The notes under the pieces: model-generated | What the model saw: only the letters and a program-made list of their open reading frames with translations | Databases searched by the model: none | Told to the model about the DNA's origin: nothing | Shown: piece by piece, positions 1-34,809 of the stretch | Numbering within the stretch: the first letter of the stretch is position 1 | Layout: each line of letters starts with the position of its first letter | Translations under genes and position numbers: made by a program | NCBI GenBank assembly: GCA_039714315.1 | Contig: JBDLJM010000017.1 | Location: 1 to 34,809, forward strand | From: Bacteroidota bacterium | Lineage (GTDB): Bacteria > Bacteroidota > Bacteroidia > Flavobacteriales > JADGDT01 | Direction of reading: 5' to 3' | DNA length: 34,809 nucleotides

Positions 1-200
1 GAGGAAAGACAAAAGATGGAAGACAAAAGAGAAAAGATGAAAGACAAAGGATAAAAGAGAAAAGATACCTGCCTGCGTGACTCAGTCAGGCAGGAAAGAG
101 AAAAGATAAAAGAGGAAAGACAAAAGAGAAAAGATACCTGCCTGCGTGACTCAGTCAGGCAGGAAAGAGAAAAGATGAAAGATGAAAGATGGAAGGGGGC
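1..200. repeat. Purine-rich repeat block with two palindromic repeats
   Basis: Built almost only from variants of AAAGATAAAAGAGAAAAGA, interrupted by two identical 27-nt palindromic repeats at 68-94 and 137-163. Each has perfect 8-bp arms, CCTGCCTG and CAGGCAGG, around an 11-nt centre. The same module recurs at 22757, 22805, 32056 and 33935. No ORF is credible here, and the window starts inside this block. It may be a mobile or slippage-derived intergenic repeat; its function is unknown. Confidence 0.85.
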
Positions 201-320
201 ATGACTGTTTGAACAGTTATCTGTCTAAAAAAGAGCTGTTTTCCTGTCTTATTGACAGCCTGTGTCATGTTATTTGCCTCTATTTCTGACAATTTGTACT
301 TCAAATTAAAAACTTTTGGC

Positions 321-337
321 TTGGCACAGAACTTGAA
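321..337 (+). promoter_or_regulatory. Sigma-54-like promoter of dnaK
   Basis: TTGGCACAGAACTTGAA places GG (323-324) exactly 10 nt before G335, the -24/-12 geometry of RpoN promoters. The -12 dinucleotide is GA instead of the preferred GC. Predicted transcription start is near 347, giving a leader of about 40 nt before the dnaK ATG. The match is by eye and the imperfect -12 element lowers confidence. Confidence 0.45.
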
Positions 338-386
338 TATTAGGAATCGAGTTTAAAAACTGAATTAAAATTTAATATTATATAAA

Positions 387-2303
387 ATGAGTAAAATAAT
401 TGGAATTGACTTAGGTACTACCAACTCTTGTGTTTCTGTGATGGAAGGAAACGATCCGGTAGTAATCGCAAATGCTGAAGGAAAGAGAACTACGCCATCT
501 ATCGTAGCTTTTGTTGAAGGTGGGGAGAGAAAAGTTGGTGATCCTGCAAAACGTCAGGCTGTTACAAACCCACATAAAACTATTTATTCTATTAAACGTT
601 TTATGGGTGACAAGTTCTCGGAAGTTCCAAACGAAGTTTCAAGAGTTCCTTATAAAGTAGTTAAAGGAGATAACGACACACCACGTGTTGATATTGATGG
701 TCGTATGTATACTCCACAGGAGATTTCGGCAATGATTCTTCAGAAAATGAAGAAAACTGCTGAGGATTATTTAGGTCAGGAAGTTACAGAAGCTGTAGTT
801 ACGGTTCCTGCTTATTTCAATGACTCTCAGCGTCAGGCTACAAAAGAGGCCGGAGAGATTGCAGGGCTTAAAGTTCGTCGTATTATAAACGAACCAACTG
901 CTGCTGCATTGGCTTACGGATTAGATAAAGCACACGAAGATAAAAAGATCGCTGTTTATGATTTAGGTGGTGGTACATTTGATATTTCTATTCTTGAATT
1001 AGGAGATGGTGTATTTGAAGTGCTTTCTACAAACGGAGATACTCACTTAGGAGGAGATGATTTTGATGATCATATTATTGATTGGTTAGCTGATGAGTTT
1101 AACAGTGCTGAAGGTATTGATTTAAGACAAGATCCAATGGCTCACCAGCGTTTGAAAGAGGCTGCTGAAAAAGCTAAAATTGAGCTTTCTTCATCTACTC
1201 AGACTGAGATTAACCTGCCATACATTACGGCAACAGCATCAGGTCCAAAGCACCTTGTTAAAACTTTAACACGTGCTCAGTTCGAACAACTTACTCACGA
1301 TTTGGTTAAGCGTTCAATGGATCCATGTAAAGCAGCACTTAAGGATGCAGGTCTTTCTGCTTCTGATGTTGATGAGGTAATTTTAGTTGGTGGTTCTACA
1401 CGTATGCCAAAAATTCAGGAAGAAGTTGAGAAGTTCTTCGGAAAAGCTCCATCGAAAGGAGTAAACCCTGATGAGGTTGTAGCAATTGGTGCTGCAATTC
1501 AGGGAGGTGTACTTACTGGAGATGTTAAAGATGTATTGCTTCTTGATGTAACTCCACTTTCTTTAGGTATTGAAACAATGGGAGGTGTATTTACTAAATT
1601 GATCGATGCCAATACAACTATTCCAACTAAAAAGTCAGAGACATTCTCTACTGCAGCTGATAATCAACCATCTGTTGAGATTCACGTATTGCAGGGAGAG
1701 CGCCAGATGGCTTCAGGAAACAAGACTATTGGTCGTTTCCACTTAGATGGAATTCCACCATCGCCAAGAGGAGTACCTCAGATTGAAGTTACTTTCGATA
1801 TTGACGCAAATGGTATTATCCACGTTGTGGCAACAGATAAGGCAACAGGTAAGAAACAAGATATTCGTATAGAGGCTTCATCAGGGTTATCTGACGAAGA
1901 TATCCAAAAAATGAAAGCTGATGCTGAAGCTCACGCTGATGAAGATGCAAAAGCTAAGGAAAAAGCTGATAAACTGAATCAGGCTGATTCTACAGTTTTC
2001 CAAACTGAGAAAATGCTTAAAGAGAGTGGAGATAAACTTTCTGATGATCAGAAAAAGCCAATCGAAGATGCTTTGGCTGAGTTGAAAGCTGCTCACTCTG
2101 CACAGGATTTAGATGCTATTGATGCTTCTTTGGAAAAACTTCAAAAAGCTTCTGAAGCTCTTTATCAGGCTGCTGCACAGGCTCAACAGGAAGGTGGTGC
2201 TCAGCAACCGGGACCTGATGCAGGTGCAGGTGCAGGTGCAGGTGCTCAACAAGAAGGAGGAGCTGACGATGTTCAGGATGTAGACTTCGAAGAAGTTAAG
2301 TAA
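387..2303 (+). CDS. dnaK: Chaperone protein DnaK (Hsp70)
   Basis: Cytoplasmic ATP-dependent chaperone that binds exposed hydrophobic segments with DnaJ and GrpE as partners. The 638 residues are full length. The start [15 protein letters not shown] is the phosphate-1 motif of the actin-like ATPase; [13 protein letters not shown] (phosphate 2) and [11 protein letters not shown] (adenosine motif) follow. The substrate-binding domain begins after the linker [16 protein letters not shown]. The tail is a low-complexity Gly-Ala-Gln segment ending [11 protein letters not shown], as is usual in Bacteroidota. The Gly-Ala part is encoded by GCAGGT hexamers near 2220-2244, so its length may vary between strains. 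Neither grpE nor dnaJ is adjacent. A sigma-54-like promoter lies upstream and two terminators downstream, so it is probably monocistronic. Confidence 0.98.
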
Positions 2304-2305
2304 TA

Positions 2306-2349
2306 ATTCATTCCGATGACTTTAAGTCATCGGATGAATAGATTTTTTT
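2306..2349 (+). terminator. First intrinsic terminator of dnaK
   Basis: Stem CCGATGAC (2313-2320) pairs with GTCATCGG (2326-2333), and the lower stem extends with a single bulge. A run of seven T follows at 2343-2349. It lies just after the dnaK stop codon. Confidence 0.8.
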
Positions 2350-2355
2350 ATATAG

Positions 2356-2389
2356 CGAGGGCTCCACTCAAAGTGGAGCCCTCGTTTTT
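2356..2389 (+). terminator. Second, strong intrinsic terminator of dnaK
   Basis: Perfect 13-bp GC-rich stem: CGAGGGCTCCACT (2356-2368) with its complement at 2372-2384, a 3-nt loop CAA, then TTTTT. In tandem with the preceding hairpin it should isolate the strongly expressed dnaK from radC. Confidence 0.9.
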
Positions 2390-2457
2390 GTTAGGAGTAT
2401 ATTTTTTATGTAAAAAAATCTTATCTTTAAGATAGCAACCAACTTATACCCAAAGTT

Positions 2458-3156
2458 ATGAGCAATTACCGTAATAACAGTTCAATAAAAAACTGGGCAG
2501 AAGATGACCGCCCGCGTGAAAAATTCATATTAAAAGGAAGAAGTGTCCTGTCGGATGCTGAGTTATTGGCTATTCAATTAGGAAGCGGAAGCAGATACGA
2601 ATCGGCTTTAGATCTGGCAAAGAGAATACTGGCAAGTGTGAGTGGAAGTTATACAAAGCTCGCAAGGTTGAGTGTTGAGGAACTAGTGAATTTCAACGGG
2701 GTAGGAGAGGCGAAGGCAATTAATATACTTTCGGCTCTTGAAATAGGCAGGAGACGAAAGTTTTCGGCTGATGAAGATAGTCTTATTATTAGCAGCAGTA
2801 AGAAGATCTTCGACCTTTTTAGTTATCAGTTACGGGATGTTGAACATGAGGAGTTTTGGTGTTTGTTTTTGAGTAACAGTAATAAGATTTTGCGAAAGGA
2901 GAACATAAGTAAGGGTGGCTTGACATCAACAGTTGTAGATGTCAGGTTAATTTTGAAGAGAGCGGTATTACTTTCGGCAACTTCGATGATATTAGTACAC
3001 AATCACCCTTCGGGAAGTATTAAGCCCTCACAGGCAGATATCAGCTTAACAAAAAAAATTAAAGAAGCTTCTGATATTTTGGATATTAGTTTGCTGGATC
3101 ATTTAATTATGGGAGATGATAAATATTTTAGTTTCGCCGATGAAAATATGTTGTAA
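2458..3156 (+). CDS. radC: RadC/JAB-domain protein
   Basis: A 232-residue member of the RadC (UPF0758) family, close to the usual length. The N-terminal part carries a helix-hairpin-helix (FNGVGEAKAINILSALEIGRR, about residues 79-99). The C-terminal MPN/JAB domain has the zinc motif HNHPSG (H181, H183) with D194 in SQADISLTKK. JAB proteins are metallo-isopeptidase-like, but RadC's own role is unsettled; the old link to recombinational repair has been questioned. It stands alone between the dnaK terminators and a convergent operon. A TATCTTTA element upstream (around 2419) resembles a -7 box. Confidence 0.95.
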   Translation: MSNYRNNSSIKNWAEDDRPREKFILKGRSVLSDAELLAIQLGSGSRYESALDLAKRILASVSGSYTKLARLSVEELVNFNGVGEAKAINILSALEIGRRRKFSADEDSLIISSSKKIFDLFSYQLRDVEHEEFWCLFLSNSNKILRKENISKGGLTSTVVDVRLILKRAVLLSATSMILVHNHPSGSIKPSQADISLTKKIKEASDILDISLLDHLIMGDDKYFSFADENML

Positions 3157-3181
3157 GTGAAAATTGAAATTTAATAAACAA

Positions 3182-3260
3182 AGGGTTCAACTTAAAAGAA
3201 AGTTAAACCCTGATATTTTAAACTTATGCACTTTATAGGATAGTTTTCCTATAAAGTTTT
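3182..3260. terminator. Two hairpins between convergent radC and the export operon
   Basis: Hairpin 1: AGGGTTCAACTT (3182-3193) pairs with 3200-3211 with one mismatch. Hairpin 2: ACTTTATAGGA (3230-3240) pairs perfectly with 3247-3257, 6-nt loop, followed by T residues on the plus strand. Both genes end here, so the pair probably terminates from either side. Confidence 0.65.
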
Positions 3261-3264
3261 GTTA

Positions 3265-4218
3265 TTAATGCTCTCCAAATAAATAATTCAACCAACTTTT
3301 GGTTCTTAATAAAACTTTCCTCATTATTTTAACCGGCTCCATATATTCGGAATATATAGCCATTTGGGCTTTTGCACCACCGGGAATAAAGTATTCGGAA
3401 GTGTCATCAGTAAGTTCAATTACGTATGGTATAGATCCCTGAATATGAATTGCCTGAGTATCGAAGTTATTAAGAGTACCAAATGCCTGTAACTCACCCT
3501 GAGAAATCACCTCACCGATTCTAACAACCTCACCTGTAAATACTCTTCCGGGAATAGCATCAAAAATGACTTCGGCTTCATCTCCAATTTTTAGCCTTTG
3601 AGCCGGATTTTGTGGAAAGGCTCCAACAACAAATCTTTCATTATGTGCAAACGACATTAATGGCCGTAAAGGAAACTCTACCGAACGCATACCGGGACGT
3701 ACCCTAATTTGAGATACCAGTCCGTCTGTAGGCGCTTTTATTACGCATTGACTTACTTTCCAAAGAGCTTCTTCAAGTTGTGCATTTAGTTGTCTTATTT
3801 CTGCAGAGTAAAGATCTACATCGTAAGCACTACCCGCTTTTGCTCTTAATAAACGTTTCGATTGTTGCAGGCGTGTGTTTGCCAGGCTTAACCGTGCTTT
3901 TAAATCTTTTACTTTGGTTGCAAAAACTGTGGAGTCGAGAGTATAAAGTGTATCTCCTTTTTTTACATAAGATTGTTCTTTAACTTTTACATCTGTTACC
4001 TGGCTTGTTACGTTCGAAATTATTGGAGTCGTCACAAAGTAAACACGTGCATTAGAAGTATAGGGGTGATTGTAATTCATCATGACAACCATTGATCCTA
4101 ACATAGCGAATCCGCCCAAAATTGCAGTTGTAACCGTCCATTTGTTGACACTTACTTTAAAGACCTTGAAAATCAACCAAACAATTCCACTATATGTTAA
4201 TAAAATAATCGTTTCCAT
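3265..4218 (-). CDS. YiaV-type HlyD-family membrane fusion protein
   Basis: Inner-membrane-anchored periplasmic adaptor of the HlyD/EmrA superfamily, 317 residues. Two hydrophobic segments at the N terminus (about 1-18 and 29-48) are followed by a biotinyl-lipoyl-like half (VTDVKVKEQSYVKKGDTLYTLD), a short alpha-hairpin (about 108-160), the second lipoyl half (VIKAPTDGLVSQIRVRPGMRS) and a beta-barrel. The N-terminal pattern around MNYNHPYT and the C terminus RKVLLRTKSWLNYLFGEH resemble Escherichia coli YiaV as I remember it, but the coiled-coil hairpin is shorter. It is last in a three-gene operon after a DUF3302 gene and a TolC-family gene. No ABC, MFS or RND pump is encoded nearby. Confidence 0.88.
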   Translation of the reverse strand: METIILLTYSGIVWLIFKVFKVSVNKWTVTTAILGGFAMLGSMVVMMNYNHPYTSNARVYFVTTPIISNVTSQVTDVKVKEQSYVKKGDTLYTLDSTVFATKVKDLKARLSLANTRLQQSKRLLRAKAGSAYDVDLYSAEIRQLNAQLEEALWKVSQCVIKAPTDGLVSQIRVRPGMRSVEFPLRPLMSFAHNERFVVGAFPQNPAQRLKIGDEAEVIFDAIPGRVFTGEVVRIGEVISQGELQAFGTLNNFDTQAIHIQGSIPYVIELTDDTSEYFIPGGAKAQMAIYSEYMEPVKIMRKVLLRTKSWLNYLFGEH

Positions 4219-4224
4219 TCTTTT

Positions 4225-4593
4225 CTATTTATCAGTTGATTTAATTTGTGCGGCCAGAGATTTCATTTCTTTTTTTAGGATAGCTACTTCCTGAGTCAAC
4301 TCCTCGATTTCCCCCCTCTTGTCTTTTATTTCTTCTATATCTGCATCTTCATCCGAATCACTATAGTCATTGGCATCCGGTGTAAATAAATATGCCCATA
4401 TCCAGAGTAAGGGCCAAATGGCATGCATAAAGATCAGACTTATCCAACCGGCCATATGAATGGCTTCGAGGTGTGGATGTTTTCGTTTTTTTGCAATGTT
4501 GTAAGGTATATCATGAATATAAATTATCAAATATACTCCACCTATAAACAGGAAAATTAATATGCCTAAGGCAAAACCGTTTAATACATCCAT
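4225..4593 (-). CDS. DUF3302 (YiaW-type) inner-membrane protein
   Basis: 122 residues with two predicted membrane helices (about 5-28 and 46-70) and a charged C-terminal coiled coil (about 90-120, rich in Glu and Lys). The motifs HDIPYNIAKKRKHPHLEAIH and GWISLIFMHAIWPLLWIWA match the YiaW/DUF3302 family. In enterobacteria yiaW sits beside yiaV, and the same pairing here supports both calls. The gap to the downstream adaptor gene is only 6 nt. The molecular role is unknown; co-occurrence suggests an accessory membrane component of the export complex. Confidence 0.85.
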   Translation of the reverse strand: MDVLNGFALGILIFLFIGGVYLIIYIHDIPYNIAKKRKHPHLEAIHMAGWISLIFMHAIWPLLWIWAYLFTPDANDYSDSDEDADIEEIKDKRGEIEELTQEVAILKKEMKSLAAQIKSTDK

Positions 4594-4616
4594 CTTATTA
4601 ATAATTTATTTAAAAG

Positions 4617-5993
4617 TTAATATTCTGTTATATCACCGCCAAGAGCTAAATAAAGTTTAACTCTTTGTTTGTATATGTCCTGAGTGTTTTTAATTAAATC
4701 AAATTCAGCAACGAGTAGTCTTGATTGTAGGTAAAGAGTGTTTATTATATCAATTTTACCTTCTTCAAATTGAGTGACAACAACATCGTAAGCATTCCTG
4801 GATTCTTCGACATATTTTTCGGTATATTTTCTTCGTTCGAATAAGATATATTCTGAATCCATAGAGCTTTCAACCTCTTTCAGTGCATTTATTATACTTA
4901 ATCCATAGAGAGATACACTTGCCTTTTGGGTTGCAGTTGCTTTTCTGATATTTGCTTCTATTAAACCTCCGTTTAGTATTGGCCCAAGCAATGATGCTCC
5001 TGTTCCAAGTACCAGGGTGCTTGCACTTGAAATACCCGGAGTTGCAGTAAGAACCAAATTGGGGTATTTAGCAAGTTTTGCCTGTTCGGTCATATAGAAG
5101 GCACTTCTTACTTGTGATTCGTTCATTAGTATATCAGGGCGCCGCCTTATTAAGCTAATTGGATCGCTGATCGATTTTATCGGAATTAAGTCGTTGCTAA
5201 GCCAGTTTATATCCAAATTTCCCTCCGGATAGCGACCTAAAATTGCTTCCAGTTCTCGAGTTTGAATCTGTAGTGAATTTTTTAATTCCTCAATGATTGA
5301 CTTTATGGAGTTGTATTGAGCTTCAGCCAGATATACATCTTTTATATCGCTGATACCCACATCCTGTTTTACTTTTAGAATTTCTACTAAATTATGATTT
5401 AGTTTTATGTAGTCATTTCCAACCTTAATAGCCTTTTTTGTAGTAGATATATCGAAATAGAGGTTACATATATTTCCTGCAATAGATTGTCTGGTGTAGC
5501 TATAGTTTTTTATCTGGGCAATAACGGCTTCATTTGCAGCTAAAACACCTGCTTTTATCCGTCCCCATAAATCTGCTTCCCAACGAATTGGTGCATATAG
5601 CCCCACGTTGTATTGGCTATCTCCATTTACGACAGTAGATCCTGTATACGCAACATTGTAATCGATAAATAGACTTCTTCCTGCTTTTGCTATATCTACG
5701 TTAGCTGATTTGATATCAATATTTGCCAGTTGATATCTTATAGAGGGATTAACAGTATCTAATGCTTCATTTATGAGAGAATTTAGAATAGTGTCGTTAA
5801 AAACTTTGTACCAATCTTCTTTTACATCAGTTGTATCTTTTTTTACGGCAGTCCATTCTGTTGGAATTTCAAAATCAGTAGGTAAACTTTCTTCTGCTAA
5901 ATCCTGAGTGGCCGGTGGGTCTTTATACATCACACAGTTTGAAAGAGATATAAGAGCTAAACCAACAAATAATTTAATGATGTATTTTTTCAT
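4617..5993 (-). CDS. TolC-family outer-membrane efflux lipoprotein (NodT/CusC type)
   Basis: 458-residue outer-membrane channel protein. The signal peptide ends in a lipobox, LSNC with C20 as the lipidated residue. Two repeats of the outer membrane efflux protein family follow, with motifs such as RWEADLWGRIKAGVLAANEA (about 138-157) and SLIRRRPDILMNESQVRSAF in the second half, typical of NodT-family channels. It is the first gene of the operon and would supply the outer-membrane duct for the adaptor encoded downstream. A promoter candidate with a TATATTTG -7 box lies 62-69 nt upstream of the start codon. Confidence 0.93.
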   Translation of the reverse strand: MKKYIIKLFVGLALISLSNCVMYKDPPATQDLAEESLPTDFEIPTEWTAVKKDTTDVKEDWYKVFNDTILNSLINEALDTVNPSIRYQLANIDIKSANVDIAKAGRSLFIDYNVAYTGSTVVNGDSQYNVGLYAPIRWEADLWGRIKAGVLAANEAVIAQIKNYSYTRQSIAGNICNLYFDISTTKKAIKVGNDYIKLNHNLVEILKVKQDVGISDIKDVYLAEAQYNSIKSIIEELKNSLQIQTRELEAILGRYPEGNLDINWLSNDLIPIKSISDPISLIRRRPDILMNESQVRSAFYMTEQAKLAKYPNLVLTATPGISSASTLVLGTGASLLGPILNGGLIEANIRKATATQKASVSLYGLSIINALKEVESSMDSEYILFERRKYTEKYVEESRNAYDVVVTQFEEGKIDIINTLYLQSRLLVAEFDLIKNTQDIYKQRVKLYLALGGDITEY

Positions 5994-6054
5994 TCCATTT
6001 GATTGTTTAAAAGATACTTTAAAAAGAAAAATGTTAAAACTAACGGCCTCCTAA

Positions 6055-6086
6055 CAAATATAACGATATTTTAAAATTCCGACAAG
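6055..6086 (-). promoter_or_regulatory. Bacteroidota-type promoter of the export operon
   Basis: On the minus strand a TATATTTG box (6062-6055) fits the TAnnTTTG -7 consensus, and CTTG (6086-6083) sits 20 nt upstream where the -33 TTTG is expected. The predicted start near 6048 gives a leader of about 55 nt. The rest of the 300-nt gap (5994-6293) shows no gene. Confidence 0.5.
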
Positions 6087-6293
6087 GAATATTCTTTCTA
6101 TTGACTTTATAACTATCAGATTGTCAGTATTTTGAAGTTAAAGGGTTAGAGGTGTACTTAGTTGGGGTTAGGTTATTGATTATGGGAAAAGACACGAAAA
6201 ATATAAAACATATAAGGTAATACGAATCATTCTGCCAATCAATTCATATATTTATCATGAATTTCCAAAGTCATTAATTTTGTCATATAAGCA

Positions 6294-7604
6294 ATGCTAT
6301 TAATCTATACCCATAAGATCACTCCAAGAATAAGATATATATTCAAACAAATTTTTCAAGGTTTTTTAGATGTAGAAGTTGGTTTTACATCAGGGGTAGA
6401 TGAGTTTATAGCTCATAAAGGTGCTAAGATTTCGTATTCTCGAAAACCATTGGGGAATGAGTTGTTTTTCCAGAGTCATAAAATATTATTTGACCAGGGA
6501 TTAAATGATATGGATATAGTTGTGACAAAATGGGATGATGTTCCGATATTTTTTCAGGTTGGAGAAAAATCAGCAATGCCTTTTGATATTTTTGGAGCGA
6601 GTTTTTATTTGTTAACCAGATTCGAAGAATATTTGCCACATATCCGCGATAATCATAACAGGTTTTCTTCTGTAGAAAGTGTTGCTTATAAAAATGGATT
6701 TATTAAAACCCCTGTTGTTGACATATGGGTAAATCGCTTATATGAAATTCTGGCAGAGAGGTTTGACTTAAAGGAAGGTAATACCAAAAAATTCAGGTTT
6801 GAATCAACAATTGATGTTGGACAGGCATATAAGTACAAAATGAAAGGTTTGATTAGGGGAGTTTCAAGCACCTTAGCAGATCTGTCATTACTTAGATTTA
6901 CGAAATTATATGATAGGGCTTTAAGTGTAGCCAATTTACGGAAAGATCCATTCGATAGTTTTAGCTTCCTTATAAGGTTACAGAAGAAATATAAAATGAG
7001 GATGAGGTATTTCTTCTTACTCGCAAATTATACAAGGTACGACAGGAATATTTCATATCACAGGGCTGATTTCAGGTCATTAATTAAATCGGTAGGAGAT
7101 AGGGCATATATTGGTTTTCATCCAAGTTATTATTCAAATATTGAACCTAAAAAATTTAAGATAGAGAAAGAGAGGTTAGAGGATATTATAAATTATAAAG
7201 CAAATGGGTCCAGACAACATTATATTAAGCTTCAGTTGCCCGAAACTTACCGGAATTTATTAGACAACGAGATCAATAATGATTATTCCATGGGCTTTGC
7301 TGATAATATTGGTTTTAGGGCATCAACATCTGAATCGTTCTATTTTTATGATTTGGATTTGGAGCTTCAAACCCCGTTAAAGGTCCACCCTTATGCTGTT
7401 AGTGATTATGCAATGAAGAATGAGCTTAAACTTTCGAAAGAGGAGGCAATAAATGAAATTTCCAGGATTATAGCTTTTGCCAAAATAACAAATGGCAAGT
7501 TTGTCAGTCTGTTTCACAATGACAGTTTAGGCAGGGATGAAGAATGGGAAGGTTGGCGAAATGTGTATTCCGAAATGGTTAAACTGGCGATGTCGGATAA
7601 TTAG
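6294..7604 (+). CDS. Polysaccharide deacetylase-like protein with DUF7033-type N terminus
   Basis: 436 residues resembling a Bacteroidota family annotated as polysaccharide deacetylase. The N-terminal part includes the characteristic FDIFGASFYLLTRFEEYLPH (98-117). The C-terminal part looks like a NodB-type barrel, with TIDVGQAYKYK at 172-182, YIGFHPSYYSN, and GFRASTSESF near the end. The family usually has Asp-Val-Asp at the first metal motif as I recall it; here D174 is followed by Gly176, so metal-dependent hydrolysis is uncertain. No signal peptide or membrane segment is seen. A TAATTTTG -7-like box at 6275-6282 would give a very short leader. Its last 4 nt overlap the convergent ATPase gene. 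Confidence 0.75.
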   Translation: MLLIYTHKITPRIRYIFKQIFQGFLDVEVGFTSGVDEFIAHKGAKISYSRKPLGNELFFQSHKILFDQGLNDMDIVVTKWDDVPIFFQVGEKSAMPFDIFGASFYLLTRFEEYLPHIRDNHNRFSSVESVAYKNGFIKTPVVDIWVNRLYEILAERFDLKEGNTKKFRFESTIDVGQAYKYKMKGLIRGVSSTLADLSLLRFTKLYDRALSVANLRKDPFDSFSFLIRLQKKYKMRMRYFFLLANYTRYDRNISYHRADFRSLIKSVGDRAYIGFHPSYYSNIEPKKFKIEKERLEDIINYKANGSRQHYIKLQLPETYRNLLDNEINNDYSMGFADNIGFRASTSESFYFYDLDLELQTPLKVHPYAVSDYAMKNELKLSKEEAINEISRIIAFAKITNGKFVSLFHNDSLGRDEEWEGWRNVYSEMVKLAMSDN

Positions 7605-8149
7605 GATTTTATATCCATATTATTTAATTCTGATTCTATTATTTCTTCAATCAAAAACTTTACTTCAGGATTTTGAATAGATATTCCATTTAGCTCATCT
7701 TTAATTTCCTGTGTTTTTATTGAGTAATATTTGTTTTCTTTTTTATATCCAAAATATATATTGATATCGGGATGAGATGAAAAGAGCATAGAAATTACCG
7801 ATGCTATATTTCCGAGAACGGGTCTGTCAATATGCGAAAGTTGAAATTGGGCTTTTACTACCGTACCTAAATTCAGTTTTGATTCTATTGAAAAACTGCC
7901 ATTGCAATTTTCGGCATTAGCTTTAAAAAGAGAGATACCTAATCCTACTTTTCTTGTTGTACGCGAACTTATGAAAGGATCGGTTACGGTCTTTAGCATT
8001 TCACTGTCCATACCACAACCATTGTCGGTAATTTTGATCGAGAGAAGGTCCTTATCAGTGTTTTCATCTATAGTAATTTCCAGGATGTCGGCATCTGCTC
8101 TTATCGAGTTCATCGCAATATCGAGAATATGTAGTGACAATTCTTTCAT
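7601..8149 (-). CDS. Small GHKL-type ATPase, hydrogenase-linked
   Basis: 182 residues: an isolated HATPase_c domain without dimerisation helices, phospho-acceptor His or sensor domain. The N box has N14 (LDIAMNSIRADA), G1 is DNGCGM (42-47) and G2 is VGLGISL (68-74). A C-terminal extension (about 110-182) is not recognised. It is last of six genes in the arm divergent from the hydrogenase operon and starts 2 nt after the PHP gene ends. Without a His-phosphotransfer domain it is more likely an ATP-dependent switch or protein kinase than a classical histidine kinase; its target is unknown. Confidence 0.82.
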   Translation of the reverse strand: MKELSLHILDIAMNSIRADADILEITIDENTDKDLLSIKITDNGCGMDSEMLKTVTDPFISSRTTRKVGLGISLFKANAENCNGSFSIESKLNLGTVVKAQFQLSHIDRPVLGNIASVISMLFSSHPDINIYFGYKKENKYYSIKTQEIKDELNGISIQNPEVKFLIEEIIESELNNMDIKS

Positions 8150-8151
8150 TT

Positions 8152-8859
8152 TTAAAGCATAGCCTTTTTTATGTTCTGGAAACTCAGAGTTTCTAATTCC
8201 AATTCTGTGTACCTTTTTCCGATATCACTTAAATAATGCGCATCGGATGATGATATGATAAATGTATCAGGTGGAATTTTGTATTTATTTTTGTGTTTGG
8301 AAAGATTTTCTTTATTGACAACTTCAATGGCATCATATTCTAAATCGTCAGGAATGAAACCCAGTTGTGAGCCAATACTGTTTCTGTGAGAGTCAATATG
8401 AGCGGGGATAAATATTCCTTTGAGCGATTTTACCTTTTCGCTTATCTCGAAAACACTTTGATCGATTGATTGTATCAGGAGTAGTTTTTCTTCCCCCATT
8501 ATATTTTCCCTTTCATCTACTATAAGTTGATTTCCAAAGAACTTAGGATTGTTTTCTTTCTTATTGATAAATTTATCAAGGTATTTCTGAAATTCTGAAA
8601 GCCTGTTCTCATCAGGGAAAAAGCAAAGACAATGTACTTCTTCCTTCGATGTTACTTCGGCACCCATCATTACAAAAATGTTGTTTTTACTCCCGATATC
8701 TCTACAAACTAATGCGTTTTTTGTGGAGTTATGATCGCTGATTCCTATAATGTCTAAACCCTTAACCAAAGCCTGATCAATTATCATTGGAGGGCTCATG
8801 TCAATATCTCCGCATGGAGAGAGGACTGTATGTATGTGTAGATCAGCTTTGAATTTCAT
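8152..8859 (-). CDS. PHP-domain metallophosphoesterase
   Basis: 235-residue PHP (polymerase and histidinol phosphatase) domain protein. Metal-ligand motifs are intact: ADLHIHTVLSPCG (H8, H10), SDHNS (D42, H43), GAEVT (E68), H76, PAHIDSH (H154) and SSDAHYL (D206, H208). The family hydrolyses phosphoester bonds using two or three metals, but the substrate cannot be read from sequence. It lies between the DRTGG and GHKL ATPase genes in the divergent arm of the hydrogenase island. PHP genes recur beside [FeFe]-hydrogenase operons of anaerobes; a nucleotide or phosphoprotein substrate in a signalling role is inference. Confidence 0.9.
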   Translation of the reverse strand: MKFKADLHIHTVLSPCGDIDMSPPMIIDQALVKGLDIIGISDHNSTKNALVCRDIGSKNNIFVMMGAEVTSKEEVHCLCFFPDENRLSEFQKYLDKFINKKENNPKFFGNQLIVDERENIMGEEKLLLIQSIDQSVFEISEKVKSLKGIFIPAHIDSHRNSIGSQLGFIPDDLEYDAIEVVNKENLSKHKNKYKIPPDTFIISSSDAHYLSDIGKRYTELELETLSFQNIKKAML

Positions 8860-8873
8860 AGTGTACTTAGTTT

Positions 8874-9209
8874 TTATTTTCTAAGTATTTCGTAAAGCAT
8901 ACCTCCAATCTCAAAAGCACTTTTGTTACTGCCAAGGATTGGAATTCCTTCTTCTTCGGCAGCTTCCAGCATATTTTTATCCGGAGTTTGTCCATCGATA
9001 AGTATAACGGCACTAAGATCGTTAAGCGAAGCTACGGCCAACACATTTTTATGGGTTTGAACCGTTATCCACACCTGACCTTCATCGCTTTTTCCCATTA
9101 CATGACTTAACAAATCACCTGCAAATCCGTCTTTAACCTCCGGCGATAAATCGGCATTTTTGTTAAAAACCTTCAGATTAAGTTTGTTTACAATTTCGCT
9201 TACTGTCAT
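8874..9209 (-). CDS. DRTGG-domain protein (copy A)
   Basis: 111 residues, a stand-alone DRTGG domain. This alpha/beta fold is known from the middle of some phosphotransacetylases and CBS-domain proteins, where it is probably a ligand-binding or regulatory module. Visible traits are the N-terminal VSEIVNKLNLKVF, the core VLAVASLNDLSAVILIDG and EEEGIPILGSNKSAFEIGGMLYEIL at the C terminus. It has no catalytic motif. A second DRTGG gene opens the same operon (11013-11357). The gap to the upstream HydS-like gene is 6 nt, so co-translation is likely. Confidence 0.8.
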   Translation of the reverse strand: MTVSEIVNKLNLKVFNKNADLSPEVKDGFAGDLLSHVMGKSDEGQVWITVQTHKNVLAVASLNDLSAVILIDGQTPDKNMLEAAEEEGIPILGSNKSAFEIGGMLYEILRK

Positions 9210-9215
9210 TGCTGT

Positions 9216-10568
9216 TTAGTGTTTTTTAAATTTATTCTTCCCCCAGATATCTTCAAGGATTTCCTTACTTTTCTTATGATCCAGACCTTGTTTTTCTTCA
9301 AGTTTACGTTGAATTACAAAGCAATATTCAATACTTGCTTTTTCCTCAATTATATTTCTTGTTAATGATTTACATGAAGGGTATCCACAGGCACCACAGT
9401 CTAAACTGGGTAGGATTTTAAAAATCTCCTGAGTTCTTTCCATCTTGGCCAGTGCTTTTAGAGGATCAGAATCATATTTAATTATTGATCTTGGTTCAAT
9501 TTTGTTGGTTTTTACATCTTCATACGATACATCACTGGTATGATTAATAGGTTTTTCTTCAGGGTTTTCGCTGTAGAATTCTGTGTAATATTTTGCTCTG
9601 TTTCTTAATCTTTGCGCAGTTAGAAATCTGTTTTGAGGAGTTAAAATTCCTCCGGCACAACCCTGATCGCAGTTTTTCATTTCTAAAAAGTCGATCTCAT
9701 TGCATCCCTGAGTTTCAATTTTGTCGAGAAAGGAGATAATATTTTTTGTACCGTCAATAGACAAACATGTTCCCGGAAGATTTTTTATCTCTCCTCCTGA
9801 TAGGCTCCATAAAATGTGGTCGGGTTCTATTGCATTGTTTGTGATTTCTTTTTTATGCCTTTTTTTTACCGTGTTCTTTTTAGTGAGAATTGATAGAATT
9901 TCGTTGAAGACAATATCCATATTTATTACACCGTCAAGAGCAGATTTACTTCCTCCGATGGGAGCTTTGAGGGATGTTATTTTTGCAGAACATGGTGTGA
10001 AGTAAAAAATGCCAACATCTTCTTTGTCTTTCAGTTGTTTCCGGATAGATGTGGCAGTTATATCAACGGGAGTTTCAATGTTCATTATATTTTCGGTTAA
10101 TTGTGGGAAGTTAACCTGAATAAGCCTCAAAACCGCCGGACAAAACGAAGATATAACCGGCAGAGATTCTTTTCTGTTTATTTTTTCAGTAAAAAGTTTT
10201 TCTACCAGTTGCGATCCTTCCTCAACCTCATAAACATAGGTAAAGCCCAGATCCTGTACTGCTTTAAAAACTTCTCTCGCTTTAATTCCCTGAGGAAACT
10301 GTCCCATGAATACAGAGGGTATCAAAGCAACTTTAGTTTTGAAATTATTAATTTGGTTCAAACCGTCATCTTCTACACTAATAGCTCCAACGGGACAAAC
10401 TCTGTAACATTCATCGCAATCAATACATCTCTCAGGGTTTAGATTAGAATGTCCATTCCAGATATGCAGGGCTTCTGTAGGGCAAACTTTTATACAATGA
10501 GAACACCCAATACATTTATCAGTATTAATATGTATGGCGTGATACAATGAGTTGGCTGAAGTGTTCAT
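9216..10568 (-). CDS. HydS-like [FeFe]-hydrogenase-related protein, putative H2/redox sensor
   Basis: 450 residues. N terminus: two [4Fe-4S] ferredoxin motifs (C19, C22, C25, C29; C48, C51, C54, C58). About 75-320: [FeFe]-hydrogenase large-subunit domain. C terminus: a CODH/RnfB-type Fe-S motif (C391, C394, C399, C416). All four Cys ligands expected for the H-cluster cubane are present (C143, C193, C300, C304), but the motifs are degenerate: SSFCPAV instead of TSCCPGW, TPCSAK instead of MPCxAK, EMKNCDQGC instead of MACPGGC. The proton-relay Cys of catalytic enzymes is Phe142. Such changes characterise sensory hydrogenases; Thermotoga HydS is encoded near HydABC but carries a PAS domain, absent here. 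Sensor role is inferred; a scaffold or Fe-S electron carrier is possible. Confidence 0.85.
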   Translation of the reverse strand: MNTSANSLYHAIHINTDKCIGCSHCIKVCPTEALHIWNGHSNLNPERCIDCDECYRVCPVGAISVEDDGLNQINNFKTKVALIPSVFMGQFPQGIKAREVFKAVQDLGFTYVYEVEEGSQLVEKLFTEKINRKESLPVISSFCPAVLRLIQVNFPQLTENIMNIETPVDITATSIRKQLKDKEDVGIFYFTPCSAKITSLKAPIGGSKSALDGVINMDIVFNEILSILTKKNTVKKRHKKEITNNAIEPDHILWSLSGGEIKNLPGTCLSIDGTKNIISFLDKIETQGCNEIDFLEMKNCDQGCAGGILTPQNRFLTAQRLRNRAKYYTEFYSENPEEKPINHTSDVSYEDVKTNKIEPRSIIKYDSDPLKALAKMERTQEIFKILPSLDCGACGYPSCKSLTRNIIEEKASIEYCFVIQRKLEEKQGLDHKKSKEILEDIWGKNKFKKH

Positions 10569-10582
10569 TTTATTAATTTGTT

Positions 10583-11023
10583 TTATACTGTTGTCAGATC
10601 TATTTTTAAAGTAACTTTAGTACCATTTCCAACTTTAGATTCTACATTTAAATAATCAGAATTCTTTTTTATATTAGGAAGCCCCATACCTGCACCGAAT
10701 CCCATACTTGTTACTGTTGGAGAAGCAGTGGAGAAACCTTCTTCCATCGCTTTTTCAATATTTTCAATTCCCGGACCTTCATCATTTAATACGATAGAAA
10801 TATCTTTTGAATTAATGTCGACTTCAATATTTCCTTTATATGCATGAGCTACAATGTTAACTTCGGCTTCATATAACGAAACTACCACTCTTTTAATAGT
10901 TTTTGGCGGGATGTTTAATTGCTTTAATGTCCTTTTTATTTCACTGGATGCTTTTCCGGCATTGGCGAAATCTCCCCCTTCAATTTTATATTTAAAATTT
11001 ATTCCGCTCATATCAAAAAACAT
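10583..11023 (-). CDS. RsbW-like anti-sigma/serine kinase ATPase domain protein
   Basis: 146 residues, a single GHKL ATPase domain of the anti-sigma-factor type. N box SLYEAEVNIVAHAYKG, G1 NDEGPGI, G2 GFGAGMGLPNIKK. RsbW/SpoIIAB proteins phosphorylate a STAS antagonist and sequester a sigma factor; no STAS, PP2C or sigma gene is encoded in this window, so partners are unknown. The listed start overlaps the upstream DRTGG gene by 11 nt; an internal ATG at 11011 (MSGINFKYK, 142 residues) begins 1 nt beyond that gene's stop and is equally plausible. It precedes the HydS-like gene by 14 nt, which suggests that the two proteins act together. Confidence 0.87.
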   Translation of the reverse strand: MFFDMSGINFKYKIEGGDFANAGKASSEIKRTLKQLNIPPKTIKRVVVSLYEAEVNIVAHAYKGNIEVDINSKDISIVLNDEGPGIENIEKAMEEGFSTASPTVTSMGFGAGMGLPNIKKNSDYLNVESKVGNGTKVTLKIDLTTV

Positions 11024-11357
11024 CTTTTATTTCATTCGAATATAATATTCCGCAACACCTGTAAACTGACAAATTTGTAGAAATTAGAGAAATGTTTCCT
11101 TCGCGGGCCAATTCTACGATTTCTTCCGAAACTTTCTTTCCTTTCGCAATTATTACAAATGGAATATCTGCCATCTCCGCTGTTCGTATAGTTTGAGTAT
11201 TTGCAAGCCCGGTTATAAGAATATCAGGCTCATTTTCGAGAGTTAATACATCACTCATTAAGTCTGAAGCCACTACTGTTATTAATGATGTAGCACTATT
11301 AACAGCAATATTCAGAGGATTACCTTCAAGTATATTTATCAATTTTTCGGGCGACAT
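11013..11357 (-). CDS. DRTGG-domain protein (copy B)
   Basis: 114 residues, first gene of the divergent regulatory arm. Recognisable DRTGG-like features are the start LINILEGNPLNIAV, then VVASDLMSDVLTL and ILITGLANTQTIRTAEMADIPFVIIAKG, and the C-terminal LISTNLSVYRCCGILYS. It shares the fold pattern of copy A but little identity, so the two may form a heteromeric pair. There are two adjacent Cys in the C-terminal part. It starts 176 nt from the start of the divergent hydrogenase operon, within reach of shared operators. Confidence 0.75.
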   Translation of the reverse strand: MSPEKLINILEGNPLNIAVNSATSLITVVASDLMSDVLTLENEPDILITGLANTQTIRTAEMADIPFVIIAKGKKVSEEIVELAREGNISLISTNLSVYRCCGILYSNEIKDVF

Positions 11358-11385
11358 ATTTAACTTTTAGTATACATTAAACAAT

Positions 11386-11473
11386 GTTACAAAAGTTACT
11401 ATGTAACAAAAATGACATTAGTACATGTTTAAAAGTAACAAATGTCACTTAGAAAAACAGTAAATGTCATTTA
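11386..11473. promoter_or_regulatory. Cluster of small palindromes between the divergent hydrogenase arms
   Basis: Three related palindromes lie at regular spacing: AATGACATT (centre 11415), AAATGTCACTT (centre 11445) and the perfect TAAATGTCATTTA (11461-11473, centre 11467). The middle one belongs to a longer dyad AAGTAACA-AA-TGTCACTT (11433-11450) with one half-site mismatch. GTTACTATGTAAC (11395-11407) is another perfect palindrome. The spacings of 30 and 22 bp are near three and two helical turns. These look like operators for a dimeric regulator acting on both arms; the regulator is not identified. Confidence 0.5.
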
Positions 11474-11493
11474 TACACTTATGTATCCTTAGT

Positions 11494-11501
11494 TACATTT
11501 G
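11494..11501 (+). promoter_or_regulatory. Promoter -7 box of the hydrogenase operon
   Basis: TACATTTG is a perfect TAnnTTTG box. The -33 region falls at about 11470-11473 (TTTA, imperfect), overlapping the last palindrome of the operator cluster. Predicted start near 11508, leader about 26 nt. A TGTG-N10-CACA dyad (11503-11520) covers the start site. Confidence 0.5.
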
Positions 11502-11533
11502 TTGTGTAATATTTATCACATAAACTTTGAGAG

Positions 11534-11923
11534 ATGACAAAGATTAAATCCTTAAATGATTTGCGAAAATTGAGAGATCAGTTGCAATCTTCGATTGAAC
11601 TACGCGAAAATGCAGAAAGCCCGGATGCTGTAGTTCAGGTAAAAGTTGGAATGGCTACCAGTGGAATTGCCTCAGGTGCACGCGAAGTATTTAACTTTTT
11701 CGCAGAGGTTTTGCCAAAACGTGAAGTAAAGGCCATTGTGACCCAAACGGGTGATATGGGCTACAAATATGCCGAGCCTATTATTATGGTTACGCTTCCC
11801 GGGAAAAGTCCTGTTGTATTTGGTAAGGTCGATATTCCTAAAGCAGATGAGATAATTGAGAAATATATAAAGCACGGAGAGCTGGTGGATGGGATTGTAC
11901 CTGAGAGTTATAAAACTATTTAA
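11534..11923 (+). CDS. Cysteine-less thioredoxin-like ferredoxin homologue
   Basis: 129 residues, first gene of the hydrogenase operon. It matches the small thioredoxin-like [2Fe-2S] ferredoxin (NuoE/HydC C-terminal fold) often encoded beside NAD-linked [FeFe] hydrogenases: KVGMATSGIASGAREV (38-52) and VTQTGDMGYKYAEPIIMV (69-86). Homologues I recall have Cys at MGTCGIAAGA and TGCxGxCYAEP; here these are S43, D74 and K78. There is no cysteine in the whole protein, so it cannot hold a conventional [2Fe-2S] cluster although the fold signature is kept. A structural or regulatory subunit role is inference. The gap to hydB is 80 nt. Confidence 0.85.
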   Translation: MTKIKSLNDLRKLRDQLQSSIELRENAESPDAVVQVKVGMATSGIASGAREVFNFFAEVLPKREVKAIVTQTGDMGYKYAEPIIMVTLPGKSPVVFGKVDIPKADEIIEKYIKHGELVDGIVPESYKTI

Positions 11924-12003
11924 TTTTTAGTGGTAAATAAAAAAATGATATGGGAATAAGTTGTGGAATAAAATTCACATTTCTGCCAAATTAATTATTG
12001 ATA

Positions 12004-13800
12004 ATGACAAAGATAAATCAGCATATACTTACTTGTGGAGGAACCGGATGTAGAGCCTCTGAAAGTAAAATATTAGCAGCCCGGTTGAAAGAGGAATTGA
12101 AAAATTTTGATTTAGACCAAAACGTTAAAGTTGTGGAAAGCGGATGCTTCGGATTTTGTGAAAAAGGACCGATAGTTAAATTACTGCCCGATAATACTTT
12201 CTATACTCAGGTAAAGCCTAAAGATGCTAAAGAAATTGTAGAAGAGCATGTTTTAAAGGGACGAAAAATAAGTCGTTTACTTTATAAGGATCCTACTACT
12301 AATGAAACTATTGATGAATCAAAATCGATGGGTTTCTACAAAAAACAAATACGTATAGCTACACGTAACTGTGGTTTTATCGATCCGGAAAATATTGGAG
12401 AATATGTAGCTCGCAATGGTTATGAAGCGCTGGGGAAAACTGTTTTTGAGTTGAAACCTGACGACATAATCAATACTATAAAAGCATCAGGACTTCGAGG
12501 AAGAGGTGGTGGAGGTTTTCCAACCGGATTGAAATGGGAACTTACTGCGAAATCGGAAAGCGAAAAAAAATATGTTGTTTGTAATGCAGATGAAGGGGAT
12601 CCGGGAGCTTTTATGGACAGATCGATACTTGAAGGAGATCCGCATTCGGTATTAGAAGCAATGGCAATTTGCGGCTATGCAATTGGAGCAGATGAAGGAT
12701 TAATTTACATCAGGGCAGAATACCCTTTGGCTATCGAAAGATTGAAAATAGCGATTAAGCAGGCAGAAGAAGTTGGTTTGATCGGAGATAATATTTTGGG
12801 ATCGGATTTTAGCTTTAATATAAAGTTAAAATACGGTGCAGGAGCATTTGTATGCGGAGAAGAAACAGCGTTAATACATTCTATGGAGGGATTTAGAGGG
12901 GAACCTACTCTAAAACCTCCATTTCCTGCCGAACGAGGTTATTTCGATAAGCCGACAAATGTGAATAATGTTGAAACACTGGCTAATATTGCGGCTATAA
13001 TAAATAAAGGTGCAGAGTGGTATTCAAGTATCGGTACCGAGAAATCGAAGGGAACGAAAGTTTTTGCCTTAGCCGGTAAAATAAATAATGTAGGCTTAAT
13101 AGAAGTGCCTATGGGTACAACTCTTAGGGAAGTGATTTTTGATATTGGGGGAGGAATTAAAGACGGTAAAAAATTTAAAGCCGTACAAACAGGAGGTCCT
13201 TCCGGAGGATGTTTAACAGAGGAACATTTAGATACACATATAGATTTTGATAACCTATTGGCTATTGGATCTATGATGGGATCCGGAGGAATGATTGTAA
13301 TGGACGAAGACGACTGTATGGTTTCAGTCGCCAAATTCTATCTTGAATTTACAGTAGAGGAATCATGCGGGAAATGTGCACCATGTAGAATAGGTAATAA
13401 GCGACTTCTTGAAATCCTTGAAAAAATATCAAATGGAAAAGGAACTCGTGATGATTTGTTCTTGCTTAGAAATATGAGTGAGGTAATAAAAGATTCTTCA
13501 TTATGTGGCTTAGGACAGACCTCTCCAAATCCTGTTTTATCTACTCTGGATAATTTCTGGGATGAATTTGTTGAACATGTTGATGATAATAAGTGTAGAG
13601 CAGGACAGTGTAAATCGATGTTGAAATATGTGATCAGCGAAGATGACTGTGTTGGATGTACTGCATGTTTCAGAGTTTGTCCTACCGGTGCAATTACCGG
13701 AAGCAAAAAAGAAGTTCATATTATAAATCAGGATTTGTGCATTAAATGTGGAGCTTGTATGGATAAGTGTCATTTCGAATCAATTGAGCTAATCGCATAA
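12004..13800 (+). CDS. hydB: NAD-linked [FeFe] hydrogenase subunit HydB (NuoF-like flavoprotein)
   Basis: 598 residues. It carries FMN and the NAD(H) site, and links NAD(H) and ferredoxin to HydA in electron-bifurcating or NAD-dependent [FeFe] hydrogenases. N-terminal thioredoxin-like [2Fe-2S] domain (C11, C16, C48, C52); FMN/NADH-binding motif GRGGGGFPTG (166-175) and NADEGDPGAF (194-203); SLBB region; [4Fe-4S] motif C455, C458, C461, C501; C-terminal double ferredoxin (C549, C552, C555, C559; C579, C582, C585, C589). The ATG at 12004 is preferred over a TTG at 11998, two codons upstream. hydA follows after 5 nt. Whether it truly bifurcates cannot be proved from sequence. Confidence 0.95.
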   Translation: MTKINQHILTCGGTGCRASESKILAARLKEELKNFDLDQNVKVVESGCFGFCEKGPIVKLLPDNTFYTQVKPKDAKEIVEEHVLKGRKISRLLYKDPTTNETIDESKSMGFYKKQIRIATRNCGFIDPENIGEYVARNGYEALGKTVFELKPDDIINTIKASGLRGRGGGGFPTGLKWELTAKSESEKKYVVCNADEGDPGAFMDRSILEGDPHSVLEAMAICGYAIGADEGLIYIRAEYPLAIERLKIAIKQAEEVGLIGDNILGSDFSFNIKLKYGAGAFVCGEETALIHSMEGFRGEPTLKPPFPAERGYFDKPTNVNNVETLANIAAIINKGAEWYSSIGTEKSKGTKVFALAGKINNVGLIEVPMGTTLREVIFDIGGGIKDGKKFKAVQTGGPSGGCLTEEHLDTHIDFDNLLAIGSMMGSGGMIVMDEDDCMVSVAKFYLEFTVEESCGKCAPCRIGNKRLLEILEKISNGKGTRDDLFLLRNMSEVIKDSSLCGLGQTSPNPVLSTLDNFWDEFVEHVDDNKCRAGQCKSMLKYVISEDDCVGCTACFRVCPTGAITGSKKEVHIINQDLCIKCGACMDKCHFESIELIA

Positions 13801-13805
13801 CTATC

Positions 13806-15590
13806 ATGGGAAAAATAAATATAGAAATAGATAATAAAAAAATACAGGTAGAAGAAGGATCTACTGTATTGGAAGCAGCCAAATCTCTGGGGATTGATAT
13901 ACCAACTCTTTGTCATATGAATCTTCACGATTTGGATGTTGAAAATAAGCCTGCCGGTTGTAGGGTTTGTACTGTTGAGATTGAAGGGAGAAGAAATTTA
14001 GCACCTTCATGCGCCACAGATGTTTACGAAGGAATGAAAATTAAAACCAGTACAATGCGTGTTATTAATGCACGACGTACAGTAATGGAGTTTATTCTTT
14101 CCGATCACCCTAAAGATTGTCTGGTTTGTGCCAAAAACGGTGTTTGCGATTTGCAGGATATGGCAGCAAAATTAGGAGTTCGCGAAATTCCTAATCAGGA
14201 GATTTATGAAATGTCAACTTACCGACTTGATACTTCGCCTTCCATTGTTAGAAATATGGATAAGTGTATCATGTGCCGTAAGTGTGAAACTATGTGTAAC
14301 GAGGTGCAGACAGTGGGTGCTTTACACGCAGTAGGACGTGGATTTGAGTCAGTGGTTAGTACACCTTTCCATATGGATTTGGAGGATACAACCTGTACTT
14401 ATTGCGGTCAGTGTGTTGCTGTTTGTCCTACCGCTGCATTAACTGAAGTTGATCATACAAATAATGTTATCAGAGCTATATCAGACCCTAAGAAGACTGT
14501 TGTAGTACAAACTGCTCCGGCAGTACGTGCGGCTCTTGGAGAAGAGTTTGGTATGGAACCGGGTAATTTAGTTACCGGTCAAATGGTTTCAGGGCTAAGG
14601 GCTTTAGGCTTCGATTATGTTTTTGATACCGATTTTGCTGCCGATGTTACCATTATGGAAGAAGGTACTGAGTTGCTTGACAGGCTGGGTAAACACCTTG
14701 CCGGTGATAAAGATGTAAAATTGCCAATACTCACTTCCTGTTGTCCGGGTTGGGTAAATTTCTTCGAGACTCAGTTTCCCGATATGTTAGATATACCATC
14801 AACGGCACGTTCTCCTCAACAGATTTTTGGTTCTATTGCCAAAACATATTTTGCGGATAAGCTTGAAATCAATAGAAAAGATATGGTTGTGGTTTCTATC
14901 ATGCCGTGTCTGGCCAAAAAATATGAAGCTCAACGTGATGAGTTTAAAGTAGATGAAAATCCTGATGTTGATTACTCTATTACAACCCGTGAGTTGGCAC
15001 AGCTGATGAAACAAGCTAACATGAACCTTGTAAATCTGCCGGAAGAAGATTTCGATCAACCTATGGGAGAGTCAACCGGAGCCGGTGTTATTTTCGGAAC
15101 AACAGGAGGTGTAATCGAGGCCGCTACCCGTACAGCTTACGAAGTTCACACTAAGAAAGAGCTGGAAAACGTTGAGTTTAAACAGTTGAGAGGTATGGAA
15201 GGTATACGCGAAGCAACGATAGATTTTGACGGATTAGATATAAAAATAGGTATTGCTCACGGACTTGGAAATGCACGCAAGCTGCTTGAAGATATACGTT
15301 CAGGGAAATCAGAATTTCACGCGATTGAAGTTATGGCTTGTCCGGGTGGATGTATTGGTGGAGGCGGACAGCCTTATCACCACGGTGATTCTGGTATTCT
15401 TAAGAAAAGAGCTCAGGCACTTTATAGAGAAGACGAAGGTAAAGCTAAGAGAAAATCTCATTTAAATCCGGCCGTAAAAAAGGTTTATGAAGATTTTCTG
15501 GGAGCTCCGATGAGTGAGAAAGCACACCATCTGTTGCATACTAATTATTTTAATAAGTGTGCCACCGGACCAGAGATTGTTAATGATTAA
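13806..15590 (+). CDS. hydA: [FeFe] hydrogenase catalytic subunit HydA (group A3-like)
   Basis: 594-residue enzyme for reversible H2 formation or uptake at the H-cluster, in the cytoplasm. Clusters in order: [2Fe-2S] (C36, C52, C55, C69), His-ligated [4Fe-4S] (H101, C105, C108, C114), two ferredoxin-type [4Fe-4S] (C154, C157, C160, C164; C197, C200, C203, C207), then the H domain with intact TSCCPGW (310-316, proton-relay C312, ligand C313), MPCLAKKYEA (C368) and MACPGGCIGGGGQP (C512, C516). A short small-subunit-like tail (about 535-580) follows. There is no signal peptide. The domain set and HydB/HydC neighbours match trimeric NAD/ferredoxin-linked enzymes. It contrasts with the degenerate homologue at 9216-10568. 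Confidence 0.97.
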   Translation: MGKINIEIDNKKIQVEEGSTVLEAAKSLGIDIPTLCHMNLHDLDVENKPAGCRVCTVEIEGRRNLAPSCATDVYEGMKIKTSTMRVINARRTVMEFILSDHPKDCLVCAKNGVCDLQDMAAKLGVREIPNQEIYEMSTYRLDTSPSIVRNMDKCIMCRKCETMCNEVQTVGALHAVGRGFESVVSTPFHMDLEDTTCTYCGQCVAVCPTAALTEVDHTNNVIRAISDPKKTVVVQTAPAVRAALGEEFGMEPGNLVTGQMVSGLRALGFDYVFDTDFAADVTIMEEGTELLDRLGKHLAGDKDVKLPILTSCCPGWVNFFETQFPDMLDIPSTARSPQQIFGSIAKTYFADKLEINRKDMVVVSIMPCLAKKYEAQRDEFKVDENPDVDYSITTRELAQLMKQANMNLVNLPEEDFDQPMGESTGAGVIFGTTGGVIEAATRTAYEVHTKKELENVEFKQLRGMEGIREATIDFDGLDIKIGIAHGLGNARKLLEDIRSGKSEFHAIEVMACPGGCIGGGGQPYHHGDSGILKKRAQALYREDEGKAKRKSHLNPAVKKVYEDFLGAPMSEKAHHLLHTNYFNKCATGPEIVND

Positions 15591-15678
15591 AAATATTGTT
15601 TGAGGTTTGATGTTCGATGTTTGCGGTTAATAGCCCCAAACATCAACTCCCAAACCCCAAACTCCAAACATTAGAATT
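15591..15678. repeat. Low-complexity spacer with hairpin between hydA and hydC
   Basis: Quasi-repeats of GTTTGATGTT on the left and CCCAAACTCCAAAC on the right are partly complementary. The best stem is GATGTTTG (15616-15623) with CAAACATC (15637-15644), extended inward by two G-C pairs. No T-run follows, so it is not a standard terminator; it may affect the mRNA stability or the stoichiometry of HydC. Confidence 0.6.
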
Positions 15679-16176
15679 ATGTCAATAGTTTGTGAAAAAG
15701 ATAAATTACAGTTACAGCACCAATTGCGAATAAAAGAAATTTGCAAGGGTTTTAATGGTAAACATTCAGAGTTGATAAATATACTTCACGCCTGTCAGGG
15801 CTACTTTGGTTATTTGCCTGCCGAAGTACAGGAAGCAATTGCAATGGAAATTAATATGCCGGTTTCGAAAGTATACGGAGTAGTTACTTTCTATTCTTTC
15901 TTTACTATGAAACCTAAAGGGAGATTCCCAATTTCTATTTGTACCGGAACAGCCTGCTATGTAAGAGGTGCTGATAAATTAATAGATGAATTTAATCGTG
16001 AATTAGGAATCGATCTTGGTCAAACAACCGAAGATGGTAAGTTTTCTATGAGTAGTTTACGATGCGTGGGAGCATGTGGATTGGCTCCGGTTGTTATGAT
16101 AGGAGATAAAACTTATGGTCATGTTTCGCCAAATAAGGTGAAAAAGATTTTGAAAGAGTATAAGGATGAGGAATAA
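15679..16176 (+). CDS. hydC: NAD-linked [FeFe] hydrogenase subunit HydC (NuoE-like)
   Basis: 165-residue [2Fe-2S] thioredoxin-like subunit of the trimeric hydrogenase, homologous to complex I NuoE. The N-terminal helical part (ELINILHACQGYFGYLPAEVQEAIA) precedes the cluster domain with CTGTACYVRG (C88, C93) and RCVGACG (C129, C133), all four ligands present. It passes electrons within the complex next to HydB. Here it follows hydA, whereas several known operons start with hydC. An 88-nt low-complexity spacer separates it from hydA. It is the complete counterpart of the cysteine-less ferredoxin-fold protein at 11534-11923. Confidence 0.95.
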   Translation: MSIVCEKDKLQLQHQLRIKEICKGFNGKHSELINILHACQGYFGYLPAEVQEAIAMEINMPVSKVYGVVTFYSFFTMKPKGRFPISICTGTACYVRGADKLIDEFNRELGIDLGQTTEDGKFSMSSLRCVGACGLAPVVMIGDKTYGHVSPNKVKKILKEYKDEE

Positions 16177-16217
16177 GTAACGTCATTCAGGTTAAGTGAT
16201 AGTAAAGAGAAAAAAGA

Positions 16218-17642
16218 ATGAAATTCATACCACAAGAATATAAAATTAAGGATGAGCCAATGAAAGAATTCATCGATAAAGATGAATTATGGGACTTCAT
16301 TGACAATGCCGATACCAGTGCTGAAAATATAAGGGCAATTATTGCAAAATCAATATCTAAAGAAAGATTGAATTTAGCAGAAGTTGCCAGTTTAGTACAA
16401 ACTACCGACCCTGGTTTAGTAGAAGAAATTAAAGAAGGCGCACGATTGCTTAAACGTAAAGTATATGGAAACAGAATAGTTTTATTTGCTCCATTATATG
16501 TTGGTAATTTATGCGCAAACAATTGCGAATATTGTGGTTTTAAAGCTTCGAACAAGGAAGCGAAGAGAGTTACGCTGAACAACCGGCAGTTAGTGGAAAA
16601 TGTTGAAGCCTTAGAAGATAATGGTCATAAACGTTTGATTTTGGTATATGGTGAGCACAAAAACTATTCACCGGAATTTATTGCTGAAAATGTAAAAGCT
16701 GTTTACAAAGTAAAGAAAGGAAATGGCGAAATCAGACGTGTAAATATCAATGCTGCACCACTGGATATTGAAGGTTTCAGAACAGTTAAAGAAGCCGGAA
16801 TTGGAACTTTCCAGGTTTTTCAGGAAACATATCATACGGAGGCCTACTCAAAATACCATACAAAAGGTAAAAAAGCTGATTTCGGAAACAGATTGACATC
16901 ATTAGACAGAGCACAGGAAGCAGGATTGGACGATGTAGGTATCGGTGCTCTATTCGGTTTGTACGACTGGCGTTTCGAAGTAATGGGGCTGGTACGTCAT
17001 ACCAATCACCTGGAGGCTTGTTATAATGTTGGTCCGCATACTATTTCTTTCCCGCGTATTCAGGATGCTCTGGAAAATAATGTTTCAGAAGAACATTTGG
17101 TAAGTGATGAAGATTTTACGAAGCTGGTTGCGATATTAAGATTAGCGGTTCCATACACAGGATTGATTCTTACGGCGCGTGAGCCACAGGAAATAAGAAA
17201 AGAAGTTTTACAGTTTGGATGTTCACAGGTTGATGCCGGTACCAAAATAGAAATGGGAGCTTATGCGGAGGATACATTAAAAAAGCAAAAATTAAATAAT
17301 GAGCAGTTCCAGATAAACGATGAGCGTTCGTTAGCAGATGTTATTGATGAATTGATTGAAACTGATTACCTGCCTTCTTTTTGTACTGCCTGTTACAGAG
17401 CAGGTAGAACCGGTGAGCATTTTATGGAATTCTCGGTTCCCGGCTTTATCAAAAAGTTCTGTACTCCAAATGCGATTTTAACATTGGCAGAATATGTAGA
17501 AGATTATGCCAGACCGGAATCGAAAGATAAAGGTTGGAGTTTGATAGACAAGAATTTGATTGATTTAGAACCAAAATTAAAATCGAAAGTTGAAAAACGA
17601 TTGGAGTTGGTTAAAGAAGGAGAGAGAGATTTGTATTTTTAG
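16218..17642 (+). CDS. hydG: [FeFe] hydrogenase maturase HydG (radical SAM tyrosine lyase)
   Basis: 474 residues, the normal length. HydG cleaves tyrosine with SAM to make CO and cyanide for the [2Fe] subcluster of the H-cluster. The radical-SAM motif CANNCEYC gives C99, C103, C106 (CX3CX2C), and the C-terminal auxiliary cluster motif CX2CX22C is intact (C389, C392, C415), which separates HydG from ThiH. An internal ATG (M15) is a possible alternative start. It follows hydC by 41 nt and starts the maturation half of the operon. Confidence 0.97.
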   Translation: MKFIPQEYKIKDEPMKEFIDKDELWDFIDNADTSAENIRAIIAKSISKERLNLAEVASLVQTTDPGLVEEIKEGARLLKRKVYGNRIVLFAPLYVGNLCANNCEYCGFKASNKEAKRVTLNNRQLVENVEALEDNGHKRLILVYGEHKNYSPEFIAENVKAVYKVKKGNGEIRRVNINAAPLDIEGFRTVKEAGIGTFQVFQETYHTEAYSKYHTKGKKADFGNRLTSLDRAQEAGLDDVGIGALFGLYDWRFEVMGLVRHTNHLEACYNVGPHTISFPRIQDALENNVSEEHLVSDEDFTKLVAILRLAVPYTGLILTAREPQEIRKEVLQFGCSQVDAGTKIEMGAYAEDTLKKQKLNNEQFQINDERSLADVIDELIETDYLPSFCTACYRAGRTGEHFMEFSVPGFIKKFCTPNAILTLAEYVEDYARPESKDKGWSLIDKNLIDLEPKLKSKVEKRLELVKEGERDLYF

Positions 17643-17741
17643 ATTAGTAAAAGAGTAGATGAGTAATGGAGTAGAAGAGTAAAAGAGGTTTATTGATTAT
17701 TCTGTTTCACTGCATTACTGTTTCATAGAATCACTAATAAC
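17643..17741. repeat. Low-complexity spacer between hydG and hydF
   Basis: The first part (about 17645-17688) consists of loose repeats of AGTAAAAGAGTAGATGAG, purine-rich like other repeat blocks of this window. The second part (17690-17741) is unremarkable AT-rich sequence. There is no terminator. Confidence 0.55.
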
Positions 17742-18971
17742 ATGAAAAAACCTAAAGACATAAAACCACACATAGGAATTTTCGGCAGACGAAATACCGG
17801 AAAAAGTTCTTTTATTAACTTTTTGAGCGGGCAGGAAACTTCTATTGTTTCTCCTGAAGCCGGAACAACTACTGATCCTGTGAAAAAATCTATTGAAATT
17901 TTTGGAATAGGACCTGCTGTTATTATTGATACTGCCGGGATTGATGACGTAGGCGAATTAGGAAAAAAGCGTATTGAAAAATCAATAAAAGCTATTGACC
18001 TGATAGATATGGCTGTATTGATTATTTCCGGGAACCTGTTCGGTGAATTTGAAATTGATCTGCTTAATAGTTTCGAAAAGAAGAAAGTTCCTTTTTTGAT
18101 TATTCACAATAAGGTTGATGTTGATGTATTGCATCCGGAACTTTTACTTAATATTAAAGAAAAAACAGGTTCTGAATGTCTGCAAATTTCAACTTTTAAT
18201 AAAAAAGATAAAGAAGCTGTAATTGAAGATTTCAAAAAAACAATTCCCGAAACAGCCTATAAAAACAAAGCTCTTTTTGATGGTTTGTTGAAACAAAAGA
18301 GCACTGTTTTGTTGGTTACTCCGATAGATTCTGAAGCTCCGGAAGGTAGAATGATCCTGCCTCAGGTTATGGCTATTCGTAATGTTTTGGACGAAAACTC
18401 TATTTGCGTGGTTGTAAAAGAAAGTGAATTGTACGATGTAATGTCGTGGGGAATGAAATTTGATTTGGTTGTTACCGATAGTCAGGCGTTTGACTATGTA
18501 TCAAAGATGGTTCCGCAAGATACTTTACTAACGAGTTTTTCAATTCTTTTTGCAAGGCTGAAAAGCGATTTCTATCATTATTTAGGCGGTACAAGCAGGA
18601 TTTCGTCACTAAGTGACGGAGATAAAGTTTTGATACTTGAATCTTGCACTCATCAGGTAAGTTGTGACGATATCGGGAGATTTAAGATTCCAAAATGGCT
18701 GACTGATTTTACCGGTAAAAAATTAGACTATGAGTTTATTTCAGGATTTGATATTCCCGAAGAAGATATAGAAAAATACTCTCTGGTAGTACAATGTGGA
18801 GGTTGCGTAGTAACAAAAAAGCAGTTACAAAACAGAATTCAACCGGCTATTGATGCAAGAATACCTGTTACTAATTACGGGATGGCGATAGCTTATGTAA
18901 ACGGTATTTTTGAAAGAGCGATTAAACCGTTTTTTGCTATAGAGACTGAGAGAGCCGGAATAAGAGATTAA
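17742..18971 (+). CDS. hydF: [FeFe] hydrogenase maturation GTPase HydF
   Basis: 409 residues. HydF is the scaffold that assembles the [2Fe] subcluster and delivers it to HydA. N-terminal GTPase domain: P-loop GRRNTGKSS (15-23), G3 DTAG (63-66), G4 NKVD (123-126). The C-terminal Fe-S domain has C302 and H304 (ESCTH), C352 and C355 (VVQCGGC). The family consensus as I recall it is CxH...HCxxC; here the His before C352 is Gln351, so the exchangeable fourth cluster ligand may differ. Transcribed between hydG and hydE. Confidence 0.96.
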   Translation: MKKPKDIKPHIGIFGRRNTGKSSFINFLSGQETSIVSPEAGTTTDPVKKSIEIFGIGPAVIIDTAGIDDVGELGKKRIEKSIKAIDLIDMAVLIISGNLFGEFEIDLLNSFEKKKVPFLIIHNKVDVDVLHPELLLNIKEKTGSECLQISTFNKKDKEAVIEDFKKTIPETAYKNKALFDGLLKQKSTVLLVTPIDSEAPEGRMILPQVMAIRNVLDENSICVVVKESELYDVMSWGMKFDLVVTDSQAFDYVSKMVPQDTLLTSFSILFARLKSDFYHYLGGTSRISSLSDGDKVLILESCTHQVSCDDIGRFKIPKWLTDFTGKKLDYEFISGFDIPEEDIEKYSLVVQCGGCVVTKKQLQNRIQPAIDARIPVTNYGMAIAYVNGIFERAIKPFFAIETERAGIRD

Positions 18972-19008
18972 AGGATTATAGGATTAGTTAATCATATTAT
19001 CTGAAAAA

Positions 19009-20094
19009 ATGATTCAAAAAATATTAAATACCGAAAACTACACAAAACAAAATCTGGTCAAACTTCTTCAGTCGGAAGGTAATGACAGGAAATTACTGTT
19101 TTCTAAATCATCAGCTGTAAAAGAAGAACATATCGCAAATATAGTTTATTTGCGTGCCCTGATAGAATTTTCCAATCACTGCGAAAAAGACTGTTTGTAT
19201 TGCGGAATAAGGAAAAGTAATTCATCCCCAAAAAGATATACAATTCCTCAGGAAGAAGTAAATAAAACAATAGATTCAGCCATAAATAAAGGATATTCTT
19301 CTATTGTAATTCAAGCCGGAGAATGTAAGGATGAAGAGTTTATAGAAACGATCAATAATGCTCTTATTTATGCAAAAGAGCAGAGTGGGAATAAATTAGG
19401 AATTACACTATCACTGGGCGAGCAGGAAAAATCAACTTATCAAAAGTGGTTTGATTTGGGAGCTCACAGATATTTACTGCGAATAGAATCGTCTAGTAAA
19501 GAGCTGTTCGAAACTATACATCCCCGAAACGAAAATCATTCTTTTGAAACCAGACTACAAAAGCTTAAAGAACTAAAAGAAATTGGATTTCAGGTAGGTA
19601 CAGGAGTTATGATTGGTTTACCAAATCAAACTTTGGAAGATTTAGCCGATGATTTACTTTTTATGAAAGCTTTCGATATTGATATGTGTGGAATGGGACC
19701 ATATATTGTTAGTCCTGATACGCCATTAGCAAAACTTGCTCATAAAATTCCATCTGAAGAAAGTAGAATTGATTTGAGTTTGAAGATGATTGCGCTTTTA
19801 AGACTTTTGATGAATGATATTAATATAGCTTCTACAACGGCTCTTCAAACATTGACGGAAAGAGCCAGAGAGGAAGGGATTAAAGTAGGTGCAAATATTA
19901 TTATGCCAAATCTTACAGCCGTAGATTTTAAAGAGAGCTATAAACTTTATAATAAGAAAACCGATCTTAAATCGCACGATGATACCTTAGCAGCTATTAA
20001 CCTGCAGATGGAAAGAGTTGGCCATAAAGTTGAAATTGGAAAATGGGGAGATTCTTTACATTTTGAAAAAAAGTGTTGCCATAAACTTATTTGA
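19009..20094 (+). CDS. hydE: [FeFe] hydrogenase maturase HydE (radical SAM)
   Basis: 361 residues, typical length. HydE is a radical SAM enzyme that processes the HydG-derived iron-CO/CN synthon on the way to the [2Fe] subcluster. The cluster motif is CEKDCLYC (C58, C62, C65; CX3CX2C), followed by GIRKSN and QAGE. The barrel ends near LTAVDFKESYKLYNKK. It is the last gene of the hydrogenase operon; its stop codon lies 2 nt from the stop of the convergent GH3 gene, with no room for a classical terminator in between. Confidence 0.96.
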   Translation: MIQKILNTENYTKQNLVKLLQSEGNDRKLLFSKSSAVKEEHIANIVYLRALIEFSNHCEKDCLYCGIRKSNSSPKRYTIPQEEVNKTIDSAINKGYSSIVIQAGECKDEEFIETINNALIYAKEQSGNKLGITLSLGEQEKSTYQKWFDLGAHRYLLRIESSSKELFETIHPRNENHSFETRLQKLKELKEIGFQVGTGVMIGLPNQTLEDLADDLLFMKAFDIDMCGMGPYIVSPDTPLAKLAHKIPSEESRIDLSLKMIALLRLLMNDINIASTTALQTLTERAREEGIKVGANIIMPNLTAVDFKESYKLYNKKTDLKSHDDTLAAINLQMERVGHKVEIGKWGDSLHFEKKCCHKLI

Positions 20095-20096
20095 TA

Positions 20097-21815
20097 TTAA
20101 TTAGCAAAACCTTTTACCCCATCTCCTTCTTTATAATGTTCGTTTACACTTACAGGTAATGTTGCCGAAAGGTGTTTTCCTCTGATTAAAAGATCTGAAA
20201 CAGACTTATGGAAAAATTCATTTTCCTGATATGTAATAATTATGTTTTCTGCCATTTCAACATTTTCGAAATGGTTTAAGGCATAAGCATTTCCAAATAG
20301 AATAAAAGTTACTTTTTTACTTGAGAATAACTCTTTTAGAACCGGTAATGCCTGAACCGGAATATCAAAATTATTAATTGGCTTTATGTTTAAACCGTGA
20401 ACTGATATTACAATCCTGTCATGATTTTTTATATCTCCGACTATTTTTTTCAGTGCAGAAATTTCATTTTCAGTATTCCATGAGAAATGATCGTTATTAG
20501 GGAAACTATCAACTAAGCTTTCTGCAAAGCTGTTTGTATATGTTCTCTGTACTGCTGCCTGTTGATGGTGTTGGATCTGAGCCCATTTTGAAAGTGAAAT
20601 ATCTTTATTGCTGATGTACAGAAATGCAGTTGAACTATTTTTATCTACTGAAATTTTTCCGTTGTATTTCAATAATGTAGTTGCTGCATCGGCCAGCTTT
20701 TCGTTTAATCTGTCGCTCTCTTCATTATTGATTTCTTCAACTATGTTTTCGAGCTTTACATTCTGTATTTTATCCAGTTTCATCCATTGTTTTACGGCGA
20801 GAATTTCACGACATTTATCTTCTATATATTTCTCGGAAATATTAGAGTTGAGAACATCAGAGTGAATTTTATTTATTGCTTTTTCCAGATCAGTGCTTAG
20901 TGAAATCATATCATTACCTGCGTAAATGGCAATAGGGTCTGCTTCACCGGCATTGTAGAAATTTGTAATTCCCTGCATATCGAAAGCGTCACTGATAACC
21001 AAACCTTTGAAATTAAGCTTTTCTTTTAACAATTCATTTATTGCCTTTTTCGAAAGTGAAGCCGGAATATCTTTTTCGTTGTCAATTGAAGGAATATGTA
21101 GGTGAGCCGACATGATACTTGATGCTCCGGCCTCAATCATTTTTTTAAACGGATATAGGTCTATTTCGTCTATTTGTTCAAAGCTGTGGTTTAATACCGG
21201 CATTCCAAGGTGAGAGTCAGTATCAGTATCTCCGTGACCGGGGAAATGCTTGGCATTATCCAGTATATTTTCGCTCTGCAGGCCTTTAATGAATGCTACT
21301 CCTTTATTGGCAACCCTATATTTGTTTTCGCCGAATGACCTGTAATTAATAACAGGGTTTTCAGGGTTGTTGTTAATGTCTACAACCGGAGCCAGAGGAC
21401 TTTGTGAACCAATTCTTTTAAGCTGTTTTGCCAAATTTTTTGCATAGTCATATATAAGAGAATCTTCTTCAATAGCTCCTAATGCCATGTTGTACGGGAA
21501 GGTTACAGCATCGTCAAGTCGCATTCCAAGACCCCACTCTGCATCGATATTTATAAAGATTGGTATTTTTGCCTCTTGTTGAAATTTATTGGTCAGATAA
21601 GCCTGATTTTTTATGTTACCCTGAAAAAATGTGATACCACCAATATTGAATTTTTTAATGCTCTCTATAACCCTGTATACATTTTCAGATTCTATATCAG
21701 TAGAGAATGCTTCAACAATAAATAATTGTCCAATTTTTTCTTTCAGGTTTAACGACTGAAGTTTTTTGTTAACCCACTTACTGTCAAGATATTTTTTATA
21801 TGGCGCTGCACTCAT
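20097..21815 (-). CDS. Glycoside hydrolase family 3, NagZ-like beta-N-acetylhexosaminidase
   Basis: 572 residues. The GH3 barrel has the NagZ signature KHFPGHGDTDTDSH (189-202, with the D200/H202 dyad) and nucleophile motif SDAFDM (D276). The likely reaction is removal of N-acetylglucosamine from cell-wall muropeptides or chitooligosaccharides. A second alpha/beta domain covers about 375-560. Many Bacteroidota homologues are longer, with a signal peptide and a fused C-terminal beta-lactamase-like domain; both are absent here, which suggests a cytoplasmic recycling enzyme. A divergent promoter (-7 box at 21836-21843) lies upstream. Confidence 0.92.
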   Translation of the reverse strand: MSAAPYKKYLDSKWVNKKLQSLNLKEKIGQLFIVEAFSTDIESENVYRVIESIKKFNIGGITFFQGNIKNQAYLTNKFQQEAKIPIFINIDAEWGLGMRLDDAVTFPYNMALGAIEEDSLIYDYAKNLAKQLKRIGSQSPLAPVVDINNNPENPVINYRSFGENKYRVANKGVAFIKGLQSENILDNAKHFPGHGDTDTDSHLGMPVLNHSFEQIDEIDLYPFKKMIEAGASSIMSAHLHIPSIDNEKDIPASLSKKAINELLKEKLNFKGLVISDAFDMQGITNFYNAGEADPIAIYAGNDMISLSTDLEKAINKIHSDVLNSNISEKYIEDKCREILAVKQWMKLDKIQNVKLENIVEEINNEESDRLNEKLADAATTLLKYNGKISVDKNSSTAFLYISNKDISLSKWAQIQHHQQAAVQRTYTNSFAESLVDSFPNNDHFSWNTENEISALKKIVGDIKNHDRIVISVHGLNIKPINNFDIPVQALPVLKELFSSKKVTFILFGNAYALNHFENVEMAENIIITYQENEFFHKSVSDLLIRGKHLSATLPVSVNEHYKEGDGVKGFAN

Positions 21816-21835
21816 TTTTTCATTTTTTAAGTGTG

Positions 21836-21843
21836 CAAATGTA
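21836..21843 (-). promoter_or_regulatory. -7 box of the GH3 gene
   Basis: TACATTTG on the minus strand fits TAnnTTTG; predicted leader about 14 nt. No good -33 element is seen. Confidence 0.4.
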
Positions 21844-21876
21844 GTAATTTATGGCGGTTAAGATTAATGTAAAATT

Positions 21877-21909
21877 ATAGATTATTGAGGCAATCTATCA
21901 TTACATTTG
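21877..21909 (+). promoter_or_regulatory. Promoter and possible operator of the serine acetyltransferase gene
   Basis: A perfect -7 box TACATTTG is at 21902-21909, 41-48 nt before the ATG. Directly upstream, ATAGATT (21877-21883) is inverted as AATCTAT (21892-21898), a 7-bp dyad covering the expected -33 region. It could be an operator, but no regulator is known. Confidence 0.4.
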
Positions 21910-21949
21910 TAAAGCAAATTATCAATGCTAACTTGTAATTTTTTCTATT

Positions 21950-22744
21950 ATGTCACAGTTTTATGGAAAGCTTTTCGAAAATCACAGGAGAATAGAAGAG
22001 AACCCTCATCTGGAGAAAGTTATTGAGCTCTCTGACAGGTTGTTGAAGCTTTTATTTCCGGAACGATGTTCGAAGGAATATATGATGCAACGGGAGCTGG
22101 AATTGGATTTTGAAGAATTGCAAATAGAGTTTATTCATCTTGTATCAAAGGTTAAACCATTTTTGAAAGATTCCTGCGAGCAAATTGTAGAAAAGTTCTT
22201 TTCAAAAATCCCTGATATCTATGAGGAAATAAAGAAAGATGCAACCGCAATTGCCAATAATGATCCTGCAGCTAATGATGAGTTAGAGGTTATTAAAACA
22301 TATCCGGGTTTTTATGCAATAGCAGTTTACAGGCTGGCACATGAATTACATCTGTTGAATGTTCCTTATATTCCAAGGGTTCTCACCGAAGGTGTTCACA
22401 GTAAAACGGGAATAGATATCCATCCGGGGGCAACAATAGGCTCAAGCTTTTGTATAGATCATGGTACCGGAATTGTTATTGGAGAAACATGTAAGATAGG
22501 GGAGAATGTTAAGGTATACCAGAATGTAACTTTAGGAGCCTTAAGTGTAGATAAAAATATGTCGGATACAAAGAGGCATCCTACTCTGGGCAATAATGTA
22601 ATAGTATACTCCGGTGCTACAATTTTAGGGGGAGAAAGTGTTATTGGAGATAATACAATTATCGGAGGTAACGTTTGGCTAACCCATGGCGTTCCTGCAA
22701 ATGTAAAAGTTTACAACAGGTCTGAGGTAGTTATTAAAGAATAA
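21950..22744 (+). CDS. Serine O-acetyltransferase (EpsC/CysE family)
   Basis: 264 residues. Makes O-acetylserine from serine and acetyl-CoA, the first committed step to cysteine. The N-terminal helical part is followed by a left-handed beta-helix of hexapeptide repeats (about 155-255) with the active-site region IDIHPGATIGSSFCIDHGTG and VYQNVTLGALS. The partner cysteine synthase is not in the window. Cysteine supply would suit a genome making many Fe-S proteins, but the gene has its own promoter and no operon link to the hydrogenase genes. Confidence 0.93.
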   Translation: MSQFYGKLFENHRRIEENPHLEKVIELSDRLLKLLFPERCSKEYMMQRELELDFEELQIEFIHLVSKVKPFLKDSCEQIVEKFFSKIPDIYEEIKKDATAIANNDPAANDELEVIKTYPGFYAIAVYRLAHELHLLNVPYIPRVLTEGVHSKTGIDIHPGATIGSSFCIDHGTGIVIGETCKIGENVKVYQNVTLGALSVDKNMSDTKRHPTLGNNVIVYSGATILGGESVIGDNTIIGGNVWLTHGVPANVKVYNRSEVVIKE

Positions 22745-22980
22745 AGATCAAAGATACCTGCCTGCGTGACTCAGTTAGGCAGGAAAGATCAAAGAAAAAA
22801 GATACCTGCCTGCGTGACTCAGTCAGGCAGGAAAGAAAAAAGATAAAAGAAAAAAGATAAAGCGACGAAGGAGCTTCAGCGAGCAACCGTTGAAAAACGA
22901 AGTGCCAGCGAGCTAAAAGAAAAAAGATCAAAGATAAAAGAGGAAAGATAAAAGAGGAAAGATAAAAGAGGAAAGAATGA
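22745..22980. repeat. Repeat block with palindromes, shared module and 14-bp tandem repeats
   Basis: Two palindromic repeats at 22757-22783 (one base changed in the right part) and 22805-22831; a module at 22902-22926 shared with 31962-31986; and three perfect tandem copies of GATAAAAGAGGAAA at 22933-22946, 22947-22960 and 22961-22974. The filler is the same purine-rich AAAGA sequence as at the window start. No gene is present. Confidence 0.85.
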
Positions 22981-23097
22981 AGCCTGCCACACTTTGCTTG
23001 GATAAAATATTGAAGGATAAAGTTTGTTTACTGTTGTGGCAAAGTCTAAAATCTAATGTCTACATACTAAATGTTAAATACTAAATGTTAAATAAGA

Positions 23098-23799
23098 ATG
23101 CCGTATAGAAACGTAAAACACATTTTTTTCGATTTAGATCACACACTTTGGGATTTTGAAAAGAACTCAGAGGAAGCTCTGGGTGAAATTATTTCGCAAT
23201 GCAGGGAGTATTGTGATTTTAGGTTTACTATTGACGAGTTTCTTGATGTATATAAGCCGCTGAATGTATTGATGTGGAAATTATATAGAGAAAATAAAAT
23301 CACAAAAAACGAACTGCGTATAAGAAGGTTTTCCGATGCATTAGATCATTTTGGGATTAGTGATTTGGGGGTTGCAAATCATATGGCATATGCTTATGTG
23401 AGTATTTCACCCAGGAAAACAAACCTCTTTCCTCATGCAATGGAAGCCTTAGAATATTTAAACGAAAGATATAAGCTGCATATTATTACAAATGGCTTTG
23501 AGGAGATACAGTTTACAAAGTTGAAGATGTCGAATATAGAGGTGTTTTTCGATGAGGTAATAACTTCGGAAGCTATTGGTGTAAAAAAGCCGGATCCTTT
23601 AATTTTTTCATATGCTTTGGAGAAAACCGGTGCTAAACCGCACGAAAGTTTGATGATTGGCGATAATTACGAAGCAGATATTTTGGGAGCACTGAATTCG
23701 AAAATGCCGGCCATATATTTCAATATGGATCAGAAAAATGAGCTGCACGCGAATGTTAGGCAAATTACAAACTTGAAGGAGTTGACGAGTTTTTTGTGA
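23098..23799 (+). CDS. YjjG-like HAD-family noncanonical pyrimidine nucleotidase
   Basis: 233 residues of the haloacid dehalogenase superfamily, subfamily I. Motif I FFDLDHTLWDF (nucleophile D12, acid D14), motif II ITNGF, motif III Lys in GVKKPDPLIF, motif IV MIGDNYEADILGA. This pattern and length match YjjG-like phosphatases, which dephosphorylate noncanonical pyrimidine nucleotides; true substrate unverified. Upstream (23041-23097) is a short quasi-repeat of AAATGTTAAATACT and no recognisable operon partner. Confidence 0.9.
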   Translation: MPYRNVKHIFFDLDHTLWDFEKNSEEALGEIISQCREYCDFRFTIDEFLDVYKPLNVLMWKLYRENKITKNELRIRRFSDALDHFGISDLGVANHMAYAYVSISPRKTNLFPHAMEALEYLNERYKLHIITNGFEEIQFTKLKMSNIEVFFDEVITSEAIGVKKPDPLIFSYALEKTGAKPHESLMIGDNYEADILGALNSKMPAIYFNMDQKNELHANVRQITNLKELTSFL

Positions 23800-23876
23800 T
23801 ACTCCACGTTTTTTATACTTTGCGCTCTTTGCGCGATCCTTTGTGTACTTTGCGGTTAAACTTTCATTACTGTACC

Positions 23877-24185
23877 TCAGGGTGCTTCAGTTGAATCGCC
23901 TGCAGTTAATAATAATGCCTCATATTTTAACTCCAGGGTAGATGCTATTTTTACAGCTTCCTTCAGTATGTTTTCATCTGTCGATTTTAATTTCAATATT
24001 AAATCTCCGTTGTTTAACGTATCAACACTCCATTCTAAAACATTTTCTTTATGCTCTATATTATAAGCTTTTTTTAAAGAGTTTACAGAAGTTTCGAATA
24101 CTGATATTCTGTCGCCTTTAGAAACATTTTGGCATGAAATAAGTGAGATAATAATAAGTAGTATCGGTAAGATTTTTTTAAACAT
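23877..24185 (-). CDS. Small lipoprotein of unknown function
   Basis: 102 residues from an ATG at 24185, chosen because it gives a clean lipoprotein signal peptide: MFKKILPILLIIISLISC, with C18 lipidated. An in-frame ATG 36 nt upstream would put twelve polar residues before it. The mature part is a short alpha/beta sequence with no family I recognise. Its start is about 130 nt from the end of the preceding gene on the same strand, beyond a hairpin. Confidence 0.65.
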   Translation of the reverse strand: MFKKILPILLIIISLISCQNVSKGDRISVFETSVNSLKKAYNIEHKENVLEWSVDTLNNGDLILKLKSTDENILKEAVKIASTLELKYEALLLTAGDSTEAP

Positions 24186-24257
24186 AGTCAGATTTGTGAT
24201 TATTTCCTCTATGATACTCATAGAAAAAAAATATTGCAGGGGAAAGGTAATAATAAA

Positions 24258-24297
24258 TTAAGCCTTCATTGGAAGGTAGTTATTCATGAAGGCTTAA
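24258..24297 (-). terminator. Hairpin after the 270-residue secreted protein gene
   Basis: Perfect 12-bp stem TTAAGCCTTCAT (24258-24269) with its complement at 24286-24297. On the minus strand it is followed by TTTATTATTA, an imperfect T-tract. Confidence 0.65.
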
Positions 24298-24318
24298 CTG
24301 TATAATATTATGGATGTC

Positions 24319-25131
24319 TTATTTAGTCAGCGTTGTGAAAGATTTTCCAATATTTTTACCCATTTTCGAAAATGAATAGTCAAAAGCTCCGAACATCTGG
24401 CTAATATAGTACTTCCCAATTGGGCTTTCCCATATTTTAATGTATTCATCCAGTTTTTCATCGCTTATGTCTTTATACGTATATAGTGACATTGCAATAA
24501 TTTGATTTGTCATTTGTTGGGAGAAATCTGCGGGTAGTGATTCGTTCAACCTGTTTTTGATTTCTTCTTGTGATATTTGCTCCTTATTTGGCATACTGTA
24601 ATTAACTCCTTTTATCATTGCAAGAACCACATTGTTTAACAAATTAACCAACATTTCAGATGTTCCAAGTTCATTGTTGAGTGTTACTAACTGTTGAATT
24701 CTTTCCTGTGAAGGAGGGTTATTTTGCATATTCTGAAAAAATGCAATTTGTTCCTGCTGATTTTTTGGATCATTAGCTTCAAGTTCCACTTTGTTAAACT
24801 CCTTCATTAGAGGATTATCATATATCGAAATTACTTTCTTTAAACTGTCTTCGTTTGAATTCAGTTCAAAGTATTCTATAATGTATTTTTCGGCATCTTT
24901 AGAGTTTAATCCTGATTTCATTATTGAATTGAACTTCTGAAAGTCCTCCTCAGTCTTAAACGAAGATTTCTTGGCAGCAGCCTGTGCTTCAAATATCGCA
25001 TCGAATTGCTTTATTTGCTCTGTTGATCCGGTTTTTCCAAGTAGTTCTACTACAGTTTCATGTTTACTTTGTGAGAAAGCTGTTAAACTAAATAGAGTTA
25101 TTGATAATAAGGTGAAAAATTTAATCTTCAT
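24319..25131 (-). CDS. Secreted protein, DUF2059-like C terminus
   Basis: 270 residues with a signal peptide (MKIKFFTLLSITLFSLTAFS). The mature protein is helical, polar and rich in Gln, Asn and Glu. The C-terminal part (YKDISDEKLDEYIKIWESPIGKYYISQM) resembles the DUF2059 motif of periplasmic helical proteins, in which a 'short stretch of Asp-Glu, then SP-x-GK' is typical; I am not certain. No enzyme motif is seen. Monocistronic by its flanking hairpin and a long upstream gap. Confidence 0.7.
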   Translation of the reverse strand: MKIKFFTLLSITLFSLTAFSQSKHETVVELLGKTGSTEQIKQFDAIFEAQAAAKKSSFKTEEDFQKFNSIMKSGLNSKDAEKYIIEYFELNSNEDSLKKVISIYDNPLMKEFNKVELEANDPKNQQEQIAFFQNMQNNPPSQERIQQLVTLNNELGTSEMLVNLLNNVVLAMIKGVNYSMPNKEQISQEEIKNRLNESLPADFSQQMTNQIIAMSLYTYKDISDEKLDEYIKIWESPIGKYYISQMFGAFDYSFSKMGKNIGKSFTTLTK

Positions 25132-25461
25132 TTTTTTTTTGATTAATTATAGGTGATTATTTATTTACTGAAGTTTTATATTTTATGAAGAATCATCGCC
25201 GGGTGATAGAAATGATTTATCGCTATCAATCGAATTCTCATATTTATAAGGGGCTAAAAATAATGATTTATACTAAATGAATTTCAGAAAGTATTATTAA
25301 AACCAAAATATTCGCTTTTCACACCCTGCATAAGTCTTCAAAAACCAAAATATTTCATTATTTCGCATATGTAAAATAGCAGCAGCTAGCAACCAGTAAC
25401 CAGCAACCGGTAACTATAAGTGAATTGTATATTTTTTTAGGGTTTATTGAGTGTAAAAGCA
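25132..25461. other. Gene-free region with short quasi-tandem repeat
   Basis: About 330 nt before the next hairpin hold no credible ORF. The only structure is a quasi-tandem stretch at 25379-25414, variants of AGCAACCAGTAACC. No convincing promoter for the minus-strand gene starting at 25131 is seen. Confidence 0.6.
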
Positions 25462-25502
25462 ATGGCAGAGTAGCTGGTGTTATTATTTGCATACTCTGCC
25501 AT
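25462..25502 (-). terminator. Hairpin after the beta-barrel protein gene
   Basis: Perfect 11-bp stem ATGGCAGAGTA (25462-25472) with its complement at 25492-25502, 19-nt loop. On the minus strand it is followed by TTGCTTTTAC, a weak T-tract. Confidence 0.6.
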
Positions 25503-25537
25503 CATAACTATTTAATATTTTTTTAAAATATTGTCAA

Positions 25538-26203
25538 TTAGTTTGAACCCAGCATAACTGTAAATCCAACTTTTAATCCGAAAGTCCCTATTACCATTCT
25601 TTCGTTATCTTCATTATCTTCTTTGTCTTTTACAGTTAAGGAGTTATAGCCTGCCAAAAAGTCAAGAGTTACTTTATCTCCCAGTGGAGCAGCAATTCCT
25701 ACTCCTCCTCCAAATGACATTATTCCTGTTTTAGACTCTTCAACACCCCCATCATCCTCGTATTTATCTTTAAGAGATCCGAAAGAACTGTTTAGTTCGA
25801 AATATGGCAGCACTTTTGATGTTGGAATATAATACCTTATAAATGGACCTGTAGAAAACAATGTTTGAGTGTATTTATAATCCCCGTCACCATTTTTACT
25901 AGATGAAAAAGCAAGATTGAAATTAAGTCCCATAGCTAAATTATCACTAACAAAATATCCCGCTTTTGGCAATAAATTAATGTTTGTCATTTTTTCAGTA
26001 TCTGAGTCGTCGTCCTGTCCATCACTTTTAAATTTTATTGATGTAAATCCAATATTCATTAAATCGGAGCCTGTACCTGCTATACTAAGGGTAGAGGATA
26101 CTCCAATTAGAACATTTCCTTTGTTTGTTTGTGTCGTCTGGGCATTTAGTAAGCCCATGCCTATTGTTAATAATAGGACTGTTAAGAGTGATAAATTCTT
26201 CAT
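25538..26203 (-). CDS. Outer-membrane beta-barrel protein
   Basis: 221 residues with a signal peptide (MKNLSLLTVLLLTIGMGLLNAQ). Alternating hydrophobic/polar strands with Gly and aromatic residues, e.g. LLPKAGYFVSDNLAMGLNFNLAFSSS and STGPFIRYYIPTSKVLPYFELNSSFG, fit a small 8-strand OmpW/OmpX-like or 'porin family' barrel of Bacteroidota. Loops are strongly acidic (DGQDDDSDTEK, KEDNEDNER). Its substrate or role is unknown. The upstream lipoprotein gene ends 42 nt before its start on the same strand, so they may be co-transcribed. Confidence 0.8.
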   Translation of the reverse strand: MKNLSLLTVLLLTIGMGLLNAQTTQTNKGNVLIGVSSTLSIAGTGSDLMNIGFTSIKFKSDGQDDDSDTEKMTNINLLPKAGYFVSDNLAMGLNFNLAFSSSKNGDGDYKYTQTLFSTGPFIRYYIPTSKVLPYFELNSSFGSLKDKYEDDGGVEESKTGIMSFGGGVGIAAPLGDKVTLDFLAGYNSLTVKDKEDNEDNERMVIGTFGLKVGFTVMLGSN

Positions 26204-26245
26204 AATATTTCATTTTTAGTTTATCATATACTTAAGTTCATAATT

Positions 26246-27070
26246 CTAATCATATATATACTTATTAACGGTTATTTCCAACATTGCAGTTATACCGGCA
26301 GCAAGAATTAATTCTGTTTTTTCATCAAGATTATTTCCCAGCCAAACTATACAATCGTTTTGTCCCATGGTTCCGCCGCCATAATATTGAAATGCAGCGA
26401 CTGATTCCTGATCGTAATAGAATTCATAACCTGAAGCAGGTGGTATGGGGAAGTTATCAAAGTACGTCCATTCCTCATCAGAGGTAATATGATATATTAA
26501 GAATTTTTCCTCACCATTGGTAAGTACGGCATAGTAATCACTTCCTTCTTCTACATCGAATTTTTCTATCATGAATAATGACCATATTTCGGTAGTGTCT
26601 TTCTCAATAGTAATAAAAGCTGCAAAATCGAGCGAATTAAGCAGGAGCTCATCCTCACCTGCAGTAAAATGAATGTCGTAATCTCTGTTGTTGATTGTTA
26701 AAAATTCTATCTCATGAGTAGCCTTTATATTTATTTCTTTCGTGGCTCTTACCCAGGCAGCCATCCCGTTTGTTTTGTTCATTAATTTCAACGAGAATTT
26801 ATGGGAGGTTTCACTTTCCGATTTTGTGCCAAAAAAGTTTGAACTGCTCTTTGTTTTTTCCCATCCCGATTTACTTTCAACAACAGCGTAATCGCCGAAA
26901 CTTATTTTGTGGGTTTTACCCATCCATTGTGTGCCAAGTTTTACCTTGAATTTTTGCGAATTTGACGAAAGATTTTCGCTTATGATAAGAGGTTTGGGAG
27001 TGCCACACCCAAATAAGATAAGGAGTAGTAAGAAGAAATATAGCTTAATATTATGATAAGCCCCTAACAT
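26246..27070 (-). CDS. Lipoprotein of unknown function
   Basis: 274 residues; signal peptide with lipobox ILFGC (C22 lipidated). The mature part is rich in beta-strand-forming residues and contains a Ser/Lys-rich segment (SGWEKTKSSSNFFGTKSESETSHKF is typical of its composition at about 68-92). I recognise no domain. It is followed by the beta-barrel gene, so a surface-associated role is plausible but unproven. Confidence 0.7.
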   Translation of the reverse strand: MLGAYHNIKLYFFLLLLILFGCGTPKPLIISENLSSNSQKFKVKLGTQWMGKTHKISFGDYAVVESKSGWEKTKSSSNFFGTKSESETSHKFSLKLMNKTNGMAAWVRATKEINIKATHEIEFLTINNRDYDIHFTAGEDELLLNSLDFAAFITIEKDTTEIWSLFMIEKFDVEEGSDYYAVLTNGEEKFLIYHITSDEEWTYFDNFPIPPASGYEFYYDQESVAAFQYYGGGTMGQNDCIVWLGNNLDEKTELILAAGITAMLEITVNKYIYD

Positions 27071-27188
27071 TCATTTTTAGCTTAAATGAATATAATTAGA
27101 ATTAAAAATATATGGTTTAGAATGCTGTTTGAGTAAGTATTATAAAGGTAGGGAATTTATTGGCTAAATTAAAATCCACATTGGCCAT

Positions 27189-27241
27189 AAAAAAAAGAGA
27201 CTGTCTCAAACGGTGCTATGCTGCACTAATGAGACAGTCTC
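27189..27241 (-). terminator. Strong intrinsic terminator of the K/E-rich gene pair
   Basis: Perfect 12-bp stem GAGACTGTCTCA (27197-27208) with its complement at 27230-27241; the loop holds a second 4-bp stem (GTGC/GCAC). On the minus strand a run of eight T follows (27196-27189). It serves the gene ending at 27278. Confidence 0.88.
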
Positions 27242-27277
27242 CTGTACTTTTGATTTTATTTACTTAAAGGAAAGTTC

Positions 27278-27874
27278 TTATTTTTTAGGTAACTCCTCTT
27301 CTAATTTTTTAAGCTGATTTTTCTCTCCTAAAATGATCTCTTTCATTTTGTTGATTTTTTCTTCAGCCTGTTTTATTTTATCATTTTTATCCTTGGCTTC
27401 TTCAGTGCTAATTTCTCCTTCTTTCTCCTGTTTTAGCACTTTTTCTTTAGCCTCTTTTATTTTTTCGTCATAGCTCTTAACTTTTTCTTCCTGAGCTTTA
27501 ACGTCTTTATCAGCCTCTTCTCTTTTTGCTTCTGCTTTAGCCATTGCATCTTCAGATCTCTGTTTCCCGAAATCTTTTCCTCTCATCTCGCCTTTGTTTT
27601 TACCATAGGCGTTTCCTTTGTTTTCCTTGTCTTCAGATTTGTTTTTCTTCTTCTCTACAGACTTTTTCTCTTTAGCCTGTTTATCATCTTCTTTAAGCTC
27701 CTCTTCTTTAGAATCGGCTTTTTCGTTTTTCTTCCCTTGCTGCTCTTTTTCTTGAACAAGTTCGGTATTTTGCTTGTTTTTGCCCTTGTTTCCTTTTTGT
27801 CCGTTTCCTTTTTCCTGAGCATTAGTAACTTGTAATGCCGCGAATATAGCTAGAGCTAGTAGTACTTTCTTCAT
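27278..27874 (-). CDS. Secreted Lys/Glu-rich coiled-coil protein
   Basis: 198 residues: signal peptide MKKVLLALAIFAALQVTNAQ, a Gly-Lys-Asn-rich start (GNGQKGNKGKNKQN), then almost only Lys, Glu, Asp, Ala and Gln to the end. The second half (about 110-195) is predicted as a long single helix or coiled coil. Low complexity prevents family assignment. It follows a small lipoprotein with a 4-nt gap, so the two are probably co-translated and may interact. A periplasmic spacer or cell-wall-associated role is a guess. Confidence 0.75.
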   Translation of the reverse strand: MKKVLLALAIFAALQVTNAQEKGNGQKGNKGKNKQNTELVQEKEQQGKKNEKADSKEEELKEDDKQAKEKKSVEKKKNKSEDKENKGNAYGKNKGEMRGKDFGKQRSEDAMAKAEAKREEADKDVKAQEEKVKSYDEKIKEAKEKVLKQEKEGEISTEEAKDKNDKIKQAEEKINKMKEIILGEKNQLKKLEEELPKK

Positions 27875-27878
27875 CGTA

Positions 27879-28091
27879 TTATAGTTCGTTTAATAGGTTT
27901 TCAACCTGGTTTTGTAGAGTGTCAATTTTTGCTTTTGAAGAATCCAAAACTTCATCTAACTTTTGGTTAGACTGTTCGATAGCTTCGATTTTTTCTTTTG
28001 ATAATTCAATTTTTTCTTCCGTTTTTTCTGTTCCTTCCGAACATGACAACATTAGTCCTAAAATAGGAAGCAGTAGGATGCTTTTTTTCAT
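27879..28091 (-). CDS. Small coiled-coil lipoprotein
   Basis: 70 residues. Lipobox MLSC, C17 lipidated; the mature 54 residues form one amphipathic helix of heptad type (IEAIEQSNQKLDEVLDSSK and on to LQNQVENLLNEL). Size and shape recall Lpp-like or small Bacteroidota lipoproteins, with no sequence family recognised. First gene of a pair with the K/E-rich secreted protein. Confidence 0.75.
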   Translation of the reverse strand: MKKSILLLPILGLMLSCSEGTEKTEEKIELSKEKIEAIEQSNQKLDEVLDSSKAKIDTLQNQVENLLNEL

Positions 28092-28477
28092 TTTTACTTA
28101 TTTTAATTGTTAATATTTAGTTCTATCCGGTATTCAATTTGCCAGATAAATATAGTGGTTTAAATCAATTTATATAATACTCAAATGTGAATAATAACAA
28201 ATAGACCAAAACAAAGTTGAAACGGTTTATTTTTTCAGTACCTCAATTAGAGGTGGATAATAAGTTATAGGGGTAGAATGTGGCCAAAAGTAATATTTTT
28301 CTTTTACCGAATTAAGAAAAATTCTACGGTTGTGGTTATTTGGACGATAAACTTTCCAAATTCACATCACATTTGCATTCCAACCTTTGGACGACCCTGA
28401 TGACTTGTTTTCAATTCCATAAATATTTGACCGAAAACATATAGTATAAATTTTGTCAGGGGTGTGCGGAAAATAAT
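28092..28477. other. Gene-free region
   Basis: 386 nt without a credible ORF. It contains a direct repeat TTTGGACGA (about 28349 and 28393) and a weak hairpin CCTC-AATTA-GAGG near 28242. No promoter fitting TAnnTTTG was found for the gene starting at 28091. Confidence 0.5.
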
Positions 28478-29764
28478 TTAATTCAGGATCTTTTTCATAT
28501 CCAGTTTCGATAGCCCGTTGTAGAAATTAATACGGGCTATAAACTCTCCAATAGCGAAAAGAGCTATGCTTAACATATAGTGAAACGACAGGGCAAGTGA
28601 GACATATGCCAGTGCCACAAACGTGAAACGCAGTGCAATTGCCGCTGTGTTTTTCTTCGCTTTGTTGAGATTGAGGATCGTGAAAAGTGCCAACCTCAGT
28701 AGCATTATTACAAGCAGGACGTTGTATAATCCGGCAAATAGGAGGTAGAACGAAAGTGCTACAAATACAGCCTGTGCCGAATGTATTTTTATTTTGTTGT
28801 TTCGCTGTACAGGGCGGTATAGCATATCTATGGCAATTAGCAGTAGCATTCCCTGTATCAGAATTATGTAATCGGGGATGTTGTAAATAAACAGATCGAT
28901 AAATGCAGAGGTCGAGAATGTTGCGAAAAGAAAAATTTCTCTGCTCAACCACGATTTGCGTATGTTGAGTATCGCACGCCAGAATCTCAGTTTTTGTCCC
29001 AGATGCATAAGGCTTAAAACAGATGCTATTCCAGCAGTTGCTATAAATGCTATTTTAGAAATAAGGCTCGCTTCGTTAAAATTAATACTCGCATAAAGCG
29101 GTATCATTATCGCAATTACCGAAGTAAATATCAGCAGTGGAACTTCGTCGGCAGCTGTGATGTCTTTCTTGTGTTTTACTACTTTCTGTTCTTCCTCAAT
29201 TGGATCGAACAAACTCATATCCATTTTTGGCCCTTTACTATCTCTCAGTTCTATTATTTCGATAGACGGAATAGTGTTTATTGGGAGATGCAGATTGTTG
29301 TGTAATGTTGTTTTGTCAACTTCGCCGGAGGAGAAATCAAGTGCTCCCGTTGGGCATGTGCTAACACAGGCGGGTTGTTCGTTTTGTATAAGTCTTTGTT
29401 CGCAGAAATTACATTTAGAAACCACACCTTCTGCAAAACTGTATTTTGGAGCGTCGTAGGGGCAGTTCCATGTGCAGTACTGGCAACCGATGCACTTATC
29501 GGCTTCGTGGATAATAGCACCTGTCAGCAGGCTTCGCGAATAGGCTTCGGCAGGGCAGTTGTCCATACAAACAGCTTCCTCGCAGTGGTTGCACGACATG
29601 CTGAAATTAAAAAGACCTAATCCCGGTATTTTATTGGCGTTACTCTTGTTTATATTTCGCCAGTTTTCGGGTTCCTGCAGTCCGTTTTCGTTAATACAGG
29701 CAACAACACAGGCTTCACAGCCCACGCACTTATTTTCATCGAATATGAAATAATTTTTGCCCAT
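28478..29764 (-). CDS. DmsB-like ferredoxin fused to DmsC-like membrane anchor
   Basis: 428 residues. The first ~150 carry four [4Fe-4S] motifs (C13, C16, C19, C23; C58, C61, C66, C70; C91, C94, C97, C101; C118, C121, C133, C137) of the DmsB/NrfC type. From about residue 205 the protein has around seven or eight hydrophobic helices and resembles the DmsC anchor that exchanges electrons with quinol. In most organisms these are two proteins; the fusion is intact with no stop or frameshift. It starts 3 nt after the molybdoenzyme gene and would link it to the membrane quinone pool. Confidence 0.9.
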   Translation of the reverse strand: MGKNYFIFDENKCVGCEACVVACINENGLQEPENWRNINKSNANKIPGLGLFNFSMSCNHCEEAVCMDNCPAEAYSRSLLTGAIIHEADKCIGCQYCTWNCPYDAPKYSFAEGVVSKCNFCEQRLIQNEQPACVSTCPTGALDFSSGEVDKTTLHNNLHLPINTIPSIEIIELRDSKGPKMDMSLFDPIEEEQKVVKHKKDITAADEVPLLIFTSVIAIMIPLYASINFNEASLISKIAFIATAGIASVLSLMHLGQKLRFWRAILNIRKSWLSREIFLFATFSTSAFIDLFIYNIPDYIILIQGMLLLIAIDMLYRPVQRNNKIKIHSAQAVFVALSFYLLFAGLYNVLLVIMLLRLALFTILNLNKAKKNTAAIALRFTFVALAYVSLALSFHYMLSIALFAIGEFIARINFYNGLSKLDMKKILN

Positions 29765-29767
29765 TAT

Positions 29768-31813
29768 TTAGTTAACTTTTTCAACTTCAACCATATTGTC
29801 GTGAAAGGCTGTTCCATGACCCATGTCTGTTTCTCTTCCCTTCGATAAAAGGTTCGGACTTCCGCCTTCGGAGTTCCAGTATCCGTTTGTAATAACAATA
29901 TTTCCCGGACGTATGCTATTGTCAATCTCTGCTTTAATTTGCAATTCACCTCTTTTGTTAAACACCCTTATCAGGTCGCCGTGTTTTATTCCGCGTTCCT
30001 TCGCATCGCGGTAACTCACTGTCGCCACAGGGTAGGGTGCAAGCGATCTGATAGACTTTAAATTCCCGAATTGCGAATGTATCCTGTTTTTCGTATTCGG
30101 ACTCATCAGACTTAAGGGATATAATTGCTTTTTCTTACTCTTTTGACCTTCGATAAGGGCTTCGTAGCTTGGAAGAGGATTAACTCCCCATAATTTAGCC
30201 GAGCGTTCTGAGTAAAGCTCTATTTTGCCCGATGGTGTATTGAATTTCAGATCCGCGAAAGCTATTTCCTCCAGTCCGGGTGCCAATATCGGCCCCTGTT
30301 TTAGTTTTTCGAGAGATAAGTCTTTGTATTTGTCCAGATATTTATTCAGCCACTTATCTATTGCCTCGTCGTTTGGAGCAGGGAAGTTCTTTTCAATTAC
30401 ATCGCTGTCGAAATTTAACCTTCTGGTAAGCTCGTAATATATTTCACTTTCGGGTTTTACCTCATCCGGTGGATTTACCACTTTTTGCTTTAACTGCACA
30501 TAAGGATTCCAGTACGAACCAATAATATCGCTCTGTTCGAACATCGATTTTGCAGGAAGTATTATATCTGCTTCCCGTGCGGTGTCGGTCATAAACTGAT
30601 CAACCACAACTACGAAATCGAGTTTTCTAAAGGCTTCTGTGTTTTTGTTAGTATCGGGGTTTTGGCTGATAGGATTACCCCTTTCAACCCATGCCATTTT
30701 CAATTCCGGATTTTTCGTAGCGAGCATGCTTTCGCCCAATATGGCAGTTGGAATACTTCTTCTGTTAGGAAAATCGCTTTCTGCCGATGGGAAATAGTTT
30801 TCCGGTTCCTTAAGCTCGTCGAATACATATGATTGCAGATTTGCGTAATGCCAGCAGGCTCCCTTTTTACCAATATTTCCGGTAATGGCCGATAAGGCAA
30901 GTATACATCTTGTAGTTTGACCACCGTTTGTATATCGCTGCATTCCAAAACCCGGAATAAGAGTCATGGGTTTTATTGTTCCGATAAGTTCGGCTAATTC
31001 TTCTATAAAGCTTACTGGAACACCACATTCAATACTCGCTTCCCCGATAGATAAATTCTCTATGCTTTTAGCGAATTCATCAAAGCCATGAACATGCTTT
31101 TTTACAAATTCGGAATCGTAATTTTTATTGTCGATAATAATTTTTGCTACAGCGAGAGCAAGTATAGCATCCGTTCCCGGAATAGGCTGAATCAACAAAT
31201 CTGCTCTTTCGGATGAAGGAGTTCTACGGGGATCTATTACCACGAGTTTAGCTCCATTGTGCTGTGCTTTTTCTATCGGAATCATTTGATGCACGTTGCT
31301 TTCAACAGGATTTTTCCCCCAAACAACTATCAGCTTCGAATTTTCCAGATCCCAGGGAACATTGTGCTTGTTCTCTCCGAGGGTAAGTCGGCCGGCTTCC
31401 AAACCCGCAGGCCAGCATAGGTTTCCGTAAACAGTTGTTGCTCCGCCAAAGAGTTTCCAGAATTTAGAGGAGATATCGTTTAGTAAGCCCGACATTCCAC
31501 TGGCGGCGTAATACAATATGGAGTGACTTCCGTAATTATCCTTAAAATAATTTAGTTTTTGGCTTATGGAATCAAAAGCTTCATCCCACGAAACACGAAC
31601 ATAATCGCCATTTACCTTTTTAAGAGGGTAGGTGATACGCTCATCAGAATTTGCCCGTTCAACATAGCTCAATCCTTTTAAACAAGGACCCTCGGGGGTT
31701 GACTTATTTAAACTTTGCGGATCTATCCTAACAACTTTGTCATCTTCAACATGAACTTTAAAAGAGCATGTGCTGTAACAGTTCCTCGGACAGGCTGTGT
31801 TGAATTGTTTCAT
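29768..31813 (-). CDS. Molybdopterin oxidoreductase catalytic subunit (DMSO reductase superfamily)
   Basis: 681 residues, complete. N-terminal [4Fe-4S] motif C8, C12, C16, C44 (CX3CX3C then C), followed by the bis-MGD-binding domains with ITYPLKKVNGDYVRVSWDEAF, VIDPRRTPSSERADLLIQPIPGTDAILALA and the C-terminal NSIRPGNIVITNGYW domain. The likely Mo-ligand position is in YGNLCWPAG (C132), so Cys coordination is possible. No Tat signal or other leader precedes C8, so the subunit should be cytoplasmic unless it is carried by a partner. The substrate cannot be assigned; formate, polysulfide, thiosulfate, DMSO and others remain possible. A -7 box lies upstream at 31847-31854. Confidence 0.92.
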   Translation of the reverse strand: MKQFNTACPRNCYSTCSFKVHVEDDKVVRIDPQSLNKSTPEGPCLKGLSYVERANSDERITYPLKKVNGDYVRVSWDEAFDSISQKLNYFKDNYGSHSILYYAASGMSGLLNDISSKFWKLFGGATTVYGNLCWPAGLEAGRLTLGENKHNVPWDLENSKLIVVWGKNPVESNVHQMIPIEKAQHNGAKLVVIDPRRTPSSERADLLIQPIPGTDAILALAVAKIIIDNKNYDSEFVKKHVHGFDEFAKSIENLSIGEASIECGVPVSFIEELAELIGTIKPMTLIPGFGMQRYTNGGQTTRCILALSAITGNIGKKGACWHYANLQSYVFDELKEPENYFPSAESDFPNRRSIPTAILGESMLATKNPELKMAWVERGNPISQNPDTNKNTEAFRKLDFVVVVDQFMTDTAREADIILPAKSMFEQSDIIGSYWNPYVQLKQKVVNPPDEVKPESEIYYELTRRLNFDSDVIEKNFPAPNDEAIDKWLNKYLDKYKDLSLEKLKQGPILAPGLEEIAFADLKFNTPSGKIELYSERSAKLWGVNPLPSYEALIEGQKSKKKQLYPLSLMSPNTKNRIHSQFGNLKSIRSLAPYPVATVSYRDAKERGIKHGDLIRVFNKRGELQIKAEIDNSIRPGNIVITNGYWNSEGGSPNLLSKGRETDMGHGTAFHDNMVEVEKVN

Positions 31814-31846
31814 AGCTTATTTTCTACAGAGAGCTAAATTGATTTA

Positions 31847-31854
31847 CAAAGTTA
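31847..31854 (-). promoter_or_regulatory. -7 box of the molybdoenzyme operon
   Basis: TAACTTTG on the minus strand fits TAnnTTTG; predicted leader about 25-30 nt. The -33 element is not evident. Confidence 0.4.
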
Positions 31855-31919
31855 ATTTAATAGTAATACGAATTGAAGAAAAATGGGTTGCTATATTCTT
31901 TGATCTTTTATCCACGAAG

Positions 31920-32090
31920 AGCGTGACAGACTTTCCTCCCTTCGGCTACGCTCAGGGCATGCTTTTTTCTTTTAGCTTGCCGGCACCAACTTTTATTCCT
32001 AGCTGTTCATCGGCTAAGCCGAGACACAGTGTTCGCTGAATTTCATTTCGTCTTTCCTGCCTGACTGAGTCACGCAGGCAGATATCTTTT
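31920..32090. repeat. Composite dispersed repeats
   Basis: Contains, on the minus strand, a CCTGAGCGTAGCCGAAGGG element (about 31939-31957), the module 31962-31986 that matches 22902-22926 at 23 of 25 positions, and the 27-nt palindrome at 32056-32082 (last base changed). The order and orientation mirror the block at 22745-22980, and the filler again contains AAAAGA motifs. Confidence 0.75.
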
Positions 32091-32117
32091 AGAGTTAATC
32101 GTTTATATTTTGGAATT

Positions 32118-32951
32118 TCATTCTTCAATAAATTCGATTGTCTTTTCTATCGACTTTTTAGAGTCATTTCCAATCCAAAATAGATGTCCCCATTCGTTTT
32201 GAAGGATTTCTATTTTAGAATTTTCAATCATAATATTCGCATGTTTCGGATGTTCTATTGAAACACTATTGTCATTCTCACTATGAATAATTAGAGTTCG
32301 GCATTTAATATTTGTAATTATCTTATCATTGGTGTTTTGGTCAATGTCATTTTGAAATCCTGTTTTAGAATTGTAGTGTTTCATTGTAGAAATCAACTCT
32401 TGAATGTCATCTTTTTTTAATTTGTGAACTGGGTTTTTTGAAAACTGTGTATAAAAACTCTTTGCTATCATATTTGGAAAAATCCTTGAAAAGAATCTAA
32501 TCATTCCCCAAACAATTTTCTCAATTTTTGGATTGAACATCTTTTTAGCAGTTTTATATATTTTCCCTCGTTCATCAAGCCATTTTTTTGAAATAGCAGA
32601 TGCTAAAATCAACTTGCTTACTTTGTTTGGATAATTACTTGCCAATTCAATTGCTGTCAATCCACCCGCAGAAATTCCATAAACAATTACGTTGTCTACT
32701 GATAAATGATTTAGTAATTCTACAATTAAGTCCGCTGCTTGTCCGGGAGTTTTATTATTATTCAAAGGTGTTTTTCCGTATCCTGGACGAGAAGGGGTTA
32801 TCAATTGAAATTTATCTAAATCAAGTCCTTTATGGCAAAGAGTTTCATTGCAATTTGAATGTCCACCGTGCACAAATATTATTGGAATTCCTTTTCCTAC
32901 TGAATTGTATTCAATTTCTCCAAGTCTTGTATTTAGAATTTTACTACTCAT
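32118..32951 (-). CDS. Alpha/beta hydrolase
   Basis: 277 residues of the alpha/beta hydrolase fold. Oxyanion-hole HGGHS near residue 29, nucleophile elbow GISAGG (Ser catalytic), acid in HSENDNS, and His in the C-terminal WGHLFWIG. A lid insertion follows the elbow (about 120-185, helical and basic). No signal peptide. The substrate is unknown. It stands between dispersed repeats and seems more AT-rich than its neighbours, which would fit acquisition by transfer, but I could not compute codon usage. Confidence 0.9.
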   Translation of the reverse strand: MSSKILNTRLGEIEYNSVGKGIPIIFVHGGHSNCNETLCHKGLDLDKFQLITPSRPGYGKTPLNNNKTPGQAADLIVELLNHLSVDNVIVYGISAGGLTAIELASNYPNKVSKLILASAISKKWLDERGKIYKTAKKMFNPKIEKIVWGMIRFFSRIFPNMIAKSFYTQFSKNPVHKLKKDDIQELISTMKHYNSKTGFQNDIDQNTNDKIITNIKCRTLIIHSENDNSVSIEHPKHANIMIENSKIEILQNEWGHLFWIGNDSKKSIEKTIEFIEE

Positions 32952-33106
32952 TATCTCGTTTATCCTGCTTGCATACTACGGTTTGAATATGGTGCGTTTG
33001 TCATTTTAACACCTCTAGCTTTCAGGTTGCTACTATATTTATTAATTGCTACAAACTTTAAAATTAGTACTTTTTGCCAAATGCATTATATTTTTGTTGC
33101 CCAATG
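32952..33106. other. Cassette-like boundary sequence upstream of the alpha/beta hydrolase
   Basis: 155 nt without a gene. The end TTGCCCAATGTTATTG and the start (CATACTACGGTTTGAATATGG) resemble, from memory, repeats that separate single-gene cassettes in Bacteroidota accessory regions. No second copy is found on the other side of the gene, so a recombination site is not demonstrated. Confidence 0.25.
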
Positions 33107-33907
33107 TTATTGTTCTTCTAAAAGTTCAACAGTAACCAGATAGGCACAATGATCTGATGCTATGGAATCCCGGATAACCTCTGTTTTAAGTGTTTTCCAT
33201 CTGTTTTTTGGATAAAACATCACATAGTCAAGCTTTTCAATAGGTTCATTAGATGGGAATGTAGCTTCAGGTTTGTCTTTGTTGTATGAAGCAAACCATA
33301 TTTCCTCAAGAATATTAATAGGCGTACTCCCCGGGATAGCATTTAAGTCGCCTGCCAAAATAGTAGGGTATTTATTCAAAGAAAAAACTTCATTGATCTT
33401 TTTCGCTTGGATGATTCTATCCTTTTCGTTTTCCAAATGATCAAGATGGGTCCCGACAAATGCTATTGTGTCTTTTGAAGGCAATGTTGTTACAATTTCT
33501 AAAGCAGCCCTAGGCTCGTTTCCAGTAGAAAAAGGGAGTGCAACATTTCTGGTTTGTAAAAAACTATATTTCGACAATACACCTTCGCCATATTCACCAC
33601 CATCATAGCTCATAGCTTTTGCAAAAACAGGTGACATTTTAGTTCTCCATCCCAATTCTGTCACCAAGTCATATTTTTTAGCTCTGTTTGTTTTAAAGTC
33701 AACCTCCTGTAATGCTACAAAATCCGGATTTGCGTTTATTATCACTTTGGCGATTACATCTAAATTAAAATCGCCTTTTGTAGTAGCTCCATGGAGGATA
33801 TTAAAAGTGAGTATTTTTACTATTTTACTACTGTCAACAGCGTTTTGTGACCATGCTGTATGACTGATTATTACAGCTGCCAGGATAATTAATGTTCTTA
33901 ATTTCAT
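33107..33907 (-). CDS. Secreted endonuclease/exonuclease/phosphatase-family protein
   Basis: 266 residues with a signal peptide (MKLRTLIILAAVIISHTAWSQ). EEP-fold motifs are in order: TFNILHGA, ALQEVDFKT (catalytic Glu), GEGVLSKYS, THLDHLENEKDR, AGDLNAIPGS, DYVMF and the C-terminal SDHCAY. It is a metal-dependent phosphodiesterase or phosphatase acting outside the cytoplasm; nucleic acid, phospholipid or sugar-phosphate substrates are possible. It ends 155 nt before the alpha/beta hydrolase starts and is followed upstream by a palindromic repeat. Confidence 0.9.
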   Translation of the reverse strand: MKLRTLIILAAVIISHTAWSQNAVDSSKIVKILTFNILHGATTKGDFNLDVIAKVIINANPDFVALQEVDFKTNRAKKYDLVTELGWRTKMSPVFAKAMSYDGGEYGEGVLSKYSFLQTRNVALPFSTGNEPRAALEIVTTLPSKDTIAFVGTHLDHLENEKDRIIQAKKINEVFSLNKYPTILAGDLNAIPGSTPINILEEIWFASYNKDKPEATFPSNEPIEKLDYVMFYPKNRWKTLKTEVIRDSIASDHCAYLVTVELLEEQ

Positions 33908-33934
33908 CTGTTAATAATTTGTATGTTTTGGTCA

Positions 33935-33961
33935 CCTGCCTGACTGCGTCTTGCAGGCAGG
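33935..33961. repeat. Variant copy of the 27-nt palindromic repeat
   Basis: Arms CCTGCCTG and CAGGCAGG as elsewhere, but the centre differs (ACTGCGTCTTG), so this copy forms a related yet distinct hairpin. It lies 42 nt beyond the stop codon of the truncated lipoprotein gene. Confidence 0.8.
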
Positions 33962-34003
33962 GATGGAACTCGCATATTATCATTCCCCTGTATGAGAAAA
34001 TTG

Positions 34004-34192
34004 CTACTCATGCTCGTTTCTCCATCCATTAGTATCATCAACTATCGATGCATTTGCGGGTTGTTTATACCATAGTTTAGATGATGAGTCTGATGAAGAC
34101 TTTTTCTGGCAAGACCCCAATAGTAGCGCTATGCTGATAAATGCGAGCAGAGAAAACTTGGATGTGATTTTATAAATGTTCATTCTTTTCAA
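34004..34192 (-). pseudogene. Truncated 5' end of a GH95-like alpha-L-fucosidase lipoprotein gene
   Basis: 62 codons: lipoprotein signal peptide with LLGSC (C28 lipidated), a Ser/Lys linker, then KLWYKQPANASIVDDTNGWR. As I recall it, the N terminus of GH95 alpha-L-fucosidases is 'LWYxxPA...W..ALPLGNG', so this looks like the first ~60 codons of an ~800-residue enzyme that stop at a TAG. No continuation was found in the other two minus-strand frames before the palindromic repeat at 33935. It could alternatively be a genuine short lipoprotein. Confidence 0.5.
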
Positions 34193-34280
34193 TATTTTGA
34201 GATGCTTGGTGAAATGCGCAGCGCGGGACTCATATTAAAAATATCACGCCTCATTGAACCATTAAATTTCTCTTGTTCTA

Positions 34281-34529
34281 TTATACCAAATAAACATCAA
34301 AATGCACTGTAAATTATTCGGGAGAGTTAATTTTTAATTGTCCTCATGATTGCTTCGCAGTTCTTTGTCTTTTTCGTTTTATCTTCATTAAAAAATTATT
34401 CACGAACTTTTATTTTTAATGGTGTTCATGAAATCGTGAGATTCGACGTTAGCCAATCGCTTCACTTATTTCGCTGAAACAAAATATACTTTGGTTTTAA
34501 TAGAGCAGTTTGAAATTCATTTGGTATAA
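34281..34529. repeat. Inverted-repeat-bounded element (MITE-like or structured)
   Basis: TTATACCAAAT (34281-34291) is perfectly inverted at 34519-34529, bounding 249 nt with no ORF. Inside, CATTAAAAA (34386-34394) pairs with TTTTTAATG (34413-34421), and further short inverted segments lie around 34396-34434 (TTCACGAAC / GTTCATGAA). No clear target-site duplication. A nonautonomous mobile element or a structured RNA are both possible. Confidence 0.55.
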
Positions 34530-34780
34530 ATATAAGTTGTGTTCTTTCTTATTACCCTACTAACATATAACAATGGGTTAGATCTACCAACAAAATGAAT
34601 ATCAGCTTTATCATATTCTACCATATTAGACTAAATAGTCCCCTTTTTTACATAAAAGCAAACCCCGACCGAGAGCAGTATAAATATTGTTTGATTATTT
34701 TAATCTACCATGAAAACCTTTTTGTGATACCAATTACTGCCAATCAATATCTGCTATAATCAGGGGAGGTTGATAATCAG
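34530..34780. other. Gene-free AT-rich region
   Basis: About 250 nt without a credible ORF. A small palindrome GACTAAATAGTC (34629-34640) is followed by CCCCTTTTTT, terminator-like but weak and without an upstream plus-strand gene. Confidence 0.4.
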
Positions 34781-34809
34781 TTAAAAGTTAAAAGTTAAAA
34801 GTTAAAAGT
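34781..34809. repeat. TTAAAAG heptamer tandem repeat at window end
   Basis: Four perfect copies of TTAAAAG (34781-34808) plus one base run to the end of the window, so the full length is not visible. Confidence 0.9.

Follow-up and report, generated by a model that had tools for sequence, protein, structure and literature searches.

A conserved six-gene set containing a hydrogenase homologue accompanies electron-bifurcating complexes of differing substrate in Bacteroidota

The window, meaning the whole 34,809-nucleotide stretch of Bacteroidota DNA analysed here, carries six co-directional, closely spaced genes on the reverse strand, which are divergent from an operon for an electron-bifurcating [FeFe]-hydrogenase (HydABC) and its maturases. 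The features are:

7601..8149, reverse strand: stand-alone GHKL ATPase (HATPase_c), 182 aa; PF02518, 50.5 bits
8152..8859, reverse strand: PHP-family phosphoesterase with a complete metal site, 235 aa; PF02811, 23.8 bits
8874..9209, reverse strand: DRTGG2, 111 aa; PF07085, 27.1 bits, and Hpr_kinase_N, 29 bits
9216..10568, reverse strand: group-D-like HydS, 450 aa; Fer4, Fe_hyd_lg_C (90.9 bits) and FeS (PF04060) domains
10583..11023, reverse strand: RsbW/SpoIIAB-like GHKL ATPase, putative protein kinase, 146 aa; PF13581 (HATPase_c_2), 44.5 bits
11013..11357, reverse strand: DRTGG1, putative nucleotide-binding regulatory domain, 114 aa; PF07085, 27.2 bits
11358..11533, no strand: intergenic divergent promoter region, with a palindrome-rich block common to the sister genome
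11534..11923, forward strand: HydD-like protein, a 129-aa cysteine-free thioredoxin-fold ferredoxin homologue
11998..13800, forward strand: HydB, NADH/flavin subunit of the bifurcating hydrogenase; TIGR01959, 486.8 bits
13806..15590, forward strand: HydA, [FeFe]-hydrogenase group A6; NF040763, 892 bits (cut-off 765), with H-cluster motifs TSCCPGW, MPCLAK and MACPGGC
15679..16176, forward strand: HydC, 2Fe-2S thioredoxin-like subunit; PF01257, 176 bits
16218..17642, forward strand: HydG maturase; TIGR03955, 482.7 bits, above cut-off
17742..18971, forward strand: HydF maturase; TIGR03918, 469.7 bits, above cut-off
19009..20094, forward strand: HydE maturase; TIGR03956, 306.6 bits, above cut-off

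All six reverse-strand reading frames were confirmed, and the gaps between them, from DRTGG1 onward, are -11 (the DRTGG1/RsbW overlap), 14, 6, 14 and 2 nucleotides. Coordinates, gaps and Pfam families agree with the original prediction of six genes in tight order with one short overlap, and its reading of them as one operon with sensor and relay genes is supported by gene content and by conservation as a unit. Both DRTGG domains exceed the Pfam cut-off of 25.2 bits. The PHP match (E=6e-5) falls slightly under the Pfam cut-off of 26.4 bits; its metal-ligand residues (H8, H10, D42, H43, E68, H76, H154, D206 and H208) are invariant in 12 relatives, and its closest solved structure is Endonuclease Q (E=5.6e-6). 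The stand-alone ATPase carries DNGxGM and GLG motifs, no phospho-acceptor domain was recognised in it, and its gene adjoins hydC in most co-directional loci; it lies next to hydC in the [NiFe] loci and in a Clostridia locus (L095). As originally noted, the window ORFs examined included none recognisable as a sigma factor, response regulator or DNA-binding protein.

HydS consists of two N-terminal [4Fe-4S] motifs, an H-domain and a C-terminal Cx2Cx4Cx16C motif (C391-C394-C399-C416), and a domain profile search gave no PAS match. Its matches in a fold comparison are [FeFe]-hydrogenases, and every H-cluster ligand is present (C143, C193, C300 and C304). To place it relative to TamHydS, the group D (M2e) protein of Thermoanaerobacter mathranii, positions were mapped via the residue numbers and mutagenic primers published for that protein. 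Both proteins lack a PAS domain, share the cysteine tail and have Thr or Ser at the M353 position (PMC8163306, PMC10407848, PMC13104023); in the window this residue is T191, in accordance with the Ser/Thr rule for group D (PMC8163306). E260 and E296 correspond to TamHydS E252 and E289, proton-path glutamates on which that protein depends (PMC10407848), and in both organisms the gene adjoins HydABC and a histidine-kinase-like ATPase gene. However, the C299 position is occupied by F142 rather than the Ala of TamHydS, and the inter-domain salt-bridge residues R30/R32 and E392/D393 are replaced by H35/W37 and R404/N405. These salt-bridge residues are present in most relatives of the window protein and are kept in >75% of group D, which makes them a common trait and not a universal one (PMC13104023). 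The loci also differ, in that the window module is divergent, no AraC gene was found there and the partners are resolved as six genes.

Group C sensors such as TmHydS of T. maritima and HydS of R. albus likewise are putative sensors with a hydrogenase fold and a C-terminal [4Fe-4S] motif, but in that group PAS and kinase/phosphatase domains are fused to the sensor. The window protein has no C-terminal PAS domain and lies outside the group C clade, which separates from the 26 HydS proteins sampled with support of 100/100; L095, a relative from Clostridia in which C299 is Ala and the E252 glutamate is present, groups with the 26. By sequence, then, the HydS-like homologue originally proposed is a group-D-like (TamHydS-type, M2e) [FeFe]-hydrogenase homologue. 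Since all H-cluster cysteines and E260/E296 are present and HydEFG are encoded, it could carry an H-cluster, and H2 sensing by this protein is plausible. A single scan of genome contigs matched only a sister MAG, and a scan of viral contigs with the HydS alignment gave no relatives.

The AlphaFold model of DRTGG1 (pLDDT 93) finds its best fold matches in 2ioj and in the CBS-DRTGG region of Mn-pyrophosphatase (3l2b/3l31), to which a sequence profile also links it. The modelled fold equals the DRTGG domain of this AMP/Ap4A-binding CBS-DRTGG region, and the motifs SDxMSDVL and TGLxNxQ are invariant. In two genomes, G431 and G398, DRTGG1 and RsbW are fused into one protein; one such fusion lies at L112:8429-9226. 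The RsbW ATP-site motifs ExExN, DxGpGI and GFGaGmGLPN are retained in 22 relatives.

The original prediction had named a lack of joint conservation as one result that would refute it, and the six genes are indeed conserved together. Of the 26 group-D-like loci sampled, 18 share one and the same order, DRTGG1-RsbW-HydS-DRTGG2-PHP-HATPase; the remaining loci are partial, rearranged or interrupted by contig ends. Because at least seven further families of the phylum include genomes with this exact order, the association exceeds chance. DRTGG2 is retained in most loci. Two genomes (G492 and G511) keep HydS and the HATPase and have lost DRTGG1, RsbW and PHP, and therefore the relay is not indispensable.

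In 22 of 26 loci the module is continuous in one stretch of DNA with genes for a bifurcating complex, but the proposed tie to [FeFe]-hydrogenase is not supported in the form put forward. In 18 Bacteroidota genomes, HdrABC genes flank the set or its remnant on one side and those of an NADH/[NiFe] bifurcating complex on the other, in two genomes a reduced set lies upstream of an NADH-formate dehydrogenase, and at two loci (G348 and Parabacteroides distasonis) the set stands alone with no adjacent bifurcating enzyme. Thus the partner enzymes vary (FeFe, Hdr/NiFe or Fdh) while the module and HydB/HydC persist.

The residues of HydS vary as well. TamHydS E252 is a group-specific proton-path glutamate that is required for H2 oxidation (PMC10407848). 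Its equivalent is retained in all six FeFe-linked or stand-alone HydS proteins and lost in all 20 others (26 loci), and the proposed tie to H2 is likewise not supported in the form put forward. On the HydS tree, E252 loss and the partner switch each map to one single change; they are therefore counted as one event and not as replicated evidence, and the Fisher test relating E252 to partner type was set aside. In 11 genomes with E252-less loci, neither a further [FeFe]-hydrogenase domain nor HydE, HydF or HydG above cut-off was detected. This maturase absence was downgraded as proof of a missing H-cluster, because several genomes with an intact HydA also have no HydF or HydG above cut-off.

Because the same set occurs beside different enzymes and includes a sensor without H2-handling residues, it may regulate electron-bifurcating enzymes generally, beyond H2 sensing alone. 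We give roughly even weight to the reading that the module is a redox switch for bifurcating enzymes, responsive to H2 solely where HydS retains the H-cluster, and in which we infer the identity of the input, the kinase activity, the PHP substrate, the target and the outputs. Regulating the NADH-dependent electron-bifurcating complexes of the HydABC/BfuABC family would be the dedicated role of the six genes. HydS, an Fe-S protein with the hydrogenase fold, would report H2, how reduced the ferredoxin pool is, or both. Its signal would pass to DRTGG1 and RsbW acting together as one nucleotide-gated GHKL kinase, which either phosphorylates its target or binds it, and DRTGG2 would tune this step via a nucleotide ligand. 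PHP would be the phosphoesterase that resets the signal, and the second GHKL ATPase, usually encoded beside hydC, would act on or near the bifurcating complex. For HydS of the [NiFe]/Hdr and formate-dehydrogenase lineages, redox state without H2 chemistry is the probable input. More tentatively, and with somewhat less confidence than an even chance, a hydrogenase-fold protein has become an H2-independent redox sensor in most Bacteroidota lineages, where it drives a nucleotide-gated GHKL kinase, and the device controls bifurcating complexes regardless of the third substrate, be it H2 (FeFe), H2/heterodisulfide (NiFe-Hdr) or formate.

In the reading originally put forward, HydS binds H2 at an H-cluster and the module adjusts HydABC. 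The intact ligands and E260/E296 of the window protein and the HydEFG genes beside the module favour this view, as do the H2 turnover and H2-induced changes of TamHydS (PMC8163306, PMC13104023), but retention of the module without those residues beside [NiFe]/Hdr and formate-dehydrogenase complexes speaks against it, and Phe in place of Ala at C299 may do so too; we judge it unlikely as an account of the set. We also consider it quite unlikely that the genes serve assembly or maturation, HydS being a hydrogenase-fold scaffold of the Nar1/NARF kind and the GHKL ATPases having chaperone roles in Fe-S cluster loading or in assembly of the large bifurcating complex. Nar1-type homologues are known to have no H-cluster, and HydS similarly keeps most Fe-S ligands while losing H2-chemistry residues in 20 of 26 loci; moreover, the complexes that the module accompanies differ in substrate and have a common Fe-S-rich HydB/HydC core. 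Many HydABC enzymes, however, have been obtained heterologously without such module genes, the known cases of DRTGG and RsbW-type domains are regulatory, and stand-alone loci have no client enzyme. In favour of a maturation role, HydD, HydP and HisK of the NiFe-HydABCSL operon of Acetomicrobium mobile were assumed to function in maturation and/or regulation (PMC8880783). The purified A. mobile complex comprises five subunits without these three proteins (PMC8880783), which argues against HydS being an extra electron-carrying subunit with the small genes as accessory factors and no signalling. That view draws on 18 genomes in which the genes are arranged with hydC/hydB as if co-transcribed, but the module can also stand alone or point the opposite way, and we regard it as very improbable.

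Like SpoIIAB/RsbW anti-sigma kinases, the window RsbW has a GHKL kinase fold and intact ATP-site motifs, which favours canonical partner switching on a sigma factor. Its score against TIGR01925 (spIIAB) is 61.8 bits, far under the equivalog cut-off of 135, and in two genomes its relatives are fused to DRTGG1. The originally noted absence of a STAS antagonist and phosphatase nearby extends genome-wide: neither SpoIIE nor a stand-alone STAS protein was found in the genomes of the window's genus (G000 and G396), where STAS domains occur solely in 529-720-aa frames that are likely transporters. This makes classical partner switching unlikely in the genus; the canonical sigma switch was rejected there, and as an explanation of the module we judge it exceedingly improbable.

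A group D HydS beside HydABC is already known, and TamHydS has been proposed to be sensory with partners not known (PMC8163306, PMC13104023); which partners group D hydrogenases signal to is a stated gap (PMC13104023). In Thermoanaerobacter species, genes for a group D protein and a histidine kinase precede those of the bifurcating hydrogenase, an arrangement that resembles the window neighbourhood and provides partial precedent (PMC3608648, PMC8163306), but the available text describes an [FeFe] context alone and no DRTGG, RsbW or PHP genes (PMC3608648). The A. mobile operon resembles the [NiFe] loci in pairing a [NiFe] bifurcating complex with accessory HisK, HydD and HydP, of which HydP may, to judge from its name, be the PHP gene; unlike those loci, no HydS, DRTGG, RsbW or Hdr genes appear in the available text (PMC8880783). 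No description of the six-gene set was found in the openly readable literature, and both the larger module and its uncoupling from H2 seem to be new. The conserved order names five candidate partners for HydS and a directly testable, naturally fused pair, DRTGG1-RsbW, and the HydS family offers a natural series with and without the H2-essential glutamate that can separate H2 from redox sensing. If the redox-switch reading is true, electron bifurcation in anaerobes is under a control layer of its own.

The 129-aa protein encoded upstream of hydB, 176 nucleotides from DRTGG1, gives weak NCBIfam matches to 2Fe-2S ferredoxins and is presumably HydD, which in A. woodii is a 15 kDa subunit without cofactor (PMC6288185); its gene also adjoins hydC/hydB in [NiFe] loci. 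In the divergent promoter region between these genes, TGTTAC-N12-GTAACA and AATGACATT are conserved with G396, and G397 carries TGACATTTGTCA. The palindrome-rich block is a possible CRP/FNR-type operator.

The module comprises six open reading frames (ORFs) arranged, as the original prediction held, in tight order with one short overlap, in the window, which is an entire contig from a Bacteroidota genome of 99% completeness. The features of this contig are as follows:

7601-11357, reverse strand: six ORFs with intergenic gaps of -11, 14, 6, 14 and 2 nt; in transcription order, DRTGG1, an RsbW/SpoIIAB-like ATPase, HydS (a hydrogenase-like putative sensor), DRTGG2, a PHP protein and a stand-alone HATPase
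11358-11533: region between the divergent operons
Divergent operon, forward strand: a cysteine-free 129-aa protein, HydB, HydA (group A6, above cut-off), HydC, HydG, HydF and HydE
6294-7604, converging on the module: DUF7033/VimE-like deacetylase gene; it shares 4 nt with the stop end of the HATPase gene, and the sister genome likewise has it downstream of its module
28478-31813, reverse strand: gene pair for a molybdopterin-oxidoreductase-like protein and an Fe-S/membrane-anchor-like protein

The search for HydS relatives covered 396 genomes from the whole phylum, the window's family and 294 genomes from the class of genome G172. These relatives form two sets: unfused frames of approximately 420-485 residues (group-D-like) versus longer PAS/kinase proteins (group C), mostly of 570-790 residues. 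A wide E-value gap separates these sets in the profile search of the G172-class genomes (best group C match ~1e-53, weakest group-D-like match 1.7e-112), and the group-C-like sequences branch separately in a tree with 100/100 support. Among 26 group-D-like loci examined, which include Parabacteroides distasonis and Subdoligranulum (Clostridia) records from a plasmid collection, 18 carry all six genes in identical order. Contig ends truncate three of the remaining eight (L042, L099 and L104), the Subdoligranulum locus has five genes plus an HATPase inside the facing hydC operon, and two loci (L112 and L113) are reduced modules. The last two, L100 and L101, lack DRTGG1, RsbW and PHP and keep HydS and the HATPase, with DRTGG2 also missing from L100. 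The module-level claim is well supported: this is a real, conserved system of incompletely known kind.

Genome G543, of the same genus as the sources of L100 and L101 (G492 and G511), retains the set as far as its contig end, and these two loci represent a natural minimal version. The Parabacteroides (NZ_OY725779.1) and Subdoligranulum (OY725842.1) records carry plasmid labels; because gyrA is present on the former, that record may be chromosomal DNA under a wrong label.

The original prediction of a hydrogenase-linked switch is only partly supported. In the window's genus the module diverges from [FeFe] HydABC, and the Clostridia locus also faces a HydABC operon (identity 48% for HydA and 61% for HydB). 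In 18 genomes, the module or its remnant follows HdrC-HdrB-HdrA genes, and contigs that continue (L099, L104 and L105 stop short) then encode HydC, a thioredoxin-like protein, HydB, a BfuA-like subunit devoid of the Fe_hyd_lg_C domain, and a VhuD-VhuG-VhuA-type [NiFe] hydrogenase. This cluster, seen in L038, L039, L097, L098, L106, L109 and others, possibly encodes a Bacteroidota bifurcating complex that links NADH to heterodisulfide reductase and [NiFe] hydrogenase. Two genomes (G431 and G398) instead have DRTGG2, a DRTGG1-RsbW fusion and HydS followed by HydC, HydB and a NuoG/formate-dehydrogenase-like subunit, and in G348 and P. distasonis all six genes adjoin no bifurcating enzyme. With partners this varied, what stays constant beside the module is the NADH-dependent bifurcating core rather than an [FeFe] hydrogenase.

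Residues tied to H2 chemistry differ among the HydS proteins. TamHydS, the group D (M2e) enzyme of Thermoanaerobacter mathranii, requires E252, and its V and D variants retain <0.01% of H2 oxidation (PMC10407848). The equivalent residue is Glu in HydS from the window, its sister genome G396, G397, G348, P. distasonis and Subdoligranulum, and is Gln, Leu or Ile in 20/20 [NiFe]- and formate-type loci, although the alignment is locally loose in the two formate-type proteins. In most HydS proteins of these two types, the first N-terminal cluster motif is also missing its second Cys, and His replaces the C499 cubane ligand in both formate-type proteins. On the HydS tree, the partner switch and E252 loss are each a single change, and their association thus counts as one event rather than a replicated correlation. 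Eleven [NiFe]-locus genomes encode no other Fe_hyd_lg_C proteins and no HydF, HydG or HydE above cut-off (G488 has a HydE-like match just under). This maturase absence is not decisive, because G348, G489, G431 and others have an intact-looking HydA with no HydF/HydG above cut-off.

A set of genomes, mostly 93-100% complete (G156, G268, G348, G180, G489, G526, G506, G483, G447, G431 and G398), encode HydA-type [FeFe] hydrogenases (e.g. L046:4478-6487) with no HydF/HydG above the curated cut-off and with HydE mostly absent. H-cluster motifs are intact in those HydA proteins checked, and either missed homologues or an alternative maturation route could account for this pattern.

The window HydS retains C143, C193, C300, C304, T191, E260 and E296, and Phe142 occupies the position of C299. 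The TamHydS pairs R30/R32-E392/D393, a proposed inter-domain salt bridge joining the N- and C-terminal Fe-S domains (PMC13104023), are lost only in the window's genus (window residues 35, 37, 404 and 405, both sides changed), and G397 is intermediate at these positions.

Fusion of DRTGG1 to RsbW in a single polypeptide in G431 and G398 (L112:8429-9226) points to a physical unit. The predicted DRTGG1 model (pLDDT 93) resembles 2ioj as well as the regulatory CBS-DRTGG region from a Mn-pyrophosphatase, for which AMP and Ap4A complexes are known, and by this fold analogy DRTGG1 may plausibly bind a nucleotide. ATP-site motifs of RsbW are retained in 22 relatives. PHP retains its metal-site residues, and its nearest solved relative is Endonuclease Q. 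The original prediction had noted no PP2C or STAS partner nearby, and this extends genus-wide: SpoIIE phosphatases are absent from the window's genus, whose STAS domains are confined to 529-720-aa frames, making a classical SpoIIAB/STAS/SpoIIE switch unlikely there. The putative target may be the bifurcating enzyme directly or a regulator encoded elsewhere; we infer signalling direction, ligand, phosphorylation and target alike.

In Thermoanaerobacter, HydABC has group D genes upstream of it together with a histidine kinase (PMC3608648), and both that cluster and the window place a group D or group-D-like gene beside HydABC. A sensory role has been proposed for TamHydS, and identifying its partners was called critical. 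The [NiFe] bifurcating operon of A. mobile includes HydD, HydP and HisK, which were assumed to act in maturation and/or regulation (PMC8880783). Our search of the open-access literature turned up no account of these six genes as a set, nor of such a set paired with Hdr/[NiFe] or formate complexes.

Between the divergent operons (11358-11533) lies a palindrome-rich block conserved with the sister genome (TGTTAC...GTAACA, AATGACATT), and G397 carries TGACATTTGTCA and TGATATTAGTCA in tandem. The palindromes at 11358-11533 are candidate CRP/FNR-type operators, hinting at a possible regulator of that type.

Follow-up and report, generated by a model that had tools for sequence, protein, structure and literature searches.

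A group D (M2e) [FeFe]-hydrogenase-type protein with phenylalanine at the proton-relay position: a probable slow H2 or redox sensor beside a conserved kinase-like module in Bacteroidota

The analysed stretch of DNA (the window) comprises 34,809 nucleotides of a Bacteroidota genome, contig JBDLJM010000017.1. Near the genes of an electron-bifurcating-type hydrogenase and its maturases it encodes a HydS-like protein that, as an earlier note pointed out, has all ligands of the H-cluster cubane and phenylalanine at the position of the proton-relay cysteine. Does such a protein hold an H-cluster, and is it a sensor, an auxiliary catalyst, or a hydrogenase in decay? We consider it probable that it is a group D protein acting as a slow H-cluster sensor of H2 or redox state and passing its signal to a kinase-like module in control of HydBAC. 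This reading builds on what was observed: the domain architecture and the phylogenetic position, ligands and proton-path residues that are all intact, maturase genes in the window, and a conserved module.

The hydS gene (9216..10568, minus strand) starts with an ATG codon at position 10568 and encodes 450 amino acids. A Pfam scan of its product found two Fer4 motifs (residues 13-62), an Fe_hyd_lg_C domain (PF02906, residues 90-307, E=1.3e-25) and an FeS domain (PF04060, residues 386-416, E=7.7e-10), and no PAS domain in any of the 450 residues. The Fer4 matches define an N-terminal 2x[4Fe-4S] domain (residues 13-64; 10377..10532) with cysteines C19, C22, C25, C29, C48, C51, C54 and C58. The PF04060 match contains an exact Cx2Cx4Cx16C motif, C391-x2-C394-x4-C399-x16-C416 (9321..9398). 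The domain matches and the cysteine pattern are far beyond chance. The AlphaFold2 model, built on a 37-sequence alignment, has a mean pLDDT of 90.6, and its residues 6-362 match [FeFe]-hydrogenases (CpI, Z about 27; CbA5H, Z 29; T. maritima HydA, Z 28). The protein is 78% and 60% identical to its counterparts in two genomes of the same genus, and HydS is present in 112 of 393 genomes sampled from the order of a relative, G378. A search of genome contigs with the single HydS protein yielded only one relative, and scans of IMG/VR gave no match.

Putative sensors without a PAS domain have been split off as group D, or M2e (PMC8163306, PMC10407848, PMC13104023). Proteins of this group consist of an N-terminal [4Fe-4S] pair, the H-domain and a C-terminal Cx2Cx4Cx16C cluster; they have no relay cysteine, carry Ser or Thr at the position of M353 in CpI, and have a proton path E252/E289/S249/D265 in the numbering of TamHydS from Thermoanaerobacter mathranii (PMC8163306, PMC10407848, PMC13104023). 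Ser or Thr at the M353 position is a hallmark of M2e, and the Cx2Cx4Cx16C motif is typical of M2e and M2f (PMC8163306). The window HydS has the four cubane cysteines, both N-terminal [4Fe-4S] motifs, the Cx2Cx4Cx16C motif, no PAS domain, F142 in place of C299, T191 at the M353 position and equivalents of all proton-path residues. A maximum-likelihood tree was built from 63 H-domain proteins. Groups A, B, C and D are well separated in it (support 100/100, 98/91, 99/97 and 100/100, respectively), and the window protein lies inside group D. It has neither the C-terminal PAS domain of group C (M2f) nor a place in the group C clade. These sequence features identify it as a HydS of group D (M2e), where the label of the clade comes from published features and synteny, the TamHydS sequence being absent from the tree, and where positions in TamHydS and TmHydS were matched via the residue numbers given in the papers. 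In the first tree the long-branch 'HydA' rows L094, L095, L108 and L109 stood out. Pfam finds no H-domain in L094, L095 and L109, and L108 is a close sister of L109; the careful tree omits these four and a further group A row, L135.

The HydS-like identity proposed in the earlier note is borne out both by the fold and by the phylogeny against groups A-D, the protein lying within group D. The C-terminal motif and the lack of a PAS domain, both mentioned there, are indeed present. The contrast with the Thermotoga HydS that was drawn from them is misplaced, since the C-terminal Fe-S motif occurs in group C as it does in group D (PMC8163306, PMC13104023), and group D is defined by having no PAS. 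The combination is the ordinary group D layout and is not new.

The translation contains SSFCP at residues 140-144, with F142 and C143 (10140..10145), YFTPCSAK with T191-P192-C193 (9990..9998), and FLEMKNCDQGCAGG with C300 and C304; E296, K298, C300, C304 and the glycine-rich CDQGCAGG occupy 9648..9683. All these sites are on the minus strand. The cubane ligands C143, C193, C300 and C304 and the CDQGCAGG motif are as described previously; the bridge to the [2Fe] site would be made by C304. When the protein is aligned with other H-domains, including that of the group A HydA encoded in the window, F142 falls at C299 of CpI, which agrees with the earlier reading of SSFCP, and K298 at M497.

How common is this variant? 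Our group D set comprises 117 sequences, most of them from Bacteroidota. Position 142 is Phe in 106 of them, Tyr in nine and Ala in two, the latter from Clostridia-like sources (L057, Subdoligranulum, and L131). C143 and C193 are present in 117/117, and position 191 is Thr (108), Ser (8) or Ala (1). The M497 position is Arg in 104 sequences and Lys in six, and the basic residue goes together with the aromatic one at 142. In TamHydS this position is Leu, and in groups A and B it is Met. The relay cysteine of groups C and D has been described as exchanged 'mostly' into alanine, as in A137 of TamHydS (PMC10407848). The counts in the 117 sequences indicate that an aromatic residue at 142 is fixed in a large part of group D centred on Bacteroidota; F142 is thus a clade-wide aromatic substitution and no defect or quirk of the window protein. 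We found no study of an F/Y + R/K pocket in the literature searched. Beside an H-cluster such a pocket would represent chemistry new to that literature, the sole characterised group D enzyme having Ala and Leu.

A protein without the group A relay cysteine need not have lost proton transfer, and here the route proposed for group D is intact. S257, E260 and D272 (9753..9800, minus strand) and E296 correspond to S249, E252, D265 and E289 of TamHydS. E260 and D272 are both retained in 112 of the 117 sequences and both lost in the remaining five. These five come from exactly the genomes G205, G368, G213, G493 and G569 and form one clade, so that the joint loss is one event on the tree; all their cubane cysteines are kept. 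As for the accessory clusters, seven of the eight N-terminal Fer4 cysteines are invariant and C22 is present in 112/117 relatives, and all four cysteines of the C-terminal motif are invariant.

A set of charged residues of TamHydS, R30, R32, K35, K58, E392, D393 and D403, is reported to be more than 75% conserved and not defining for the group (PMC13104023). The window HydS lacks this set and has H35, W37, H40, I63, R404, N405 and Y415 instead. H35/W37 and R404/N405, which stand where TamHydS has the predicted interdomain salt bridges of R30/R32 with E392/D393, are a feature of its own genus. The position pair 35/405 is R-D in 109 of 116 sequences and H-N or H-A in seven, with no mixed pairs. 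This co-change is suggestive of the predicted salt bridge and is not proof of it, because two changes on the best tree suffice to explain it, and supported branches force just one of these.

On the minus strand the operon consists of six genes: DRTGG-domain protein A (11013..11357; PF07085), which precedes rsbW and hydS in nearly all loci; an RsbW/SpoIIAB-like GHKL ATPase, a putative serine kinase (10583..11023; HATPase_c_2, spIIAB E 6.3e-17); hydS; DRTGG-domain protein B (8874..9209; PF07085/PF02603); a PHP-family metallophosphoesterase-like protein (8152..8859), whose PHP match is just below the Pfam cut-off and whose His/Asp/Glu metal ligands are conserved; and a HATPase_c protein (7601..8149; PF02518, domain from residue 8) without a phospho-accepting histidine domain. 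The divergent plus strand starts with a cysteine-free HydD-like gene (11534..11923; weak NF041613 match), a thioredoxin-fold ferredoxin relative that separates the module from hydB in most loci. It is followed by hydB, hydA and hydC for an electron-bifurcating-type group A [FeFe] hydrogenase (11998..16176; Pfam) and by the maturase genes hydG, hydF and hydE (16218..20094; TIGR03955, TIGR03918 and TIGR03956, all over cut-off). The divergent promoter region contains a palindrome, TGTTACAAAAGTTACTATGTAACA (11385..11408), of the form TGTTAC-N12-GTAACA. It is a candidate operator: the window contains it once, where 0.05 matches are expected, the genome has no second copy, and the same-genus genome G001 keeps it. 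Promoter and terminator scans gave results below shuffled expectation.

The module is conserved at large. Long flanks are available for 41 loci. The RsbW-like gene adjoins hydS in every one of them, the first-gene DRTGG match is seen in 38, and hydB is nearby in 33; these counts are lower bounds, as some contigs end early. The same module occurs in Parabacteroides distasonis with no hydBAC nearby, and on Clostridia-like contigs. In locus L109 (7655-8467) the DRTGG and RsbW-like ATPase domains are fused in one protein, and the pair is therefore likely to act as a unit. M2e genes are known to lie upstream of bifurcating hydrogenases and to adjoin histidine or serine kinases (PMC3561251, PMC3608648, PMC8163306); in the literature searched, a single paper names both DRTGG and hydrogenase, each of them once. 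Two further loci, L131 (MT835800.1), with a whole group D hydS-hydCBA cluster, and L133 (MT835859.1), with a group C hydrogenase, are deposited in GenBank as 'Bacteriophage sp.' and look like bacterial contigs.

Does the protein have its cofactor? Maturases were checked in 42 HydS-carrying genomes. Both HydF and HydG score over the cut-off in 35 of them, including the genome of the window, where they sit 6-9 kb from hydS. Neither does so in seven, which are G205, G368, G213, G496 and three members of family f26. The absence from G496 may reflect an assembly gap, its sister G690 having HydEFG. In G205 and G368 HydS is the only protein with an H-domain and keeps all four cubane cysteines. The subunit beside HydBC lacks an H-domain in G205, G368, G213 and G569. 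In the first three (L094, L095 and L096) hydCB is accompanied by a gene for a 586-588-aa Fer2/multi-Fer4 protein; in G569 (L109) the HydS module lies by HydC, HydB and a molybdopterin formate-dehydrogenase-like subunit replacing the hydrogenase. The layout in G493 (L108) is L109-like by sequence match. At other places in their genomes, G493 and G569 encode HydF, HydG and additional [FeFe] hydrogenases. In family f26 HydG is over the cut-off in only one of 78 genomes.

The Parabacteroides-like genomes G378, G628 and G529 of this family (L136, L137 and L138) have an intact hydBAC (TSCCP, MPC, ACPGGC) and further H-domain proteins in addition to the HydS module. HydE and HydF over the cut-off were not found in the f26 genomes where they were searched; these appear to be [FeFe] hydrogenases without known maturases.

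The earlier note considered a low-activity sensor with an H-cluster the simplest reading of the retained ligands. It is the likeliest one, given the group D assignment and the presence of hydE, hydF and hydG in the window. The cubane cysteines alone, on the other hand, do not prove an H-cluster, because HydS of G205 and G368 keeps all four without HydF and HydG. Better sequence evidence for an H-cluster is provided by HydEFG next door and the intact proton path. One possibility is that HydS is an H-cluster-free redox sensor, with only the [4Fe-4S] cubane and accessory clusters, reporting the NADH/ferredoxin pool or the state of the HydBC flavoprotein and not H2. The two genomes just named are consistent with this, as are the HydBC neighbours without an H-domain in G205, G368, G213 and G569, the loss of E260 and D272 in the same genomes and G493, and the module kept in f26. 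For the window protein we nevertheless regard it as improbable: HydEFG is adjacent and the proton path of group D is complete, which is what the use of an H-cluster would lead one to expect. Also unlikely is a broader version, in which the basic role of group D HydS is Fe-S redox sensing for flavoprotein complexes of the HydBC type, and both the H-cluster and H2 sensing are dispensable. It is suggested by the fact that G205, G368 and f26 keep the module and the cubane ligands without detectable HydEFG, some with a non-hydrogenase catalytic subunit.

An auxiliary catalytic hydrogenase, passing electrons between H2 and ferredoxin or HydBAC, would agree with the co-encoded HydBAC and with the two N-terminal [4Fe-4S] clusters, a plausible wire. 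However, the ATPase/kinase-like gene is always beside hydS, even where hydBAC is elsewhere (L056, L111, L126), and TamHydS has very low activity (PMC10407848); we hold this role to be distinctly unlikely. A decaying or inactive paralogue could explain why the relay cysteine of group A and the two active-site methionines are absent. It is highly improbable and was rejected, since the cluster ligands of the H-domain and the C-terminal motif, as well as E296, are invariant over about 116 sequences, the operon is intact, and comparison with G001 gives dN of 0.16 with dS saturated. The slow H-cluster sensor has points against it as well. F142 would be bulky next to the azadithiolate, family f26 retains the module where HydEFG is not found, the operon contains no gene for a DNA-binding regulator, and the C-terminal cluster of TamHydS did not respond to H2 (PMC13104023). 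In the literature searched, an H-cluster, a response to H2 and signalling have been shown for no group D member from Bacteroidota.

We infer H-cluster occupancy, H2 sensing, and the kinase activity and target of the module as follows. The H-domain would carry a complete H-cluster made by the adjacent HydEFG, and HydS would turn over H2 slowly, as a hydrogen or redox sensor for HydBAC. H2 would react at the H-cluster, with protons leaving via E260/E296/S257/D272 and not via a cysteine, and electrons going to the N-terminal clusters. A resulting change in shape or redox state may be read by the pair of DRTGG protein and RsbW-like ATPase, which would phosphorylate a putative target, a step that the PHP protein may undo. 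In the end the amount or activity of HydBAC would be adjusted. For the signalling of group C and D hydrogenases, of which group D has no PAS domain, the RsbW/SpoIIAB-like ATPase with the PHP phosphoesterase-like protein is a concrete candidate output. The window HydS is an ordinary member of a known, poorly understood kind, and its active-site variant is common to the whole clade. The maturase-less relatives form a useful comparative set for what group D proteins sense, and they can serve as natural controls on the need for an H-cluster in sensing.

TamHydS, the sole characterised group D member, is slow and putatively sensory (PMC8163306, PMC10407848, PMC13104023). The window protein shares with it the order of 2x[4Fe-4S], H-domain and C-terminal [4Fe-4S] cluster, the Cx2Cx4Cx16C motif, the absence of PAS and of the relay cysteine, the E/E/S/D path, Ser/Thr at M353, and the location upstream of a bifurcating group A hydrogenase and beside an ATPase. 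It differs in F142 for A137, K298 for L291, H35/W37 for R30/R32, R404/N405 for E392/D393, and Y415 for D403, the neighbour of the last cysteine. TmHydS of Thermotoga maritima (group C, M2f) is likewise a putative sensor with no relay cysteine and with the C-terminal [4Fe-4S] motif, whereas it has a C-terminal PAS domain and no proton path of the E252 type, and belongs to a clade of its own (PMC10055695).

The RsbW-like neighbour (11023..10583) resembles SpoIIAB/RsbW as a GHKL-family protein that keeps the N (Y51-E52-x-E54-x-N56), G1 (D81-x-G83-P-G85) and G2 (G108-F-G-A-G-M-G114) boxes, and its closest PDB structures are anti-sigma F factor SpoIIAB. However, it scores 61.8 bits against the SpoIIAB model, below the cut-off of 135, and the gene cluster contains no sigma factor or anti-anti-sigma gene; the likeness to the SpoIIAB/RsbW kinases is thus one of working alike only. 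Finally, the group A HydA of HydABC in the same window (13806..15590) has the same H-domain fold and four cubane cysteines. Unlike HydS, it possesses C299, M353 and M497, a small-subunit domain and a Fer2 domain, and group A enzymes are fast catalysts.
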